Shown one piece after another: positions 1 through 64,000 of a DNA stretch of 64,000 bases. This stretch comes from a bacterium. GTDB lineage: Bacteria > SZUA-79 > Acidulodesulfobacterales > Acidulodesulfobacteraceae. Location: positions 1-64,000 of the forward strand of contig JAJZJX010000001.1 of assembly GCA_021850985.1 (NCBI GenBank), given 5' to 3'. The notes below the pieces were generated by a model, which saw only the letters and a list, made by a program, of their open reading frames with translations, made no database searches and was not told the origin of the DNA. The position numbers were made by a program, and so were the translations under genes. The stretch's first letter is position 1. The number at the start of each line of letters is the position of its first letter.

Positions 1-111
1 TTGCTAAATGGCAAATCTTTTAATTTATAATATGTTTTCATAACTTTATTATAGCATATAATGTATTATTGGATAATTCGAATATTTTTTTAATGCAAAC
101 AGACGTGTTTT

Positions 112-549
112 TTAAAGTTTCCATAATATTAATATTATATTATATCCTACTTTCAGTTCTTTTATCTTTTTCAGTTCTTCTTGGTTTACTTCCTTTTTCC
201 AACCCTTGCGGTCTTTATCCCAGGCGAAGCCCATTTTTTTGACAGCGTCTTTAAAGGCATAAGTCTTAACTTAGCCTTTGTCGTTTAGGACGATAGTTAT
301 CGGTTCTTTATCGGGCGCTGCCTGTTTAGTTTCAGTAAGCGAATGTGAAAAAGATTTGTAGGTTTGATAAGCAATTTTAATTCCGATAGAATCCAATGCT
401 TTTAATTGCGCACTTATAGGCATTTTTTTTCGAGCATTAATTTTATTTCCGGAATAAAGGGAGTTAAAAGAGCTTCTTTTTTTTCGTCGGCTGAGTGGAT
501 TCAATAGCCGATAAGCAAGAGAACACTCCACTTTAAAAAGAATGCCCAA
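112..549 (-). pseudogene. DUF5710-like protein gene broken by an in-frame stop
   Basis: A minus-strand reading frame begins at 549 and hits TAA near 271, then continues in the same frame to a second stop at 112. The part after the stop reads TYAFKDAVKKMGFAWDKD followed by KGWKK, which resembles the small DUF5710-type module (a basic, Trp-rich segment often found at protein C-termini). The stop sits between VLNDKG and VKTYAFKD, where a single AAA to TAA change would explain it. The N-terminal 90 residues are basic and not recognised. The frame faces away from the IS21 remnant that starts at 542, so it may have been damaged by that insertion. Function unknown. Confidence 0.4.
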
Positions 550-853
550 CGATATGTTTGAAGAAGAAAAAGAGCGCTTAATAAGTATTCCGTCGGTAGA
601 ACCAAGAATTATCTACAATATGGATTTAAGAAAAGTAAGTGCCGACGGTTATGTATCTTGGAACGGAAAACTGTATCCCGTGCCGTTAAAATACTGCCTT
701 AGCAACGTTCTGATTGATTCTTTTATGGGAAAGCATATAAAGATTTACGACGAAAAAGGTTTATTTATTACGGAGCATAACAAAAATCTATTCAATGAAA
801 AACCTATTCATCCAGAACATATTAAAATTAACGAAGAATGCATTCTTATATAA
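542..853 (+). pseudogene. istA: IS21-family istA transposase, C-terminal fragment
   Basis: The fragment encodes a stretch typical of the C-terminal part of IS21 IstA (Mu-type transposase C-terminal domain): basic residues, then VSADGYVSWNGKLYPVP, then IKIYDEKGLFITEHNK, matching the usual pattern of a DG-(F/Y)-V core followed by YPVP and an IY-(D/E)-G strand. The DDE catalytic core and the N-terminal HTH are absent, so this cannot be an active transposase. The frame ends at 853, where an istB remnant begins in another frame. Confidence 0.6.
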
Positions 854-944
854 CTTCGACGACTGGTCTAAAGTATTCGACGACAATATAGTCGCCTCTG
901 CCATAATAGACAGGTTGGTTCATCATTCCAGTCTTTTTTTTATA
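849..944 (+). pseudogene. istB: IS21-family istB helper ATPase, C-terminal fragment
   Basis: A 32-codon stretch reads WSKVFDDNIVASAIIDRLVHHS, the conserved end of the IS21 IstB AAA+ helper (W..vFgD..vA.AilDRLlHHs). The Walker motifs and the rest of IstB are missing, so an internal deletion joined the end of istA to the end of istB. Together with the preceding fragment this is the relic of one IS21-type element; no terminal inverted repeat could be assigned. Confidence 0.55.
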
Positions 945-1183
945 TTAATGGAAATGGTAGCCATCCCTATTTTCGTCTGCGCTGTTCTGTCGCAATCCCT
1001 TATAAATCAGGGATATATTCTTACCGCAATTTAGCAGGTTTAATTTGTAAATGTATTTAGCTTTTGAATCCGACAATGCATTAATTTCCCGCTCTATCTT
1101 TTTAATTTTTTCTTCAATTTCTTTTATTGCCTTTTTTCTTCGTCTGAGTTTAAAATCGTTTCGGTTTTAGGGATTAATTTCAT
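945..1183 (-). pseudogene. small coiled-coil protein gene, frameshifted in an A-run
   Basis: On the minus strand an ATG at 1183 opens MKLIPKTETILNSDEE, then the frame breaks at a run of six A (1132-1137). One additional A would join it to an open frame rich in Lys/Glu (KEIEEKIKKIEREINALSDS) that runs to a stop at 945, directly against the istB remnant. The predicted product is about 80 residues with a coiled-coil first half and no recognised family. It may be a decayed accessory gene or an assembly indel. This fills the otherwise gene-free stretch between the IS21 relic and the repeat element. Confidence 0.35.
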
Positions 1184-1264
1184 ATTTATAGATTAATATA
1201 ATGCAATATAAATTTAAAAGTAAAAGCTGTGCTTTGTGCTTTTTTAATATTTATATTTATATAT

Positions 1265-1483
1265 TACCTTAAATCACCGTTAGAAATTTTATTTTCTGCA
1301 TAAACGGCATGCGTTTATATCCGCTTACGCGGGAATGACAATGCGTGATTTTAACTTTTCACCCAACGGGTGTCATTCCCGCGAAAGCGGGTACGTTTTA
1401 AAGCCGTCAGTATTTAGACGGCTCATCCAGTATTTATTATATGTTGAAACAATTTTAATAGTTTCTAACGGTGATTTAAGGTA
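1265..1483. repeat. MITE-like element with 22-bp perfect terminal inverted repeats
   Basis: The 22 bases at 1265-1286 (starting TACCTTAAATCACCG) are the exact reverse complement of 1462-1483. Between them is a nested inverted pair built on the ATTCCCGC...GCGGG motif (about 1318-1340 and 1368-1392). There is no transposase gene inside, and the 219-bp size with perfect ends is what a miniature inverted-repeat transposable element looks like. No clear target-site duplication was identified beyond AT-rich flanks. It lies about 90 bp upstream of the MNT gene. Confidence 0.65.
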
Positions 1484-1573
1484 TTATAATTATATACAAA
1501 TTTTAAAGTTAAATAAATCTTTTGAAAAATTAAGCGAATACTGTATAAATTTAAAATATGCTATAATTATTTC

Positions 1574-2044
1574 ATGGAAAATAAAATATATAAAATCGAT
1601 AAAAAAATAGATAAAAATAACAAAAAAACACAAAGTAATATTTTACCGTCTCCCGTTTCAAATTATCTTTCGTCTACAGAGAAAAAAGCTCTTTTTGAAT
1701 TAAAAGAAAAGATTAAGGAGAAATATCCGGAGGCGGAGATAATACTTTACGGCTCTAAAGCAAGAGGGGATTGCAACGAAAATTCAGATATAGATTTGAT
1801 GATTATCATTAAAGATAATCATCAAATAAACAAAAGCATATCCTTTGAAGAACTTGAAAAACTTTATTTCTTGCCGGTGAACGAAAAAATTGAGAATGAA
1901 ATACTAGACATATTAACGGATATTCAGGTTAAATATTGCGTTTCTATAGACTTTCAAGTTAAGAACAAAAGCTACGTCGAAACAAATCTTGCCGGAGTGG
2001 TTCCGTTATATCGAAATATCAGAAAAGACGGAGTGAGCTTATGA
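1574..2044 (+). CDS. MNT-type nucleotidyltransferase domain protein
   Basis: A 156-residue protein with the minimal nucleotidyltransferase signature: YGSKARGDCNENSDIDLMI at about residues 56-74, giving the GS-x(n)-DxD metal-binding pattern. Such proteins usually act as the antitoxin half of MNT/HEPN pairs, and the next reading frame starts inside its stop codon (ATGA overlap at 2041-2044), which fits that arrangement. The partner is broken. The start lacks a Shine-Dalgarno; a TATAAT lies exactly 6 nt upstream of the ATG, so the message may be leaderless. The same promoter/start sequence recurs in front of the MNT gene at 29322. Confidence 0.75.
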   Translation: MENKIYKIDKKIDKNNKKTQSNILPSPVSNYLSSTEKKALFELKEKIKEKYPEAEIILYGSKARGDCNENSDIDLMIIIKDNHQINKSISFEELEKLYFLPVNEKIENEILDILTDIQVKYCVSIDFQVKNKSYVETNLAGVVPLYRNIRKDGVSL

Positions 2045-2368
2045 CTCTAATCAAAAATGATAAATCTGCATTAATAAAATATAGAATAGATGTTTTATTT
2101 AGTCGAAGCATTAATGCTGACGAGAGATTTTTCGACGAAGAATCACGGCGTATTAAAAGGCGAATTTAACAAAGCATTTATCCATAGCGGCATAATAGAC
2201 AAAAAATATTTTGAAATTCTTAATAACGCTTTTAAAAATAGACAAACAGGCGACTATGGCTATTTTGTAAAATTTAGCAAAGATAAAGTTGAAAACTCTT
2301 TGTTAGAAGCAGAAAAATTCGTTATCAAGATTAATGAAATGGCTTTAAATTATATAAATAACCAATAA
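2041..2368 (+). pseudogene. HEPN-domain protein, internal deletion and frame change
   Basis: The ATG at 2041 overlaps the stop of the preceding MNT gene and opens with MTLIKNDKSALIKYRI, which looks like the start of a UPF0332-type HEPN protein. After about 17 codons the homologous reading jumps frame to MFYLVEALMLTRDFSTKNHG at about 2090, which continues with typical HEPN C-terminal sequence (FNKAFIHSGIIDKKYF, GDYGYF) to 2368. The helix that should contain the AVNRAYYAMFH-type segment is missing. So roughly 30-35 codons are deleted with a frameshift. The protein should be non-functional unless only the C-terminal part is expressed. Confidence 0.6.
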
Positions 2369-2495
2369 AAGCATAATAATCAAAAGTTACAGAGATTTAC
2401 GGGGACTTGTGAACAAAAATATAAGGTGTATGCGACTTAGCGAATAAAGAAGGAATAAATATAATATAAACAAAATCTTAATTTGAGAGGGTTTA

Positions 2496-3140
2496 ATGAA
2501 AAATTACAAATTATTTTTTATTTTAGGGGCATTAATAATTTTTATCCCTATTTCTCTTTCTGCGTGTTCCAAAAACTCCAAAATCAATAATAAAAATAAA
2601 ACAACTCACCCTAAGCCTTCAACTTTAACTAAATCCAAATCCTCCGGCAGATTAAAACTTTTTAGCGTGTCTTTGTTAAATCCGAATAGAAAAACCCTTG
2701 AGAACGCAATTCAAAAAGCAGGACTTATTCCTATTCGCACAGGTTTAAATTATTATTGCGATATTTATAAAGTAAACGGACAGCTTACCGGAGCATCCAA
2801 ACTTTACGTCTGTTACACCCAAAATAACAAATTTGCAAACGCCCAATATGTTTTTCCGGCTTTTATGAATACCCGCCTTGTTAAACGCGTAATAACGATG
2901 GTATCCGATAAATACGGTAAGCCTGACAGCATAAACGGAAATTACTCTTTAGGAGACGTCACGGCTTATTGGCATTTCGGTTCCAATGAAGAAATTAAAA
3001 TATTCAGGGGCTGGCCTACCACTTCCGTCTATCTTAATCTGAGAAATATTCCAAACTACCGCAAGTATCTTTATGAACTACATAAACAGAAAGAAGATAA
3101 AATAGCTAATAAAGCAAAATCGCAGAGCGGCGCATTTTAA
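2496..3140 (+). CDS. putative lipoprotein of unknown function
   Basis: A 214-residue protein starting with a lipoprotein signal: charged MKNYK, a hydrophobic stretch (FFILGALIIFIPI) and the lipobox LSAC at about residues 21-24. A Lys/Ser/Thr-rich linker follows, then a compact domain with two Cys-bearing strands (YYCDIYKV, LYVCYTQ) and a Lys-rich tail. GAGAGGG lies 7 nt before the ATG. It is predicted to be membrane-anchored on the outer or inner membrane. No family was recognised. It precedes the helicase by 23 bp, which may only reflect gene packing. Confidence 0.6.
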   Translation: MKNYKLFFILGALIIFIPISLSACSKNSKINNKNKTTHPKPSTLTKSKSSGRLKLFSVSLLNPNRKTLENAIQKAGLIPIRTGLNYYCDIYKVNGQLTGASKLYVCYTQNNKFANAQYVFPAFMNTRLVKRVITMVSDKYGKPDSINGNYSLGDVTAYWHFGSNEEIKIFRGWPTTSVYLNLRNIPNYRKYLYELHKQKEDKIANKAKSQSGAF

Positions 3141-3163
3141 ATAATTTTAGGTATACGGCAAAA

Positions 3164-5689
3164 ATGCTGCTAAAATCATTTGGAGCGGTAAATATATTTG
3201 GAAGAAAATCGTTAGTCTTAATAGACGATCCAGCTGTTTTATTTATATTTAAAAACGGCAGAAAGAAAATTCCAATTAAATACGACGATATTTGCGATAT
3301 AAAATATTATGATTCTTTTATTTTTTCAAAAATATTCGTTATCCTAAATGATCTTTCCAATATTAAGTTTTCCTTTGTTCCGAAATTTAGTGTCGATAAT
3401 TTTTTATGCTCATTAAGTTCTAAGCTTAAATCTCTTTGCCTTTTAAAGCTAAATGATTTAGGAATAGAAAATTTGCGTTCCGACTACAAAGACTTAATGT
3501 CGCAAGACCGATATATCGCATATTCCGACATATCGGCACTAAAAGAAAAATACGGTTCGTTAGTAAACTACTGTTCATATCTCGTAAAATCTTCTATGTT
3601 CAATACAAATAAGCTGCTTGAAGATGCAGATTTATCACAAAAAATAAAAAACATAGCGGAATTTAGGTTTACCGAAGAAATAGAAAAAAGAAACGCCAAA
3701 TATATAGAGTCTGAAAAAAATAAATATAAAAGCTTTTTTATTAATGCCAAAGGAAACGAACTCACCGAAGAGCAAAAAAACGCAATTATCACGCTAGAAG
3801 ATAGAAATCTTTTAATAGCTGCTGCCGGTTCCGGAAAAACAGAAACGATGCTGTATAAATTAAAATACGTTTTAGAAAAAGGTTTATATGGGCCTGAGCA
3901 GATACTTTTATTGGCTTTTAATAAAAAAGTCAGAACGGAATTGATTGAAAGAGCGAAGTTAATAGGAATTAATTTAGATAAGAAAAATATACATACATTT
4001 CATTCTTTCGGTTTTTCGGTAATAAACAAATCTGAAAATAATACCGAAAATAATACCGTTAGGGTAGCAGACGAAAACTTTATGACCAGATTTATTAGAA
4101 GTTATATTCCCGCTAACAAAAAATTGCTTGATTTATATATCGAATTTGTAACCAGATATTTGCCGGATTTAAAAGAAACGCAAAATCCTTATGCCGAATA
4201 TAACGACATGCTTGAAAGGAACAGATATAAAAAGGCGGTAACCGGCAAAGATGTACCTTATAGAACAATAAAAGGCGAATACGTAAAGTCTTATCAGGAA
4301 GCCGTTATCGCAAATTATCTTTACGTAAACGGTATCAATTACGAATACGAAAAGCCGTATTTGTCGAGAAACAAAAAACAAGTCATCGCAAACCCCGATT
4401 TTTATTACCCCGATATTAATTTATATCATGAGCATTTTGCCGTGGATAATAGCGGAAAATCGGTCTTTGGCGAAGAATATATAGAAAATATGAATAAAAA
4501 AATAAAACTTTATAAAAAAGATAAAATAAATTTTATCTCAACCACAAGCGGAATGTTTTTTTCCGGAAAATTATTAAGCTATCTAAAAAAAGAACTTATT
4601 AAAAGAGGTTTAAAATTAAATCCTAAATCCATATTTGAAATCAATAAGGATTTAAGCAGAATAGAGGAGAATAAATTGAATGATTTGCTCGGTGCTTTTT
4701 TATATAATTTTAAAGAAAGACAAATAAGTATCAATGATTTAAAAAGCAAAGCAAAAAATATCAAGTTTGCATACGGCAGGAAAAGAAATATCTTGTTTTT
4801 AAAGCTCTTCGAAGAAATTTATAATGCTTATGAAAACGAGTTAAAAAGCAAAAATATAATAGATTATACGGATATGGTAATTAAAGCCGCCGAAACCATC
4901 AATTCCGGCAATTATGCTTCAAATTACAAGCTTGTAATGATAGATGAATTTCAAGATATTTCTGATTCAAAATTCAATATGGTAAAATCAGTTTTAGATA
5001 AAAACAAAGATGCAAAACTCTTTGCGGTGGGCGATGATTTTCAGGCTATCAACGGTTTTTCCGGAGCCAATATAAAATATATTTATGATTTTGATAAATA
5101 TTTTAAAAATGAAAGTTACGGCGCAAAAACTAATTTTCTAACTAAAACTTTCAGATGTAACAAGCGTATAGTAGATTATTCTTCTATGTTTATTCAGAAA
5201 AATCCCAAGCAGATTAAAAAGAGCATAGCTGCAAATAGGGATTCGGAATATGATGCAGTAGAAATAGTGAACTATGAAAAAGAATCGGAGATATTTGCAG
5301 ATATAGAAGATAATTTGAAAAATGAAAAAAATAAGACCGTATATATTCTCAACAGAAAAAACGGCATATATTTAAAAAAAGAACTTTATGCGCTTAAAAT
5401 TAACAACCTTAAAGAGAAATTAAAAAAACAGAATATAATAGTTCTCAACGACACCATTCACGGCTCTAAAGGACTTGAAGCGGATATTGTTTTCTTAATC
5501 TATGCTAACAAAAAAAATATTCCTTCCGAAAACGCAAGCGATTCCATTTTAAATCTAGTGTCCGACACTATTAACGAATATCCGTTTGCCGAAGAAAGAA
5601 GGCTTTATTATGTTGCATTAACAAGGGCTAAAGAAAAAGTCATAATATATGCAGACGAAAAATACGAATCAATTTTTTTAAAGGAATAA
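3164..5689 (+). CDS. UvrD/Rep-type superfamily 1 helicase with PD-(D/E)XK-like insertion
   Basis: An 841-residue SF1 helicase. Visible motifs: Walker A AAAGSGKTET (about 218-227), motif II MIDEFQDIS (about 590), motif III VGDDFQAINGFSGA (about 622), motif IV TFRCNKRIVDYS (about 660), motif V HGSKGLEADIVFLIY (about 767) and motif VI LYYVALTRAKEK (about 815). The first 180 residues are unlike UvrD and may be a PH-like or helical domain as in HelD-type enzymes. Inserted around 370-440 is a pattern typical of a PD-(D/E)XK nuclease fold: SYQEAVIANYL, then EYEKPY, NPDFYYP and LYHEHF. It likely acts in DNA repair or processing. Its 3' end is 7 bp from the convergent HRDC gene. Confidence 0.8.
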   Translation: MLLKSFGAVNIFGRKSLVLIDDPAVLFIFKNGRKKIPIKYDDICDIKYYDSFIFSKIFVILNDLSNIKFSFVPKFSVDNFLCSLSSKLKSLCLLKLNDLGIENLRSDYKDLMSQDRYIAYSDISALKEKYGSLVNYCSYLVKSSMFNTNKLLEDADLSQKIKNIAEFRFTEEIEKRNAKYIESEKNKYKSFFINAKGNELTEEQKNAIITLEDRNLLIAAAGSGKTETMLYKLKYVLEKGLYGPEQILLLAFNKKVRTELIERAKLIGINLDKKNIHTFHSFGFSVINKSENNTENNTVRVADENFMTRFIRSYIPANKKLLDLYIEFVTRYLPDLKETQNPYAEYNDMLERNRYKKAVTGKDVPYRTIKGEYVKSYQEAVIANYLYVNGINYEYEKPYLSRNKKQVIANPDFYYPDINLYHEHFAVDNSGKSVFGEEYIENMNKKIKLYKKDKINFISTTSGMFFSGKLLSYLKKELIKRGLKLNPKSIFEINKDLSRIEENKLNDLLGAFLYNFKERQISINDLKSKAKNIKFAYGRKRNILFLKLFEEIYNAYENELKSKNIIDYTDMVIKAAETINSGNYASNYKLVMIDEFQDISDSKFNMVKSVLDKNKDAKLFAVGDDFQAINGFSGANIKYIYDFDKYFKNESYGAKTNFLTKTFRCNKRIVDYSSMFIQKNPKQIKKSIAANRDSEYDAVEIVNYEKESEIFADIEDNLKNEKNKTVYILNRKNGIYLKKELYALKINNLKEKLKKQNIIVLNDTIHGSKGLEADIVFLIYANKKNIPSENASDSILNLVSDTINEYPFAEERRLYYVALTRAKEKVIIYADEKYESIFLKE

Positions 5690-5696
5690 TCGAACT

Positions 5697-6110
5697 TTAG
5701 TTTTCTTTGTTAATAATTTTGATTATTTCTTTTCCATATTTTTCTATATTTTTCTCCCCGAATCCCTTAACGTTTTTAAGCTCGTCAATATTTTGCGGAT
5801 TTGCTTTTATCGCGGCGATTAAGTATTCGTCTTTCAAAACCATGTAGGGTTTAATATGTGTATTTTGAGCTTTTAAATACCGCCAACTTTTCAGTTTTTT
5901 AAATATTTTATCTTCTTTTGGATTTAATTCATGTAAGCCGTTTTCATAGTCTTCATTGCTTTCGTTATCTATAATTTCATATTGCTCTTCAAATTCTTTC
6001 TTTGCTTTTGCGTAGCCGTCGTTATAACCATTATTGTAGCCTTTGCTATATTGTATTTCTGAATTGTCCTCTATGCCTAATAATCCCGCTATTATTTTCC
6101 TTAATGACAT
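5697..6110 (-). CDS. stand-alone HRDC-domain protein
   Basis: A 137-residue protein whose C-terminal 70 residues match the HRDC fold (helicase and RNase D C-terminal domain, a nucleic-acid-binding helical bundle): LKSWRYLKAQ, PYMVLKDEYLIAAI, ELKNVKGFGEKNIEKYG. The first 65 residues are acidic with a short hydrophobic start and a YNNGYNDGYAKA repeat. HRDC is normally the C-terminal part of RecQ or RNase D; here it is alone. A strong AAGGAGG lies 7 nt before the ATG. It is convergent with the SF1 helicase, so any partnership is suggestive only. Confidence 0.7.
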   Translation of the reverse strand: MSLRKIIAGLLGIEDNSEIQYSKGYNNGYNDGYAKAKKEFEEQYEIIDNESNEDYENGLHELNPKEDKIFKKLKSWRYLKAQNTHIKPYMVLKDEYLIAAIKANPQNIDELKNVKGFGEKNIEKYGKEIIKIINKEN

Positions 6111-6286
6111 TAATAAACCTCCTTATTTTTTTGTCCGCAAAGCATTGGCAGATAGTGATAATTAATTTTTACATGCGCCCATTGATTTTTAACCTTACGG
6201 CTTCCGCAGTCGCCTTAATTTTAAATAATTTTTATCGTTTTTTTATTATTTTTTGTGATTAATTATAATTTTAAAAAAAATTTCGA

Positions 6287-7456
6287 CTATTGCGCAAAAA
6301 TATTATGAATATTTTGCCATGGAATAATTTTAATATCTTTGTATATTTTTGCTTCACTGCCGCCGTATATCAAATATTTTTCAATTTTTCCGCCTGTTAA
6401 GGCGCTTAGGGCATTCAGATTTTTAAAAAATTCTTCGTTAATCGTCTGTGACAATTTTACTTCTATAGATTTTAATTCTATACCGGCATCAAGAATAAAA
6501 TCCACTTCGTAGCCTTTTGTATCTCTTAAAAAATATATGTTTTCATCTTTCCCTTGATTATAAAGCGTTTTTAGAAGTTCTGAAAAAACAAATGTTTCAA
6601 AGATCTGCCCTTTTAGAGGATGAACATCTATATGCCCTTTATTTCTAATACCCAAAAGATAGCATAAAAGACCGGTATCGAGAAAATAAAGTTTTGGCGA
6701 TTTTATAAACCGCTTTCCATAATTTTTGTAATAAGGGTTGGATAATTTTATGATATAACTTGTTTCAAGCAGAGACAGCCATTGTTTTATCGTATTATGG
6801 GAAAGTCCGCAATCGTTTCCCATAGAAGACAGATTAACGACCTGTCCTGTCCTTGAAGCGCAAATTTTTAAAAATAATTCGAATTTATTTAAATCAGATA
6901 TTTTTAGCAAATCCCTTATATCCTTTTCTACGTATGTCGATATATAAAAACCGTAATTCTCCGAAGGATTAAGATTTAAATTATAAACATTAGGATAAAA
7001 TCCCTTATACATAAATTCGTATAATTCGTCTGAAAGCCGGTATTCCGCATATTCCGCAAGCTCAAAAACGGATAGCGGCAGAAGATGCATAATTGCAGTT
7101 CTTCCGGCAAGAGATTGTGATATGGCGGATAAAAGCAATATATTTTGGCTTCCGGTTATTATGAATTCCCCTGGCAATTTATGTTCATCGACAACTACCT
7201 GCAGGTATGACAACAGTTGAGGCACTCTTTGAACTTCGTTTATCACTGCGCCGTTTGCAAAGCGGCTTAAAAATCCTTTTGGGTCGCTTGATGCAAACAT
7301 CCTGGTTTCAGGATCTTCGAGATTAGCATAATCTTTCAAGGGAAATAAAGATTTACACAAAGTAGTTTTTCCAGACTGTCTCGGACCTGTTATAGTTATT
7401 ACTGGATATTGCTTAGATAATTCAATAAGTTTTGCAGATGCCTCTCTTTGTATCAT
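6287..7456 (-). CDS. AAA ATPase with DUF4143 domain
   Basis: A 389-residue ATPase of the widespread prokaryotic AAA_14/DUF4143 group. Walker A is GPRQSGKTT (about residues 24-32), Walker B-like VINEVQRVPQLLSYLQ (about 70-85), and a sensor-like FIITGSQN (about 98-105). The C-terminal half contains a winged-helix region and the typical end DTKGYEVDFIL followed by IEVKLSQ, which resembles a restriction-endonuclease-like fold. Cellular role is unknown for the family. It stands alone between the HRDC gene and coaBC. A TATAAT sits 9 nt upstream of the ATG with no clear Shine-Dalgarno. Confidence 0.8.
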   Translation of the reverse strand: MIQREASAKLIELSKQYPVITITGPRQSGKTTLCKSLFPLKDYANLEDPETRMFASSDPKGFLSRFANGAVINEVQRVPQLLSYLQVVVDEHKLPGEFIITGSQNILLLSAISQSLAGRTAIMHLLPLSVFELAEYAEYRLSDELYEFMYKGFYPNVYNLNLNPSENYGFYISTYVEKDIRDLLKISDLNKFELFLKICASRTGQVVNLSSMGNDCGLSHNTIKQWLSLLETSYIIKLSNPYYKNYGKRFIKSPKLYFLDTGLLCYLLGIRNKGHIDVHPLKGQIFETFVFSELLKTLYNQGKDENIYFLRDTKGYEVDFILDAGIELKSIEVKLSQTINEEFFKNLNALSALTGGKIEKYLIYGGSEAKIYKDIKIIPWQNIHNIFAQ

Positions 7457-7588
7457 AATATATTTATTATAAAACTGATAGAATAATTTGTAAATAGCAT
7501 TGACAATTTACAACATTATTCAATATATATTGTTATTTTATAATAATTAAGATTGGACATTGGCCGCTTAATCGGCAAAACAATGTTT

Positions 7589-8875
7589 TTATCCTATCTC
7601 TTCTATTAGCTTTTCTGCAAGTTTTTCTTTGCTTTCCCTTTTGAAAGTTTTTATTTCGCCGGATTTGTTTATTAAAAAGCCTTCGTTTTCTTCGCCGCCG
7701 ATAATGTCTTTGGATACGTCGTTTATGAAAATGTAGTCTAAGGATTTTTCGGCAAGTTTCTTGCGTCCGTTTTCTATTATAGAGTCGGTTTCGGCGGCAA
7801 AGCCGAAAACTATTTGTCCGGCTCGTTTTATTGAGGAGACGGCTTTTAACAAATCTTCATTTTGAACAAGTTCTATTTTAAGAATAGGAGGCGATGTATT
7901 ATTAACGGAATTTTTATCGTTTTCATCTGAATTTTCGATAATGCTATTTTTTTTAATCTTTACGGGGCTTTTTTCTTTAAAACTGTAATCCGAAACCGCG
8001 GCTGCCATAAAAAGGATGTCCGTTTTTTTAAATTCGGCGAGCAAAGCCTCTTTAAGTCCTGCAAAGTCTGTGCGGTTTATAATTTTTATACGGCTGTTGA
8101 CGTATATGCCGTTTATGCTATTTATACCGTTCATACTGCCTATGCCGTTTATATCACAGCTATAACTGCCGCCGATATTAAGGGCGATAAGCGTAACTTC
8201 GGCGCCGGCCTGCACGGCTGCGTTTGCCAGGCTTATGCCCATTTTTCCGCTTGAGCCGTTCGACAAAAACCTGACTGGGTCGAGATACTCTCTCGTCGCT
8301 CCGGCGGTAACCAAAACTTTTTTGCCTTTGAGCGTTTTTTCTTTAAAAGCGGATTCGACTTCGAAAATAATGTCGTCTATTTCCGGAAATTTACCCTCTC
8401 CGTAATCGCCGCAGGCGGCGGCGCCGGTTGCAGGCGAGACTGACGAAAAATTAAACGCGCAGAGCCTTTTAAGATTTTCTTTTAATATTTTATTGGCGTA
8501 CATATTGGGATTCATTGCCGGAACGAGCAGTTTCGGTTTGTCGGGCGCAGCTGCAGCCGTTAAAGTGATAAGCGTGTCGGCGATGCCTGATGCGATCTTA
8601 TTAATTGTATTATAAGTCGCCGGCGCTATGAGGATAATATCTGCGAATTTCGACAATTCGATATGCGAAAGAGGGCTTTTAAAAGCATCGTCTTCAAAAA
8701 CCTGTTCGCCGAAAGATTCAAAAATATAAGGAGAGATAAATTTTGCGGCGGAGGCGCTCACGATAATTTTTACGTTTGCGCCGGCTTTTTTAAGTCTTCT
8801 GTATAAATCGATGCTTTTGTAGCACGAGATAGAACCGGTAATGCAGAGCAGTATATTTTTGTTTTTCAGGCTCAT
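7589..8875 (-). CDS. coaBC: bifunctional phosphopantothenoylcysteine decarboxylase/synthetase CoaBC
   Basis: A 428-residue CoaBC (Dfp), making 4'-phosphopantetheine from phosphopantothenate and cysteine in CoA synthesis. The N-terminal CoaC flavoprotein domain shows ITGSISCYKS (about 12-21), the HIEL region and PAMNPNMY (about 117-124). The CoaB domain begins near 180 with VLVTAGATREYLDPVRF and SNGSSGKMG, and ends with FGFAAET and NDVS. Between strands of CoaB is an unusual low-complexity stretch, INGIGSMNGINSINGI (about 240-255), and an Asn/Ser-rich stretch near 315-325. Another CoA gene, coaD, lies elsewhere in the window. Confidence 0.92.
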   Translation of the reverse strand: MSLKNKNILLCITGSISCYKSIDLYRRLKKAGANVKIIVSASAAKFISPYIFESFGEQVFEDDAFKSPLSHIELSKFADIILIAPATYNTINKIASGIADTLITLTAAAAPDKPKLLVPAMNPNMYANKILKENLKRLCAFNFSSVSPATGAAACGDYGEGKFPEIDDIIFEVESAFKEKTLKGKKVLVTAGATREYLDPVRFLSNGSSGKMGISLANAAVQAGAEVTLIALNIGGSYSCDINGIGSMNGINSINGIYVNSRIKIINRTDFAGLKEALLAEFKKTDILFMAAAVSDYSFKEKSPVKIKKNSIIENSDENDKNSVNNTSPPILKIELVQNEDLLKAVSSIKRAGQIVFGFAAETDSIIENGRKKLAEKSLDYIFINDVSKDIIGGEENEGFLINKSGEIKTFKRESKEKLAEKLIEEIG

Positions 8876-8895
8876 GTTTTAAATAAATAAATTTC

Positions 8896-8983
8896 GGAAA
8901 AGGTGTCAGATTAATTTTCCGCAATTAGCTTTTAATATTAATTCACTTTAGCATATGCGAAAATAAAATCTGACACCTTTTCC
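8896..8983. repeat. inverted repeat of the AGGTGTCAGATT family
   Basis: The left arm reads GGAAAAGGTGTCAGATTA (8896-8913) and the right arm AAATCTGACACCTTTTCC (8966-8983), nearly perfect complements separated by about 50 bp. Other copies are a full one at 33662-33751, and right-arm half copies at 38551-38570 and 55591-55627; the last also shares the inner CATATGCGAAAA segment. Sequences of this kind are commonly scattered in environmental proteobacterial genomes and may be targets of REP-associated (Y1) transposases, none of which is in this window. Confidence 0.65.
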
Positions 8984-8996
8984 TCACAAATCATGC

Positions 8997-9030
8997 CATT
9001 GCGAGTCGCAAAGCGACGAAGCAATCTCGC
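8997..9030. repeat. CATTGCGAG...GCAATCTC interspersed repeat
   Basis: The sequence CATTGCGAGTCGCAAAGCGA continues to CGAAGCAATCTCGC and forms a small imperfect palindrome. A variant with the same ends (CATTGCGAG and GAAGCAATCTC) but a different centre is at 55481-55525. This type of repeat occurs widely between genes in proteobacteria; its biological role is unknown. Confidence 0.5.
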
Positions 9031-9052
9031 TTTTTATCTTAAAAATAGATTT

Positions 9053-9697
9053 CTATATCAAATACGGGTTAAATTTTCTTTCATATCCTATAGTCGTCGG
9101 TTCGCCGTGACCAGGATAAACTTTTAACGCATCGTTTAACACCATAAGCTTATTTTTAATGGAACTTATTAATTGCTCTTGCGAACCGCCTAATAGATCC
9201 GATCTTCCGACAGTACTCCTAAAAAGAGTATCGCCGCTGAAAAGATGCTCGTCGTTAACTAAAAACGAGACGCCGCCTGGCGAATGTCCGGGTGTAAAAA
9301 TAGGAAGGATTTTAATGCCTTCGATTTCTATAACTTCGCCGTATTTTAAATATCTGTCGATTTTAACTTCGCCGGTATATTCAAAACCGAGATATTTCGC
9401 CTGTTCTTCCAGATTTTTAAGTATATATTCTTCTTCTTTTGCCGCCATAATATCGATGCCGTATTTTTCTTTAAAATAGTTGTCAAATAAAACATGGTCT
9501 ATATGGCAATGGGTATTCAATATAAATTTTAAATCGATATTTTCGTCCTTAATTATTTTTTCTATTTTCTTTTCCTGTCCGCCCGGGTCTATTATAAAAC
9601 CCTCCTTTCTGTCATTCTCAGTTTCTTCGGCGTTATCGTTAAATACAATATAGGTATTTACTTCAAAAGGTCCTGCGGGAATAGTATAAATTTTCAT
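9053..9697 (-). CDS. MBL-fold metallo-hydrolase (glyoxalase II-like)
   Basis: A 214-residue metallo-beta-lactamase-fold protein with the zinc ligands in NTHCHIDHV (about 61-69), TPGHSPGGV (about 134-142), FSGDTLFRSTVGR (about 153-165) and YPGHGEPT (about 194-201). The length and the GRSDL pattern fit the hydroxyacylglutathione hydrolase-like/persulfide dioxygenase-like group of small MBL hydrolases. The substrate cannot be told from sequence alone. It sits between coaBC and a phosphohexomutase and is followed upstream by a short palindromic repeat. Confidence 0.85.
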   Translation of the reverse strand: MKIYTIPAGPFEVNTYIVFNDNAEETENDRKEGFIIDPGGQEKKIEKIIKDENIDLKFILNTHCHIDHVLFDNYFKEKYGIDIMAAKEEEYILKNLEEQAKYLGFEYTGEVKIDRYLKYGEVIEIEGIKILPIFTPGHSPGGVSFLVNDEHLFSGDTLFRSTVGRSDLLGGSQEQLISSIKNKLMVLNDALKVYPGHGEPTTIGYERKFNPYLI

Positions 9698-9712
9698 ATT
9701 TGATTTTTCTGG

Positions 9713-9732
9713 ATTCCCGCTTTCGCGGGAAT
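9713..9732. repeat. ATTCCC-N8-GGGAAT palindromic repeat
   Basis: ATTCCCGCTTTCGCGGGAAT is a perfect 20-bp palindrome, preceded by GG and followed by GACAT. Related copies lie inside the MITE-like element (1375-1392, and a variant near 1320-1338). The form ATTCCC-N8-GGGAAT is the same as the dRS3 repeats described in Neisseria. It lies between the MBL gene and the phosphohexomutase stop. Confidence 0.6.
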
Positions 9733-9760
9733 GACATATAATATATATTATTGTTTTTGT

Positions 9761-11254
9761 TTAAACTAAATATTTCTGAAAAGCGGTCATAAGGGCGTCG
9801 AGGTTTTGTTCGGTGTCCGCTTCTCCGTATATGCGCATCAAATCTTCCGTTCCTGAGAGTCTTGCCAAAAGCCATGAATCGTCGTCAAAAAAGACTTTAT
9901 ATCCGTCGGTAAGGTTTTTCCCTGTAACTTTCCTGCCTTTAAAAACGTCGGGGAATTTTTCCATTTTTTCGTCTATTTCGGCTTTAAACTTTTCTTTATT
10001 AACCGGTACGTTTATTCTTTTAGTAAATATCGGGCCGAATTTTTTAAGGATATCTTTTACCAAAACCTTAAGAGGTTTTTTGTAATAAGCGAGCATTTCT
10101 AAAACTAAAAGGCATGTAAAAATTCCGTCTTTGTCGGGCGTATGTCCGATAACCGTAAGTCCGGAAGACTCTTCACCCGCTATTACGACTTTTTCTTCAG
10201 ATATAAGCTTGCCGAGAAATTTAAAGCCGACGGGGGTTTCTATGACTTTGAATCCGTAATGCCTTGCTACTCTGTCTAATAAAGCGGAAGTAGCGACGCT
10301 TCTTGCGGCGTCTCCTTTTATCCCTTTGCCTTCGATGTAATAATTGTAAAGAAGCGGAAATATAATATTAGGCTCGACGAATTCGCCGTCTTCGTCTAAT
10401 ATGCCATATCTGTCGGCATCTCCGTCGGCTGCAAGCCCTATTGCTGTTTTGTTGGATTTATCTTTGCCTTTGCTATTTTCGTCTGCTTTTCCTTCGTTAT
10501 ATTGCCTAATCATTTTCCCCATCTCTTTTAAATTTTTAGCCGACGGGTCGGGCGCAAATCCGGGTTTAAAAAAGGCATCTCTTTCTTCGTATATTTCTTT
10601 AAATTGATAACCGGCTTCTCCGAGAATTTTTCCTATTATGCCTTTAGAAGTGCCGTGCAGGGAAGTAATAAACGGATATAAATTAGCAGCGTATTCTTTT
10701 ATAAGTTTTAAATCAAGTTTTGATTTTACGAGTTCGGCATAATATCCTATAAAATCTTCTTCTTTTAACAATCCGGCTTTCTTTGCTTCGTTAAAATCCA
10801 TAAAATTATATCTTGGGTTTTTAAGAAGTTCGTTGGATTTTTTAGTTAAAACTTCGGTATCTTCAGGAAGAGCAGGCCCGCCCCACTCCGGCGAAAATTT
10901 TATGCCGTTATAGTTGTAGGGATTATGGCTTGCCGTAATGTTTATAGCGCCTATGGCCTTTTCTTTTAAAATTTTAATTGCGATAACCGGCGTAGGAGTA
11001 AAAGTATCCGCGAATATCACGTTAAATCCGTTGGCGCAGAATACGCATGAGCTTATTTTAGCGAATTCTTCCGATAAAAAACGGGTATCGTAACCTATTA
11101 CTATCTGTTTAGACGGGAAAGACCCTTTATATTTTTCTTTTAAAAAATCGCATACCGCCTGCGAAACGAGCTTTACTGATTCATAGGTAAAATCGTCGGC
11201 TATTTTTCCCCTGTAGCCTGAAGTTCCGAATTCTATTTCAAAAGAACTGCTCAT
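9761..11254 (-). CDS. phosphoglucomutase/phosphomannomutase family protein
   Basis: A 497-residue alpha-D-phosphohexomutase. Visible features: the opening IEFGTSGYRG substrate loop (about 7-16), the catalytic phosphoserine loop TASHNPYNYNGIKF (about 106-119), the Mg loop DGDADRYG (about 276-283), the sugar-binding EESSG (about 363-367), and the C-terminal phosphate-binding RLSGTEDLMRIY (about 465-476). It interconverts hexose 1- and 6-phosphates for glycan and LPS precursors. AAGGAGAACG precedes the ATG. It lies just downstream of a nucleotidyltransferase/phosphomannomutase fusion, so the two probably act in nucleotide-sugar supply together. Confidence 0.9.
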   Translation of the reverse strand: MSSSFEIEFGTSGYRGKIADDFTYESVKLVSQAVCDFLKEKYKGSFPSKQIVIGYDTRFLSEEFAKISSCVFCANGFNVIFADTFTPTPVIAIKILKEKAIGAINITASHNPYNYNGIKFSPEWGGPALPEDTEVLTKKSNELLKNPRYNFMDFNEAKKAGLLKEEDFIGYYAELVKSKLDLKLIKEYAANLYPFITSLHGTSKGIIGKILGEAGYQFKEIYEERDAFFKPGFAPDPSAKNLKEMGKMIRQYNEGKADENSKGKDKSNKTAIGLAADGDADRYGILDEDGEFVEPNIIFPLLYNYYIEGKGIKGDAARSVATSALLDRVARHYGFKVIETPVGFKFLGKLISEEKVVIAGEESSGLTVIGHTPDKDGIFTCLLVLEMLAYYKKPLKVLVKDILKKFGPIFTKRINVPVNKEKFKAEIDEKMEKFPDVFKGRKVTGKNLTDGYKVFFDDDSWLLARLSGTEDLMRIYGEADTEQNLDALMTAFQKYLV

Positions 11255-11300
11255 TCGTTCTCCTTTTTTTTAAAAAATTATATGTTTTATTTTTCCCCAT

Positions 11301-13820
11301 CTACGACAGCGCGCTGATATCGCGTTCCGCTTTCCAAGACTCGATATCCTTGCTGAACTCGTTTATTAAAGCTCCGGCGGCATCCTTATCTTTGCTTTCC
11401 GAAAAAATTTCGAAATGAGCGCCTTCGGAAGCCGGATACGCAAGAACCCAGCCCTGCGGTTTAATTAACTTTATGCCGTCTATAAGTAAAACATTATCTT
11501 CCGAATATTTTTCGAAAAACTTCCTCATAATGAAACCTTTAAGCTCAGTCGGACAAGGGACTTTTTTATATTCAAAAAAAGTGGGTTCTATAAACCTCAT
11601 CTCGTTTTTTATAGAACTGTCCAGTTTAGCAAGCATTTCAAGAAGTTTAATAGCCGAATACATTCCGTCGTAAGCGGGCATAAAGTTGGGATAGATGTAT
11701 CCGCCTTCATTATCGCCCGCAAAATATATATTTGAATTTCCTGCTTTTTCCATAAGGCAGCTCGACGAATTTTTTGCATAAATTATCTCGTAGTCGTGTT
11801 CTTTAGCCATCTTAGATATATTAGAAGAAGAATTAACGGGAACAGAAATAGATTGAAACTTTTTCTCGGTCTTCATAACAAGCATAGACATTAAAGTCAA
11901 AGCAGTGTTGCCGTCTATATTATCTCCGTTTTCGTCGCAAAAATATATCTTTTCTCCTCCGTTGTCTATAAAAATTCCAAGGTCGGCGTTAATCGACCTT
12001 ACTATACTCGACAACTCTTTAAGGGATTTTTTAAATTCTCTTTCGGTTTTAGTTATTTTAGTCTGGTCTAAATTAGCATTTAAATGAACGGAATCTATGC
12101 CAAGTTTCCCTATTACCGCAGGAAAAATTTTGCTGGAACTTCCATACGAATAATCTATTACTATTTTAAATTTTCTTTTTATAATCTTATCCGCATCTAT
12201 AGTTTTAAGAAATCCGTCCGTATAATATTCGGTACCGTGCGTAGGGTAAAAAATTTCGCCTGTTTCCTCTGAACCGACCCTCGTATAATCTTCCCTGAAA
12301 AACAGTCTTTCTATCTTCTGTTCTCCAAGAGTCGAAAAATCCAAACCGTTAGAATCGAAAAATTTTATGTTTAAAAGTTTTTTATCGAACGGATGTTTTC
12401 TGACGTGTATTCCGCCGGAACTCTTAAACTGTTTTGCCTGATAGCGCACTATCGATATCGGCGTATCGCTAAAATCGTTGACGTTCACGCCCACCGAAAG
12501 AACGCCCGACATCATTGCCCTTGAAAAAAGGCGGGAAGTTTTATGGCTGTCCCTAGACACGGATATAGTCCTGTTTTTGCCTACGGTTGCACCAAAAGCC
12601 GCTCCCAGTTTAGATGCAAACTCCGGCGTTATTTCCAAGTTTGCAAGAGCCGTTATACCGTATTGACCGAATATTTTAGCGCTCCATTTATCTGACCAAA
12701 TAAGGCTTTCAGACAAAATAGCGCCGTCTTCTACATTCTTAAACGGCCATATCTTAACGTTGGGATTTATAACCGCTCCGTTCCCGATATGGCAAACGTC
12801 CGATATTACCGCTCCCGCACCTATAAAAACATTATTTCCGACGCCGGTTTTATAGCCCATTATAGATTCCTGCACATCGCAATTAGAACCGATTTTTGAC
12901 GCCTTGCCTATAACGGAACCGCTGATAGATGTGTTTTCCCCTATAGTGCAATTGTCTCCTATAACGCAATTTTTAATTTTGCAGTTTTGCAGAATATGAA
13001 CGTCTTTGCCGAGAATGGAATTTTCAATATCGCAGGTTATATCGACTATGCTTTTTGCGCCTACGGTTATATTTTTATCGCCTATTTTTTCACCGTCTAT
13101 GTTAAGATTTATTTTGCCGGCGATAATGTCTAAGTGACTCTGCCTGTATTCAGAAAGCGTCCCTACGTCTTTCCAGTATCCGTTAGATATATCCCCGAAA
13201 AGTTTTTTGCCGTCTTTTAATAAAAGCGGAAAAAGATCTTTGGAAAAATCAAATTCGCTTTTTTCCGGAATCATTTTCAGCACTGAGCGGTTTAATATGT
13301 AAATGCCGGTATTTATAGTATCGCTGAAAACTTCCGACCAAGTCGGCTTTTCTAAAAATTTAGTTATTCTGCCTTCGGGATCCGTTATAACTATACCGAA
13401 AGACAGTGGGTTTTCGACGTGCGTAAGAACTATTGTGGCGTCGCTTTTTTTGTCTATATGAAAGTCTATAGGTTTCGAAAGATTAATATCGGTAATTATA
13501 TCGGCGCTTATAACCATAAAATCGTCGTCTTTAATTATTTTTTCGACGTTTTTTACAGCCCCCGCCGTACCGTAATCTTCTTCGGCAAGAACGTATTCAA
13601 TTTTTACGCCGAAATCGGATCCGTCTTTAAAATAATTTTTAATTAAGTCGGGCTGCACGTATAAAAGCACTATAAGGTCTTTTATTCCGTGCGATTTAAG
13701 AAGGTTGACGACATGTTCCATCATAGGTTTATTAGCTATGTGGATCATCGGTTTAGGGGCATTATTAGTCAAAGGTTTAAGCCTTGTTCCAAAGCCTCCT
13801 GCCATAATAACGGCCTGCAT
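11301..13820 (-). CDS. sugar-1-phosphate nucleotidyltransferase / phosphomannomutase fusion
   Basis: An 839-residue fusion. Residues 1-235 are an NTP-transferase with MAGGFGTRLKPLTNNAPKPM at 6-25 region and the later GIYI and KDVGTLSEY signatures. Residues about 245-370 are hexapeptide repeats (GDNCTIGENTSISG, IGNGAVINPNVKIWP), a left-handed beta-helix. The rest is a phosphohexomutase-like domain with SRDSHKTSR at about 428-436 in place of the usual SHNP loop, and weakly conserved later loops, so mutase activity is uncertain. Proteins of this build are annotated as mannose-1-phosphate guanylyltransferase/phosphomannomutase. GGAGGACAAAAT precedes the ATG. It forms a two-gene unit with the downstream mutase (46 bp gap). 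Confidence 0.88.
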   Translation of the reverse strand: MQAVIMAGGFGTRLKPLTNNAPKPMIHIANKPMMEHVVNLLKSHGIKDLIVLLYVQPDLIKNYFKDGSDFGVKIEYVLAEEDYGTAGAVKNVEKIIKDDDFMVISADIITDINLSKPIDFHIDKKSDATIVLTHVENPLSFGIVITDPEGRITKFLEKPTWSEVFSDTINTGIYILNRSVLKMIPEKSEFDFSKDLFPLLLKDGKKLFGDISNGYWKDVGTLSEYRQSHLDIIAGKINLNIDGEKIGDKNITVGAKSIVDITCDIENSILGKDVHILQNCKIKNCVIGDNCTIGENTSISGSVIGKASKIGSNCDVQESIMGYKTGVGNNVFIGAGAVISDVCHIGNGAVINPNVKIWPFKNVEDGAILSESLIWSDKWSAKIFGQYGITALANLEITPEFASKLGAAFGATVGKNRTISVSRDSHKTSRLFSRAMMSGVLSVGVNVNDFSDTPISIVRYQAKQFKSSGGIHVRKHPFDKKLLNIKFFDSNGLDFSTLGEQKIERLFFREDYTRVGSEETGEIFYPTHGTEYYTDGFLKTIDADKIIKRKFKIVIDYSYGSSSKIFPAVIGKLGIDSVHLNANLDQTKITKTEREFKKSLKELSSIVRSINADLGIFIDNGGEKIYFCDENGDNIDGNTALTLMSMLVMKTEKKFQSISVPVNSSSNISKMAKEHDYEIIYAKNSSSCLMEKAGNSNIYFAGDNEGGYIYPNFMPAYDGMYSAIKLLEMLAKLDSSIKNEMRFIEPTFFEYKKVPCPTELKGFIMRKFFEKYSEDNVLLIDGIKLIKPQGWVLAYPASEGAHFEIFSESKDKDAAGALINEFSKDIESWKAERDISALS

Positions 13821-13952
13821 ATTTTGTCCTCCGATAGTTTTTAAACTTTTAAGACAATTTTAACGAGATAACTTTTAATGTTGCAATATGGCGATTATTC
13901 TACTAAAATTATATCTTATTAAATAATAAAATCAAAATAAAAAAATAAAAAA

Positions 13953-14531
13953 ATGCTTTCCTACATTCTACATATAGACACCGCGCTTTTTTTGCTTATT
14001 AATAACAATTTTCACTTTTCTTTATTAAACGACAATATGAGGGCCGTTACAAATCTCGGCAACGGGTGGGTCGTTTACTGGCTAGTGCTTTTGTATATTT
14101 ATTATTATAACCGTCAAAAATTCAAAGAATCGTTTTTTTTGCTTTTTTTAACTCAAATAGTTCCGGGTATTATAGACATTATAATAAAAAAAACCGTCCA
14201 CAGACCGAGACCGGCGGTTGCTCTTCACTCTCTAATACAAGAAGGAAAAGTTCACGTAAATATTTTAGGAAGACATTTAACGACCGATTCTTTTCCTTCG
14301 GGACATACCGTAACCATTTTTTCCCTTGCAGTTGCGCTGTCTTATATATTTCCCGGGCATAAAAAAATATTTTATATATTAGCTTTCGTAGTCGGATTTT
14401 CAAGGGTTTACGACGGCGAACATTACCCCCTGGACGTTATCGCCGGCGGTATAATAGGATATTTATTCGCTAAGATAACGCTAGTCTTATATAAAAAAAT
14501 AAAAAATTATAAAGATTACAACTTTGAGTAG
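13953..14531 (+). CDS. PAP2-family membrane phosphatase
   Basis: A 192-residue membrane protein of the type 2 phosphatidic acid phosphatase family. All three catalytic motifs are visible: KKTVHRPRP (about 70-78), SFPSGHT (about 112-118) and SRVYDGEHYPLDV (about 150-162). Five to six hydrophobic segments surround them. Substrates in the family include undecaprenyl diphosphate, phosphatidylglycerol phosphate and lipid A phosphates; the choice cannot be made here, though neighbours for LPS precursors make an envelope lipid likely. No clear Shine-Dalgarno; the start is in an A-rich stretch. Confidence 0.85.
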   Translation: MLSYILHIDTALFLLINNNFHFSLLNDNMRAVTNLGNGWVVYWLVLLYIYYYNRQKFKESFFLLFLTQIVPGIIDIIIKKTVHRPRPAVALHSLIQEGKVHVNILGRHLTTDSFPSGHTVTIFSLAVALSYIFPGHKKIFYILAFVVGFSRVYDGEHYPLDVIAGGIIGYLFAKITLVLYKKIKNYKDYNFE

Positions 14532-14561
14532 CAAGCTGTCACGGATTTTCCTTCTATAGCT

Positions 14562-15143
14562 TTAGGAAGTTAATTTTTTAGATTCTATATATATAACTAT
14601 TTTCCTGGCAATTCTTCTTGAAGCTCTTATTATAGCCTCTTTCTCCTGTTTATGGGCTACAAGAGGGTTTATATAATTATAATACGTAGCGCTTGACGAA
14701 AAATTTACGTTCCTGAAAATTATCTTTCCGTCCGTATTATACATACTGACGGATACGTTGACGGCGATATCGTAATCGACGGCCGCAGCTACTCCGGTAT
14801 ATGACATTACGTTATTTTGCATAGAGGTTATTTTTCCGGACAGATAATAAAAAGCGCCGTTTTCGTTTGAAGTAAACATATACGTCTGCATATTCAAAAA
14901 TTTTGCTATATTATTTGAAAAATAAACGCCGACGCCGCTCTTATATGTAAGATTTTTAAAAGGTTTTACGTAAATTCCGGATATGTCGTTATATCTTTTT
15001 GATTTTTTACCGACGCTTGCCGGTAAACCCGCCTTAAGGGAACTTTCGCTTCCGTTCAATACTCTAAAACCGCACCCTGACGAAAAACCTGCGGCAAGAA
15101 TAATTATAACCGATAATAATAATGCTTTTTTTTTAAAATTCAT
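14562..15143 (-). CDS. lptE: LptE-like LPS-assembly lipoprotein
   Basis: A 193-residue lipoprotein: MNFKKKALLLSVIIILAAGF then the lipobox SSGC at about 21-24 and GFRVLNG directly after. The mature part contains YVKPFKNLTYKSGVG and a long pattern of alternating strands typical of LptE, the plug partner of the outer-membrane LPS translocon LptD. The position after leuS is the usual one for this gene in many proteobacteria. It ends RRIARKIVIYIES, a helix. Assignment to LptE rests on the lipobox, length and context more than on a strong motif. Confidence 0.75.
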   Translation of the reverse strand: MNFKKKALLLSVIIILAAGFSSGCGFRVLNGSESSLKAGLPASVGKKSKRYNDISGIYVKPFKNLTYKSGVGVYFSNNIAKFLNMQTYMFTSNENGAFYYLSGKITSMQNNVMSYTGVAAAVDYDIAVNVSVSMYNTDGKIIFRNVNFSSSATYYNYINPLVAHKQEKEAIIRASRRIARKIVIYIESKKLTS

Positions 15144-15157
15144 AAAATTTTTAATAC

Positions 15158-15181
15158 GGGAACGGAATTCAACTCTGTCCC
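15158..15181. repeat. palindromic GGGAACGGAATTC...CTGTCCC repeat
   Basis: An imperfect palindrome, GGGAACGGAATTCAACTC followed by TGTCCC, lies between leuS and lptE. It is a degenerate relative of the perfect GGGGACAGAATTC palindrome at 36190-36214. It is not followed by a T-run on the minus strand, so it is listed as a repeat, not a terminator. Confidence 0.45.
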
Positions 15182-15198
15182 GTCATAAATTAAAATCA

Positions 15199-17745
15199 TT
15201 AAACAATAATGTTTAAAAGTTTATTTTTTACGTATATAATTTTTTTAATTGCTCTCTTATCTTCAGCGTATCTTTTTATTTTTGGACTGTCCATAGCTAT
15301 ATTTAAAACGGTATCTTCGTCCGAATCGATACCTGCTATGACGACGTCTCTCATTTTTCCGTTTACCTGAACGGCTATATTGCAATTTTCTTTAGAATAT
15401 CCGGCATCTATTTTTTCCGGCCAGTTTTCGTCTTCTATGAAAGAGCCGTTTAAAATTTCAAATAATTCCGAACATACATGCGGAATAAAAGGATATAATA
15501 TAAAAACGACCGAATTTAAAAAATATTTAAGCAGATATTTGTCGGATTTGTTTAATAAAGCAAGTTTTTCCTCGTTTAATGCGGTCGTAAAGTCGTTAAA
15601 AGCGTTAATCAATTCCATCGACGAACTGATAACCGTATTAAAATGATAGCGTCCGTTCATTTCGGTTTCGGTTTTTTCTATTACGCCGTTTAATATGTAA
15701 ATTAATTCTTTAACAGACGGATTTACTTCGGCTTTTTTTATTTCGTACTCGTAAAATTTGCCTTTAGTATCTTTTAGTATTTCGGAAAAATCGACTGCGG
15801 TTTTATAAAATTTATTTATAAATCTATATGCACCTTCAACTCCCGAATCGCTCCATTCAAGATCTTTTTCGGGAGGAGCGGCAAAAAGCACGAATAATCT
15901 TACCGTGTCGGCGCCGAATTTTTTAATAAGTCCGTCGGGATCGACGACATTGCCCTTGGATTTTGACATTTTTGCGCCGTTTTTTATCACCATTCCCTGA
16001 GTCAACAAATTTTTAAAAGGTTCGTCTAATTTTATATAGTTTAAATCCCTCAACGCTTTAACAAAAAATCTTGAATACAGAAGGTGCATAACTGCATGTT
16101 CTACTCCGCCTATATACTGATCTACCGGAAGCCAGTAGCTAACGTCTTCGCTTTTAAAAGGATTTTTTTCTTTTTCTTCGGAAAGAGTGTATCTTAAAAA
16201 ATACCACGACGACTCTACGAAAGTATCCATGGTATCGGTTTCCCGCTCGGCTTTTCCACCGCATTTAGGACATATAGTATTTATAAACGATTTATGCTTT
16301 TTAAGAGGCGAAGCGCCTTCTCCGGTAAACACGACGTCGTCCGGCAGCATTAATGGCAGATCGCTTTCGTCCAGAGGGACTATTCCGCATTTTTCGCAAT
16401 ATAATATAGGTATAGGACATCCCCAGTATCTCTGTCTCGATATTCCCCAGTCTCTAAGCCTATAGTTTGTAACTTTTTTTCCTATATTTTTATTTTCCGC
16501 ATAATCGGATATTTTCTTTTTGGCTTCTTCGGAATCAATACCGCTAAAATCACCTGAATTCATTAGTATTCCGCCGCCCGTATAAGGCAGGTCTTGCCGG
16601 CATTCCGAAATATTTTTTGCGCTTTTTTTTGCCGGTTCTATAACTTGTATTATTTCTATTCCGTATTTTTTTGCAAATTCGTAATCCCTTGAATCGTGCG
16701 CGGGAACTGACATAATAGCGCCCGTTCCGTAATCCATTAGTACAAAATTTGCTATAAATAAGGGTATCGTTTTATTCGTAAACGGATTAACTGCATAAGA
16801 ACCGGTAAAAAATCCTTCCTTTTCCGAAATATCTTTAGAAATTAACGAGTTATGTTTCATCGTTTCTAATTTTTCTAAATCTTTTGAATTTTTAATTATG
16901 CTTTCGGCAAGGGGATGGAACGGAGACATAGCAATATACGTCGCTCCGAATATTGTATCCGGACGCGTGGTGAATATCTCTATAAAATTATCGCCGATTT
17001 TGCTATTATTATCGTTGCCGTCGCCTGAATCTGCAATTATCTTAAACATTACGGTTAAACCGGAACTTTTACCTATCCAGTTTTTTTGCATAGTTTTTAC
17101 TTTATCCGGCCAGCCGTCTAAAGTATCTATGTCTTTAAGAAGCTCTTCCGCATAATCAGTAATTTTCAAAAACCACTGATCCATATTTTTAACCGTTACG
17201 TCGCTGCCGCATCTCCAGCATTTTCCGTCTTCGACCTGTTCGTTGGCAAGAGTAGTATTGCATGATCCGCACCAGTTGACGAGAGAATTCTTCTTGTAGG
17301 CTAATCCTTTTTTGTACATATGCAAAAAAAACAGCTGTTCCCATCTGTAATATGTAGGTTCGGAAGTAATAGCGAGCCTGCTCCAGTCGTAAGAAAAACC
17401 CAACTCTTTAAGCTGGTTTATCATGTATTCGATATTGTTTTTGGTCCATTCTGCAGGATTAGTCTTATGCTTTATAGCAGCATTTTCAGCGGGAAGACCG
17501 AAACTGTCGAATCCTATAGGGTGCAGGACGTTATAGCCTTTTAAGCGTTTAAACCTGGCTATTGCGTCTCCTATGGCATAGTTTCTGACATGCCCCATAT
17601 GTATTCTTCCCGAAGGATAAGGAAACATTTCTAAGCAGTAAAATTTAGGAACACTCAAAGAGTCTTTTTCATTTTTAACGAAAAAAACTTTATCGTTTTC
17701 CCATAAATCCTGCCATTTTTTTTCTATTTCTTGAAAATTATACAT
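15199..17745 (-). CDS. leuS: leucyl-tRNA synthetase
   Basis: An 848-residue class I aminoacyl-tRNA synthetase that charges tRNA-Leu. The HIGH motif appears as HMGHVRNY (about 49-56) and KMSKS as [10 protein letters not shown] (about 595). The editing domain lies between ([12 protein letters not shown], about 250) and includes the conserved [12 protein letters not shown]. Zinc-type Cys pairs are visible around WCGSCN and CWRCG. The C-terminal region ends with NGKMRDVV, the bacterial LeuRS signature. It is followed by lptE and preceded by lspA, in a run of co-directional genes beginning with gap. Confidence 0.96.
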
Positions 17746-17789
17746 ATAAAACCGTTAAAACCGTAAATTAACTAAATATATAAACTTAT

Positions 17790-18251
17790 TTAAATATATT
17801 TCATTATAGATATAAAAAACAATATAGTCCCTACTACGACGCAACTGTCGGCTATATTAAAACTCGGCCAGTGATATGCATAAATATGAAAGTCGAGAAA
17901 ATCAACGACATATTTTTGAAATATTCTGCTTAACAGATTTGAAAAAGCACCGGAAATAATCAATGAGGAAGATATAAACAGTAAATTTGAATTTATTTTT
18001 GTTTTAAATAAAAAATATATTAACGCTGCAATTATTAAAGCCGTAAGAAGTATAATCAGGATATTTGAATATCCGCTCATAAGCCCAAAGGCGACGCCGG
18101 TATTATCGACGTGAACGATATTAAAATAATGTTTTATTACCGTAATTTTACCTATTAAGGATATTTTATTATTAACTATATATTTTAACAGCTGGTCTAA
18201 AATTAAGACGGGAAAGAAAACAGATACTAAAATTATTATTTTTTTCTTCAT
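17790..18251 (-). CDS. lspA: lipoprotein signal peptidase
   Basis: A 153-residue, four-helix inner-membrane aspartyl protease that removes signal peptides from prolipoproteins. Visible: LDQLLKYIV (about 19-27), VDNTGVAFGL (about 50-59), VVDFLDF with the first catalytic Asp (about 115-121) and SFNIADSCVVVG with the second catalytic Asp (about 130-141). The usual GNLxDR box reads SNLLSR here, so its Asp is replaced by Ser while the Arg remains. It lies 18 bp after pgk and 44 bp before leuS. Lipoprotein genes in this window (lptE and the 2496 gene) would be its substrates. Confidence 0.92.
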   Translation of the reverse strand: MKKKIIILVSVFFPVLILDQLLKYIVNNKISLIGKITVIKHYFNIVHVDNTGVAFGLMSGYSNILIILLTALIIAALIYFLFKTKINSNLLFISSSLIISGAFSNLLSRIFQKYVVDFLDFHIYAYHWPSFNIADSCVVVGTILFFISIMKYI

Positions 18252-18269
18252 TAAGATTAATTTATATTT

Positions 18270-19490
18270 TTAAATTTGCGGTTTTAAATTATTTTTTTTA
18301 GAACATTCTATTAATGCTTCAATACCAGGCAGTTTTTTTCCTTCTAAAAGTTCAAGAAAAGCGCCCCCTCCAGTAGAAACGTAAGACATTTTTGCAAATT
18401 CTCCTGCCCTGTGAAGCGCAACGTCCGTATCGCCGCCTCCTACTATAGTCATAGCATAAGCGTTTGCGACGCTTGAAACTAAAGCAAACGTACCTCTGCT
18501 GAAAGCATCCATTTCAAATACGCCCATAGGACCGTTCCATACTATAGTTTTAGCGTTTTGTATGGCTTCCGTAAAAAGAGTGACCGTAGCAGGCCCTATA
18601 TCTAAAGCCATCCAGCCCTTAGGAATTTCCTGGATAGTCGTAACCTTGGTTTCCGCATCCGGCGCTAATCTGTCTGCAACTACTACATCGACCGGCAAAT
18701 AAAGTTTAATCTTCTTTTCGCTTACTTTTTCAAGCGTTTTTTTAGCATATTCCAACATTTCGTCTTCTACGAGAGAAGCTCCTACGTCGTGTCCCAAGGC
18801 TTTAAGAAAAGTGTTAGACATTGCTCCGCCTATTATTAATTTATCCACTTTTTCGGCTAAATTAGATAGAACCTCTATCTTGCCTGATACTTTTGCTCCG
18901 CCTATTATAGCTACAAAAGGCTTCATAGGATTTTCTATAGCCCTGCTGAAGTAATTAAGTTCTTTTCTTATGAGAAAACCTGCGGCGCATTTACTTACAA
19001 ATTTCGTAACGGCTACATTTGAAGCATGCGATCTGTGTGCAGTAGCAAAAGCGTCGTTAACGTATATTTCGCATAGCGAGGCTAATTTTTTGCCGAATTC
19101 TTCGTCGTTTTTCGTTTCTTCGTCGTAAAATCTTAAGTTTTCAAGCAGTATTATGTCGCCCAAACCTGCAGATTTAACGGTGCTTTCCGCTAACTCACCG
19201 ACGCATTCGCCGACAAATTTTACGTCCTTGTCCAGCAGCCTGCTCAACCTCTTAGCAACGACTAAAAGAGACAGTTCGGGAACTTTTTTACCTTTAGGCC
19301 GTCCCATATGCGACATTAAAATAATTTTTGCATTTTCGTCAAGACAATAATTAATGGTCGGTAGGACTGCTCTAATGCGCGTATCGTCGGTAATATTGCC
19401 GTTTTGGTCAAGCGGAACGTTAAAATCTACTCTTATAAGAAGCGTTTTATTTTTTATATCTATTTCGTCTAAGTAAACGATATTATTCAT
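18270..19490 (-). CDS. pgk: phosphoglycerate kinase
   Basis: A 406-residue phosphoglycerate kinase transferring phosphate from 1,3-bisphosphoglycerate to ADP. The family opening RVDFNVPLDQNGNITDD (about 20-36), the LMSHMGRPKG loop (about 57-66), the LLENLRFYDEE segment (about 115) and the nucleotide-binding WNGPMGVFE (about 318) and GGGDTDVAL (about 350) are all present. It lies 52 bp downstream of gap, the normal glycolytic pairing, and its own stop is 18 bp from lspA. Confidence 0.96.
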   Translation of the reverse strand: MNNIVYLDEIDIKNKTLLIRVDFNVPLDQNGNITDDTRIRAVLPTINYCLDENAKIILMSHMGRPKGKKVPELSLLVVAKRLSRLLDKDVKFVGECVGELAESTVKSAGLGDIILLENLRFYDEETKNDEEFGKKLASLCEIYVNDAFATAHRSHASNVAVTKFVSKCAAGFLIRKELNYFSRAIENPMKPFVAIIGGAKVSGKIEVLSNLAEKVDKLIIGGAMSNTFLKALGHDVGASLVEDEMLEYAKKTLEKVSEKKIKLYLPVDVVVADRLAPDAETKVTTIQEIPKGWMALDIGPATVTLFTEAIQNAKTIVWNGPMGVFEMDAFSRGTFALVSSVANAYAMTIVGGGDTDVALHRAGEFAKMSYVSTGGGAFLELLEGKKLPGIEALIECSKKNNLKPQI

Positions 19491-19542
19491 TATTAAATTC
19501 CTTATTGCTTATTATATATATTAACCGCTAAATTATAAATAT

Positions 19543-20556
19543 TTATTTCATCATAAAGACGGCCATTTCGGCAAGCCGCGTAGAATAACCCCACTCGTTA
19601 TCGTACCAGGCAAGAACTTTAACAAGGTCGTCGCCTATAACTTTGGTGCTTAAAGAATCGACTATAGAGGAATGGGAATCGCCCCTGTAGTCTATAGAAA
19701 CAAGAGGTTCTTTGCTGAATCCTAAAATTCCTTTCAAATATGTATCGGCAGCCTCCTCCAATTTTGAATTAACTTCCAAAACGGTAGTTTTTTTAGAAAC
19801 TTTACAGACAAGATCGTTAATGGAAACATCCGGCGTCGGTACTCTTAAAGACATTCCGTCAAGCTTGTCTTTAAGCTCGGGCAGAACTTCACATAGAGCT
19901 TTAGCTGCGCCCGTAGTGGTTGGAATTATAGAAACTGCTGCCGCCCTCGCCCTTCTTAAATCTTTATGCGGCAAATCCAATATTCTCTGGTCGTTGGTAT
20001 AAGAATGGGCGGTGGTCATATTACCTTTTTCTATGGTAAAATTTTCATTAAGCACTTTTGCTACGGGAGCAAGACAGTTTGTAGTGCATGATGCCATAGA
20101 AACTATAAAATGTTTACTTTTATCGTAATTTTTATCGTTAACGCCGAGAACTATAGTCGCATCGGGATCATGGGCGGGAGCCGAAATCAAAACCTTTTTG
20201 GCACCTGCCTTTAAATGTTTTTCGGCATCGTTTCTTTTAGTGAAAAGCCCGGTAGATTCAATGACTAAATCGACGCCGAGATGCTTCCATAAAAGTTCCG
20301 ACGGATCTTTTATAGCAGTTATCAATGTTTCTCTGTCGTCCGCAATTATATGGTCCACGTCGTAACCTACGTAAAAAGGGGCTTTGCCGTGCACGGAATC
20401 GTACTTAAGAAGATGGGCTAGCACCTGCGGATTAGTAATATCGTTAATCGCAACGATTTCAAGCTGCTCTCCTTTGGCAATCATTTCCTGAAAAACCCTA
20501 AAAACGTTTCTGCCTATTCTTCCGAATCCGTTAATTGCAATTCTTAAATTTGCCAT
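19543..20556 (-). CDS. gap: type I glyceraldehyde-3-phosphate dehydrogenase
   Basis: A 337-residue GAPDH. The N-terminal Rossmann motif is NGFGRIGRNVFRV (about 8-20) and the active-site Cys lies in SMASCTTNCLAP (about 151-162). The later PTTTGAAKA and WYDNEWGYSTR motifs are intact. It catalyses NAD(P)-dependent oxidation of glyceraldehyde 3-phosphate. AAGGAG lies 7 nt before the ATG. It is the first gene of a minus-strand run gap-pgk-lspA-leuS-lptE. Confidence 0.96.
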   Translation of the reverse strand: MANLRIAINGFGRIGRNVFRVFQEMIAKGEQLEIVAINDITNPQVLAHLLKYDSVHGKAPFYVGYDVDHIIADDRETLITAIKDPSELLWKHLGVDLVIESTGLFTKRNDAEKHLKAGAKKVLISAPAHDPDATIVLGVNDKNYDKSKHFIVSMASCTTNCLAPVAKVLNENFTIEKGNMTTAHSYTNDQRILDLPHKDLRRARAAAVSIIPTTTGAAKALCEVLPELKDKLDGMSLRVPTPDVSINDLVCKVSKKTTVLEVNSKLEEAADTYLKGILGFSKEPLVSIDYRGDSHSSIVDSLSTKVIGDDLVKVLAWYDNEWGYSTRLAEMAVFMMK

Positions 20557-20893
20557 GGTTTTCTCCTTGCTTTTATAATTTTAATTATATAAATTTTAAT
20601 TATTAAGGTTGTTTTATTTATTTCAATTGATTAAATAAGTAATAAATTTATTATGTTAAAACCTTAAATATTTAATTATTATATATGACAGGCGTATATA
20701 ATTACAACATATATTTTATATAGACTTATTTATAGTTGGCAAATTTTTTAAAATTTTTACAAATCGCAAAAATATATGATAAAATTAAAAGAAAAGAATA
20801 ATTTATTTACTTTAATTAAAAATTTTATATTAATATATATCTTATATTTGCATATATTTAAAATTTTAAAGAAATTTAAAGAAGGAGGTTATA
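20557..20893. other. AT-rich divergent intergenic region
   Basis: A 337-bp stretch of very high AT content between the divergent gap and MBL/HD-GYP genes. It presumably holds promoters for both directions. Possible -10 elements such as TATGATAAAAT (around 20777) were seen, but no convincing -35, operator or RNA structure. No reading frame of note. Confidence 0.4.
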
Positions 20894-21559
20894 ATGTTTA
20901 ACTATAAAGGATTGGAAATTAAAAGATTCTGCCACGACAGCTTTTTAGTCAGCGACGGTAATAAATACTTATATTTTGACCCTTTTAAATTACACGGAGA
21001 CGAGCCCAAAGCGGATTACATTTTTGTATCGCATGAACATTTCGACCATTTCTCCCCCGACGATATCCATAAAATAATTAAAGATTCTACGGTTCTGTTT
21101 ATGAACGAGATGACCAACGACGAAATAGACGGATTATACGACAATGAAGTCGTAATTATAAAACCGGGAGATTCTTTAGATTTTAAAGATTTGCATATTA
21201 AAGGCATATCTGCTTATAACATAAATAAATTCAGGGAGCCGGGGAAGGTTTATCATCCTAAAGAAGACAACAAATTAGGTTTTATAATAACATTTAAAGG
21301 TGTTAAGATTTATCACACGGGCGATACTGATTTTATACCCGAAATGAACGATCTGCCAAAGGAAAAAATAGACCTTCTGTTTATTCCCGTAAGCGGAACT
21401 TACGTTATGACTCCAAGCGAAGCGGTTGAAGCAGCTGCCGTTATAAAAGCGGATATATCTATACCTATGCACTACGGAACTATAGTAGGCGAAAAAAAAC
21501 AGGCAGAGGAATTTGCGGAAAACATCCGTAAGAAGGGACTAAAATCCGAAATTATTTAA
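20894..21559 (+). CDS. UPF0173-type MBL-fold metal-dependent hydrolase
   Basis: A 221-residue metallo-beta-lactamase-fold protein of the UPF0173/UlaG-like group. Zinc ligands are seen in SHEHFDHFSPDDI (about 51-63), YHTGDTDF (about 138-145) and MHYGT (about 194-198). The reaction is unknown for most members. AGGAGGTTATA precedes the ATG. Its TAA is followed immediately by the ATG of the HD-GYP gene, so the two are probably translated from one message. Confidence 0.85.
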   Translation: MFNYKGLEIKRFCHDSFLVSDGNKYLYFDPFKLHGDEPKADYIFVSHEHFDHFSPDDIHKIIKDSTVLFMNEMTNDEIDGLYDNEVVIIKPGDSLDFKDLHIKGISAYNINKFREPGKVYHPKEDNKLGFIITFKGVKIYHTGDTDFIPEMNDLPKEKIDLLFIPVSGTYVMTPSEAVEAAAVIKADISIPMHYGTIVGEKKQAEEFAENIRKKGLKSEII

Positions 21560-22558
21560 ATGTTAAATGCTAAGAACATAAAAAAAATGGAAAAAAAGCA
21601 ATATACGCCTATAGTTATAGAAAGTTTAATATTCGGCAAAAATTCAGATTACCCTCTGTACCTAAAATCCGGAGATAATTATATTTTATACAGGTCTAAA
21701 GCGCTGATATTTTCCCAGAGCGACGCGTTAAGGCTTAAAAATAACGGCGTCGAAAACCTCTATATAGAAACAAAAGATAAAGAAAAATATGACAACGATA
21801 TGCTGGAACATATCGAATACATTATAAAATCGCCGGATTATAACTTTGAAGAAAAAGCCGTTAAAATTTATATGTATTCAAAAATTTACGCCGAATATGT
21901 AATAACGACCGGAAATCTTAAAGACAATAAGGAAAATATTAAAAAATCTATAGAAACGACCATAGAATATTTATTAATGAGCGAATCAGCTTTTATGAAT
22001 CTGCTTAATCTTTCAAGTTACGACTATAATGAAGTCGGACACGGTATGAACGTAAGCATATACGCTATGGCTTTAGCGAACAGGCTTGGCTTTTCCGGTA
22101 AAATATCTTTATATGAAATAGGTTTTGCAGGACTTACTCACGATATAGGCAAATTAAAAATACCAAGAGAAATATTGTCCAAGAACGGCTTATCCGAAAA
22201 AGAGGCAGAAGAAATCAAAATGCACCCTATATATTCCAAAGAAATTTTAACCGTAAACGGCATAGACAATAAAAATATAATAAAAGGCGTCCTTGAACAC
22301 CATGAAGCTTCAAACGGTACGGGATATCCTTTCGGTAAAATGGAAGAGGATATTTCGACATACGGAAAAATTATTATTATAGCCAACCGATTCGATTCGC
22401 TTACGCGAAACAGGCCGTACAGAATTAAAATGAGCGTACCTGACGCTTTAAACATTATGGAAAAAAACTCTGAACTTTATAGCGGTGCTTTTTTAAAAGA
22501 ATTTATTATTTTGATGTCGAAAAAAAATTTGATCGGTGATATGATGCCGCAACAATAA
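21560..22558 (+). CDS. HD-GYP domain protein (probable cyclic-di-GMP phosphodiesterase)
   Basis: A 332-residue protein with an HD-GYP domain in its C-terminal half: THDIGKLKIP (about 192-201), VLEHHEASNGTGYPFG (about 242-257) and ANRFDSLTRNRPYR (about 273-286). HD-GYP enzymes hydrolyse c-di-GMP. The N-terminal 130 residues resemble the DUF3391-like segment often found before HD-GYP domains. There is no receiver domain or membrane segment, so it should be cytosolic. It begins directly after the stop of the MBL gene. Confidence 0.88.
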   Translation: MLNAKNIKKMEKKQYTPIVIESLIFGKNSDYPLYLKSGDNYILYRSKALIFSQSDALRLKNNGVENLYIETKDKEKYDNDMLEHIEYIIKSPDYNFEEKAVKIYMYSKIYAEYVITTGNLKDNKENIKKSIETTIEYLLMSESAFMNLLNLSSYDYNEVGHGMNVSIYAMALANRLGFSGKISLYEIGFAGLTHDIGKLKIPREILSKNGLSEKEAEEIKMHPIYSKEILTVNGIDNKNIIKGVLEHHEASNGTGYPFGKMEEDISTYGKIIIIANRFDSLTRNRPYRIKMSVPDALNIMEKNSELYSGAFLKEFIILMSKKNLIGDMMPQQ

Positions 22559-22605
22559 GTTGCGGTAAATTTGGAAAGCGTAAAAGCATAATTAAAAAAT
22601 AAAGG

Positions 22606-22691
22606 TGGTGCCGAAGGCCGGAATCGAACCGGCACGGATTTTGTCCGCCACCCCCTTAAGATGGTGTGTCTACCAGTTCCACCACTTCGGC
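22606..22691 (-). tRNA. tRNA-Leu (anticodon UAA)
   Basis: Reading the minus strand from 22691, the acceptor GCCGAAG pairs with CTTCGGC at the 3' end, followed by the discriminator A and an encoded CCA (22608-22606). The anticodon loop CTTAAGA has UAA in the middle. The long variable arm and the TTCGATTC T-loop fit a class II tRNA-Leu of 86 nt. It lies 18 bp downstream of secG, an arrangement common in proteobacteria. Confidence 0.95.
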
Positions 22692-22708
22692 ATCATATAT
22701 AAAATAAA

Positions 22709-23035
22709 TTATTTCGACTTGTTTTTAACCGGCGCTTTTTTGGCTGCCATAGAAGGTTTTACGGTTTTTGCCGCAGTATATTTTGAAGGAATATTAATTC
22801 CTTTTTCCTTCTGAGCGGAAATATAAGAAATAAAAAAAGCCGACGCCATAAAAATTATAGCTATGACAGCCGTTGCTTTGGTTAAAAAATTCCCCGCTCC
22901 GGACGCCCCGAAAACAGTCTGCGAACTTCCGCCGAAAACCGCTCCCATCTCCTGTCCTTTCCCCTGCTGCATCAGAATAACGATAACTAAAAATACGGCT
23001 GATACAATCAATAAAATAGTTAAAAACGTAATCAT
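22709..23035 (-). CDS. secG: preprotein translocase subunit SecG
   Basis: A 108-residue membrane protein with two hydrophobic helices flanking the conserved LMQQGKGQEMGAVFGG (SecG LLQ..kG...G..fGg pattern) and SSQTVFGASGAGNFL. SecG is the third, non-essential subunit of the SecYEG translocon. The C-terminal tail is Lys/Ala-rich. I chose the ATG at 23035 (MITFLTIL), because an upstream start at 23062 would add a hydrophobic extension not usual in the family. No Shine-Dalgarno is obvious at either. The tRNA-Leu gene follows. Confidence 0.9.
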   Translation of the reverse strand: MITFLTILLIVSAVFLVIVILMQQGKGQEMGAVFGGSSQTVFGASGAGNFLTKATAVIAIIFMASAFFISYISAQKEKGINIPSKYTAAKTVKPSMAAKKAPVKNKSK

Positions 23036-23136
23036 AATAAAATATATTAATAAAATATACAAAAAATGTCAACAAATAAAAACATAAATAAAAACGATAA
23101 CTTTTAAAAAAATAAATTTTATTGTACAATTATCGT

Positions 23137-24111
23137 ATGAATAACGAAGTTTTAATACATTTTTATTACGGCGAAGATAATTTCAGAATAAATAAAGAAA
23201 TAGAGAAAATAAAATCCGGCATGCTTTCGGAAAACGAATACGACTTTAATTTCGACAGGCTTATAGCGCCTTCGCCGTCGGAATTTTTAAATATTGCGGA
23301 AAGCTACCCTGCTTTTGCGGAGAAAAGAGTAGTTCAGGCGGAAGATTTCGACGATTCGTTTCTTAACGACGAAAGCATAATTGAGTATGCAAAATCTCCT
23401 TCGCCTTCTACAATAGTCATCTTTTATTTTAACGAACCCAAAATAAACGAAAACTGGAAATTTTTTAAAGAATTAAAAAATAAAGATTACTTTAAATTAA
23501 ATAAGGTCAGGAAGTTATACGACAACGAAATACCGTCTTATATTAAAAATTTGGCAAAGGAAAAAGGATTCTCTATATCGGAAGAATCTGCCTATTATAT
23601 AATGCGGTATACCGGAAATAACCTGCTTAATATAGATTCCGAATTAGACAAAATATCTTCAGGGATTAACGTTGATTCGAAAGTTGAAACTGAAATACCT
23701 ATAGAAAAAATAAAATCTCTTATATCTTTTTCAAAAAAATTCAGCGTATTCGATTTAACCGACAAAATATTAGATAGAGATTTCAGGGCGGCATTTTCTA
23801 TGTTCGATGTTCTTTATGCGGACGGAGAAGAGCCTATAAAAATTATATCTATATTATACGGAGAGGCAAAAAAACTTCACAGGGCTAAAATTCAGGAGAA
23901 ATCGGGCATGAATATTGAAACGATATTAAACACTAATGCAGTTTTGCCGTTCCTTAAAGGTAAATTTTTAAAACGTCTTTCTTTGTTTAATGCGGTAGAA
24001 TTAAGAAATGCGGTAAGACTTTTGGAAGACGCCGATTTAAAACTTAAAACGACGTCTTACCCGCCGGATCTGATTTTTGAAGAATTTATCTTTAAATTAA
24101 ACCGGTTATAA
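23137..24111 (+). CDS. holA: DNA polymerase III delta subunit HolA
   Basis: A 324-residue protein resembling HolA, the clamp-loader delta subunit: FYYGEDNFRINKEI near the N-terminus, FEEA-like ASYPAFAEKRVV-type segment (AESYPAFAEKRVVQAED), the central IPSYIKNLAKEKGFSISEES and the helical C-terminal SFSKKFSVFDLTDKIL region. It lacks Walker motifs, as delta should. The ATG at 23137 has no Shine-Dalgarno; TACAAT lies exactly 6 nt before it, suggesting leaderless transcription. It is convergent with rpsT. Confidence 0.85.
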   Translation: MNNEVLIHFYYGEDNFRINKEIEKIKSGMLSENEYDFNFDRLIAPSPSEFLNIAESYPAFAEKRVVQAEDFDDSFLNDESIIEYAKSPSPSTIVIFYFNEPKINENWKFFKELKNKDYFKLNKVRKLYDNEIPSYIKNLAKEKGFSISEESAYYIMRYTGNNLLNIDSELDKISSGINVDSKVETEIPIEKIKSLISFSKKFSVFDLTDKILDRDFRAAFSMFDVLYADGEEPIKIISILYGEAKKLHRAKIQEKSGMNIETILNTNAVLPFLKGKFLKRLSLFNAVELRNAVRLLEDADLKLKTTSYPPDLIFEEFIFKLNRL

Positions 24112-24154
24112 CTTAACCGTATTAACTTAACTTTTAAACTTAAACGTTTATATT

Positions 24155-24421
24155 TTAACCGTTTATAGAATTCTTAAGTTTAGCAAGAGCCGAGACTTTT
24201 CTCGATGCATTGTTTTTGTGTATAATTTTTTTTGCGGCTAATTGCATAATATAAGATACGTTTAAATTAAAAAGAGATAAGGCTTTTTCTTTGTCGCTTT
24301 CGGCAACCGCAGCCTGAAATTTCTTTATGCCTGTTTTCATTTTAGAAATACTGTGCCTGTTTCTTTCCGTTCTTTTTTCAGTCTGTCTTGCTCTTTTTTC
24401 GGCAGATTTATGATTCGCCAT
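24155..24421 (-). CDS. rpsT: 30S ribosomal protein S20
   Basis: An 88-residue S20: MANHKSAEKRARQTEKRTER, the helical middle KTGIKKFQAAVAESDKEKA, and the C-terminal HKNNASRKVSALAKL. It binds 16S rRNA early in 30S assembly. AAGGAG lies upstream of the ATG. Basic composition and length are as expected. Confidence 0.95.
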   Translation of the reverse strand: MANHKSAEKRARQTEKRTERNRHSISKMKTGIKKFQAAVAESDKEKALSLFNLNVSYIMQLAAKKIIHKNNASRKVSALAKLKNSING

Positions 24422-24543
24422 AATAAAATACTCCTTATTTTATATTAAAAAATTTTAGTCGTAGTTTAGATAGATTTTTTAATTTATCAAATTTTTAAAA
24501 ATAAATCAATAAAAATTTACGTAATTGCAATTTTATCGGTTTT

Positions 24544-25098
24544 ATGGTAAAAATAAAGTTTATGTCAAATTCAATTAAATATAAGATTGGGGTTTATCCG
24601 GGGTCTTTTGACCCTGTAACTTACGGTCATTTAGATGTTTTAAAAAGAAGCCTTAATATATTCGACAAAGTTATAGTAGCGGTAGCCTGCAATAAAAAAA
24701 AACCGTATCTTTTTTCTCAGTCTAAACGGATAGAACTAATAAACAGGGCTATAAAAGACGACAGTGATATAGATTATGAAAGAGTAGAAGTGGTAGGTTT
24801 AAAAGGTCTTTTGGTAAAATACGTCGAAAGCATAGACGCAAAAGTTATAATACGGGGACTAAGGGCAGTCTCGGACTTCGAGTACGAGCTTCAGCTTGCG
24901 ACGACTAACAGAACGTTAAATTCAGATATCGAAACTATATTTATGATGACTGCGGAAAAGTATTCTTTTTTAAGTTCCACGATAGTCAAAGAAATTTCTC
25001 GGCTTGGAGGAGACGTATCAAGTATGGTCCCTCCTGCAATAGCGGAAGAACTTTCAAAAATTTACGCAAAAGGAGAAAATGATGAAACTCTCATGTAG
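24544..25098 (+). CDS. coaD: phosphopantetheine adenylyltransferase
   Basis: A 184-residue CoaD that adenylates 4'-phosphopantetheine in CoA synthesis. The nucleotidyltransferase motif is YPGSFDPVTYGHLDVLKR (about 17-34) and the later IIRGLRAVSDFEYE and SSTIVKEI motifs are intact. Starts at 24544 or 24562 are both possible; the shorter start (MSNSIKYK) gives a more typical N-terminus. Its stop overlaps the next gene's start region, so the aminotransferase is likely co-translated. It complements coaBC elsewhere in the window. Confidence 0.93.
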   Translation: MVKIKFMSNSIKYKIGVYPGSFDPVTYGHLDVLKRSLNIFDKVIVAVACNKKKPYLFSQSKRIELINRAIKDDSDIDYERVEVVGLKGLLVKYVESIDAKVIIRGLRAVSDFEYELQLATTNRTLNSDIETIFMMTAEKYSFLSSTIVKEISRLGGDVSSMVPPAIAEELSKIYAKGENDETLM

Positions 25099-26278
25099 AG
25101 CTTCTTTAATAAAGCCTTCGGCCACTCTTGCCATAACGGCTAAAGCCAATAAATTAAAAAGCGAAGGCAAAAACGTCGTAGGTTTCGGCGCGGGAGAACC
25201 CGATTTTGACACGCCGGACTATATAAAAAAAGCGGTAAAAGATGCTCTTGACAAAGGACAGACCAAATACACTCCTGTTTCCGGAATAAACGAACTAAAA
25301 ACCGCCATAGCCGAAAAGTTTTCGGAAGATTACGGAATCCGTTACGAAAATTCGGAAATAATCGTCTCATGCGGCGGCAAACATTCTTTATATAATATCT
25401 TCACGGCTATGCTGAACGAAGGCGACGAAATAATAGTTCCTTCGCCTTACTGGGTTTCATATACCGAAATTATAAAACTTTCCGGCGGAGTTCCAGTAAT
25501 AGCGGATACTTCAAAAAACGGCTTTAAATTCAACCTTGAAATAATGAGAAACAGCCTGACCGGCAAAACGAGGGGCGTTATAATAAACAGTCCGTCAAAT
25601 CCAACAGGCGTTATGATGGAAGAAAAGGATATAATAGAAGTCGCAGATTTTGCTAAAAAACAAGGACTATATATAATAACCGACGATATATACGAAAAAA
25701 TTATTTTCGACGGTAAAAAGTTTTTTAACGTTTTAATGGCGGATAAATCGATGAAAGAATGGACTATCGCCGTTAACGCCGTGTCTAAAACTTATTCCAT
25801 GACGGGTTTCAGGATAGGCTATACCGCAGGACCAAAAGATTTAATCGCCGCTATGAACAACATCCAGTCGCAGAGCACCTCTAATCCGACTACTTTTGCC
25901 CAATACGGCGCGCTTGCGGCATTAAAAGGCGGATACGAATTTACCGATATGATGCGCGGCGAATTTCAAAAAAGAAGGGATTATATGCTCGATTTTTTTG
26001 GAAAAAATATAAAAAGCATGACTCCTGTAAAACCGGACGGCGCTTTTTATCTTTTCGTCGATATTTCAAAAGTCTTCGGAAAATTAAAAAACTCAAAAGG
26101 CGAAACAATAAATTCTTCTTCCGCATATTGCGAACATCTTTTAGATAAATATCTCGTTGCGGCGGTCCCCGGAGTAGAATTCGGCAACGATAATTTTATA
26201 AGACTATCGTTCGCAACAGGACTCGACGTCATTAAGGAAGGGTTAAACAGGATAAAGGAATCGGCGGATTTAATATAA
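25082..26278 (+). CDS. class I/II PLP-dependent aminotransferase (aspartate aminotransferase-like)
   Basis: A 398-residue fold-type I aminotransferase. Visible: GFGAGEPDFDTPDYIK (about 34-49), the Schiff-base lysine in SKTYSMTGFRIGY (about 237-249; the Lys is second), NSPSNPTG (about 173-180) and FIRLSFA. The closest functional label is aspartate/prephenate aminotransferase of the AspC 1-gamma type. Two ATGs are adjacent; the second (25082) is 7 nt from GGAGAAA and fits better. It overlaps the end of coaD. Confidence 0.88.
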   Translation: MKLSCRASLIKPSATLAITAKANKLKSEGKNVVGFGAGEPDFDTPDYIKKAVKDALDKGQTKYTPVSGINELKTAIAEKFSEDYGIRYENSEIIVSCGGKHSLYNIFTAMLNEGDEIIVPSPYWVSYTEIIKLSGGVPVIADTSKNGFKFNLEIMRNSLTGKTRGVIINSPSNPTGVMMEEKDIIEVADFAKKQGLYIITDDIYEKIIFDGKKFFNVLMADKSMKEWTIAVNAVSKTYSMTGFRIGYTAGPKDLIAAMNNIQSQSTSNPTTFAQYGALAALKGGYEFTDMMRGEFQKRRDYMLDFFGKNIKSMTPVKPDGAFYLFVDISKVFGKLKNSKGETINSSSAYCEHLLDKYLVAAVPGVEFGNDNFIRLSFATGLDVIKEGLNRIKESADLI

Positions 26279-26340
26279 CTAAATACGATTAAATATGGTA
26301 GCTCTTAATGAAATGTAAATGAAAATTAATATAAATCAAA

Positions 26341-27770
26341 ATGAAATTTTATAAATACATATTAAATTTTCTGACCAACGAATCAAAAAAGCCGGAAAAT
26401 GCGGAAAGAATAGGAGACAGGAGCGGGGGCAGGTTTGGCAATTTTTTAAAATTTTGCGCTAAACTGCCGCTAATTATATTATCATTCGCCGTTATAGCAT
26501 TTTCTAAAATAAAAAGAGCTGCCGAAAGCTTTAGAGCCAAAGAATCCGGATTATTCACGATAAGTTTCGGAAACATAAATATGGGCGGTTCCGGAAAAAC
26601 TCCGTTTTCTTATAGTTTAGCAGAATATTTATACGAAAAACAATTAAAACCCTGCATTATAACCCGCGGATATAAAGGGCGTTTAAAAAAAAAGTCTATA
26701 TAGCCGCATGGGAGTATGAAATTCCCGAATCAAGAAATAAATTGCCCGACGAAGTCCTCCTTTTAATCGAAAAATTTAAATCAAAAAAAATAGATATTCC
26801 GGTTATCGTATCGAAAAACAGGCTTGCAGCGGCTAAAACCTGCCTTAGTAACGACGAAATATATTACAACCTTGCAGAAATGGAATGGAAGGTTGACGGT
26901 GGCAATAATGAAATTATCTCCGATGAAACGGTGGAAGCAGGATTAAAATTAGAAACCGAAGCAGAAATAGAAATAAATGCCGAAACTGTCGGCATAACAT
27001 ATAAATGCGCTTATAAAGACGTTCACGATGAATTTGACGGAAATAAAAGAATAGCTATTTTAGACGACGGCTTCACGGCTTTAAACATCAAAAAAAACGT
27101 CAATATAATTCTTATAGACGCAAATATCGATATATTTATACAAAACGTCTTGCCCGCCGGAATTTTAAGAGAACCACTTAGCGCATTAAAATATGCAGAC
27201 ATTATCGTTATAACAAAATGCAGACCGGAACTTTTGGAAAATAGGCCGTCTTTAAACTATTCATCTTCGTCTTTTAAAGACGGAATAGAAAATAAATTAA
27301 AAAAATACAATAAAAACTGCCCTATATTTTATTCCTATTATAAGCCTGATAAACTTATTTCCCAAAAAAACGTTTTGCCCTCCGAAGATTTAAAGGCATT
27401 AAAGGCTGGAGGAGCAAAAATTCTTGCGGTATGCGCAATAGGCAATTCCGATTATTTTTACGAAAATTTAAACGGCTGCGGTGCGCCTGCAGATTATAAA
27501 ATGGAATTTGCCGACCATTACGAATACACGGAAAACGATTTCAAAAACATTGCAAACATACTTAATTCCGACGATAAATATATAGCAGTTACGACTTTAA
27601 AGGATTATGTAAAATTAAAACGGTTTAATTTTAAAAATTTTAATGACGTATTCGACAAAATTTATTACTTAGACTTCGATCTTATTGTAGAAAACAGCGT
27701 AAAAAACGGAAATTTCTATGAATATATTTATGATATTTATAATCGCATCTATAATAACGCAACAAAATAG
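26341..27770 (+). pseudogene. lpxK: tetraacyldisaccharide 4'-kinase, frameshifted at an A9 tract
   Basis: Two frames together encode an LpxK, which phosphorylates lipid A disaccharide. The first (26341-26703) carries the N-terminal membrane segment and the P-loop FGNINMGGSGKTPF (about 76-89) with RGYKGRLKK. The second continues with VYIAAWEYE, IPESRNKLPDEVLLL and later AILDDGFTALNIKK and LREPLSALKYADIIVITK. The break lies in nine A at 26685-26693: one more A would restore a single frame. This may be a sequencing or assembly indel, a real mutation or transcriptional slippage; LpxK is usually essential when lipid A is made. It is followed by an LpxL-type acyltransferase. Confidence 0.85.
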
Positions 27771-27832
27771 GTATAGTTAGTTATAGATATTACAATAGAT
27801 GAAATAAGCGCAGGTATATATTTAAGAAAATT

Positions 27833-28762
27833 ATGAAAAAAAACAAAGTTCTTGCTTATTCGGAATACATTTTAGTATATTCTTTTTACTCATTTTTAAA
27901 TATACTGTCTCAGGGCTTGTCTTTAAAAATCGGCAGATTTCTCGGACTCCTATTTTATAAAATCGACAAAAAGCATAGAAAACATACCTTAAATAACCTA
28001 AAAATAGCATTTCCGTTTAAAACAGAAAAAGAACGGGACGATATAGCAATAAAATTTTATAAAAATCTCGGCATGGTGTTCGTCGAAATTTTCAGGCTAA
28101 ATAAATATAATGAAAGCAATATCGACGATTTCGTCGAATCCGATTTTGAAAATATTAAAAATATATACGGCGGTCAGGGAGTGCTTTTGCTTACCGCTCA
28201 CTTCGGAAACTGGGAACTTCTTGCAAAAACCTTTGGGCTGAAAGGCTATAAAGGCAACGTACTTGCAAGACCGCTCGATAATCCTTATATAGAAAAAATT
28301 TTATACAATTTAAGAACCGCTTCAGGAAACAAAGTTATATACAATAGGGAAAATGCCGTAAAAAATATAATTTCGGCGTTAAACGCCAACGAAATCGTCG
28401 GATTTCTGCCGGACGAAAATGCCTCCAAGCGCATAGGCGTTTTCGCCGATTTCTTCGGCGTTAAAGCCTGCACTATGCCGGGTATGGCAAATATCGCCGC
28501 AAAAACTAAACTTCCCGTCGTTCCCGCTTTTATCGTTAGAATTAATAACAATAACGTAAAGGATAAAAAATACGGAAATTACTCAAAACACCGCCTTATA
28601 ATAGAACCCCCCTTAGACATTAAATATACCGGCGACAGAAAGACGGATACCATGAATATTCTTAAGCTGTTTAATGAAAAAATCGAAGATATAATTAAGC
28701 AATATCCAGAACAGTGGTTCTGGATACACAACAGATGGAAAACAAGGCCGGAAGAGGAATAA
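27833..28762 (+). CDS. LpxL/HtrB-type lipid A lauroyl acyltransferase family
   Basis: A 309-residue acyltransferase with the catalytic HFGNWELL (about 123-130) and later VGFLPDENA and PVVPAFIVR segments, ending IKQYPEQWFWIHNRWKTRP, the typical LpxL/M signature. It adds a secondary acyl chain to Kdo2-lipid IVA. One N-terminal hydrophobic segment should anchor it to the inner membrane. It is 62 bp downstream of lpxK. Which chain it adds (LpxL or LpxM) cannot be told. Confidence 0.88.
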   Translation: MKKNKVLAYSEYILVYSFYSFLNILSQGLSLKIGRFLGLLFYKIDKKHRKHTLNNLKIAFPFKTEKERDDIAIKFYKNLGMVFVEIFRLNKYNESNIDDFVESDFENIKNIYGGQGVLLLTAHFGNWELLAKTFGLKGYKGNVLARPLDNPYIEKILYNLRTASGNKVIYNRENAVKNIISALNANEIVGFLPDENASKRIGVFADFFGVKACTMPGMANIAAKTKLPVVPAFIVRINNNNVKDKKYGNYSKHRLIIEPPLDIKYTGDRKTDTMNILKLFNEKIEDIIKQYPEQWFWIHNRWKTRPEEE

Positions 28763-28803
28763 AATTTAATGTTTCGACAACTCTACCCTTAGCATAAGTA
28801 AAT

Positions 28804-29322
28804 TCAGGCATTTGTAATGTCCTTTAATTTATTTAATTTATTTAATTTATTTTTTGCAGATTCTATCATCCACTTTTCTCCGAAAATACTAAAATCTTCC
28901 ATTTGAAAAATGGCTTCGTTTCTTAATGCAATATATTTATCGTAATTTTTTATAAATAAAGGTATGCCTAAAACTATAACGTTATAATATAAAAAGGGCT
29001 TTCTGAAATCATGATAAAGCGGCATTACGTTAACTTCTGCGCTCATTATTTTATATAGTTCGTTTGCAATATCGGTCGTTTTAAAAAAAATATCTTCATC
29101 CGAAAATACAGAAAATTTATCGCTATCGAAAACTATTCCAATATCTATATCTGAATCTTTGTTCGGAAAACCGTTTGCCTGAGAACCGAATAAAAATGCG
29201 GCTTCAATGTTAAATTTTACTGCATTTTTTTTAAAAAAATTTTCTAATTGTTTTATAATATTCATGTTGGTTGGTTCTTTATCTTTATTGATTTTTTTGG
29301 TAATTAATTCCATATTTTCCAT
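28804..29322 (-). CDS. MNT-type nucleotidyltransferase domain protein
   Basis: A 172-residue protein with FLFGSQANGFPNKDSDIDIGIVF (in two parts: FLFGSQANG and KDSDIDIGIVF) at about residues 43-66, the minimal nucleotidyltransferase GS...DxD signature. No HEPN gene is next to it, so it is a lone or orphan member. The upstream sequence AAATATGCTATAATTATTTT before the ATG is nearly the same as that of the MNT gene at 1574; the -10 is 6 nt from ATG with no Shine-Dalgarno. A downstream in-frame Met (29265) is an alternative start. Confidence 0.75.
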   Translation of the reverse strand: MENMELITKKINKDKEPTNMNIIKQLENFFKKNAVKFNIEAAFLFGSQANGFPNKDSDIDIGIVFDSDKFSVFSDEDIFFKTTDIANELYKIMSAEVNVMPLYHDFRKPFLYYNVIVLGIPLFIKNYDKYIALRNEAIFQMEDFSIFGEKWMIESAKNKLNKLNKLKDITNA

Positions 29323-29445
29323 AAAATAATTATAGCATATTTAAAAAATTATACGAAAATTTAAACATCTATCGACATATTATTATTACAAATGTGACAT
29401 TTATCATAAAAAATTATAAATTTATTTGATAAAATATTGTTCATT

Positions 29446-29868
29446 ATGAGTCCTATAATAAGATATTTTACGATAGCTTCCCTGCTTTACCTTGTAATAG
29501 GAACAGGTTTAGGCTTAGTTATGGCACTGTATCCGCAATCTATAGGGTACCTGCTTTTAGCCCATGTTCATTTTCTTTTGCTTGGATTTATCGCTATGAT
29601 GATTTATTCGGTCGGCTACCATGTACTGCCAAGATTCAGCGGATTCAAATTATACAGCGAGTTTCTTATAGCGGTTCAATTTTATCTGACTAATATCGGC
29701 TTAATAGGAATGGCTTTAACTTGGATAATTTTAAACAATGCAGTTTCGGGATTTTATCCGGTTTTAATCCTTGGTTCATTTGCTTCTATGGAATTTATAG
29801 GAATTTGCATTTTTGTGTTTAATAATATTATGACCCTGTCGGGTAAAGGCGGAAAATCTACGGCTTAA
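29446..29868 (+). CDS. four-helix membrane protein related to haem-copper oxidase subunit I / NnrS
   Basis: A 140-residue protein with four predicted membrane helices and the pattern AHVHFLLLGFIAMMIYSVGY followed by HVLPRF, which resembles helix pairs of cbb3-type cytochrome oxidase subunit I and NnrS-like haem-binding proteins. His residues at about 47, 49 and 66 are candidate haem or metal ligands. It is far shorter than CcoN (about 480 residues). The start is taken as ATG 29446 after TAAAAT with no clear Shine-Dalgarno. Its function is not known; no oxidase genes adjoin it. Confidence 0.6.
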   Translation: MSPIIRYFTIASLLYLVIGTGLGLVMALYPQSIGYLLLAHVHFLLLGFIAMMIYSVGYHVLPRFSGFKLYSEFLIAVQFYLTNIGLIGMALTWIILNNAVSGFYPVLILGSFASMEFIGICIFVFNNIMTLSGKGGKSTA

Positions 29869-29987
29869 AAGTTAAGAATTAATATGGATAAAATAAACTA
29901 TATGATATAAAATAAAGGCATGGATAAAATAATAGACTAAAGCAAGATTAAAAGATAAAAATCTAGAAGAAGGCTATTCAAGAATTC

Positions 29988-30250
29988 ATGGAAAGAGTAG
30001 AAAAACCTTTGCATGAAGACGAAATCAACCTTGACAATAAATACGGCATCGACATTTCTTTATCTCCGTTTATATTAAGTTTAAATGAAGCCGTTTATTT
30101 TTATCCTATATACTTAGATATGATAGATTATTCTATAAATATATTGGGATATTTCTGCAAAAAAAATGATAGGAGAAAAAATATATGGATAAGCTTGCGG
30201 TTGAAGACGCAAGATTTGTTTTTGAAACGGTAAAAAAAGCTTTTTTATAA
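29988..30250 (+). pseudogene. MNT C-terminal / HEPN N-terminal remnant
   Basis: The frame from 29988 reads FMERVEKPLHEDEINLD-like then YGIDISLSPFILSLNEA and FYPIYLDMIDYSI, the C-terminal part of a nucleotidyltransferase of the MNT type, then goes out of register. At 30185 an ATG with AGGAG 8 nt before it opens MDKLAVEDARFVFETVKKAF, which looks like the first 20 residues of a HEPN protein, and stops at 30250. Neither half is complete, so this is the relic of an MNT-HEPN pair. Confidence 0.45.
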
Positions 30251-30277
30251 GGAGAATTTTAAACATAAATAAATACA

Positions 30278-30838
30278 ATGAATAATAACAAATGCGTTTT
30301 TTTGGACAGAGACGGCGTATTGATTAAGGATATCGGATATTTAAAAAATCCTGAAGATATTATTATACTGCCAGGCTCTTTAGAAGCTCTCAAAGATTTA
30401 AAATCTGCCGGATATCTGCTTATAATAGTGACTAATCAGGCCGGCGTGGCAAAGGGATTTTTTAGCATGGACGATTTGGCGGCGGTTCATGAAAAACTGC
30501 TTAAAATATACGAAAATAACGGAATTAAAATAGACGATTTATATTTCTGCCCTCATCATGATAGAGGAACGGTGGAGCCATATAACATAAAATGCTCCTG
30601 CAGAAAGCCTTCTGCGGGAATGGTGCTTAAGGGGGCAGAAAAATTTGATATAGATATTGCCAAGTCGTTCATGGTGGGTGATAAAGACAGCGATATAATG
30701 CTTGCAAAAAATTCAGGTTTAAAATCGTTCTATATAAAAAACGATATGTATGAACACGACGAAAGTATTATTCCCGACTTTTACGTTAGCGATTTAAAAG
30801 AAGCCGCAAAAATTATTCTGCATAATCAAAATAAATAA
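30278..30838 (+). CDS. gmhB: HAD-family D-glycero-D-manno-heptose 1,7-bisphosphate phosphatase
   Basis: A 186-residue HAD phosphatase of the histidinol/heptose bisphosphatase group: FLDRDGVLIKD (about 7-17), the zinc loop C-x-H-x-H CPHHDRG with CSCRKP (about 91-113), and VGDKDSDI (about 139-146). GmhB removes the 1-phosphate in ADP-heptose synthesis for the LPS inner core, which suits the nearby lipid A genes. A Shine-Dalgarno AAGGAG lies about 20 nt upstream, so initiation here is not strong. Confidence 0.88.
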   Translation: MNNNKCVFLDRDGVLIKDIGYLKNPEDIIILPGSLEALKDLKSAGYLLIIVTNQAGVAKGFFSMDDLAAVHEKLLKIYENNGIKIDDLYFCPHHDRGTVEPYNIKCSCRKPSAGMVLKGAEKFDIDIAKSFMVGDKDSDIMLAKNSGLKSFYIKNDMYEHDESIIPDFYVSDLKEAAKIILHNQNK

Positions 30839-30892
30839 TTACGGTTTAAACCGCAATTTCACAACCCGCAAAATATGTGATATTATAAATAT

Positions 30893-33553
30893 ATGGAATC
30901 TGCAAACGCTCCGCGTAAAAACTATAAGTTTAAAATAGGCAAAATGGACTGCGCCGCCTGCGCCGCAACTATTACTGATACGGTAAAAAGAATAGAAGGC
31001 GTGACGGATGCAAAGCTCAATTTTATTAACGAAACCTTATACGTAGAAACCGAAAGCGCTAAACCCTCTCCTGAAGAAATTATAAAGATGATTGAATTTG
31101 CCGGTTTCGAAGCCGATTTGACGGATTCCGGCGAAACAGTTCCAAACCTTATCGTTAATTCAGATGCAGAATCTGCTACATCATCTGAGGTATCTGCGTC
31201 AGCAAATTTAAATACCGTTGGAAATTCAAAAAACATAAAATTTAAAATCGAAGGGATGCACTGCACAAACTGCGCAAAAGCCATCGAAAAAGACGTCGGG
31301 AAACTAAACGGAGTAAACTCGATAGTAGTAAACTTCGTCGGAGAAAGCGGCTCCGTATTTTACGACCCTTCAAAAACTTCTAAGGACGAGATATTTAAAG
31401 CCGTCATAGAAAGCGGATATACCCCTATAGATGAAATTAATCAAGAAAAAAATGAAACGGCGGACATCGCAAAAAATGTTAAAATACGCCGCAAAATACC
31501 CGACTGGAAAAAAGATCTTTACTGGCTGATATTTACTTTAATAATCGCAATTCCGGTAGTTATACTGACGTATATCGATACATTTGGAATTTACAGAATA
31601 CCTATTTTGTTTATACTGGCAACAATAGTACAGTTCACAGCAGGACTTACTTTTTATAAGGGCGCTTATTATTCTTTAAAAAGTTTTTCGTCTAATATGG
31701 ACGTTCTGGTTTCTCTCGGCATTTCGGCGGCTTATTTTTATTCCGTCGCTTCAGTTTTTTTATTCAAGGGCGAACTTTACTTCGATACTTCCGTTTTGCT
31801 TATTCTTTTTATTAGAACCGGAAAACTTTTAGAGAAAATATCGAAACAGAGGGCGGCTTCGTCTCTTAAGGCGCTATTTAAACTTCAGGCAAATAAAGCA
31901 AACTTGGTCAAACCCGACGGGACGGTTAAAGAAATTGATACTTCCGAAGTAAAACCCGGCGATATTCTGCTGGTTAAAAAAGGCGATAAAATTCCGGTTG
32001 ACGGCGTAATAACTTACGGGCAGACTCAAATAGACGAATCTATGCTTACCGGAGAACCCGTTCCGGTAGAAAAAGGCGAAGGAAGCGAGGTAAGCGGAGC
32101 TACCATAAATAAAGGGCAGGCGGTTAAAATTAAAGCGTTAAGGGTCGGAAAAGACACCGTACTTTCACAAATTGTCAGATTGGTAGAAGATGCTCAGGCC
32201 GATAAAGCCCCTATTCAGCGTATAGCCGACGAAGTAACTAATTATTTCGTTCCTACGGTGGTTATAATATCTTTAATAACGTTTATTGTATGGAAGTTTG
32301 TCTTTCATTACGATTTTTTATTTGCCCTATCCGCTTCCATTGCGGTTTTAGTAATAGCCTGTCCGTGCGCCATGGGACTTGCAACCCCTATGGCTCTTAT
32401 GGTCGGAAGTTCGATAGGCTTAGAAAAAGGGATACTTATAAAAAAGTCGTCAAGTTTAGAAGAGATTGCAAGAATAAATGCGGTAGTTTTCGATAAAACC
32501 GGAACTATTACTTATGGAAAACCGGAGGTCGTTGATATAATTTCTCTTAACGGTATGCCTGAAAGCGAAATACTTAAAATTGCAGCATATGCAGAAAGTT
32601 TTTCTTCGCATCCTATAGCCGCCGCAATAGTAGATAAATTTAATTCCAGCTTCGCTCCTCACAATGACGAACCGAAAAATATTCAAGACAAACCTTTATC
32701 CGGTAAATACGACACAGAGGAAAAAAATGCCGTTGAAATGTCTATGCAAGACAAATTTGCGCCGGAAAATTTTGAAGAAATAGGCGGATTCGGAATAAAA
32801 TTAATTTATGAAGGCAAAAAGATAATTATAGGCAAAAAAGAGATATTCAACGAATCCGAAACCGTAAATTTCGATACGGCCAAATTTAATGAATTTGTGG
32901 AAAAATTTGCAAAAGAAGGAAAAACAGTTATCGGAATATCCGTAGGTTCAGATATTGCAGGCATTATTTCTTTATCCGATAAAGTCAAAGAAACGGCAAA
33001 ACAAGCCGTGTCAAAATTAAAGTCTCTGGGTATTTCCGTTTATCTTTTAACCGGCGACAATATAAACTCGGCGGCAAACGCCGCCGCTCAAGCAGGAATA
33101 GACGAAAAAAACATTATCGCAAACGTTTTGCCGCACGAAAAACTTAACGAAATAAAAAAGTTAAAAAACCTCGGCTTAAAAGTCGCAATGGTAGGCGACG
33201 GTATAAACGACGCTCCGGCTCTTGCCGCGGCGGACGTCGGAATTGCTATAGGAAGCGGAACGGATGTTGCAAGGGAAACAGGGGACGTTATTTTAGTAAG
33301 AAACGATGTAAACGACGTCTATAAAAGCGTATCCCTCGGCAGAAAAACTTTATTTAAGGTTAAGCAGAATCTTTTCTGGGCTTTTTTCTTTAACGGTCTG
33401 GGAATACCTTTAGCCGCAGGCGTTTTTTACGGATTTACCGGCTTTTTAATACCTCCGGCTTTTGCAGGAGCGGCTATGGCGGTTTCCAGCATAACGGTTT
33501 CATTAAATTCGATACTTTTAAGGAGATATTCTAAAATAATGGACAAGATGTAA
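30893..33553 (+). CDS. copA: Cu(I)-type P1B ATPase with two HMA domains
   Basis: An 886-residue heavy-metal P-type ATPase. Two N-terminal metal-binding domains carry MDCAACA (about 18-24) and MHCTNCA (about 121-127). The transmembrane metal site is CPC in VIACPCAMGLATP (about 484-496), the phosphorylation site is DKTGTITYGK (about 533), and the hinge is GDGINDAPALAAADVGIAIG (about 767). The CPC plus GDGIND pattern and a C-terminal SSxxVxxNS-type helix fit a copper exporter. The region 590-640 contains an unusual Asp/Asn/Glu-rich insertion. TATTAT lies 6 nt before the ATG and there is no Shine-Dalgarno. Confidence 0.93.
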   Translation: MESANAPRKNYKFKIGKMDCAACAATITDTVKRIEGVTDAKLNFINETLYVETESAKPSPEEIIKMIEFAGFEADLTDSGETVPNLIVNSDAESATSSEVSASANLNTVGNSKNIKFKIEGMHCTNCAKAIEKDVGKLNGVNSIVVNFVGESGSVFYDPSKTSKDEIFKAVIESGYTPIDEINQEKNETADIAKNVKIRRKIPDWKKDLYWLIFTLIIAIPVVILTYIDTFGIYRIPILFILATIVQFTAGLTFYKGAYYSLKSFSSNMDVLVSLGISAAYFYSVASVFLFKGELYFDTSVLLILFIRTGKLLEKISKQRAASSLKALFKLQANKANLVKPDGTVKEIDTSEVKPGDILLVKKGDKIPVDGVITYGQTQIDESMLTGEPVPVEKGEGSEVSGATINKGQAVKIKALRVGKDTVLSQIVRLVEDAQADKAPIQRIADEVTNYFVPTVVIISLITFIVWKFVFHYDFLFALSASIAVLVIACPCAMGLATPMALMVGSSIGLEKGILIKKSSSLEEIARINAVVFDKTGTITYGKPEVVDIISLNGMPESEILKIAAYAESFSSHPIAAAIVDKFNSSFAPHNDEPKNIQDKPLSGKYDTEEKNAVEMSMQDKFAPENFEEIGGFGIKLIYEGKKIIIGKKEIFNESETVNFDTAKFNEFVEKFAKEGKTVIGISVGSDIAGIISLSDKVKETAKQAVSKLKSLGISVYLLTGDNINSAANAAAQAGIDEKNIIANVLPHEKLNEIKKLKNLGLKVAMVGDGINDAPALAAADVGIAIGSGTDVARETGDVILVRNDVNDVYKSVSLGRKTLFKVKQNLFWAFFFNGLGIPLAAGVFYGFTGFLIPPAFAGAAMAVSSITVSLNSILLRRYSKIMDKM

Positions 33554-33661
33554 AATAATGCAATTAATATTAATACGGTTAATATAAAAATTGTCTTTAG
33601 AATGATTAAACTTTAATACGGTAATATAAAATTTTTTTGGTCAGGGCATATAAAATATAAT

Positions 33662-33751
33662 AAAAAGGTGTCAGATTTTATTTTTTGCGTATGAGACAAT
33701 TCAAAATTGTATAAAATTTTCTTGCAAAAAAATTAATCTAACACCTTCTCC
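33662..33751. repeat. inverted repeat of the AGGTGTCAGATT family
   Basis: The left arm is AAAAAGGTGTCAGATTTTAT and the right arm ATTAATCTAACACCTTCTCC, with about 50 bp between. It is a slightly degenerate copy of the element at 8896-8983 and lies 36 bp upstream of phosphoketolase, inside its presumed 5' region. Confidence 0.6.
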
Positions 33752-33787
33752 GAATGTCAACTTAAATCTTAAATAAAGAGGTGAAAG

Positions 33788-36184
33788 ATGAAAGAAAAAA
33801 CGCCGCATTCTAATTATCAAAATTATCTTACCGAAGACGAACTAGAAATTTTAAATTTATATTTTAATGCCGCAAACTATCTTTCTATAGGGCAAATCTA
33901 CCTAATGGATAATCCGCTCCTAAAAGAACCTCTGAAACTCGAACATATAAAACCGAGACTGCTTGGACACTGGGGAACATCTCCGGGACTTAATTTCATT
34001 TACGCACATATAAACAGAATTATTAAAAAATTTGATTTAAACGCTTTATTTATAACGGGACCAGGACACGGCGGCCCCGCTATTATCGCCAATACTTATA
34101 TCGAAGGAACTTACAGCGAATATTATCCTAATATTCCTCAAAACTATGACGGGGTCAAGGCTCTTTTCAGGCAATTTTCAGCTCCGGGCGGCGTGCCGAG
34201 CCATGTTTCGCCTATGACGCCCGGCTCTATACACGAAGGCGGCGAGCTTGGTTACGCTCTTAGCCATGCTTACGGAGCGGCGCTCGACAATCCGGATTTA
34301 ACCGTATTTTGCACAGTAGGGGACGGCGAAGCGGAAACCGGACCTATGGCTGCATCCTGGCATATTAATAAATTTTTAAACCCTAAAACCGACGGCATAG
34401 TAGTTCCTATTCTTCATTTAAACGGATACAAAATTAATAATCCTACTATTCTCGCGAGAATCAGCGAAGAAGAGCTGGCAGCGCTGTTTAAAGGGTACGG
34501 TTATAAATCTTACATACTTGAAGACGAGTCGGTAAATTCGGCGCATAATAAAATGGCCGTAATAATGGATAAAATTTCTAAGGAAATAAAAAAAATAAAA
34601 AAAGAATACGAAGGTAAAACCGAAACGTTCGCAGAATCCAGGCCTCTTTATCCTATGCTGATATTAAGAACTCCTAAAGGATGGACGTGTCCTAAAGAAA
34701 TTGACGGACTTAAATTAGAGGGTTTTTGGCGCGCTCATCAGGTGCCCATTACGGATTTTGAAGAAAAACCGGAACATATAAAGATATTGGAAAACTGGAT
34801 GAAATCGTATAAGCCCGAAATATTATTCGACGAAAACGGTTCGTTAATAGATAAAATCAAAGAATTTTCGCCTAAAAAAGATAAAAGAATGGGTGCAAAC
34901 CCCTGCGGAAACGGCGGACTTTTGACGAAAGACCTCATTCTTCCGGATTTTAAAGATTATGCCGAAAAAGTCGAAAAACCGGCAAACGTTAACGGAAAAG
35001 CTACTACTACCTTAGGATATTACCTGCGCGATATAGTCAAAAAAAATATGGATAACTTCAGGATATTCAGTCCCGACGAACATAACTCCAACAGGCTTAA
35101 CGCTGTTTTCGATACGACGGACAGACAATGGTGGGGCGATATTTTTAATTTCGACGACCATCTGGCGCACAGCGGAAGGGTGATAGAAATTTTAAGCGAA
35201 CATACGTGCGAAGGACTCCTCGAAGGATATCTGCTGACCGGAAGACACGGATTTTTTTCATGCTACGAGGCATTTATACACATAATAGATTCAATGTTTA
35301 ACCAGCATGCAAAATGGCTCAAAGAAGCCGACGAAGTGGAATGGAGAAGACCTATACCTTCCTTAAACTATCTTCTTACTTCGCATGTCTGGCGTCAGGA
35401 TCATAACGGTTTTTCGCATCAGGATCCCGGCTTTATAGACCACGTGATTACAAAAAAACCAAAATATATAAGGGTTTATCTGCCGTCCGACACAAATACG
35501 CTTTTAGTAACGGCGGACGAGTGTTTCAGGAGCAAAAACAGAGTAAACGTAATCATCGCCGGAAAACAGGAAGAGCTTCAGTGGTACGATATGGATTCGG
35601 CAATTAAAATATGCAATAAAGGTTTAGGCATTATGGAATTTGCCAGTAACGACAAAGGCGAAGAGCCCGATATCGTCATGGCTTGCGCAGGCGACGTTCC
35701 GACTCTGGAGACTCTTGCCGCCGTTTCTATTTTAAACGATCTCGTTCCGGAGCTTAAAATAAGGGTTATAAACGTCATAGATCTTATGACTTTAACGCCT
35801 AAAGAAGAACATCCGGACGGGTTATCCGATAAAGAATTCGATACGCTGTTTACCGAAAACAAGCATATTGTTTTTGCATTTCACGGCTATCCTTGGCTGA
35901 TACACAGGCTGTGCTACAGGCGCAAAAACCACCCGAATCTCCATGTTAGGGGGTACAAAGAAGAAGGAACTACGACTACTCCTTTCGATATGGCCGTAAG
36001 AAACGAGTTAGACAGGTTTCATCTGGTTATGGACGCTGCCGACAGAGTAGAATCGCTTAAATATAAGTCGGCTTATATTAAGCAAGAAATGGAAAGCAGG
36101 TTAATCGAACATAAACAGTATATACTTAAATACGACGACGACATGCCGGAAATTAAAAACTGGAAGGGCAGCTGGAATTTTTAA
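33788..36184 (+). CDS. xfp: phosphoketolase (xylulose 5-phosphate/fructose 6-phosphate)
   Basis: A 798-residue TPP-dependent phosphoketolase producing acetyl phosphate from xylulose 5-phosphate or fructose 6-phosphate. Features include [15 protein letters not shown] (about 58-72), GPGHGGPA (about 94-101), [16 protein letters not shown] (about 151-166), the [12 protein letters not shown] motif (about 179-187) and [14 protein letters not shown] (about 490). GAGGTGAAAG precedes the ATG. It is flanked by repeats upstream and a palindrome downstream; no acetate kinase or transaldolase gene is adjacent. Confidence 0.95.
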
Positions 36185-36189
36185 AACAT

Positions 36190-36214
36190 GGGGACAGAAT
36201 TCAATTCTGTCCCC
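36190..36214. terminator. perfect 12-bp-arm palindrome between convergent genes
   Basis: GGGGACAGAATTC continues to AATTCTGTCCCC, a near-perfect palindrome located between the stop of phosphoketolase (36184) and the stop of rsmD (36216). It could act as a bidirectional terminator, but lacks a T-run, so it may equally be a member of the scattered GGGGACAGAATT repeat family (see 15158-15181). Confidence 0.45.
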
Positions 36215-36215
36215 G

Positions 36216-36812
36216 TCACAACTGTTCCGCACGGTAAAACGACAAAAAAGATTTGCCGTGCGTTTTTTTATTTATAAGCTTATAAGGCGGATATTCAGAA
36301 GATAATATTTCGCGTTTATCATGCTGGACTATTATGTTTATTTTATCTTCCCTGCCGTATGTTTCGCCGCCTTCGGTCTTTTTATTAGGATAATATTCTG
36401 TAATTATTTTATTAATCGCAGTTTCGCAAAAACCTTTATCGTAAGGCGGGTCGACGAATATATAATCCGGCTTATACTCGTCTAATATCCCTTTTTCCAA
36501 AGCCTTAAGCGCGTCTTTTTTTATAATTTTTACTTTTTCCTCAACGCCGAACTGCTTTGAAAGCTTGATAATTAACGATATCAATTCAGGAGCCGTCTCG
36601 ACGAAAATGCAGAAAGCGGCACCCCTTGAAAGAGCCTCAAAACCTACGTTGCCGGTTCCGGCGTATAAATCGCAAAAAACGGCGCCGCTTATATCGTCTC
36701 CTACCACGTTAAATAAAACGCCTTTTAAGAAATCCGACGACGGAGAAACATTTTTGACATTAAATACGTTAGGTATTATTCTTCCTTTTAATGAACCGGC
36801 TATAATCCGCAT
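36216..36812 (-). CDS. rsmD: 16S rRNA (guanine966-N2)-methyltransferase RsmD
   Basis: A 198-residue SAM-dependent methyltransferase: MRIIAGSLKGR (N-terminal RsmD signature), DLYAGTGNVGFEALSRGA (about 47-64) for SAM binding and VDPPYDKGF (about 125-133) as the catalytic DPPY motif. It modifies a guanine in the 30S subunit. It is 22 bp downstream of the Crp/Fnr regulator, so they may share a message. Confidence 0.93.
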   Translation of the reverse strand: MRIIAGSLKGRIIPNVFNVKNVSPSSDFLKGVLFNVVGDDISGAVFCDLYAGTGNVGFEALSRGAAFCIFVETAPELISLIIKLSKQFGVEEKVKIIKKDALKALEKGILDEYKPDYIFVDPPYDKGFCETAINKIITEYYPNKKTEGGETYGREDKINIIVQHDKREILSSEYPPYKLINKKTHGKSFLSFYRAEQL

Positions 36813-36834
36813 AGGCAGGTAAACTTTATCTCTA

Positions 36835-37467
36835 TTATTCGCTTAAATCTTCCAGCTTTTTTCTGTCGAGTATTATAATATCTCTTTTATCAATTTTTAT
36901 AATATTTTTTTCCGCAAACTCTTTCAGCGCCCGCGAAACAACCTCTCTTGCCGTTCCGGCAATATCCGCTATTATTTTCTGGCTGAGCTTTTCACCGTCG
37001 AATAAAAGCAGAATTTTGGCGATTCTTTCCTGCGTATGCTTTAGAGAAAGATCTTCTATTGCATTAGTAAGATGCCTTAATTTCTCCGACATGCTTTTTA
37101 TAATATTGATAGATACTTCAGGGTATTTGTAAATAAGCTCTATCATATTTTCGCGGGATAATAAATATAGTTTTACGTCGGTAACGGCATCGGCGGAAGC
37201 GGGATTTACGTCTTTCACGAAAACAGTTATATCGTTAAATGATTCGCCGGGATAAATCAATTTTAAAATCTGCTCTTTGCCGTCTTTAGAAGATTTGTAA
37301 ACCTTTACGGTTCCTTCGGCTGCAAAATATATTCCTTTCGATTTGTCTCCTTCCAGAAAAATATTTTCTCCAGCCGAATAATTTTCCGCTTTAAACAAAA
37401 CTTTGATATCGCTAAGAATATCGTCGTTCAAAGATTTGAAATATTCCGGAATTTTAAAGTTTTCCAT
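36835..37467 (-). CDS. Crp/Fnr-family transcriptional regulator
   Basis: A 210-residue regulator with a cyclic-nucleotide-binding-type N-terminal domain (FLEGDKSKGIYFAAEGTVKV, about 38-57, and IYPGESFND) and a C-terminal winged helix with IAGTAREVVSRALKEF (about 170-185). There are no Cys clusters near the N-terminus, so it is not a typical [4Fe-4S] Fnr. Effector and targets are unknown; it precedes rsmD and faces the fmdB gene across a 167-bp divergent region. Confidence 0.88.
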   Translation of the reverse strand: MENFKIPEYFKSLNDDILSDIKVLFKAENYSAGENIFLEGDKSKGIYFAAEGTVKVYKSSKDGKEQILKLIYPGESFNDITVFVKDVNPASADAVTDVKLYLLSRENMIELIYKYPEVSINIIKSMSEKLRHLTNAIEDLSLKHTQERIAKILLLFDGEKLSQKIIADIAGTAREVVSRALKEFAEKNIIKIDKRDIIILDRKKLEDLSE

Positions 37468-37634
37468 AACCTGTGATTTTTTTTATAAACTTTGGAACTG
37501 TGTAAATATTTTATATATTTTATCCATTTAATTTAATATATTGAATATTATATTATAAACTTTGCCGATATGTAAATAATATTAAATTTATGCTATAATT
37601 AATATAGTTATATATTTAAAAGGAGGTAAATTAA

Positions 37635-37919
37635 ATGCCTATTAGAGAATACAAATGCAAAGACTGCGGAAATTATATCGAGGTAATTCAGGGTATGAAC
37701 GAAAAACCGCTTGAAAAATGCGAAAAATGCGGAGGAAAATTAGAAAAACTGATTTCCAACTCAAGTTTCGTATTAAAAGGCTCAGGATGGTATAAAACGG
37801 ACTATGCAAGTTCCGGCAGTTCCGGAAGCTCAAGCAAATCAAAAAAACCGGCGGATGAAAGCAAAGCCGCATCTCCTGCGCCTGCATGCAGCTGTTCCGG
37901 CGGAACCTGCGGACATTAA
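37635..37919 (+). CDS. FmdB-family zinc-ribbon protein
   Basis: A 94-residue protein with MPIREYKCKDCG and CEKCGGKLEKLIS, the two CxxC knuckles of the FmdB/CxxC_CXXC_SSSS regulatory-protein family, followed by FVLKGSGWYKTDY, a Ser/Lys linker and a Cys-rich end (ACSCSGGTCGH). AAAGGAGGTAAATTAA precedes the ATG. The role is not well known in the family; a metal-binding regulator has been suggested. Confidence 0.85.
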   Translation: MPIREYKCKDCGNYIEVIQGMNEKPLEKCEKCGGKLEKLISNSSFVLKGSGWYKTDYASSGSSGSSSKSKKPADESKAASPAPACSCSGGTCGH

Positions 37920-37937
37920 AATTGAAATTAAGATATT

Positions 37938-38555
37938 ATGGATAAAATTAATACTTTATTTTTAGACATCGGCAATATTATTCTTACAAACGGCTGGGAT
38001 ACCGCTTCCAGAAAAGAAGCTTCAAAAATTTTTAATCTCGATTATGAAGAGTTTTCGGAAAGGCACGGCTATTTATCGTCTTTATACGAAGAAGGAAGGA
38101 TAACATTAAACGATTATCTAGATAAAGCAATATTTTACGACGAGCGGAATTTTTCAAAAGCCGACTTTAAAAATTTTATGTTCAGTCAGTCAAAACCCAT
38201 TCCTGAAATGATAGAGCTGTTTAAACATTTAAAATCTAAATATAAATTAAAGGTGGTCGCTTTAAACAATGAAGGGCTTGAGCTTTCAAGATACAGAGTG
38301 GAAACATTTAAACTAACCGAATTAATCGATTTTTTCGTAACCTCTTGTTTCGTAAAAATGAAAAAGCCGGACGAAAATATTTACAAACTTGCAATGGATC
38401 TTGCATACGTAACGAGCGAAGAAAGTCTTTTTATAGACGACAGGTATTTTAACGTCGAAACCGCTGCCAAATTGGGCATGAACGCATTTCAGCATAAAGA
38501 TTACGACACTACCAAAGAAAAATTAGCACAATACGGTTTAAAAACCGGTAATTAA
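37938..38555 (+). CDS. HAD-family hydrolase
   Basis: A 205-residue HAD-like protein: FLDIGNIIL (about 8-16), where the second catalytic Asp position is Asn, VVALNNEG (about 105), KMKKPDENIY (about 135) and LFIDDRYFNVETAAKLGM (about 155). The motif I form DxGNxxL is common in the epoxide-hydrolase-like/YihX group, in which N replaces the second D. Substrate unknown. It starts 18 bp after fmdB and ends inside a half copy of the GGTGTCAGATT repeat. Confidence 0.75.
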   Translation: MDKINTLFLDIGNIILTNGWDTASRKEASKIFNLDYEEFSERHGYLSSLYEEGRITLNDYLDKAIFYDERNFSKADFKNFMFSQSKPIPEMIELFKHLKSKYKLKVVALNNEGLELSRYRVETFKLTELIDFFVTSCFVKMKKPDENIYKLAMDLAYVTSEESLFIDDRYFNVETAAKLGMNAFQHKDYDTTKEKLAQYGLKTGN

Positions 38556-38570
38556 TCTGACACCTTTTCC
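38551..38570. repeat. half copy of the AGGTGTCAGATT repeat
   Basis: ATTAATCTGACACCTTTTCC matches the right arm of the full inverted repeats at 8896-8983 and 33662-33751. The left arm is absent. It overlaps the stop codon of the HAD gene. Confidence 0.5.
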
Positions 38571-38572
38571 TA

Positions 38573-40051
38573 TTACATCTTTCTAGAAACTATATAGTTT
38601 TTCAAAGCGTCGCCCGTAGCCGCCACCATAGGATGAAGAGAAGGCGTAAGCCTCGGCTGGCTGCCAAACTGCATAGTAGCAATATCTGTGGCGGTCGCAT
38701 GCATCTGAATAGCAAGTCCTATTGTATTAACCAACTCTCCGGTAGTTGCACCTCCGGTAATTTGACCGCCTAAAAGCTGCAAAGAGTCTTTGGAAAATAT
38801 TAAGCGGCAATATATTTCAACGGTATCTGGCATTGAAGCCGGATGATGATCGGGAAGTTTTGATTCTCCTATTAGAATATTAAAACCTTCGGCGGTAGCC
38901 TGCGACTCGGTCAGGCCGGCTACGCCAAAAGCTAATCCGTCTATTTCGCTGGAATAAACCGATACGGAACCGGCATTATACCTTGAAATTTTTAAATTAA
39001 AAAGATTCATGCCGGCTATTCTGCCTTCCGCAGCTGCAGCAGATGCGATCATTGAATGGTTTGCCTTTCTTGTAAAAAAATCCTGCTTATGAGCGCAGTC
39101 CCCTACTGCAAAAATTCTGCTATCTTCTCTTGTACGCTGAAAAGCATCTACCCAAACCCCTCCTGACCTTGAAAGCGTAAGGCCCATCTTTTGCGCAAGA
39201 ACGACGTTAGGCCTTACTCCGATAGCAATTAAAACTGCATCAGCTTCAATGTTATCTTTGTCTTTTATTATAAGCCCTTTTACGTTTTTACCGGACTCGT
39301 CCGCTAAAATTTCTTGGACTTGAGAATTTGTATGTATTTTAACGCCTCTCGATGTTAAAATAGCTTCTACTTTTTCGCAAACGTTTTTATCGAAAGAAAC
39401 CTGCAGAAGATTGGGAAGCATTTCTATTATGTGGACTTCTATCCCTAATTTTCTAATTTCATCGGCAAATTCAACTCCTATAAATCCTCCGCCTATAATT
39501 GCGAGCCTTTTCACTTTAGGAATAAGGTCGTTAAACAAGATTTCTAAATAGTTATAATCTTTTTGTATGGTAAAAACGCAGTTAAGATGGGTACCTTTTA
39601 TATTGGGAATAAAATTTTCTCCGCCCGTCGCTAAAACAAGCCTGTCAAATTTTATTTCGGTTACTTCTTTTAAGTTTTTATTTTCTTCATGTACGGCGGC
39701 GGCATTAAAAGGAAGGTCTGCCGGTATAGCCTCTGCATAAGCCGTACGGCTTTCTCTGTCTATATCTATAATATTTCCTATTATCAGCTCGCCTCCGGCG
39801 GCAATTAAAGGAAGTCTTCCCGCCATATCTTCGTCCGTTCCGTGAAGCGTTCCAAAAATATAAGGAATTCCGCAAGGAATTACGGCATCAAACTCTCTTC
39901 TTACTACTACAACTTTTTTATCCGGCCAAAACTGAGCTGCGGTTATTCCCGTCATCATTCCGGCAGGTCCGCCGCCCGCTATAAGAATATCGGCGCTAAT
40001 ATTATTAATTACTTTTACGTTTAAATTTCCTAAATTTTTTATTGCTTCCAT
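38573..40051 (-). CDS. FAD-dependent pyridine nucleotide-disulfide oxidoreductase (NADH oxidase/CoA-disulfide reductase-like)
   Basis: A 492-residue flavoprotein: ADILIAGGGPAGMMTGITAA (about 20-39) for FAD, an isolated catalytic-type Cys in VIPCGIPYIF (about 58-67), an NADH-binding LAIIGGGFIGVEFADEI (about 186-202), and DSRIFAVGDCAHK (about 310-322). The single Cys with GIPY is the pattern of the NADH oxidase (Nox/Npx) and CoA-disulfide reductase group. It could detoxify oxygen or peroxides or reduce polysulfide. No Shine-Dalgarno is obvious. Confidence 0.85.
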   Translation of the reverse strand: MEAIKNLGNLNVKVINNISADILIAGGGPAGMMTGITAAQFWPDKKVVVVRREFDAVIPCGIPYIFGTLHGTDEDMAGRLPLIAAGGELIIGNIIDIDRESRTAYAEAIPADLPFNAAAVHEENKNLKEVTEIKFDRLVLATGGENFIPNIKGTHLNCVFTIQKDYNYLEILFNDLIPKVKRLAIIGGGFIGVEFADEIRKLGIEVHIIEMLPNLLQVSFDKNVCEKVEAILTSRGVKIHTNSQVQEILADESGKNVKGLIIKDKDNIEADAVLIAIGVRPNVVLAQKMGLTLSRSGGVWVDAFQRTREDSRIFAVGDCAHKQDFFTRKANHSMIASAAAAEGRIAGMNLFNLKISRYNAGSVSVYSSEIDGLAFGVAGLTESQATAEGFNILIGESKLPDHHPASMPDTVEIYCRLIFSKDSLQLLGGQITGGATTGELVNTIGLAIQMHATATDIATMQFGSQPRLTPSLHPMVAATGDALKNYIVSRKM

Positions 40052-40108
40052 AATATTTTAATTACCGCGTACGTTAATTTGTTATTTAAATATCTATATA
40101 TAAAATTA

Positions 40109-40163
40109 AAATCCCTAAACCCTCTTTTGATTTTACAATATCAATTTAGGGATTTAGGGATTT
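40109..40163 (-). terminator. stem-loop after the OmpA-like gene
   Basis: AAATCCCTAAA at 40109-40119 can pair with either of two overlapping TTTAGGGATTT copies at 40145-40155 and 40153-40163. It lies 30 bp beyond the OmpA-like stop and, read on the minus strand, is followed by TTTAATTTTA. A weak T-tract makes it a probable but not certain intrinsic terminator. Confidence 0.45.
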
Positions 40164-40192
40164 AAAAAAAATAATTTATTATTAACTATTTT

Positions 40193-40834
40193 TTATTTAG
40201 AAACGATTACAAAATGGTCTCTTCTGTTTATAGCATAACATGATAAAGTATGAGCTGAGCAAATAGGTTTTTCTTTACCAAAGCTTACTGTTTTAAGTCT
40301 ATTGCCGCTTATACCTAATTTTTCTAAATATGATTTTGCTATATTAGCCCTTCTCCAGCCAAGAGCCATATTATAAGCTTCGGAACCTCTTCTGTCGCAA
40401 TTGCCCTGTATCTGAACAACCACGTTTTTATTGTGTTTTAAATACTCGGCATCTCTGTGTAAAATAGCAATATCTTTTGAGGTAAGCATAGCAGAATTAT
40501 ACGGAAAACGAATATCGTTATAATTTGCTGAAATATTATAAGTCGAAACTCTTTTTGTAATAACCGGTTTTTTGGAAACAGCAGCTTTTTTAATCTGTTT
40601 TTTTACGACGGGTTGAACTTTTTTTACTACCGGCTCGTTAGGAGCTATACAACAGTTATATGAAGAACTGCATGGGGTCGATAAATACGAAGTGCCTGCA
40701 AAACTTCCGGAACCGCACGGCGTATTCAAAGCTGAACTGGCGTAAACGCTCGCTGGAAAAATAACCGCAAAAGCAATCATAAAAACCCGCACTATCAAAT
40801 TGGAAATTATCGTAATTTTTAATTTTTTAAACAT
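40193..40834 (-). CDS. OmpA/Pal C-terminal domain protein
   Basis: A 213-residue secreted protein. A signal peptide runs to about residue 32 (FMIAFAVIFPASVYAS), and there is no lipobox Cys. A Lys/Val/Pro-rich linker follows (KKVQPVVKKQIKKAAVSKK). The C-terminal 100 residues are an OmpA-like peptidoglycan-binding domain: NSAMLTSKDIAILH, VVVQIQGNCDRRGSEAYN, ALGWRRANIAKSYLEKLG and VSFGKEKPIC. It should tie the outer membrane or periplasm to peptidoglycan, resembling Pal without lipid anchor. AGAGGAGGAAAA precedes the start. Confidence 0.85.
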   Translation of the reverse strand: MFKKLKITIISNLIVRVFMIAFAVIFPASVYASSALNTPCGSGSFAGTSYLSTPCSSSYNCCIAPNEPVVKKVQPVVKKQIKKAAVSKKPVITKRVSTYNISANYNDIRFPYNSAMLTSKDIAILHRDAEYLKHNKNVVVQIQGNCDRRGSEAYNMALGWRRANIAKSYLEKLGISGNRLKTVSFGKEKPICSAHTLSCYAINRRDHFVIVSK

Positions 40835-40996
40835 TTTTCCTCCTCTAATATAAATATAAAAAATTAAATTTTATTGAATTATTGCGTATAAATTATAAGC
40901 GGCTATTTAATAAATTGCATATTTTAATTATACCTTCTATATTCTTAATGTCAAGCGGTTTCGATTATTTTGCTGCGATTATTAACGGTAGCAGAA

Positions 40997-42286
40997 TTAA
41001 TTGCCGAAAGTATAAACCGCCATTGCGTTTATAGTATCCTGAAAACTGTTTCCGTCGCCGTAAACCGGACGATTGGCTGTCTGGTTTTCAAATTCTATCC
41101 TGAACTGAACGTTTTTAAGTATTTCGGCTGGCGGTCTGTATCCTAAAGTAAACGTCGAGTCAAAATAACGATACGCTGTCCCCGGAACGCTTTCCTCCTC
41201 CCACATACCTTGAGGATCGGAAACTTCCGCTTCCCTGATAGTCTGCGAAAACCTGCCGTAATGCGATACGTAGTAATGATGCAGATAAAACGCTATTCCT
41301 GAAAAACGGGATTTGTCAAAAGTGGAATCCGAAGTAGAAATAAGCGCGGAAGGATAAACATTTTGTGAAGAATTAAATTCGGCCGGATTTATACCTATAT
41401 TGTATATTATAGATTTATTGATTCCTCCGTTCAAACCGACTTCGTAATCTAAAACGGCAGTCCAGTATTTTAAAAATTTATACTTTGCATCAATGAAATT
41501 ATAAAAAAATTTGTTAAGATTGTCCTTATAAAGGTTATTATCGTAGATTACGAAATTTTCTGCTCCGTAAACTATTCCTTCATGCAGTTTTAAAAAATTA
41601 AAAGGTTTGTATGAAGCGATATATTCAAATGTCGGATACCTGTCTATAGGCACCATTGCATTATCGGTCATAGCGACCCCAAATACCATATTAAGACTTT
41701 TCGTAAAAGGGTATTTAAAAAATATTCCGGTAAGTTCGCCCGGCTCTATCGCCGTTATAGGCGAATAAGTATTTTCCCATAGTCTTGAAAGATTATAAGA
41801 TTCAAAGCCGATTAAATAATTTTTTTCTCCCAAATAAATTTTTAATCCATTTCCTACCGGAATCCCTAAAGAAACGTAAAACTGCCTAAACCCGTATAAA
41901 GGACGGTTATAAACGGATTCCGTGTAATAATTATAGTTGCCGGTGTAAGGCCCTACGGACTGAATGTTTTCTCCGGTATCTAAAGATACCTTAAAACCTA
42001 TGCCGAAATTATTTCTTCCGTTTGAAAAGGCATTTTTTGAAACCGTTATATCAAATTCGTTGACGGTAAAACCGTTTACTTTATAATTATCTATGTAGTT
42101 TCCGTTATAGTTGCCTTGAGGATATTCTGTATTTGCCACAGGATTTGCAAAATTATATGTATAAGAAGAAGCAAAAGTGCCGAAAAGCTTTATCTGCGAC
42201 AAAAAGGAACCGCTCTTTGCATAAGAATTAACGGCGGAGGCGCAAAAAAATAAAATGAAGAATAAGACTAAGACTATGTTTTTCAT
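40997..42286 (-). CDS. outer-membrane beta-barrel (porin-like) protein
   Basis: A 429-residue protein with an N-terminal signal peptide (MKNIVLVLFFILFFCASAVNSYAK cleaved near 23; written here as two parts MKNIVLVLFFILFF and CASAVNSYAK) and a mature part rich in Tyr, Asn, Gly and alternating hydrophobic strands such as FYVSLGIPVG and LKIYLGEKNYLIGF. It ends AVYTFGN. No specific family recognised; a substrate is not inferable. AAGGAGATGAAAT precedes the start. It is followed by the OmpA-like gene after a 162-bp gap. Confidence 0.7.
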   Translation of the reverse strand: MKNIVLVLFFILFFCASAVNSYAKSGSFLSQIKLFGTFASSYTYNFANPVANTEYPQGNYNGNYIDNYKVNGFTVNEFDITVSKNAFSNGRNNFGIGFKVSLDTGENIQSVGPYTGNYNYYTESVYNRPLYGFRQFYVSLGIPVGNGLKIYLGEKNYLIGFESYNLSRLWENTYSPITAIEPGELTGIFFKYPFTKSLNMVFGVAMTDNAMVPIDRYPTFEYIASYKPFNFLKLHEGIVYGAENFVIYDNNLYKDNLNKFFYNFIDAKYKFLKYWTAVLDYEVGLNGGINKSIIYNIGINPAEFNSSQNVYPSALISTSDSTFDKSRFSGIAFYLHHYYVSHYGRFSQTIREAEVSDPQGMWEEESVPGTAYRYFDSTFTLGYRPPAEILKNVQFRIEFENQTANRPVYGDGNSFQDTINAMAVYTFGN

Positions 42287-42598
42287 ATTTCATCTCCTTT
42301 TTAATAGAAAGCTTTTAGCGCTATATTAGAAAGAGATGAAATATTTATTATCGCCTATATTAAATATATCAAAACATTAATGCTGCTAAATAAAATTGAT
42401 CTGACCTTCCAATACTTCGCTAAAGCGATTTTTTTAATGAATAAAAACTGCCGTAACTATTGCCGCTGCTATCTGATTCGCTTCGCATAAATAACCTCCT
42501 GAGTATTTTAATATTATAATTTATTATTTTTTAATTTATATTTACAAAATATGACACAGATAAAAATATTTGTCAATAAAAAAATAAACCCTAATTTA
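42287..42598. other. intergenic region with a possible 22-codon minus-strand ORF
   Basis: A 312-bp gap between a porin start and the NRAMP stop. On the minus strand AGGAGG lies 6 nt before an ATG at 42488 that opens a 22-codon frame ending at 42420. The Shine-Dalgarno is the best in the area, but the peptide has no recognised features and may simply be the relic of a lost gene. No terminator was identified with confidence. Confidence 0.25.
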
Positions 42599-43948
42599 TT
42601 ATATATGCATATAATTTAACCAGTTTTGCGGAAGCGCTGTTATTATCCCCAGAACTACCATAACTAAGCCGAGTACTCCGACAACCGCTATAGCTTTTTT
42701 GGAATAAGCATATTCTCCGAGTATTCTTTTACTCCCTGCAAGAGCTATTAAAAATCCGAGGACTATCGGAAGAATAAACCCGTTAGCCGCTTCCACGTCA
42801 ACCATAATAGTTACTAAAGGTATTCCGGGTATAAGCACTATCATTGCCGATATAAAAATTAACGCTATATATATAAAATAAAAAAGTTTTGCTTCACTGA
42901 AACGGTTATTTAAACTATGCTTATATCCCCAGGTTTCTCCCGCCGCCCAAGTAAACGCCATAGAAACTACGAAAGCAGCCAAAAGACTTGAACTGTAAAG
43001 ACCGACGGCGAACAAAGCTCCGGCGTATTTTCCTGCTAAAGGTATTAAGGACTGGCCGATAGCTTTTGCGGTTGACGGAACTATATGTGCTTTATACAAA
43101 GTCGCCGCCGTCATAACTATAACCGCTATCATAAGAACTTGGGTAGCGATGCTTCCTATAAGCGTATCCGTTTCAGCCAGCTTAACATCTTTTTTGCACA
43201 AGTTTTTATCGACGGTAGCGCTCTGCTGATAATAAATCATCCATGGCATTATAACCGCGCCGGCGTTTGCCGCTATAAGCCATATATAGTCTTTGCTGCC
43301 TAGCGGCTGAGAACCGAAAAGCCCTTTAAAAACAAGCTGATGGTAATCCGGATGCGCAAAAATAGCCGCTGGTATGAATACAAACCCTGTAAGCGAAAAA
43401 ATAAGGGCTATATTTTCCGCCCTGCGGTAGCTTCCGGTAAAAACTACGAACAAAAGTATTAAAAAACTTACACCTACGCTGAAAACCTTAGGTATCCCGA
43501 ATATCTCCCCGCTTGCCGCTATACCCGAAAACTCCGTAATAAGAGCGGAAAAAACGACGAGAAAAAGCGTAGCAGTAGCAAACGCCGCCCATTTATTGCC
43601 GTAATATTCTTTTATAAGTTCGCCGTGGCCTTTCCTTGTAACGCATCCAAGCCTCGACGTCATTGATTGTATTAAATATAAAATAGGTATAAGGAGTATC
43701 TGCAGAGGTATAAGCTTATAACCCCATTGGGCGCCGGAAACGCCTGCAGTCGTAACCGAACCTGCATCCATATCTGCTATCATAACGACGAAACCGGGAC
43801 CCAATACTTTAAAAAAATGAAGTCCTCTGTACAGCGAACGCTTGTTTAAGACAGGAAATCTGCCTCTCGACCGCCTTCTGTTTCGTCTTTTTCCTGTATT
43901 TGTATTTTCTTTCGCGTAATCCTGACCCTCAACAGCGGAATTTTTCAT
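42599..43948 (-). CDS. NRAMP-family divalent metal transporter with divergent motifs
   Basis: A 449-residue membrane protein with about 11-12 helices and a basic N-terminus (GKRRNRRRSRGRF). It belongs to the NRAMP/MntH superfamily: VLGPGFVVMIADMDAGSVTT (about 47-66) corresponds to the TM1 metal motif, normally DPGN but here DAGS; the TM6 motif, normally MPH, is MPW in AGAVIMPWMIYY. The conserved Met is kept. A near-perfect Fur box lies about 80 bp upstream and fur is next to it, so it is probably a Fur-repressed Fe(II)/Mn(II) importer, but substrate may differ from classic MntH. Confidence 0.85.
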   Translation of the reverse strand: MKNSAVEGQDYAKENTNTGKRRNRRRSRGRFPVLNKRSLYRGLHFFKVLGPGFVVMIADMDAGSVTTAGVSGAQWGYKLIPLQILLIPILYLIQSMTSRLGCVTRKGHGELIKEYYGNKWAAFATATLFLVVFSALITEFSGIAASGEIFGIPKVFSVGVSFLILLFVVFTGSYRRAENIALIFSLTGFVFIPAAIFAHPDYHQLVFKGLFGSQPLGSKDYIWLIAANAGAVIMPWMIYYQQSATVDKNLCKKDVKLAETDTLIGSIATQVLMIAVIVMTAATLYKAHIVPSTAKAIGQSLIPLAGKYAGALFAVGLYSSSLLAAFVVSMAFTWAAGETWGYKHSLNNRFSEAKLFYFIYIALIFISAMIVLIPGIPLVTIMVDVEAANGFILPIVLGFLIALAGSKRILGEYAYSKKAIAVVGVLGLVMVVLGIITALPQNWLNYMHI

Positions 43949-44029
43949 AAATTATATGTATGTTGTTATATTATGATTTATGTATTTTTATAACGATTAT
44001 ATCGAATTTATTTTATATAGATACTAAAT

Positions 44030-44048
44030 GATAATAAAAATCATTATC
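44030..44048. promoter_or_regulatory. Fur box upstream of the NRAMP gene
   Basis: GATAATAAAAATCATTATC matches 17 of 19 positions of the classical Fur box GATAATGATAATCATTATC. It lies 82 bp upstream of the NRAMP start and 46 bp after the fur stop. It is between the two genes, so it should control the NRAMP gene. Confidence 0.85.
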
Positions 44049-44093
44049 GTTATAATACGAAAATAATTTTATGATGTCAAGCAATTTTTATTA

Positions 44094-44540
44094 TTATTTT
44101 GATTTGCAGTCGGCGCAAATTCCGTATATTTCCAATTTATGTTTTATAGAAGTAAAATTATTTTTTTCGGCAAGCTTTTCCTGCAATTTTTCTATTTTAT
44201 CATCGTTAACTTCGATAAGCCGTCCGCATTGCAAACAGATAAGATGGTCGTGATGCATATTCCCGTATTTTTGTTCGTATCTTGTTTTTTGCTTTCCTAT
44301 TTTTATTTCTTCCGCTAATCCGCATTTACATAGTAAATTTAGGTTTCTTTGGACGGTAGCATATCCTATCTCCGGATATTTCTTTTTTACTATATTAAAC
44401 AGTTCTTCGGAAGTGATATGCCTTCCCGCCGAAAAAAAAGCATCTACGATAACATCTCTCTGCTTCGTGTGCCTGAGACCTTTCTCCTCAATGTATTTAA
44501 TAAAAGTATTTTTAAATTCTTTTTTATTTATGTTGTCCAT
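44094..44540 (-). CDS. fur: Fur-family ferric uptake regulator
   Basis: A 148-residue winged-helix metalloregulator: GLRHTKQRDVIVDAFF (about 17-32), the DNA-recognition segment GYATVQRNLNLL (about 59-70), the metal-binding MHHDHLICLQCG (about 94-105) and a second CxxC in CADC near the end. The HHDH cluster and CxxC pair are the family hallmark. A TATAAT lies 8 nt before the ATG with no strong Shine-Dalgarno. It is followed on the same strand by the NRAMP gene. Confidence 0.92.
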   Translation of the reverse strand: MDNINKKEFKNTFIKYIEEKGLRHTKQRDVIVDAFFSAGRHITSEELFNIVKKKYPEIGYATVQRNLNLLCKCGLAEEIKIGKQKTRYEQKYGNMHHDHLICLQCGRLIEVNDDKIEKLQEKLAEKNNFTSIKHKLEIYGICADCKSK

Positions 44541-44679
44541 AATAATAAATTATAAAATTTTTAAGGTATAAAAACAATTCTTTTCCCTATGTTCTTTTTC
44601 TTATTGACTTAATAATTTTATCGGGTATATTATATATAATATATTTATATTTAACTTTGAGCATTAAATCTTAAACTTA

Positions 44680-44851
44680 AAGGTGTAGGGAAACGGGTTA
44701 AAAGCCCGTGCTGTACCCGCAGCCGTAATAACCGGCGGTTATTTTTAATAATTATTTTAACTATACCGCTAAGGATATCCTGTATGCCACTGGCTATTTT
44801 TATGCCGGGAAGGCGGATTATCCGCATGTTTAAGCCGGAAGACCTGCCTTT
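44680..44851 (+). promoter_or_regulatory. cobalamin (adenosylcobalamin-type) riboswitch
   Basis: The leader carries AGGTGTAGGGAAACGGG, AAAAGCCCGTGCTGTACCCG with CAGCCGTAATAA, the B12-box ATGCCACTGG, and GCCGGGAAGGCGG with a closing GCCGGAAGACCTGCC. These are the conserved blocks of cobalamin riboswitches in the expected order. AGACCT near its end (44840-44845) is complementary to AGGTCT in the Shine-Dalgarno region of the next gene (44892-44897), so control may be at translation. Confidence 0.92.
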
Positions 44852-44901
44852 GAGATTAATTTAATTTAATTAATTTTAATTAATTAGCGGGAGGTCTAAT
44901 T

Positions 44902-45930
44902 ATGTTTTCGCGTATTTCTAATTTTATCGCTTCGATCACTTTTAAACAAAGGATAATTATTCTTTATTCTTTGTTAATTTCCTATTTATTTATTTCTACT
45001 GCTATTTTAATCGACAGATCGCAGGTGTTTCCAAAACTTTTAAGCCTCGGCGCGCTTGCTTTTTTCTTCGGCATAAAACATGCGCTCGACGCCGACCACA
45101 TTGCGGCGATAGACAACACGACGAGAAAATTAATGAACGACGGGAAGAAACCGGCGGGCGTCGGTTTCTTTTTTTCGGTCGGGCATTCCTTATCCGTTTT
45201 CTTTCTTACTTTTATGACGGTTTCGATAGGAGCATTCGTAGTAAAATCCTACCTTGCTTTTTCAAAAATCAGCAACGTTATAGGCACCGGAGTATCCGCT
45301 CTTTTCTTGTATTTAATCGCAATTATGAATATAGCTATACTTTTAAGCATAATACGAATCGCAAAAAATTTTAAAAAATATAAGGATAAATCTTTGGAGG
45401 AAGAACTTCTAAAGCGCGGTTTTATGTACAGATACTTCCATAGAATTATGAAACTTATAACTTCCAGTTGGCAGATGCTGTTCGTAGGCATTCTTTTCGG
45501 ATTAGGATTCGATACCGGAACCGAAGTCGCCATACTTTCGATGTCGGCAATGTTTGCCCTTTCAGGACATCCTTTAATAGACGTATTTATTCTGCCGCTT
45601 ATTTTTTCGGCCGGTATGATTTTTTTAGATTCTACGGACGGAGTAATAATGCAGTTTGCATACAGCTGGGCGTTCGTTAATCCGGTGCGCAAAATATTCT
45701 ATAACATTTCCATAACAAGCATATCCGTTTTTTTAGCTTTATGCATAGGAACTTTGGAATGGCTTCAAGTCGTCGCAATGGAGCTAGACCTTCATTCTCC
45801 GGTCTGGAATTTTATACAGAACGTGTCGTTTTCAATGCTCGGCGGAATAATTGCCGCTACATTAATTATAGCATGGTTCGGCTCCATTGCCGTTTATAAA
45901 TTTGCTAAAATAGAAGAAAATTTTAGGTAG
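44902..45930 (+). CDS. HoxN/HupN/NixA-type nickel/cobalt transporter
   Basis: A 342-residue membrane protein of the NiCoT family. The signature HALDADHIAAIDN (about 56-68) and LFGLGFDTGTEVA (about 199-211) are intact, with about eight hydrophobic helices. GGGAGGTCTAATT precedes the ATG. Because a cobalamin riboswitch lies directly upstream, cobalt is the likely substrate. Confidence 0.92.
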   Translation: MFSRISNFIASITFKQRIIILYSLLISYLFISTAILIDRSQVFPKLLSLGALAFFFGIKHALDADHIAAIDNTTRKLMNDGKKPAGVGFFFSVGHSLSVFFLTFMTVSIGAFVVKSYLAFSKISNVIGTGVSALFLYLIAIMNIAILLSIIRIAKNFKKYKDKSLEEELLKRGFMYRYFHRIMKLITSSWQMLFVGILFGLGFDTGTEVAILSMSAMFALSGHPLIDVFILPLIFSAGMIFLDSTDGVIMQFAYSWAFVNPVRKIFYNISITSISVFLALCIGTLEWLQVVAMELDLHSPVWNFIQNVSFSMLGGIIAATLIIAWFGSIAVYKFAKIEENFR

Positions 45931-45971
45931 TATTTTTTATATATTACCGCATCTTATGGTAATATATAAAT

Positions 45972-47351
45972 ATGGATTTATTCGGCAATAACGACGACGA
46001 TAAAATAAAAGAAAAAACTTCCGGCGGTAAAACTGCAGGCGGTTTTTTGCAGCCGCTTGCGGAAAGGCTAAGACCTAAGACTCTGCCTGAATTTATCGGC
46101 CAAACGCATATTCTCGGCAAAGACAAACCTTTAAAGAATATCTTAGATTCCGGATTTATCCGCTCTATGATACTCTGGGGGCCGCCTGGAAGCGGAAAAA
46201 CGACTCTCGCAGGCATAATAGCTAATGAGGCAGGTTACGAGTTTTACAAAATTTCTGCCGTTTCTTCCGGCGTCAAAGAACTGCGGGAAATTATAGATAA
46301 GGCAAATATAAGCTTTAAGCACTACAAGCAGCCGTTAATTATTTTTATAGACGAAATCCACCGTTTTAATAAGTCGCAGCAGGATCTTCTCCTTCATTCG
46401 GTAGAGGAAGGAAGCCTTATATTAATCGGTGCTACCACCGAAAACCCGTCTTTTGAGATAAACTCCCCGATTCTGTCAAGGGTAACCGTATTTACTTTAA
46501 ACCCTTTATTCGAGGAAGATTTAAACCTTATTATCGACAGAGCGCTTAATACGGACGACATTTTAAACAAAAAGAAAATTTTACTTGAAAATGACGGCAG
46601 AAACGCGCTTATAAGATATTCCGGAAGCGATGCGAGAATAATGCTGAACGCTCTCGAAATGGCCGTTAGTCTTTCAAAACCGGACGATAACGGCAATATA
46701 GTTCTTACGGCAAAAACCGTCGAAGATGCCTATCTTAGAAAATCCAGATACGATAAGACAGGCGAAGAACATTACAATACTATTTCTGCTTTTATAAAAA
46801 GTTTAAGGGGGAGCGATCCGGACGGTGCGGTCTTCTGGCTTGCCAAGATGCTGGACTCCGGAGAGGACGTAAAATTTATAGCAAGAAGAATGATAATTTT
46901 AGCTTCAGAAGACATAGGGAATGCCGAACCGGACGCGCTTAATCTGGCTGTTAGCTGTTTTAACGCCGTAAATACCGTCGGCATGCCGGAGGCGCGGATT
47001 ATTCTGTCGCAGGCGGCAACATATCTTGCGGCTTGCCCGAAATCAAACGCAAGCTATATTGCAATTGAAGAAGCTTTAAGCGACGTTAAAAAATTCCCCT
47101 CCGCCACAGTTCCGCTTCACTTGAGAAACGCCCCTACAAAGCTTATGAAAGACCTGGATTATCACAAAGGCTATAAATATTCCCATAATTATAAAGACCA
47201 TTTTGCCGAACAGACTTATCTTCCGAAAGAACTTTCGTCGCGCATATACTACCGCCCGGAAAGCATCGGAAAAGAAAAAGAGATTAAAATCCGTCTTAAA
47301 AACTTATGGGGAAAGAGCAAGGATTACGGCGGAGACGATTTACGCGATTGA
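45972..47351 (+). CDS. rarA: replication-associated recombination protein RarA
   Basis: A 459-residue AAA+ ATPase of the RarA/MgsA/WHIP family: RPKTLPEFIGQTHIL (about 35-49), Walker A WGPPGSGKTT (about 69-78), Walker B IIFIDEIHRFNK (about 124-135), sensor GATTENPSF and the C-terminal cluster GSDPDGAVFWLAKML and YLAACPKSN. It acts at stalled replication forks. TAATAT lies 6 nt before the ATG with no Shine-Dalgarno, so it may be leaderless. It converges with the kdp operon. Confidence 0.93.
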   Translation: MDLFGNNDDDKIKEKTSGGKTAGGFLQPLAERLRPKTLPEFIGQTHILGKDKPLKNILDSGFIRSMILWGPPGSGKTTLAGIIANEAGYEFYKISAVSSGVKELREIIDKANISFKHYKQPLIIFIDEIHRFNKSQQDLLLHSVEEGSLILIGATTENPSFEINSPILSRVTVFTLNPLFEEDLNLIIDRALNTDDILNKKKILLENDGRNALIRYSGSDARIMLNALEMAVSLSKPDDNGNIVLTAKTVEDAYLRKSRYDKTGEEHYNTISAFIKSLRGSDPDGAVFWLAKMLDSGEDVKFIARRMIILASEDIGNAEPDALNLAVSCFNAVNTVGMPEARIILSQAATYLAACPKSNASYIAIEEALSDVKKFPSATVPLHLRNAPTKLMKDLDYHKGYKYSHNYKDHFAEQTYLPKELSSRIYYRPESIGKEKEIKIRLKNLWGKSKDYGGDDLRD

Positions 47352-47407
47352 CACACGGCAATGCAAGATAATTTGCGTTGAAGACAAGTTAAATTATATT
47401 GTTAGAA

Positions 47408-48565
47408 TTAAATGCCGGCTGAAGTAGTCGGAATGACGTGAAAAGAAACGTTCGGCAAACTGTCTATCAGGCGGTTCACTATGCTCTTCTTTGGAAATAT
47501 GCCGAAAAATTTTCTTTTTTCGTTTGTCGCTCCTATTACAAGATGAGAAATATTATTGCTTTTAACAAAATCTATAACGCCGGAAACAACATCGTCCGCC
47601 TGAAAACTAAAAACTGAGGCTCCTAAATTTTCCGCAACAGAAATATTTTTTGAAAGAGATCTTTCGTAATCCTCCGATTTATTGTTTTCTCTATGTTTTA
47701 AATTAATATGCAGGACATAAAGATTGGAATTCAGCCTCCCCGCAAGTTTTGAACCAATCCTTACAAGCCTTGCCGAATCAGGATTAGAGCTTATTAGCAC
47801 CAAAACCCTTTCGTTAGATTTTAATTCGATTTTATCATCGGGGTTTCCTATTTTATTGGATTGAGCGCTTAATTCATCGGCGATCGTTCTTAATGAAATC
47901 TCCCTTAAAACTATAAGATTTTCAATTTTAAAAAAATTATTTAAAGCGGCTTGAATTTTTTCTTTAGAATAAATTTTTCCAGAATTAAGCCTTTTTAATA
48001 ATTCTCCCGCAGGAATATCGACGTTTATAATCTCGGTTACATAATTTAAGATATAATCAGGGACTCTTTCGCTGACCTTTATTTCAAGTTCCGATTCTAC
48101 TTTTTCGGCAATAGAATTAAGATGAAATATATTTAAAGTCGTAAATACGCTTATGCCTTTTTTATAAATTTCTATAACGTCCTGATATCTTTTTAAATTT
48201 ACCGAACCAGGAATATTATTGTGCGCAAGCTCGTCGATTAAAACAATAGAAGGTCTCCTCTTAATAACGGCCTCAACGTCGAGTTCTTCAAAAATCGATC
48301 CTCTGTATTCAATTTTTTTTCGGGGAATTATATCAAGATTTTTTATTTCGTCTTCGGTTTCTTTTCTTCCGTGATGTTCGACGTATCCGATAACGACGTC
48401 TATACCGTGTTCCAGCAAATAATTACCGTCTTCAAGCATCATAAACGTTTTGCCCGTCCCGGGAGCCGCGCCGAGATACACCCGAAAAACGTTAGTTTCG
48501 CTTGAAGAATATTTTATTTTATTAAGTATCGAATCTGCCGACGGTCTGTTATATTCTATTTTCAA
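47408..48565 (-). CDS. kdpD: KdpD sensor-domain protein lacking the kinase
   Basis: A 385-residue protein consisting only of the N-terminal KdpD domain and a universal-stress-protein (Usp) domain. Walker-like GAAPGTGKTFMMLEDG (about 32-47), GYVEHHGRKET and VLIDELAHNNIPGS (about 110-123) are classic KdpD features. The membrane helices and histidine kinase of full KdpD (about 890 residues) are absent. Comparable short KdpD proteins are known in some bacteria, for example cyanobacteria. No kdpE is present in the window. The start is TTG at 48565. It ends the kdp operon. Confidence 0.85.
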   Translation of the reverse strand: MKIEYNRPSADSILNKIKYSSSETNVFRVYLGAAPGTGKTFMMLEDGNYLLEHGIDVVIGYVEHHGRKETEDEIKNLDIIPRKKIEYRGSIFEELDVEAVIKRRPSIVLIDELAHNNIPGSVNLKRYQDVIEIYKKGISVFTTLNIFHLNSIAEKVESELEIKVSERVPDYILNYVTEIINVDIPAGELLKRLNSGKIYSKEKIQAALNNFFKIENLIVLREISLRTIADELSAQSNKIGNPDDKIELKSNERVLVLISSNPDSARLVRIGSKLAGRLNSNLYVLHINLKHRENNKSEDYERSLSKNISVAENLGASVFSFQADDVVSGVIDFVKSNNISHLVIGATNEKRKFFGIFPKKSIVNRLIDSLPNVSFHVIPTTSAGI

Positions 48566-48593
48566 TATTCATTGCCTTTTTATTTTTTTTATC

Positions 48594-48812
48594 TTAATTT
48601 TGTTCTTTGATGCGATTGATCCACTTCCTAAACGCAACAATGCCCCAGATAATTTCCGCTATCCCGAACGGCCATGTTCCCGCCAAAAATCCGTATAAAG
48701 CCGAAGCTAAGCAGGATAGTCCAAATAAAAAAGTGTAAATACGATCCTTTGGTTCGAGGGCATAAAAAATAACCATTAATGCAATTACAAATGCTCCGTA
48801 TGCCGTAAGCAT
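48594..48812 (-). CDS. small two-helix membrane protein in kdp operon
   Basis: A 72-residue protein with two or three hydrophobic segments (GAFVIALMVIFYAL, FLFGLSCLASALYGFL) and a basic end (FRKWINRIKEQN). AGGAGATAACG lies before the ATG. It lies between kdpB and the kdpD-like gene, spacing 50 and 28 bp, so it belongs to the operon. No known family; possibly an accessory subunit. Confidence 0.65.
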   Translation of the reverse strand: MLTAYGAFVIALMVIFYALEPKDRIYTFLFGLSCLASALYGFLAGTWPFGIAEIIWGIVAFRKWINRIKEQN

Positions 48813-48862
48813 CGTTATCTCCTAAATTATACTATATAATTAATTTTAAAAGCTCTAATAAC

Positions 48863-50911
48863 TTAAACAAGATGCAGATAGGTGATTATCATATCAATTA
48901 TTTTGATACCTATAAACGGAACTATCAGCCCGCCGAGTCCGTAAATTAAAAGATTTTTAGTTAAAATAGACGATGCCTTTGCAGGTTTATATTTAACTCC
49001 TTTTAGCGCAAGCGGAATGAGAATTATTATTATAACAGCATTGAATATTACCGCCGAAAGTACAGCCGACTCAGGCGAAGAAAGCCCCATTATATTTAAA
49101 GGCGCAAGCCAGGGAATAATAGGCGCAAACATTGCCGGTATTATGGCAAAATATTTTGCGACGTCGTTTGCTATCGAAAACGTGGTGAGCGACCCTCTGG
49201 TTATAAGAAGCTGCTTGCCTATCTCGACTATTTCTATCAGTTTAGTCGGATTAGAATCGAGGTCTATCATATTGCCCGCTTCTTTTGCCGCCATAGTGCC
49301 GGTATTCATAGCAACGCCGACGTCAGCCTGAGCTAAAGCCGGAGCGTCGTTAGTGCCGTCGCCCGTCATTGCCACGAGTTTGCCCAGCGATTGTTCATTT
49401 TTTATAAGAGCCATTTTGGTTTCCGGCGTAGCTTCAGAAATAAAATCGTCCACTCCGGCTTCGTCCGCAATAGCTTTTGCAGTCAATGGATTATCGCCTG
49501 TTATCATAACCGTTTTAATGCCGATTTTCCTTAGGCTGTCGATTCTGTCTTTGATTCCGCCCTTGACGACGTCTTTTAAATGTATAATGCCGAGCATGCG
49601 GTCATTTACTGCGACGGCAAGCGGCGTCCCGCCTTTTTTTGAAATTTCTTCCGCAGTTTTTACGGTTTTATCCGAAACCGTGCCGCCGTTTTGCCCGACG
49701 AATTTTATGACCGCCTCTACCGCCCCTTTTCTTATCTGCAATTTTTTATCCAACAGATTAACTCCGCTCATTCTGGTAAAGGCAGAAAAAGGAATAAACT
49801 CTATATTTTTTTCGCCGATGTGCCTTCCCCTGAAACCGTACTGCTTTGCCAAAGTTACTATAGACCTTCCTTCCGGCGTTTCGTCGCTTAAAGAGGAAAG
49901 CTGAGCATAATCGGCTAATTCGTTAACGTCCGAACCGTCTGACGGAATAAAAGAAACGGCCATCCTGTTGCCGAAAGTTATTGTTCCGGTTTTATCCAAA
50001 AGAAGAGTATTAACGTCGCCCGCGGCCTCGACGGCTTTTCCAGACATAGCAATAACGTTATGCTTGACGAGCCTGTCCATGCCGGAAATGCCTATTGCCG
50101 AAAGCAGTGCTCCTATAGTAGTAGGTATTAGACATACAAGAAGAGCGACTAATATCACCGGAGAAACGTAGCCGTGAAAATAACCGGCCATAGGTTCTAA
50201 AGTAATCACTACGACTAAAAATATAGCCGTAAGCATTACAAGCAAAATATTAAGGGCAATTTCGTTGGGTGTTTTCTGCCTTGAAGCGCCTTCTACCAAA
50301 GAAATCATTTTATCTATAAAATTTTCTCCCGGATTAGACGTTACTCTTATTATAATTTTATCCGACAATACCTTAGTGCCGCCGGTTACGGCGCTTCTAT
50401 CGCCGCCGCTTTCCCTTATTACGGGAGCGGATTCTCCCGTAATGGCAGATTCGTCCACGGAAGCGATTCCTTCTATTATCTCTCCGTCCGAAGGTATCGT
50501 GTCTCCCGATTCTGCAACTACCGTATCGCCTTTTCTTAACTGAGATGCTTTTATCTTTTCTTCCTTTCCGTCTTCTTTAAGCAGTCTTGCTATTACCTCG
50601 GTCTTTGTTCTTCTAAGGCTGTCCGCCTGAGCCTTGCCTCTTCCTTCGGAAATGCTCTCGGCAAAATTTGCAAATAAAACCGTAAACCAAAGCCATACGG
50701 TTATCTGAAAAACAAAAGAGATAAATTTAAAATCGTGAAGAAAAAGGTCTTTGATAAATATTGCCGATGTAATAACCGAACCTATTTCCACTACAAACAT
50801 GACCGGATTTTTAACCGTTATTTTCGGATTAAGTTTTTTAAACGAATCTTTTATTGCGGATAGCATTATATCCTTGCTGAATGCAGAAACATAATATGAT
50901 TTATTCGACAT
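48863..50911 (-). CDS. kdpB: potassium-transporting ATPase subunit B
   Basis: A 682-residue P-type ATPase, the catalytic subunit of the KdpFABC high-affinity K+ pump. Motifs: [20 protein letters not shown] (about 145-164), phosphorylation site [11 protein letters not shown] (about 305-315), hinge [20 protein letters not shown] (about 510-529). I chose the ATG at 50911 (MSNKSYY), which has AGAGG 10 nt before it; an upstream TTG start at 50932 is less likely. It follows kdpC here, not kdpA. Confidence 0.95.
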
Positions 50912-50964
50912 TATTTTTTTTCCTCTGTTCAAAATTAAACTAAATTAATTATTAATCCTTATAT

Positions 50965-51585
50965 TTAAACAAGCCCCTTAAAGATATGTTTATATAGCTT
51001 GAAATTATATTTTTTTATAAGCAAAGACAGTTTTAAATTTAATTTCACCGTATTTACACCCGGAGTTCCGAATATGCCTAATTGCCTATAAGATATATTG
51101 TGCTTAACAAGCCTGTTAAGAACAGCCTTTGGTATTCCGGTTAGAGATGATATTCTACTCACCTGATCAAGCGCTGCCGCTATAGAAATATAAGGGCCTA
51201 GTCCCGAACCGGAGCCGGTTATGATATCTGCCGGCACTTCGCCTTTTTTAACGGAAGGATTTTCTTTTAGAAATCTATCTATCAATTTCTTCTCAACGGC
51301 GATATATTTTCCGTTTGTCGGCGCATAATTAGAACCACCGGATTCCGTACCGTTATATCCGTTTCCGGCATAAGACGGTCTTCCGTTGAATATATAAGAA
51401 GATGTAAATTTTTCGCCTATAAGCATCGAGCCTATAGGTTTTGAATTTTTATAAACGATACTCCCGCCTGCTTGAAACGGAAAAGCTATTTTTCCTATAC
51501 CCCAGATAAGAAAAGTATAGCCAAGCGAACATATAATATATAATAAAATGGTCAGTTTTATCATTCTTGCCAATTCTTTTATCAT
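50965..51585 (-). CDS. kdpC: potassium-transporting ATPase subunit C
   Basis: A 206-residue single-pass subunit of the Kdp pump. One N-terminal helix (TILLYIICSLGYTFLIWGIG) is followed by the family segments GSMLIGEKFTSSYIFNGRPS, ITGSGSGLGPYISIAAALDQ and VNRISSLTGI-like SRISSLTGIPKAVLNRLV. The ATG at 51585 has AGAGG 9 nt before it. It lies between kdpA and kdpB, giving order A-C-B. Confidence 0.93.
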   Translation of the reverse strand: MIKELARMIKLTILLYIICSLGYTFLIWGIGKIAFPFQAGGSIVYKNSKPIGSMLIGEKFTSSYIFNGRPSYAGNGYNGTESGGSNYAPTNGKYIAVEKKLIDRFLKENPSVKKGEVPADIITGSGSGLGPYISIAAALDQVSRISSLTGIPKAVLNRLVKHNISYRQLGIFGTPGVNTVKLNLKLSLLIKKYNFKLYKHIFKGLV

Positions 51586-51616
51586 AATAAACATCCTCTT
51601 TAGATTATTATTTTAA

Positions 51617-53341
51617 TTAATAAAACAGATGTCCTTTTACCATTGCAAAATGTTCGGCGACGGGCCCAAGCGCAAGCGCGGGGAAAAACGTTAACGCTCC
51701 CACGAGCAGTATGGTTGCCATAACTACCGTATAAAATAAAAAGCCGTGCGCCGGAAAAGTTCCGGCGGATTCTGGTATGCTTTTCTTTTTAATTAGGGAA
51801 CCCGCTATTGCGACCTGACATATTATAGGAATATACCTGCCGAAAAAAATAGCAAGCCCAAGCGATATGTTATAAAAAAGCGTATTGCCGTTAAGACCCG
51901 CAAACGCGGATCCGTTGTTTGCGACAGCCGAAGTATATGCGTATAAAATCTCGCTTAAGCCGTGCGGACCTGGATTCAGTATTCCGGCAAGCCCTGCCGG
52001 TATCGCTATGGCTATAGCAAACGGGATAAGAATAATAAACGCGTGGGCAAACATTGCAAGCGTAGCGAGCTTGACTTCCTTTGCCTCTATTTTTTTTCCG
52101 AGAAATTCGGGTGTCCGCCCCACCATAAGCCCTGCAATGAACACGGCTATAATTACCATAGTGAGCATATTTAAAAGCCCGACGCCTTTTCCGCCGAATA
52201 TCAGGTTCAACATCATTTCGGCGATAAGAACCATACCCGAAAGAGGCATAAAACTGTCGTGGGCGGAATCGACGTTGCCGGTGGTAAATGCCGTGGTAGC
52301 CGTCGCAAATAAAGAGGTCTGCGCTATTCCTATATGCTCCTGTTTCCCCTCCATATTACCTCCGGGGTTATTTTTGGAAGCGCTGATATTAGCTCCTAAC
52401 TTTGCAAGAAACGGATTGCCGTGAGCCTCCTGAGAATAAACCGCCGCGAGGCAGACTAACAGAAGCGTCATAGCAACGGCAAATAAAGTCCACGCGTGCT
52501 TCTTATTACCTATCATTATTCCGTACATCAAAAAAAGTGCTATCGGAATTGTCCCCATCATAAATATCGTTAAAGCGTTAGTAAGGGGATTAGGATTTTC
52601 ATAAGGCTGAGCGGCATTTGCGCCGTAAAAACCTCCTCCGTTGGTGCCGAGATTTTCGATGGATACCATAGAAGCTACGGGTCCCATCGAGAGCTTCTGC
52701 TTGACTCCCGTCATATTAGTAACTTTTTTCTGCATTATAAAAGTCTGAGGTACTCCCTGAGACAGCATAATCACTGCAAATATAATTGCTAAAGGAAGAA
52801 AAATCCTGTAAATTGTTTTTATAAAATCTGCGTAAAAATTACCTACATATTTTGCTTCGTGTCTTACGATTCCGCGGATAAAAGCTACGGCAAAAACAAG
52901 CCCCGTGGCGGCTGAAGTAAATTGCAGAAAAACAAGCGCCATCTGCGAAAAATTGGACAACGCTTCTTCGCCGGCATAATTCTGCCAGTTAGTATTGGTT
53001 ATAAAACTTATTGCCGTGTTAAAATCCAAAGCCCACGGCATCCCTGGATAATGCATCTGGTTGAACGGAAGAAAATTTTGAAATCTTAATATTAAATATA
53101 CTATCGCAAGCATAAAAAAATTGACGATTATGCCTGTTTTTAAATATTTAACCCAGTCCGTTTCTTCATTTGTATTTACTTTTAAGAATTTAAAAGTTAA
53201 ATTTTCTACAGGATTTACTATTGCATCTAAAAAAGTGTACTCATTATTAAAAATATGCGCAAGATATTTGCTTAACGGAACCGCAGCTATAACCATAGCC
53301 GCAAGCGTTATTAAAATCTGCAAAACTCCGGTATAAGTCAT
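51617..53341 (-). CDS. kdpA: potassium-transporting ATPase subunit A
   Basis: A 574-residue K+-channel-like subunit of the Kdp pump, with about ten helices and selectivity-filter-like loops: TNTNWQNYAGEEALSNFSQM, ENLGTNGGGFYGANAAQPYE, FTTGNVDSAHDSFMPL and ANNGSAFAGLNGNTLFYN. I chose the ATG at 53341 (MTYTGVLQ), 8 nt after AAAGAGG, over the GTG at 53350. It is the first large gene after two tiny membrane-protein genes. Confidence 0.95.
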   Translation of the reverse strand: MTYTGVLQILITLAAMVIAAVPLSKYLAHIFNNEYTFLDAIVNPVENLTFKFLKVNTNEETDWVKYLKTGIIVNFFMLAIVYLILRFQNFLPFNQMHYPGMPWALDFNTAISFITNTNWQNYAGEEALSNFSQMALVFLQFTSAATGLVFAVAFIRGIVRHEAKYVGNFYADFIKTIYRIFLPLAIIFAVIMLSQGVPQTFIMQKKVTNMTGVKQKLSMGPVASMVSIENLGTNGGGFYGANAAQPYENPNPLTNALTIFMMGTIPIALFLMYGIMIGNKKHAWTLFAVAMTLLLVCLAAVYSQEAHGNPFLAKLGANISASKNNPGGNMEGKQEHIGIAQTSLFATATTAFTTGNVDSAHDSFMPLSGMVLIAEMMLNLIFGGKGVGLLNMLTMVIIAVFIAGLMVGRTPEFLGKKIEAKEVKLATLAMFAHAFIILIPFAIAIAIPAGLAGILNPGPHGLSEILYAYTSAVANNGSAFAGLNGNTLFYNISLGLAIFFGRYIPIICQVAIAGSLIKKKSIPESAGTFPAHGFLFYTVVMATILLVGALTFFPALALGPVAEHFAMVKGHLFY

Positions 53342-53381
53342 TATTCGCACCTCTTTTATGTTTCATTATATTTAACTTAAA

Positions 53382-53468
53382 TTAAATCTTATCTATAAAA
53401 TCCGTAAAAAACCATAATACGGCATACATTGCGGCTATGCCGGCAAAAGCGCTTAAAAATGCTATCAT
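53382..53468 (-). CDS. 28-residue membrane peptide preceding kdpA
   Basis: The minus-strand frame encodes MIAFLSAFAGIAAMYAVLWF and ends TDFIDKI, one hydrophobic helix of 28 residues. GAAGGAGTGTCAAA lies directly before the ATG, a strong Shine-Dalgarno. Short hydrophobic ORFs occur next to kdpF in several bacteria, and this may be an accessory peptide; it is not the KdpF homologue, which is the next ORF upstream. Confidence 0.6.
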   Translation of the reverse strand: MIAFLSAFAGIAAMYAVLWFFTDFIDKI

Positions 53469-53581
53469 TTTGACACTCCTTCTGTTTTCAATTTCAATTA
53501 AATTTCAATTTAAGCTGTTAAGCTAATTGCATCGCTCCATAGTTCATAATTTGATATTGATATTTTGTATTTTGTATTTGT

Positions 53582-53668
53582 TCAAAATTTATCGGGGTAT
53601 ATCAAAACATAAAACAAATATGCCAATACTAAAATCGAAACTATAAGAAGAATCATATTTTCTATCAT
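53582..53668 (-). CDS. kdpF: potassium-transporting ATPase subunit F
   Basis: A 28-residue single-helix peptide: MIENMILLIVSILVLAYLFY then VLIYPDKF. The end (V/A-L-x-x-P-(D/E)-K-F) and size match KdpF, the small subunit that stabilises KdpABC. A purine-rich GGGGGGGCG lies 4 nt before the ATG. It is the first gene of the kdp operon, downstream of the terminator and riboswitch. Confidence 0.85.
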   Translation of the reverse strand: MIENMILLIVSILVLAYLFYVLIYPDKF

Positions 53669-53782
53669 AAATCGCCCCCCCTGTTCTTATTAAATATTAA
53701 ATAAATTAAAATTTTTAGCGTTTTACTCTATAAGCCGTAAATAAAAGGCATGAATGCTTAAGCTGCGTTTTTTGCAAAAAAA

Positions 53783-53814
53783 AATAGCCGGAGGTTCTCA
53801 AACCTTCGGCTATT
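53783..53814 (-). terminator. intrinsic terminator in the kdp leader
   Basis: On the minus strand AATAGCCGAAGGTTTGAG continues to AACCTCCGGCTATT followed by nine T (53776-53784). It is a strong GC-rich hairpin plus T-run lying between the c-di-AMP riboswitch and kdpF, 115 bp before kdpF. This is the expected expression platform. Confidence 0.88.
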
Positions 53815-53965
53815 AAAGTAATAAAAAACATTATATGGCAAACATATGATGCATTATTATTTATTAAATATAATTGAATTTATTTTATATATAATACGCG
53901 CATGCTGCGTTTACGTTTATTATAAACTATTATATTTAACTTTATCTAAAATAAAACTCTTTAAT

Positions 53966-54079
53966 AGCTTACGAAGTTAGCTGACGGGCTAAGGATAAAG
54001 AGTGTTCCTCTATCGATAAGATATTCGCCCCTAAATATTGGTTTCTCCGCTTCCCTTATTCATACAAGGGAACTAAGCT
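53966..54079 (-). promoter_or_regulatory. c-di-AMP (ydaO/yuaA) riboswitch
   Basis: Reading the minus strand: P1 arms AGCTTA (54079-54074) and TAAGCT (53971-53966) pair exactly. Between lie AGCGGAGAAACCAAT, AGGGGCGAAT and CCCGTCAGCTAACTTCGTAAGC, the conserved blocks of the ydaO-type riboswitch that binds c-di-AMP. Known examples often control K+ uptake and cell-wall genes. With the terminator downstream it should switch kdp off when c-di-AMP is high. Confidence 0.9.
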
Positions 54080-54183
54080 TTAAATTTCAAAGAACTATTT
54101 TTACACGAGCAATGATGTAATTCATTATAAATATATATCAGATAAAAAATTAAGTCAAGAAAAATCGGAACGGCTTAATATTA

Positions 54184-55422
54184 TTATTTAATTTCATCAA
54201 GCCGTTTATTTCCCGTTTCAGGCAGAAAAAAAGAAAGCAAAAATGCGGCGGATATTAAACCTGCAATGACATAATAACCTAAATCTTTATTCTCCCTGAC
54301 GAAGTACGTCATTATTAAAACTCCGCATACCGCTCCTATTTTCCCCGCCATTGCAGAAAATCCGTAAGCAGACGACCTGAAAGACGTATGCGAAAGCTCG
54401 GCTGGGAAAATCCCTACCGTTAAAGACGCTAAAGAATTAAAAATTTCTGCGGTAAAAATTACGGCGACAAGACCCATTAATGAGCCGTAAAAGTAAGGAA
54501 TAAGAAAAAGGGAAATGCCCATTCCCGCAAAACCGGCAAGCTGTAGATTCTTTCTTCCGATTCTATCAATATTTAAAAGTCCGACAGCTGAGCTTGCTAT
54601 GCCTATTAAAAGAATTAAAGACGTTATAAGCGCATTGCCTTCGTTTGAAATAAATCCGCTTTTTTTAAAGATTAACGGAATAAGCAAACCGATGCCGTAT
54701 GCCCCGATATCGTACAAAAACCAGATAGAAGAATACAGCAGGGTATTTTTTATATGCACCTTGGAAAACATTCCTTCTATATATAATTTATTCTTTTTAT
54801 ATTCATTTTTAATGCGTTTTGCATTTATCCACTTTTCCGATTCAGGCATTGAAATTCTTAAAAACATTACTACGAATGCCGGAATTACGCCGATACCGAG
54901 CATAAAACGCCACATTTCATGTCCGAAAGGAAAAAGAGCCGCAGCGGTTAAAGAAGAAAATATCGAGCCTATGCCGAACGATAAGCCGGCGAAGGAAAGA
55001 TGTTTGCCCCTGAGCGCTTCCGGCGCAGTTTCCGCGATATAAGAATTAGATACCGGATAATCGGCTCCAACTGCAATGCCCAGCGCAATGCGGGATAAAA
55101 ACAGCATCAAAAAATTTACGGAAAATGCAGATACGATACCGGATATAACGAAAAGCGCCATATTTAAAATATAAACCGATTTTCTCCCGAAAACGTCGCT
55201 GAAATATCCGATAAGCAATGCTCCTATTATACTGCCAAATACGACGGACGCTATAATTAAGCCGGACTCTAAAGTATTCAGGCGGAAATAAGGATTGATA
55301 AGTATTATAGCAAATGCGATTACGGTTAACGAATAACCGTCCAAAAACATTCCGGCGGAAGAAAGGAGAAGCGGCGCGGTGAAAAAACCGCTTTTATTTT
55401 TATCGTTATCCGAGAAAAGCAT
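54184..55422 (-). CDS. MFS transporter, sugar/organic-acid:H+ symporter type
   Basis: A 412-residue 12-helix transporter: IGALLIGYFSDVFGRKSVY (about 65-83) is the MFS loop 2-3 signature, and the second-half counterpart appears as NIDRIGRKNLQ. RIALGIAVGADYPVSNSYIA (about 111-130) resembles the metabolite:proton symporter and sugar porter groups. Substrate unknown. It stands alone between the kdp riboswitch region and a TIM-barrel isomerase gene. Confidence 0.85.
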   Translation of the reverse strand: MLFSDNDKNKSGFFTAPLLLSSAGMFLDGYSLTVIAFAIILINPYFRLNTLESGLIIASVVFGSIIGALLIGYFSDVFGRKSVYILNMALFVISGIVSAFSVNFLMLFLSRIALGIAVGADYPVSNSYIAETAPEALRGKHLSFAGLSFGIGSIFSSLTAAALFPFGHEMWRFMLGIGVIPAFVVMFLRISMPESEKWINAKRIKNEYKKNKLYIEGMFSKVHIKNTLLYSSIWFLYDIGAYGIGLLIPLIFKKSGFISNEGNALITSLILLIGIASSAVGLLNIDRIGRKNLQLAGFAGMGISLFLIPYFYGSLMGLVAVIFTAEIFNSLASLTVGIFPAELSHTSFRSSAYGFSAMAGKIGAVCGVLIMTYFVRENKDLGYYVIAGLISAAFLLSFFLPETGNKRLDEIK

Positions 55423-55480
55423 TTATATAATTTAAAATAATTGGATAAGGAAAATTCAACTATATTATTTAATCAACAGT

Positions 55481-55525
55481 CATTGCGAGCATATCTTTTA
55501 TATAGTAAAAGATGGAAGCAATCTC
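55481..55525. repeat. CATTGCGAG...GCAATCTC interspersed repeat, variant
   Basis: CATTGCGAGC and GGAAGCAATCTC flank a small hairpin, ATCTTTTATATAGTAAAAGAT. The outer parts match the repeat at 8997-9030 while the centre differs. It sits in the 255-bp gap before the isomerase gene. Confidence 0.5.
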
Positions 55526-55590
55526 TTGTCATTACAATATAGAAATTGCGAGATTAATTTTTCCAATAAACTTAATTTCTTTAATTTACT

Positions 55591-55627
55591 GTATCATATG
55601 CGAAAAATAAAATCCTGCACCTTTTCC
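55591..55627. repeat. half copy of the AGGTGTCAGATT repeat
   Basis: GTATCATATGCGAAAAATAA then AATCCTGCACCTTTTCC matches, with a TGACAC to TGCAC change, the right half of the repeat at 8896-8983, including its inner CATATGCGAAAA segment. The left arm is missing. Confidence 0.5.
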
Positions 55628-55677
55628 ATTCTAAAATTACGTCTTAATTTAAGCATTTTATCGGCAATTTTGGGTTG

Positions 55678-56598
55678 TTATATAAAATTATGCGCTTTCA
55701 AATAATCTAAAGAAGTTATTAAATCTTCTTTAGACCTGTTTTCTATTATAAAAGGCCCTGAAAATTGCCCATTCTCTATAATGGAATTAAAAAATCCTGC
55801 AGGGTTTAAAATACCGGTTCCTAACGATCTGTGTTCGTTTCTTACGGTAGTTCTTAAGTCGATTCTTTTTTCCGACATATCCTGTATATGCATTTCGCCT
55901 ATACGGTTAATGCCGAATTTTTTTAGAAAATCCTCCGGCGCAAAGCCGTTTAATCCCCAATGCCCCATATCGAAGCAGATAGAAACTCCTAATTCTTCGG
56001 CAATAGGATACAGATAATCAAACGGAAAAGCTTCAAGATTTTCTAAAGCAAAAACGTCCGGCGGCAGTTCGGTTTCTTTTAATATTTCGGACATGCTTTT
56101 CTTTGCCTGGCTTACGGCAATATCGATTAAAGCCTTTTTTGCATTTTCTTCGATAGGAAAGAACATAATGGAATCTTCAAATTCGGAAGTCAGATGGATA
56201 ACGAATTTTTTAACGTCCAGCCCGCGGCATGCATTTATTACCAAAATTATCGCTTTAACGGAAACCCGCCTGTAATCTTCTAAAGGACTTGCCGGATTAA
56301 GCTGAAGATACGGAAGATGAACCGAAACAGAAAGCGGAAACGATAATTTTGAAGAAAATGCGCTTATAGAAGGAATAATGAATTTTTGCAAAGAATCCGG
56401 ATTTAACTGCTCTATCTCTGTATTTATCTCGATATTGCCTATGTTATACGAATTCAAAAGATTGAAAAAACCGTCGAAAGAAGACTTTAGGCGGCCGAGA
56501 TTGTTATCGCCGAGAAGACCGAAACCTATGCCGAAAAACGAGTCGGTATTTACTCCGAAATGCAGCCTGCCGTCTTTATTAAAATTTTCGCAATACAT
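55678..56598 (-). CDS. sugar phosphate isomerase/epimerase family (TIM barrel)
   Basis: A 306-residue xylose-isomerase-like TIM-barrel protein. Visible barrel motifs include VSVHLPYLQLNP (about 92-103), KKFVIHLTSEF (about 130-140), ALENLEAFPFDYL (about 185-197), ICFDMGHWGLNGF (about 211-223) and IGEMHIQDM (about 237-245). The metal-binding Glu/Asp/His pattern is kept. Substrate unknown. A TATAAT lies exactly 6 nt before the ATG without a Shine-Dalgarno. Confidence 0.8.
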   Translation of the reverse strand: MYCENFNKDGRLHFGVNTDSFFGIGFGLLGDNNLGRLKSSFDGFFNLLNSYNIGNIEINTEIEQLNPDSLQKFIIPSISAFSSKLSFPLSVSVHLPYLQLNPASPLEDYRRVSVKAIILVINACRGLDVKKFVIHLTSEFEDSIMFFPIEENAKKALIDIAVSQAKKSMSEILKETELPPDVFALENLEAFPFDYLYPIAEELGVSICFDMGHWGLNGFAPEDFLKKFGINRIGEMHIQDMSEKRIDLRTTVRNEHRSLGTGILNPAGFFNSIIENGQFSGPFIIENRSKEDLITSLDYLKAHNFI

Positions 56599-56604
56599 TT
56601 ATTA

Positions 56605-56631
56605 ATTATATCAGATTTAAAAATAAAAATA
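56605..56631 (-). promoter_or_regulatory. 27-bp promoter-like sequence shared with 60427-60453
   Basis: The 27 bases here are identical to 60427-60453. On the minus strand both contain AAATCTGATATAAT with the TATAAT ending 6 nt before an ATG. The second copy overlaps a porin terminator. Confidence 0.5.
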
Positions 56632-56690
56632 GATAATTAACTGCTTGTTTTACTTTCGTAATAAAAGGATAATAAATATATAAGTTTTAA

Positions 56691-56719
56691 TTGAAAATAT
56701 TAATCTGACTGGCTATAAT
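56691..56719 (+). promoter_or_regulatory. sigma70-type promoter of the cytochrome c gene
   Basis: TTGAAA (56691-56696) and TATAAT (56714-56719) are separated by exactly 17 bp. The start of the cytochrome gene, with AAGGAGGT before it, lies 43 bp downstream of the -10. Confidence 0.7.
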
Positions 56720-56761
56720 AAAAATGTAACGTAAAACTAAAACTTTATAAGGAGGTTTAAA

Positions 56762-57118
56762 ATGTCCGTTAAAAAAATATTTTTGTTAACTTCTTTTTTA
56801 TTTTTTGCCGGATTTTTATTTATTTCCGTTAAACTTAGCTTTGCTTTGCATAAATCTTCAATAAAAACAAAACGCGAAATTAGCATATTAAAAGGCAAAA
56901 GGATTGTTTTAAAATCCGGATGCATCCGCTGCCATTCTTTCGTTAAGGGAAAAAGAACCGATAATATAGCAACTCTTGCGGGATGGGGAAATAAACATTT
57001 TTCGATTAAGCAGACGGAAAAGGCAATCAGAAGCTGCAGGATGGATCCTTACTGCTCTCAAATTTTAACTGATAAGCAGGTTAAATATGTTGCTTATTAT
57101 CTTAATTCTTTAAAATAA
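56762..57118 (+). CDS. periplasmic monoheme cytochrome c-like protein
   Basis: A 118-residue protein with an N-terminal signal or anchor helix (FLLTSFLFFAGFLFISVKLS) and one haem-binding CxxCH, SGCIRCHSFVKG at about residues 53-64. A second Cys pair (SCRMDPYC) and ILTDKQVKYVAYYLNSL end the protein, like small class I cytochromes. The Met in CRMDPYC is a possible sixth ligand. AGGAGGTTTAAA precedes the ATG. It is 20 bp upstream of the GHKL ATPase, perhaps only by chance. Confidence 0.8.
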   Translation: MSVKKIFLLTSFLFFAGFLFISVKLSFALHKSSIKTKREISILKGKRIVLKSGCIRCHSFVKGKRTDNIATLAGWGNKHFSIKQTEKAIRSCRMDPYCSQILTDKQVKYVAYYLNSLK

Positions 57119-57137
57119 AATCGGCAAAGAAACGCTA

Positions 57138-58697
57138 ATGGGCGAAACAAGAGTTAATTTACATCATTTATTGGAAGATATACGGGATTCCTATCCGTTT
57201 CCGCAGGAAGAGGTTATCATTACGGAACTCGTCGCAAATTCGCTCGATTCTCATGCAAGCGATATAAGGTTTATCGTCGATCCCGAAAAATATATTCTGA
57301 CCGTTACGGATAACGGTAAAGGAATGAATAAAAAAGAATTAGACGGATATCACAATATTGCTTCCACTACGAAAACAAGGGGCGTGGGTATCGGTTTTGC
57401 GGGCGTAGGCGCAAAATTATCCCTGTTAATAGCAAAAGAGGTCATTACGGAAACGGCAAGCGGTGATTTCCGCGGCGCAACAACTTGGAAATTGGAGAAT
57501 GACGAAAAAGCCCCATGGAAATATATACAGATAGAACCGGAAAATTCAAAAATGTCTAACTATCAAAACGGAACCGCGGTATCGATATTTTTCAGGTATA
57601 GTAATTCCGTGCTGCTAAACGCTGATTTTCTGAAAAAGACTATTCAAAAACATTTTTACACGATTCTTGATCCGACTTTTCAAACTGCATTAAGATTTAT
57701 TTATAAAAACGGCATCAATTTTTACGTGAACGAAGAAAAAATAAATTTATCTGAAATGATGGATTTTGAAAAGAGCAAAGCTTTTAAAATTCAATTTGGA
57801 AAAAAGGCGAAACCTGTAGGTATCGGTTTCATCAGAAAATATAAAGATCCGCTTGACGAAGAAAAAAGGGGTATGGCAATATCTACTTGCGGTAAAGTCA
57901 TCAAGCACGGGTGGGATTGGCTTGGAATTTCGACGAAAAATCCGGATTGCATATCGGGAGTAGTAGAAATGCCCGGCCTTTCGCTAATTTTAACAACAAA
58001 TAAAGCAGATTTTTTAAAAGATACGGCAAGTCTGCAAAAGTATTACCGCTATAGAAAAGCCGTTCAGGAAGTTATAGAACCTATTTTAAAAGAATTCGGC
58101 GAAATAAACGAATCCAGAGAAAAACCTGCAAAAGAATTGCGTCCGCTTGAAAAAGAAATTCGTGAAATTCTGGATAATATGCTTAAAGACTTCCCCGAAT
58201 TAGACCCTTTGTTCGGCAGAAGAAAAAAATTGGAAGCCGATAACGGCGTTTTAGACGATGCTTCAGCTTTAGAAAAAGGAACGGCGATAGAAGAAAAAGA
58301 TTCTGAAAGAACCGATATAAACAACGGCAATATAGGAAAAACCGAAGATGTCGAAGAAAGCGAAGATATAAAAAATCCCAAAAACAGACTTCCAGATTTA
58401 GATATAGATGCAGATGAACAAAAAAACGGTAAAATGCAGGAAGGAAAAAGAAAGCCGCCCGGATTAATGATCGGGTTTTACGATAATAAAGATTCAAATG
58501 AATTGGGAAAAATAGAAGAAGGAACAGTATGGATAAATAACGAGCATCCTGCTTTCAAGAAAATTGCAAAAAGCGGCGGAGAGAAATATCATATCGTCGT
58601 TTCAACCGCATTTGTTTTATCAGGATATCTTCAGGAACAGAAATCTTTGCAGGCATTTATAAACCGATTTTTATCTGACTGGGGAAAAGAAGTATGA
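57138..58697 (+). CDS. GHKL (HSP90/MutL/histidine-kinase-fold) ATPase, uncharacterised
   Basis: A 519-residue protein whose first 200 residues form a GHKL ATP-binding domain: N box TELVANSLDSHA (Glu30, Asn34, Asp37), G1 box DNGKGM (58-63) and G2 box GVGIGFAGVGAKLS (82-95). The arrangement resembles MutL/MORC-type ATPases more than sensor kinases; there is no phospho-acceptor His domain. Residues about 340-440 are acidic and Lys-rich, probably flexible, before a conserved-looking end (HPAFKKIAKSGGEKYHIVVS). Its stop overlaps the next start by ATGA, so the pair is translationally coupled. Confidence 0.75.
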   Translation: MGETRVNLHHLLEDIRDSYPFPQEEVIITELVANSLDSHASDIRFIVDPEKYILTVTDNGKGMNKKELDGYHNIASTTKTRGVGIGFAGVGAKLSLLIAKEVITETASGDFRGATTWKLENDEKAPWKYIQIEPENSKMSNYQNGTAVSIFFRYSNSVLLNADFLKKTIQKHFYTILDPTFQTALRFIYKNGINFYVNEEKINLSEMMDFEKSKAFKIQFGKKAKPVGIGFIRKYKDPLDEEKRGMAISTCGKVIKHGWDWLGISTKNPDCISGVVEMPGLSLILTTNKADFLKDTASLQKYYRYRKAVQEVIEPILKEFGEINESREKPAKELRPLEKEIREILDNMLKDFPELDPLFGRRKKLEADNGVLDDASALEKGTAIEEKDSERTDINNGNIGKTEDVEESEDIKNPKNRLPDLDIDADEQKNGKMQEGKRKPPGLMIGFYDNKDSNELGKIEEGTVWINNEHPAFKKIAKSGGEKYHIVVSTAFVLSGYLQEQKSLQAFINRFLSDWGKEV

Positions 58698-59155
58698 AAT
58701 TGCAGACAAAAGAAAAATATCCTTTAAAAATAACAAGAGACAAAATAACCGGAAGATACAAAGCCGCTACTTCGATAGGCAAACTTGACGACGAAACAAA
58801 AAATATCAGGCAGGAATTAAGTTTTATCGAAACCGACTATACGATTTTATTGAGCGATATAAGAGGATTGCTGTCGGAAGCCTCTATGCGTTCTAATAAG
58901 AAAGCAGATCCCCGTTTGTATTGGTTAATAGGCGAAAATATTCTGCGTTTTGTTGAAAGACTCGACGACCTCGGTTTTTATATTTTAAAGCAAAATAAAA
59001 CATTTGCGACGGATACCGGCATATCCGAAAGTTCTATAGGTAAAATAATTTCTTTCAAAAAAAGATTTTCAAAAATCTCTATGTTAGACCCTAATGTATC
59101 ATGGTCTAAATACAGGGATAATAAGGCTGCCGATAAGGCTTTGAAGAAAGCATAA
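58694..59155 (+). CDS. DUF1016 N-terminal-like helical protein
   Basis: A 153-residue protein beginning inside the stop of the GHKL gene. The middle and end, DPRLYWLIGENILRFVERL then GFYILKQNKTFATDTGISES, SSIGKIISFKKRF and VSWSKYRDN, resemble the helix-turn-helix-like N-terminal module of DUF1016/YhcG proteins (YWxIGxxI ... LSWxxY). The C-terminal PDDEXK nuclease of YhcG is absent. It may serve as a DNA-binding or specificity partner of the ATPase. Inference only. Confidence 0.55.
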   Translation: MKLQTKEKYPLKITRDKITGRYKAATSIGKLDDETKNIRQELSFIETDYTILLSDIRGLLSEASMRSNKKADPRLYWLIGENILRFVERLDDLGFYILKQNKTFATDTGISESSIGKIISFKKRFSKISMLDPNVSWSKYRDNKAADKALKKA

Positions 59156-59215
59156 ATTTAAATTTCTTTTCTAATGTCCGACCCTTTTATTATTCAATTA
59201 TGATAAAATAATTAT

Positions 59216-59554
59216 ATGTATTCATATGAAACCGATTCGTTTAAAAGGATTATTAGCAAAATAAAAACCGGAGCGGGAAGCAGTATAATAAGCGTCACGG
59301 CTTTCGGTTCGCGGGTAAGGGGCGATTTTTCGGAAGATTCCGATATGGACGTTCTCGTAGTCGTCGATAAAAAATCGCCTAAGGAAATTTCTTTTATAAA
59401 CGATATTTTTTATGAGGAAGAAATTAAGAGCGGTATTCCGTTTTCCGTAACAGTCGTTCCATTGCATTCATTTAATAGTAACAAAAGATTTAAAACAGGT
59501 TTTTATCAAAACATTAAAAAAGATGGGGTTGTTTTATATGGAATTAACCCGTGA
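59216..59554 (+). CDS. MNT-type nucleotidyltransferase domain protein
   Basis: A 112-residue minimal nucleotidyltransferase: TAFGSRVRGDFSEDSDMDVL (about 24-43) carries the GS...DxD signature. The end FKTGFYQNIKKDGVVLYG is typical of MNT antitoxins of MNT/HEPN pairs. The partner starts 17 bp before its stop. TAAAAT lies 6 nt before the ATG and no Shine-Dalgarno is present. Confidence 0.78.
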   Translation: MYSYETDSFKRIISKIKTGAGSSIISVTAFGSRVRGDFSEDSDMDVLVVVDKKSPKEISFINDIFYEEEIKSGIPFSVTVVPLHSFNSNKRFKTGFYQNIKKDGVVLYGINP

Positions 59555-59759
59555 CGAAAAAACGGCATTATCGGATTTAAGATTTCAAAAATCGAAAGAA
59601 ATGCTTGAAGATGCTTTATTCAACCTAAAATCAAAAAGATTTAAAACGTCGGCAAACAGAAGCTACTATTCCGTATATCATGCTGCAAGGTTGCTGCTTA
59701 TTCTAAAAGGCATAGACCCTGCAAAACATGACGGCGTCAAAACTATATTGATTTTTTAA
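59538..59759 (+). pseudogene. HEPN-domain protein truncated at the C-terminus
   Basis: The frame overlaps the MNT stop by 17 bp and reads MELTRDEKTALSDLRFQKSK, then SANRSYYSVYHAARLLLILK and GIDPAKHDGVKTILIF before a stop. The N-terminal half matches UPF0332-type HEPN toxins up to the KHSGV-like point, but the C-terminal half is missing. The end runs into the 3' end of the convergent small gene at 59743-59934. Confidence 0.6.
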
Positions 59760-59934
59760 TTTTATAAAAAAAAATCTTAGACTCTTCGAGCCATATTAAC
59801 GTTTCTTTTATAGTGAGCGGGCTGCCGCCTAAACGGTCATCTGACGATATAACTGTGTTATTATCGTTATTAGTATTGCAGTCTATTAAGTTATTTAAAT
59901 TATTGCGCTTGGGCGTAATTTTTTCTTTTTTCAT
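59743..59934 (-). CDS. small protein paired with a nucleotidyltransferase
   Basis: A 63-residue protein, basic at the start and ending SPLTIKETLIWLEESKIFFY then KIKKSI. Small proteins with an end like ETLxWLEExxxFFYKI often occur next to nucleotidyltransferase genes. It follows the 59944 gene by 9 bp on the same strand. Its 3' end overlaps the truncated HEPN by 17 bp. Function unknown. Confidence 0.5.
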   Translation of the reverse strand: MKKEKITPKRNNLNNLIDCNTNNDNNTVISSDDRLGGSPLTIKETLIWLEESKIFFYKIKKSI

Positions 59935-59943
59935 ATTTTCGGC

Positions 59944-60420
59944 TTATCGTTTTTTTAGTTCTTTAATATCCTCGTTATCTCTATCCCGTCCGGCAATAGA
60001 TTTTAAAGTTATCAAATCGTTTTTATTAATAACGTATATTTCAAAATCATCATATTTAATTATTTTTCTTCTTTCAAACAATTCGTCGAAATTCATTAAA
60101 GATTTTAAAAAAACATCCACGCTGTGATAAGGCTCATTTCGTTTATAAAAATTGAAAACAATCAAATTTTTTTCATCGACCCACCTTTTCCTTACGGTCT
60201 CTGATTTTATATCGTTAATATCGACCGGAAGCAAAGGAATCATATCAAGATTTTTTAACGCTTTTAAGAGTTTATCGAGGTTTTCTTCGCTTAAATCCAG
60301 TAAAATATCTATGTCGTAGGTTGACCTTATAACGCCGTAAATATTCACGGCATGCCCGCCGCCAAGAAGATACCTTACTTTATTTTGATATAATTCCGAA
60401 AAAAAATCGTCGTAAAACAT
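59944..60420 (-). CDS. nucleotidyltransferase-fold protein (AbiEii/DUF6036-like)
   Basis: A 158-residue protein with LLGGGHAVNIYGVIRSTYDI followed by DILLDLSEEN, the GG(x)A(x)...R.T.DiDi pattern of AbiEii-like and DUF6036-type nucleotidyltransferases. The second half (YHSVDVFLKSL, FEIYVINKNDLITLKSIAGR) is also typical, and the end is DREDI-like RDRDNEDIKELKK. With the small downstream gene it forms a probable two-gene module. A TATAAT lies 6 nt before the ATG within the 27-bp shared sequence. Confidence 0.72.
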   Translation of the reverse strand: MFYDDFFSELYQNKVRYLLGGGHAVNIYGVIRSTYDIDILLDLSEENLDKLLKALKNLDMIPLLPVDINDIKSETVRKRWVDEKNLIVFNFYKRNEPYHSVDVFLKSLMNFDELFERRKIIKYDDFEIYVINKNDLITLKSIAGRDRDNEDIKELKKR

Positions 60421-60426
60421 ATATTG

Positions 60427-60453
60427 ATTATATCAGATTTAAAAATAAAAATA
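60427..60453 (-). promoter_or_regulatory. 27-bp promoter-like sequence shared with 56605-56631
   Basis: Identical over 27 bp to 56605-56631. On the minus strand it ends with TATAAT exactly 6 nt before the ATG of the 59944 gene, and its upstream end overlaps the T-run of the porin terminator. Confidence 0.5.
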
Positions 60454-60474
60454 CCCGCTTTTTAGGGCGGGTAT
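60451..60474 (-). terminator. intrinsic terminator of the porin gene
   Basis: On the minus strand ATACCCGC pairs with GCGGGTAT across an 8-nt loop and is followed by TTTTATTTTT (60450-60441). It lies 40 bp beyond the porin stop at 60514. Confidence 0.85.
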
Positions 60475-60513
60475 CAGGGAGGTGCTAGAGAGAAAAGCTA
60501 TTGAGTTAATAGT

Positions 60514-62082
60514 CTAGAATGCAATTCTTGCCTGCATGAAAAAGGCGTTGGTCTGCCCCATCCACTGGCCGTAATCTTGATAATACGTCGAGCTTGCAGG
60601 TAAATCTCTATAATCTTTAGCATACAGATATTGATAATTCTGCCAGTCAGCAGTTAAAGTAACATGGCTATTAAGATGATACGCCAATCCTACTACGCCT
60701 CTTTGGAAATCAAAGGGATTTCCAGACGGTAAAGCATCACCGTTAGAATTGTAATTGGTATCTTGATAATAATATCTCTGAATAAGCCCGAAAACTCCGA
60801 ATTTAGTATTTGGGATATTGTAATATCCGAAAGCGTCGTATCCGTGTTCGACATTATGACCGTCATACAAGCTTGTGATTGGAGGCATTGTGCTTGAATT
60901 GTAGCATCCGTAAACACCGCCTTCTATTCCGCAATAACTGTCATTATCCCCGCTTTCGCCTGCGCCAGGTTGTACTGTGTGATTTATTGCATAATCATAC
61001 TGCAGCGCGATATTGGCATTCGGCGTTTTATAGTCGAGTACAGCCGAAACTCTCGTTTCAGGACTGTTTGTATTTGGACCTATAGCAGCATCTCCAAAAC
61101 TTGAATTATCTTCTGCCCAAGCGTAATATCCGCTAATGCTTAGTCCGTTTAGTGCAGAATCAGCTCCTAAAGGATAAATAGTTAATCTTGCCTGAGGAGA
61201 TTTCTGGTCAACGGTTTCATTGGCATGAAATGCGGCGTTATCAAAGAAACCGGTGTTATATGCAAGATAAACCCTTCCGTTCGCTCTGTATTTGCCGGAA
61301 ACGCCGAGTCCAGCCTGAGTAGATGTTACGTTTAAGAAACCCCACGGGGTTCTTTCCGCAACATGATAACCCAATAAACCGTCTTCCCATGCGACCATAG
61401 GAGTCGGAAACTGTCCTGCTTTTAAGTTGACTGTTAAACCGTTTGCGTCGTAAACATGATTGAACTGCAAAAATGCGTATTTCAATCTGAAATATTCGTT
61501 ACCGCCGGTAGAACCGCCGCTACTAGCACTGTTGTCTGATTTATTAATGTTGGGCGTAATTTTCAAAAACCAGTTATCCTGATGATACAGGAATATTAAA
61601 TATGCCCTGTTTACGTTAAACGCATTATAACCGTTGTTTCCGGTTGCAGGCGGATTTTCCTGAAGTTGCAGAGAACCTTCGGTTAGTCCCGTCTGGGTAT
61701 AATACCCGTAACCCATATAAATTAATGCGCCTAACGAAACATTCTTCGTCCACGCCGGAAGGGTTTCCCCCTTGACGGTTTTCAGCGAAGCCTCTAACTT
61801 CTTTTCCGTAGTTTTTAAATTGTTAATCTGCTTTGTAGTCTTTGCCGCATTCGGCTTCAACAGCTGATTGATGACGCTCTGTCCTACTTTTACCCTGCCG
61901 GGGCCGGGCGTTAAAAATATTTCGCCGGTGTTGGGGTTTTCGTAAAGGGCGGCTCCCGATGCGTAAGCCTTCCCTGCCCCGCTGAACGAAAAGACTAATG
62001 CCAGAACTGCGGCCGTTGCAAATATAAATGCCGGCAGCATGTTCAGCCGCATAGTCTTTTTTGTTTTGTTAATTTCGTACAT
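60514..62082 (-). CDS. outer-membrane porin with N-terminal coiled coil
   Basis: A 522-residue protein. After a signal peptide (about residues 1-41, FIFATAAVLALVFSFSGAGK then AYASGA) the mature part starts with a helix (INNLKTTEKKLEASLKTVKG) that can form a coiled coil, followed by beta-barrel sequence rich in Tyr, Asn and Gly. The C-terminal NAFFMQARIAF ends in Phe, as outer-membrane barrels do. It resembles porins with N-terminal coiled coils that trimerise or touch the wall. GAGAGGAGGAAGTC precedes the start, and a Pho-box-like repeat lies about 80 bp upstream. Confidence 0.75.
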   Translation of the reverse strand: MYEINKTKKTMRLNMLPAFIFATAAVLALVFSFSGAGKAYASGAALYENPNTGEIFLTPGPGRVKVGQSVINQLLKPNAAKTTKQINNLKTTEKKLEASLKTVKGETLPAWTKNVSLGALIYMGYGYYTQTGLTEGSLQLQENPPATGNNGYNAFNVNRAYLIFLYHQDNWFLKITPNINKSDNSASSGGSTGGNEYFRLKYAFLQFNHVYDANGLTVNLKAGQFPTPMVAWEDGLLGYHVAERTPWGFLNVTSTQAGLGVSGKYRANGRVYLAYNTGFFDNAAFHANETVDQKSPQARLTIYPLGADSALNGLSISGYYAWAEDNSSFGDAAIGPNTNSPETRVSAVLDYKTPNANIALQYDYAINHTVQPGAGESGDNDSYCGIEGGVYGCYNSSTMPPITSLYDGHNVEHGYDAFGYYNIPNTKFGVFGLIQRYYYQDTNYNSNGDALPSGNPFDFQRGVVGLAYHLNSHVTLTADWQNYQYLYAKDYRDLPASSTYYQDYGQWMGQTNAFFMQARIAF

Positions 62083-62425
62083 GACTTCCTCCTCTCTTTT
62101 AGTTTAAATTGCTCAATTTATATATTTTCACTTTCCTTACTTATTTTAACAAACGAATGTTACAAAATTATTACAGTTACGTTAAATTTTAGTAATATTT
62201 GATTTTTTATTAAAACTTATGCGTCAGCAATTAATAATATAAATTAAAAATTGTAAGGTGACAGGAAAATATAGTGTAATTAATGGTGGATTAATAAGGA
62301 GTGAAAATGAAAAGATTTATAGAAAATAAAAAAATTTATGGGGAAGTTTAAACTTTATTCAATACCGACAAACAATTAAACATATTTTGCGGAAAATTAT
62401 TCAGCCTAATTTTATATCTAATAAA
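62083..62425. other. intergenic region upstream of the porin
   Basis: A 343-bp AT-rich stretch. It contains the porin ribosome-binding site, the Pho-box-like repeat and, on the plus strand, AAGGAGTGAAA followed by a 14-codon frame starting at 62307 (MKRFIENKKIYGEV) that may be the first part of a lost gene. No other structure seen. Confidence 0.35.
62159..62176 (-). promoter_or_regulatory. Pho-box-like direct repeat upstream of the porin
   Basis: On the minus strand CTGTAATAATTTTGTAAC gives two 7-mers (CTGTAAT and TTGTAAC) with 11-bp periodicity, like PhoB half-sites CTGTCAT. It lies 77 bp before the porin start. The match is imperfect and no PhoB gene is in view. Confidence 0.3.
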
Positions 62426-62872
62426 TTACGAATATTGCATGGACTGAGACAAAACTTCCTTGCTATTTTTTTTATCTTTTGCAAAATCTGCGATAGAATA
62501 GGAGTTCAAAGCTTTAATTAGGATTTTTCTTATATCTACCCACATATAATGAACGTCGCAATTTCCTATTTCATTACAGGCGGATTTATTTACCGCACAT
62601 CGATTAAGCAAAATAGGACCGTCAATAATTTCTATGACCTGCTTTATAGTTATATTCTCTGGTTGAATGTTAAACGTGAATCCGCCCTTTGTGCCGGTGA
62701 AAGAGTTAACAATAGCACTTTTCGCCAGCGTTTGAAATATCTTAGACATAAAAGAAGCCGGAGAATTAGTATTTTTTGCTATATCTTTTACAAAGCATAC
62801 CGTTCCTGCAGGCTGTTTAGCCATATATACTAATCCTCTTATAGCATAATCGCTGGCTCTTGAAATATTCAT
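62426..62872 (-). CDS. Rrf2-family transcriptional regulator
   Basis: A 148-residue regulator of the Rrf2 (IscR/NsrR/RsrR) family: MNISRASDYAIRGLVYMAKQ (1-20), the winged-helix segment SPASFMSKIFQTLAKS (about 38-53) and GTKGGFTF (about 60-67). Three Cys occur as RCAVNKSACNEIGNC (about 92-106), the spacing that binds an Fe-S cluster in IscR/NsrR. It is predicted to sense oxidative, NO or Fe-S status. AGAGGTGTTTG precedes the start, and a 19-bp palindrome lies 16 bp upstream. Confidence 0.9.
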   Translation of the reverse strand: MNISRASDYAIRGLVYMAKQPAGTVCFVKDIAKNTNSPASFMSKIFQTLAKSAIVNSFTGTKGGFTFNIQPENITIKQVIEIIDGPILLNRCAVNKSACNEIGNCDVHYMWVDIRKILIKALNSYSIADFAKDKKNSKEVLSQSMQYS

Positions 62873-62887
62873 GCAAACACCTCTAAA

Positions 62888-62906
62888 TAAGATATGAATT
62901 ATCTTA
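62888..62906. promoter_or_regulatory. palindromic operator-like site upstream of the Rrf2 gene
   Basis: TAAGATATGAATTATCTTA is a perfect inverted repeat with 7-bp arms and a 5-bp centre, located 16 bp before the Rrf2 start. Rrf2 regulators often bind such AT-rich dyads and autoregulate. Confidence 0.45.
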
Positions 62907-62935
62907 TATTATTATATATTATAAGGTAAAAAAAT

Positions 62936-62976
62936 GCCCTATAAAAAATTAAGGGGGGTTAATTTTATTATAGGGC
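62936..62976. terminator. bidirectional stem-loop terminator after cydB
   Basis: GCCCTATAAAA pairs with TTTTATTATAGGGC around a GC-rich loop, with TTTTTT following on the plus strand and TTTTTTT on the minus strand. It lies between cydB and the Rrf2 gene. Confidence 0.7.
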
Positions 62977-63012
62977 TTTTTTGGGTAAAGGTTAAAATTT
63001 ATATATATAAAA

Positions 63013-64000
63013 TCAATAACTGCTGTCGTCCATTTTTACCTTTAAGCCAAACTTTTTATATGCATAAGTTGCATATATTAAAACAAGCGGCAAACCGATA
63101 ATAGTTGCAATGAGCATAACTAAAAGCGTTAAATGGTTTGAAGCCGAATTATATATGTTTAAGCTGTATTTTGTATTAATAGAAGACGGAACTATATCGG
63201 GGAATATACCGACGGCTAAACTTGCCACGGCGCCTATAATAGCTAAGATAGAATATGCAAACGGCTTTATATCGCTTGAAGATCCTGCCGTCAGTATAAC
63301 TCCTATTGCGCCTATAAGCATTATAACCGGAACGATATCGCCAATTAAGCCTAAACTGTTGCCGAGAAGCCTTGGGGCAAATATCGGAGAAATTATTAAA
63401 AACAGCAAAGTAGCTATTATAAAGGCTATAGCAAATCCTTTAGCGTAAGACCTTGCTCTTTGCTGAACTTCTCCTTCGGTTTTCATAATTAAATAGGTTG
63501 AGCCGTGCATTAAAAACATGGAAAGAGATATAAGCCCGCCTACTAAGCCGAAAATATTTAAAAGGCTGAAAAGCGACTGATAGTCCACATGTTCTTTATT
63601 CAGCGGAACTCCCATTAATATATTTGCTATGGCCACGCCTAGCAGTAAAGCAATGCCCAGACCGGTAACCGTAATATCGGCATCCCAGAACTTCCTCCAG
63701 CCCGCGCTTTCGACTTTGCTTCTAAATTCAAAAGAAACCGCCCTGAATATTATCAGCCAGACTACCAGCATCATTGCAAGATAAAACCCGCTGAAGATAG
63801 ACGCATAAACCAACGGGAAAGCCGCAAAAACTGCGCCGCCTCCAAGTATAAGCCAAACCTGGTTTCCGTCCCATACGGGACCTATTGCGTTAATAACGTA
63901 TCTTTTTTCTTCATCGTTTTTTGCAATGAAATTTAAAAGTCCGCCTACGCCGTAATCGAACCCGTCCATAACCGACCAGCCCAAAATGATAACGGCAACA
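63013..64000 (-). CDS. cydB: cytochrome bd ubiquinol oxidase subunit II (N-terminus outside window)
   Basis: The frame runs off the right edge of the window at 64000; at least 323 residues are present. The opening GWSVMDGFDYGVGGL, then GPVWDGNQVWLILGGGAVFA and FPLVYASIFSGFYL and FRAVSFEFRSKV are CydB signatures, with eight hydrophobic helices. CydB is the second subunit of the cytochrome bd oxidase that reduces O2 with quinol. It is followed by a terminator and the Rrf2 regulator. Confidence 0.95.
   Translation of the reverse strand, partial: VAVIILGWSVMDGFDYGVGGLLNFIAKNDEEKRYVINAIGPVWDGNQVWLILGGGAVFAAFPLVYASIFSGFYLAMMLVVWLIIFRAVSFEFRSKVESAGWRKFWDADITVTGLGIALLLGVAIANILMGVPLNKEHVDYQSLFSLLNIFGLVGGLISLSMFLMHGSTYLIMKTEGEVQQRARSYAKGFAIAFIIATLLFLIISPIFAPRLLGNSLGLIGDIVPVIMLIGAIGVILTAGSSSDIKPFAYSILAIIGAVASLAVGIFPDIVPSSINTKYSLNIYNSASNHLTLLVMLIATIIGLPLVLIYATYAYKKFGLKVKMDDSSY

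Follow-up and report, generated by a model that had tools for sequence, protein, structure and literature searches.

A miniature inverted-repeat element with a CGTC-1-type REP pair inside, probably mobilised by an IS1380-family transposase

A 215-bp palindromic element near the start of the DNA analysed here is very probably, judging from its sequence and that of its copies, a non-autonomous miniature inverted-repeat transposable element (MITE) that would be moved in trans by an IS1380-family transposase and that carries a head-to-head pair of CGTC-1-type REPs as cargo. MITEs are a known kind of element; the value of this one lies in linking CGTC REPs to IS1380 transposases. The window, the whole stretch of 64,000 nucleotides, is contig C44 (1-64000) of a draft genome of 1.9 Mb in 84 contigs that is 81% complete.

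Structure of the element

The original prediction described 219 bp with perfect 22-bp ends. Complementarity is indeed perfect over 22 bp (arms 1265-1286 and 1462-1483); the element itself is 215 bp (1267-1481) with perfect terminal inverted repeats (TIRs) of 20 bp, CCTTAAATCACCGTTAGAAA, and the outer TA on either side belongs to a 5-bp target duplication, TATTA (Table 1). It sits between an ORF ending at 853 and one starting at 1574 and is non-coding, as the sole ORF of more than 80 aa that touches it (1335-1610) extends beyond the element. The strand from 1262 to 1486 folds with z = -11.0 as DNA and -12.5 as RNA, a stability equalled by none of 200 shuffles for either. Together with the genome-wide occurrence of the 22-mer described below, these scores indicate that the ends are not a chance pairing.

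The nested palindrome of the prediction resolves into two inverted CGTC-type REP hairpins with one further hairpin on either side. The ATTCCCGC repeats noted there are present; their identity as REPs had been missed, as had the duplication, the IS1380 partner and the fact that copies exchange hairpin modules. The right REP reads TGTC-ATTCCCGC-GAAA-GCGGG. Both REP tails are displaced by hairpin cassettes in the window copy, and the full tail, GCGGGAATCCAG, is found in the copies on contigs C12, C10 and C25.

Table 1. Features of the window element and its flanking duplication
Feature	Position	Strand
Target duplication, left copy, TATTA	1262..1266	
Left 20-bp TIR, CCTTAAATCACCGTTAGAAA	1267..1286	+
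Minimal CAT...ATAT hairpin, 22 nt, apex GCATGC	1299..1320	+
CGTC-1-type REP hairpin, left member of the head-to-head pair	1321..1340	-
Spacer between the two REP heads	1341..1370	
CGTC-1-type REP hairpin, right member; TGTC head, ATTCCCGC stem, GAAA loop	1371..1391	+
Hairpin cassette in the REP tail, stem AGCCGTC/GACGGCT at 1402-1423; on the other arm in other copies	1392..1424	
Right 20-bp TIR, identical to the left	1462..1481	-
Target duplication, right copy, TATTA	1482..1486	

Copies and target-site duplications

Further copies, target-site duplications and full transposons with the same ends had all been proposed as checks on the prediction, and all three were found. A pattern search for the 22-bp end with at most 3 mismatches identified 21 places in the source genome, against none for a reversed-pattern control. 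Sixteen of these ends pair into eight elements of 107-264 bp, namely the window copy, one each on C12, C36, C37, C66 and C13, and two on C81; the other five are no more than 200 bp from the end of a contig, which cuts the element off. More copies occur in relatives. Five of the eight source-genome copies, that in the window among them, have an exact 5-bp duplication, the one on C36 is one base off, and both C81 copies have none. No clean empty site was found for the window copy; its right flank is present in genomes G005 and G015, where the left flank is unrelated.

Duplications were counted over 135 sequences, these being the window stretch and 134 fetched sequences selected from the matches listed. 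Any pair of ends with at most 5 mismatches from one of four TIR types was taken as an element, and duplications were ignored in picking. Among the resulting 76 elements (which include a deletion derivative of an insertion sequence at L142, a row of L236, 233-637, covering two elements at once, and weak rows at L179 and L269), an exact 5-bp repeat flanked 40 and was absent in 36, whereas pairing the flanks of different elements gave an expectation of 1.7. Repeats of 2, 3, 4, 6 and 7 bp flanked 19, 5, 1, 5 and 1 of the 76, respectively. The A+T content of the 5-bp repeats was 91%.

A probable IS1380-family partner

The expectation that the window holds no transposase with matching ends is in line with a motif search: a 13-bp end motif (at most 2 mismatches) occurs only at both ends of the element and at 27987, the last with 2 mismatches and at chance level. 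Full insertion sequences (IS) with the same ends are present in relatives and belong to the IS1380 family. One of these, in a sister genome (G005:C47:2801-4419), is 1619 bp long, and its ends match the window TIR at 20/20 and 19/20 positions; its 419-aa product scores 224.5 bits against the IS1380 model NF033539 (cut-off 180) and 116.7 against PF13701. This element does not have a perfect duplication (TTATT/TAATT), and for that reason we stop short of a firmer statement on the MITE. Additional IS copies whose ends are identical or almost so were found at L151, L152 and L154. PF13701 matched in 7 of 26 genomes, in 6 of them above the cut-off.

With PF13701 as the query, the source assembly gave no match to an intact IS1380 transposase. 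Five of its contig ends carry IS ends. In two of them, on C60 and C84, the contig breaks off within the transposase-side end of an IS of the G005:C47 kind; in the other three (C73, C22 and the opposite end of C84) it stops inside an end that resembles the far end of that IS. Two of the five share ACATC, and joining the flanks of this C84/C73 insertion with one copy of ACATC leaves a frame open across the junction. The contig ends and this junction suggest that an autonomous partner is, or recently was, present in the source genome and was lost to assembly.

A 642-bp deletion derivative of the same IS1380 element, with the duplication TAATA, lies at L142 (G008:C99), and it carries a CAT hairpin (see below) at its deletion. 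Read by eye, the interior of the window MITE has no IS sequence beyond the ends, so that it is not derived by internal deletion from any of the IS copies seen.

We propose that a full-length insertion sequence elsewhere would make an IS1380-family DDE transposase, that this enzyme would recognise the 20-bp ends and move the MITE in trans, as the matching ends suggest, and that insertion would leave an A/T-rich 5-bp target duplication. The classification as a MITE is supported by the multiple copies, the 5-bp duplications and the complete insertion sequences in relatives whose ends are the same; the window element is itself short, bounded by TIRs, non-coding, copied at unrelated sites and flanked by a target duplication.

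Four end types with a shared interior

The window type of end, T1, accounts for 43 of the 76 elements, and T3 (CCCAAATCCCGATTTAGAAA), T2 (CCCAAAATTGCCGATAGAAA) and T4 (CCTTAATCCTGCATTAGAAA) for 17, 10 and 6. IS1380 elements of the genus with matching or closely similar ends were found at L130, L151 and L152 for T1 and at L131 and L139 (broken) for T3. For T2 they lie at L132, L133 and L135, with a good match at one end while the other reads CTATAATTTGCCGATAGAAA or similar, and L134 has T4-like ends and the duplication GTTAA. Transposase identity is 24-39% between end types and 72-98% within them; the values for the L152 and L151 transposases, which contain 8 and 1 stops in the frame read, are rough. 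At L131 a T3 MITE directly adjoins the T3 IS, and the target sequence CTTTA is common to both.

All four MITE types have the same kind of interior, also within the source genome (C25 for T2, C78 for T3, C10 for T4). It may be that the four end types and the interior descend from one ancestral MITE, with ends that drifted along with diverging IS1380 transposases, a history that we regard as possible while holding the odds somewhat against it. The stretch just inside the left end (about GAAATTTATTTTTCTGG) is similar in all four types, as descent would have it. However, hairpin modules are common to different end types within one genome, and they change arms between near-identical copies. On C81 the two copies agree at 163 of 166 aligned bases, and the AGCCGTC-type hairpin cassette occupies the left arm in one and the right arm in the other; the window and C37 copies differ by one base and one hairpin tip. 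The shared modules and the arm swaps imply that some exchange of interiors occurs. Common descent and interior exchange are compatible and not exclusive, and hairpin cassettes that enter or swap on REP arms would alter the MITE interior further.

REP units inside and outside the elements

The interior of the window MITE is a head-to-head REP pair that fits the CGTC-1 description in the portions of Di Nocera et al. 2013 (PMC3733652) consulted. At no more than 3 mismatches the source genome has 36 REP units (control, 1), arranged as 12 head-to-head pairs and 12 singles. TIR-bounded elements enclose ten of the 12 pairs; of the remaining two, one (on C7) has an apparent decayed end on one side, and one (C8:31306) has none. 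The singles comprise two in TIR-bounded elements (C36 and C75:30313), two beside a lone or weak end (C84 and C9) and eight that are free as judged by eye within 170 bp. One single CGTC REP without surrounding MITE ends lies in the window at 9713-9735.

From the 10 of 12 pairs inside TIR-bounded elements we infer that MITE hopping spread the REP pairs, most of which would have reached their places in the source genome by riding in MITEs of the four end types. No dedicated transposase is reported for CGTC REPs in the available sections of Di Nocera et al. 2013 (PMC3733652), where the mover is left open. The location of most REP pairs in MITEs with IS1380-type ends offers a concrete and testable answer to what moves them: hitch-hiking. 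The same source, in part, places CGTC-1 dimers of H. neapolitanus within 41-bp palindromes (PMC3733652), which are perhaps a similar case.

An opposite arrangement, with the palindromic core as the mobile unit, would have the REP pair moved by a Y1 (RAYT) transposase and the outer repeats arise as a by-product. REPs free of TIRs do occur (the C8:31306 pair and the eight singles), and Y1 transposase genes are present in 16 of 25 genomes searched. Nevertheless we consider this origin improbable, and for the whole element it is largely refuted: the exact 5-bp duplications sit at the TIR boundaries, the source assembly has no Y1 match, and minimal MITEs free of a REP pair (107 bp at L067, 86 bp at L202 and 71 bp within L236) all have exact duplications. 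As a candidate mover Y1/RAYT was also rejected at its own loci, as none of the nine same-genus loci examined (24 matches were listed, and 1.8-3.4 kb were fetched) contained a CGTC REP. A host function for the outer palindrome as an immobile local structure, such as a terminator or RNA processing site, is hardly credible and is refuted as the whole story by the many copies at unrelated sites with duplications, although the fold far exceeds that of shuffles, one terminator-like stem is present at 1378-1391 (0.3 expected), and a secondary regulatory effect is possible.

A family of CAT hairpins

At the tip of the 22-nt hairpin of the window type, the C37 copy of the MITE carries in place of CATGC a 54-nt hairpin that starts with CAT and ends with ATAT. 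The apex AAAGACATGCTTT occurs in 12 of the 16 genomes of the genus and in 13 of all 25 genomes; the sole match outside the genus (L320) is not surrounded by an evident hairpin. Alignment of 23 canonical members of 49-54 nt, all distinct and chosen by eye from hairpin-finder output, gave fixed CA and ATAT ends and a near-fixed apex, RCATGC, and the shape includes a one-sided bulge of about four bases. The finder also returned 23 hits on shuffled sequence, so that long members (80-95 nt) are mostly chance. Of the 17 stem pairs, 14 change on both sides, and 91 cells covary compared with 28.5 in shuffles (0 of 500), a count that may be too high if one arm of a DNA palindrome is corrected to match the other.

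A covariance model (E 0.01, strict filters) matched in 27 of 30 genomes of the bacterial family and in none of 31 others, with 14 matches in the source genome and 56 in G004; the three family members that gave no match are G017, G018 and G041. Five of the nine source-genome matches listed lie within MITEs and four elsewhere, and CAT hairpins are also found inside IS1380 genes and other genes of relatives. At L397 (G042:C53) one breaks a transposase-like gene after the residues GHLW; this gene is presumably an IS200-type transposase. Nine CAT hairpins (L380-L388, four in the source genome and five in G015) mostly have AAAAAGGAGGGG after them and, before them, GC-rich repeats with CACC or a similar sequence at the end, an arrangement that is perhaps another composite repeat.

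An Rfam search of eight loci gave a tRNA in L336 as the only match above gathering threshold; weak matches, among them MIR3627 on the L061 element with 25.5 against a gathering value of 64, were judged to be chance. Exact searches of viral contigs returned neither the 20-nt hairpin apex nor the TIR. The listed results of a literature search contained no description of CAT hairpins, and the family may be new.

Replacement of five bases

Eight sites were picked by hand where an empty copy was available, with hairpin ends set by the CAT/ATAT rule and with L142 and L325, which have larger changes beside the hairpin, left out; in all eight of these comparisons a hairpin of 22-54 nt occupies the position of exactly 5 nt in the empty copy. 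A letter-by-letter check covered seven of them; the remaining one (L396 and L152) has a few flank mismatches. The replaced bases are CATGC, GATTC, ATTCC (three times), CTTTC, CATTC and ACTGC, all of which fit NNTNC, and they are not independent targets, since the three ATTCC lie at REP arms and GATTC overlaps ATTCC. Three comparisons (L062/L061, L131/L187 and L336/L187) set different repeat copies side by side rather than the same site, and two come from a single pair, L203/L204, MITE copies of one genome that are identical at 159 of 165 aligned bases. Between L400 and L401 the hairpin makes a net difference of +45 nt in a 710-aa open frame of G019, where the G022 frame has 664 aa and CATTC. 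This in-frame hairpin (L395/L400; G019:C4:26174-26223) lies in a long gene, and at the same position G024 has CTTTC.

We tentatively suggest, at a little under even chances, that CAT hairpins are a new mobile palindrome (49-54 nt, 5'-CAT, 3'-ATAT, apex RCATGC) whose insertion replaces five bases, NNTNC; the caution reflects the hand-chosen sites. Their own apex, CATGC, fits this target, so that mobile hairpins would be expected to nest in one another. They would likewise enter REPs, MITEs, IS1380 genes and open reading frames, perhaps moved by a structure-reading enzyme, for which a recombinase, an HUH nuclease or repair-coupled template switching are candidates. Alternatively, arms may be exchanged between palindromes by recombination or template switching. 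The five-base comparisons give a difference, the direction of which could be hairpin gain or loss. Because near-identical copies exist with and without the hairpin, the way in which a small structured DNA replaces five bases is directly testable.

Surroundings of the window element

Upstream of the MITE, a 36-nt CRISPR-like repeat, GTCGCAATCCCTTATAAATCAGGGATATATTCTTAC, is present once, as an exact copy, at positions 989-1024. It recurs many times at a spacing of about 75 bp in G005:C107, G014:C10 and G004:C36; the source genome matched this region only at the window itself. Downstream, two ORFs (1574-2368) encode what we take, from reading them, to be an MNT nucleotidyltransferase and its HEPN partner, and the pair recurs in G005:C107 and G015:C25.

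Comparison with known systems

Sections of two sources (PMC4133298 and PMC3542288) contain no description of an IS1380 MITE, which does not prove its absence from print; the word IS1380 has no occurrence in a MITE review (PMC10969869), and a text search of the literature for the REP motif returned nothing relevant.

The window MITE shares its ends with the 1619-bp element of the sister genome, whose product exceeds the NF033539 cut-off, and this places its partner in the IS1380 family. ISEcp1, a member of that family, produces 5-bp duplications at AT-rich targets according to portions of PMC7527135 and PMC2887853, much as the window-type MITEs have A/T-rich 5-bp duplications. In contrast to IS1380 insertion sequences, the MITE is non-coding and its interior, compared by eye, is unlike the IS past the 20-22-bp ends.

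NEMIS/Correia, RUP, Nezha, Chunjie and ERIC, named in parts of PMC3733652 and PMC10969869, are likewise small, non-coding, multicopy and TIR-bounded; they belong with another transposase family. Rickettsia palindromic elements resemble the CAT hairpins in being palindromic, dispersed and able to lie in ORFs (with L400 as the one clear case among the hairpins), a likeness drawn from their description in part of PMC10969869. There they are about 150 bp long, whereas CAT hairpins have 49-54 nt, fixed ends and apex, and a 5-nt replacement; the likeness is partial, and the size does not agree.

In GTAG REP/RAYT systems the repeats flank the Y1 gene, whereas none of the nine loci here showed this arrangement. 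The closest likeness of the interior is to CGTC-1 REPs, among which Di Nocera et al. 2013 place dRS3 of Neisseria. As far as the portions of that paper (PMC3733652) describe them, both have a TGTC head, an 8-bp stem with A-T first, a 4-nt loop, a CCA tail and head-to-head pairs; the difference is that most pairs in the source genome lie inside TIR-bounded MITEs.

Follow-up and report, generated by a model that had tools for sequence, protein, structure and literature searches.

A GHKL-type ATPase gene overlapping the gene for a small DUF1016_N-like protein, and its solo relatives in other phyla

Introduction

In animals and plants, MORC ATPases keep transposons silent; the way in which they grip DNA is still argued. 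The group is defined by an S5-domain motif, GhXhhpXXRhl, and MORC and paraMORC relatives function in restriction-modification systems (Iyer et al. 2008, PMC2292703). VcSduA, a protein that joins a GHKL ATPase to a nuclease, is antiphage (PMC12137116). The DUF1016 (YhcG) proteins consist of an N-terminal part, DUF1016_N (PF17761), and a nuclease half (PF06250) that belongs to the PD-(D/E)XK family (PMC1913061).

Here we describe a gene for a GHKL ATPase from a bacterium of the Acidulodesulfobacteraceae, together with the gene that overlaps its end and encodes a small protein resembling DUF1016_N. Both lie in a stretch of 64,000 nucleotides (assembly GCA_021850985.1, contig JAJZJX010000001.1, positions 1 to 64,000 of the forward strand), which we refer to as the window. 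The initial annotation had put the two genes forward as a candidate coupled system, with a role in defence suggested by the neighbouring genes.

Results

The ATPase carries intact GHKL motifs and a predicted S5-like region

An ORF check of the window placed the ATPase gene at 57138–58697 on the forward strand, encoding 519 amino acids, exactly as first described. The Pfam domain HATPase_c_3 matches the protein above its cut-off (E = 3.7e-13) and is present in all 27 aligned homologues; Pfam revealed no output domain in the ATPase, be it a kinase, a nuclease or another. The features of the GHKL superfamily (the N-box Glu and Asn, DxGxG in G1, GxxG in G2, and the GT motif) are all found in the protein, and the homologues keep the four motifs intact with few exceptions or none. 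The N-box, EEVIITELVANSLDSHA (residues 24–40, positions 57207–57257), contains the catalytic Glu30 and Asn34, both of which are invariant among the 27. The G1 box, DNGKGM (residues 58–63, 57309–57326), contributes the invariant residues D58, G60, G62 and M63, and is followed by the G2 box, GVGIGFAGVGAK (residues 82–93, 57381–57416). The original description of a GHKL ATPase with intact N, G1 and G2 boxes and no kinase output is thus borne out by the conservation of the motifs and by Pfam. Matches to histidine kinases and to MutL were weak and below cut-off, and membership of either group was rejected.

The predicted S5-like region follows the ATP domain. At the place of the MORC motif the protein has RGMAISTCGKVI (residues 244–255, 57867–57902), in which Lys253 stands where MORC has Arg; the lysine is invariant (27/27) and the family form of the motif is GhAhSTxGKVI. 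Further along, LTTNKADF (residues 285–292, 57990–58013) includes the invariant K289 and is a candidate lysine finger of the S5-like domain. A poorly conserved, low-complexity acidic linker (residues 363–436, 58224–58445) leads to a conserved C-terminal module (residues 436–519, 58443–58694), whose invariant residues are N467, H470, Y484, H485, W515 and G516. There is no basic tail after the terminal WG in the protein encoded by the window, and no relatives of the C-terminal module were detectable.

The profile of the 27 ATPases was compared by hhalign with two proteins, L022 and L151, which are genuine bacterial MORCs (above the Pfam Morc6_S5 cut-off and with Arg present in the motif). The match (96%, E = 2.3e-9) covers profile columns 27–308, an alignment that spans both the GHKL and S5-like regions and pairs LTTNKADF with VTHNKREF of L022. 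The S5-like region by itself scored 0.3–0.4% against MORC, which is not significant, and no PDB chain matched it. None of the 27 family members matched PF17942 (Morc6_S5). By the motif definition the ATPase is not a MORC, because Lys replaces Arg in every member. In layout it appears to resemble the paraMORC group.

The L022 protein, a Candidatus Magasanikbacteria MORC with a Morc6_S5 domain (L022:5902–8007), is fused to sigma-70 region 4 and a DnaA C-terminal helix-turn-helix.

The small partner resembles the N-terminal part of DUF1016

The second ORF (58694–59155, forward strand) encodes 153 amino acids, and its start shares the four bases ATGA with the stop of the ATPase gene. This overlap, reported in the initial annotation, was confirmed in the window and is kept in all seven intact pairs that we found. 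The protein is basic (net charge +11, pI 9.8), and the small partners as a group have net charges of +10 to +16. As a single sequence it matches DUF1016_N with E = 0.064 and 13.8 bits, below the Pfam cut-off of 32.8 bits; the PADLOC model PDC-S02 matches it at 6.6e-5. A profile built from six small proteins gave 91% and E = 1e-6 by hhalign when compared with 15 DUF1016_N domains, whereas unrelated control profiles gave 0.2–0.3%. The alignable part comprises residues 55–141 (58856–59116), from YWLIG, paired with YWxIG, to VSWSKYR, paired with LSWSH. About 50 N-terminal residues lie outside it. The C-terminal PD-(D/E)XK nuclease of DUF1016 was absent by Pfam, and the small protein ends at residue 153. 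The resemblance to the N-terminal part of DUF1016/YhcG, which had been claimed together with the lack of the nuclease, is therefore upheld by the profile comparison. Neither protein of the pair seems to match any named family, a conclusion that our sequence comparisons support.

Within the genus of the window, dN/dS is 0.09–0.14 for the ATPase and 0.12–0.34 for the small gene, which indicates that both are under purifying selection there. AlphaFold models from a five-sequence alignment had pLDDT values of 31.5 (ATPase) and 53.5 (small protein) and were too poor to interpret because the alignment lacked depth.

Within the genus the pair is an accessory element of a variable interval

A gene for a small secreted monohaem cytochrome c-like protein (CxxCH; 56762–57118, forward strand) ends 19 bp before the ATPase gene. 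G000, G013 and G014 have such a gene 19–21 bp before the ATPase, and G026 has it at this distance before the ATPase fragment; it is absent from the loci of G006 and G015. It is probably co-transcribed with the ATPase, and the shared spacing has no obvious functional reason. The best promoter-like site, TTGAAA-17-TATAAT (56691–56719, forward strand, 11/12), lies upstream of the cytochrome c gene and is a consensus match only, the total of such sites being no higher than expected by chance.

Downstream, the MNT/HEPN and AbiEii-like genes that had been reported were all confirmed as neighbours outside the pair. They are an MNT-type nucleotidyltransferase gene (59216–59554, forward strand), the position of which differs in sister genomes, a HEPN gene (59523–59759, forward strand) and a DUF6036 (AbiEii-like) nucleotidyltransferase gene (59944–60420, reverse strand). 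With 78 amino acids, the HEPN protein is shortened in comparison with those of G013 and G014 (143–144), which may mean that the toxin-like half of the MNT-HEPN module is broken. MNT-like genes occur at 1574–2044, 28804–29322 and 59216–59554 of the window, and PADLOC PDC-S09 models match three proteins. With several such genes in 64 kb, little significance attaches to finding one beside the ATPase.

The interval between the porin and TIM-barrel genes, which harbours these genes (55678–62082 in the window; L185–L195), is variable across the genus. At this site a single 318-aa ORF takes the place of the pair in G003, G007 and G009, and G001 is almost empty. G011 has BrnT/CopG, DUF6036, MNT and HEPN genes, and G012 has a BrnT/CopG-like pair. 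In the window, G013 and G014 the ATPase pair has MNT-HEPN beside it, though not always on the same side; in G002 the porin adjoins the pair, after which the contig ends. G005 contains a decayed pair (L195:2043–2815), with 138 codons of the ATPase and 109 of the small gene, beside a likely VapBC-type pair and a broken TIM-barrel gene. A DUF4143-type AAA ATPase is among the other occupants of the interval. Since the contents of the interval differ between sister species, the pair is, in this genus, an accessory cassette that occupies a variable location where toxin-antitoxin genes are plentiful. No restriction-modification, helicase or nuclease genes lie near the pair in the window, and, loose models of single genes aside, PADLOC recognised no defence system in the window.

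The small protein is tied to the ATPase, which usually occurs alone

Of 61 relatives searched, 12 carry the ATPase in whole or in part. A full-length gene is present in seven genomes of the window's genus, counting that of the window itself, and in G055, from an unrelated phylum, where the ATPase is 42% identical to that of the window. The intact pair, with its four-base overlap, is present in G000, G002, G006, G013, G014 and G015, all of one genus, and in G055. A profile search found nine copies of the small protein in the 61 genomes, each adjoining the ATPase or its remnant. The 16 genomes of the genus hold seven intact ATPases and one decayed pair, and the pair is absent from G003, which is 100% complete. 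In G012 (ATPase identity 61%) the remaining 132 bases of the contig contain, in place of the small gene, the start of an MNT-like gene.

Within the genus, identity of the ATPase largely follows that of LeuRS (ATPase/LeuRS: 90/91% in G013, 85/90% in G014, 86/88% in G002 and 84/82% in G015). G006 departs from this trend, with 86% for the ATPase against 71% for LeuRS. Its ATPase could be an acquisition by transfer, but it lies on a 5.6-kb contig of a genome with 6% contamination. ATPase fragments in G026, G029 and G001 were not accepted as transfers, as misbinning or assembly breaks are possible; in G029 and G001 they sit at the edge of a contig, and G015 has a contig almost identical to the one concerned in G029. 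Searches of plasmids, phage records and IMG/VR viral contigs found no copy of either protein. One viral match (L042) covers only ∼80 residues of the ATP domain and was not counted as a copy.

A wider sample of 386 genomes added two carriers of the ATPase, G129 and G237. In the phyla to which these belong, it is present in 27/95 and 10/47 genomes (37/142 together). A longer frame in G237 (1729 aa) was rejected as a fusion; the start of the ATPase is a Met inside this frame, and what precedes it looks like a GC-rich artefact. Solo loci in the two other phyla were regarded as checkable when the C terminus of the ATPase was intact and at least 800 bases followed it. None of the 29 such loci has a gene resembling that for the small protein (best E 23). 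Genomes of these phyla do encode DUF1016_N proteins, located elsewhere, and none has a DUF1016_N-type gene in the neighbourhood of the ATPase. Homologues of the ATPase thus mostly do without the small protein, as is probably also the case in G012. The proposal of a coupled two-gene system stands where the small protein exists, always beside the ATPase or its remnant and with the overlap in 7/7 intact pairs, but not at the 29 solo loci. Since the small protein is tied to the ATPase and the ATPase is usually alone, the proposal is limited to one branch of the family.

The neighbours of the solo ATPases include genes for GlnRS, enoyl-CoA hydratase, RidA-like proteins, nitroreductase, transport and similar functions, and are shared within one genus. 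Among the families listed for 80 neighbour proteins there are no restriction-modification, helicase or nuclease families. In G055 the pair lies between TatD-like and LOG-family genes, and so recurrent placing among defence genes was not seen in unrelated genomes. The variable interval of the genus, with its MNT-HEPN, BrnT/CopG, VapBC-like and DUF6036 genes, thus fits the defence context first suggested, but elsewhere the neighbours are housekeeping genes.

In G055 the LOG/SLOG-family gene (L054:9976–10623; PF03641, PF18306) shares the bases ATGA with the end of the small gene, which suggests a three-gene operon in that genome.

Solo ATPases have a basic tail that paired ATPases lack

In a phylogenetic tree all solo ATPases form one clade (support 98/100), and the paired ones, together with that of G012, fall outside it. 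After the invariant WG the solo proteins continue for 9–23 residues that include 2–9 Lys/Arg (e.g., AAIERRKGRSRR), whereas all seven paired ATPases have only three residues. The last 12 residues of solo ATPases contain on average 5.4 Lys/Arg, compared with 1.75 (p = 1e-11) for 156 further proteins encoded at these loci, as predicted by a simple ORF caller whose output includes some false ORFs. The base composition of the solo phyla differs too, but the low average of other proteins from the same loci means that the basic tail is not simply a product of composition. G012 has neither the tail nor, in what is left of its contig, the partner. The pattern is suggestive of tail and partner doing the same job, contact with nucleic acid, in cis and in trans respectively. 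It is not proof, as the contrast represents a single split on the tree.

Discussion

A possible ATP-gated clamp

We propose that the ATPase most likely dimerises on binding ATP and that the dimer would close around or against DNA, in the manner of a MORC- or MutL-like clamp. Because the protein carries no nuclease, methylase or helicase, its effect may come from holding DNA, compacting it or blocking it, or else from the recruitment of enzymes that other loci encode. In the solo branch, basic contact with nucleic acid would be made in cis through the conserved Lys/Arg-rich C-terminal tail. In the paired branch, to which the window belongs, the tail is missing, and the translationally coupled, basic DUF1016_N-like protein may supply the contact, or the choice of target, in trans. 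This model, in which the ATPase would be a member of an uncatalogued GHKL-S5 family of the MORC/paraMORC/MutL kind and the basic contact would be a tail in one branch and a small partner in the other, is tentative, and we judge its chance of being correct to fall a little short of even. A small bacterial relative of MORC that has no nuclease, helicase or methylase and comes in two natural forms would offer a simple test of what an ATP-driven clamp does alone. DUF1016_N would, for its part, gain a function separate from its usual companion nuclease.

Alternative roles

The pair could instead act against phages or plasmids: foreign DNA would be sensed or bound by the small protein and blocked or silenced by the ATPase, much as by MORC-type and paraMORC3/Shedu proteins. 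Such a role would suit the patchy distribution in the genus (seven intact ATPases and one decayed pair in 16 genomes, with none in the complete G003) and the exchange, at one site, with MNT-HEPN, BrnT/CopG, DUF6036 and a VapBC-like pair. The DUF1016_N-like partner with its match to PDC-S02 points the same way, as do the MORC/paraMORC relatives in restriction-modification systems (PMC2292703) and the antiphage GHKL-nuclease protein VcSduA (PMC12137116). However, the swapping toxin-antitoxin modules aside, there is no nuclease, toxin, methylase or helicase in or beside the pair; plasmids, phage records and IMG/VR yielded no copies; and the solo relatives have metabolic genes as neighbours, such as those for tRNA synthetase and enoyl-CoA hydratase, none of the families listed being a restriction-modification one. 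On balance the accessory behaviour in the window's genus favours a role in conflict there, and the solo contexts do not. An antiviral role of the pair is possible, but we regard an anti-phage or anti-plasmid system as rather unlikely.

The ATPase might also be viewed as a chromosomal repair or organisation factor, similar to MutL or Hsp90, with the small protein a lineage-specific accessory subunit and the defence-like site a coincidence. The housekeeping neighbours of solo orthologues (shared within one genus), the strong purifying selection and the general agreement of the ATPase with LeuRS would fit such a factor. Yet the gene is missing from most genomes of each phylum (present in 27/95, 10/47 and 1/17) and from complete sister genomes, it has decayed in G005 with no replacement seen, and in G006 it is out of step with LeuRS (86 vs 71). 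A factor of this kind is unlikely. A toxin-antitoxin-like pair, in which an ATPase harmful by itself would be neutralised or repressed by the small basic protein, is very improbable: the two overlapping genes, their site rich in toxin-antitoxin modules, the strict tie of the small protein to the ATPase and their joint decay in G005 agree with it, but no fewer than 29 solo ATPases persist without such a partner and retain these motifs, the gene order (large, then small basic) is atypical and there is no toxic enzymatic domain.

The clamp model can be carried a step further. A nuclease-free clamp whose cis tail has been exchanged for a DUF1016_N-type subunit might serve, in this genus, as a mobile module that silences or excludes foreign DNA. 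We offer this as a speculation, improbable as it stands; if true, it would be a bacterial counterpart to eukaryotic MORC silencing.

Comparison with known systems

The GHKL motifs are held in common with MutL and Hsp90, and the ATPase has weak NCBIfam matches to MutL and HtpG that fall far below the curated cut-offs. It lacks the C-terminal endonuclease of MutL, and matches to Hsp90 chains in the PDB are limited to its ATP domain. VcSduA, of the Shedu type, likewise has a GHKL ATPase, and its middle domain is proposed to be clamp-like (PMC12137116); it differs in carrying a fused DUF4263 nuclease, which the pair is without. The small protein is alignable with DUF1016/YhcG (PF17761 DUF1016_N plus PF06250 nuclease) over YW-IG ... 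SW--Y. It differs in having no PD-(D/E)XK nuclease and an N-terminal extension of its own, and as a single sequence it stays below the Pfam cut-off.

The prokaryotic MORC and paraMORC proteins (PMC2292703) have, like the ATPase, an N-terminal GHKL domain; an S5-like region with a candidate lysine finger is predicted to follow it in the ATPase, in the same order as in those proteins. In the motif MORC has Arg, whereas all members of the present family have Lys. Restriction-modification, SFII helicase and nuclease neighbours are usual for most paraMORCs, whereas the neighbourhoods scanned here have none nearby, and the restriction endonuclease or TIR domain fused in paraMORC3 and paraMORC4 has no equivalent in the ATPase. 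Finally, unlike MORC and paraMORC, the family has its own conserved C-terminal module, marked by N467, H470, Y484 and H485.
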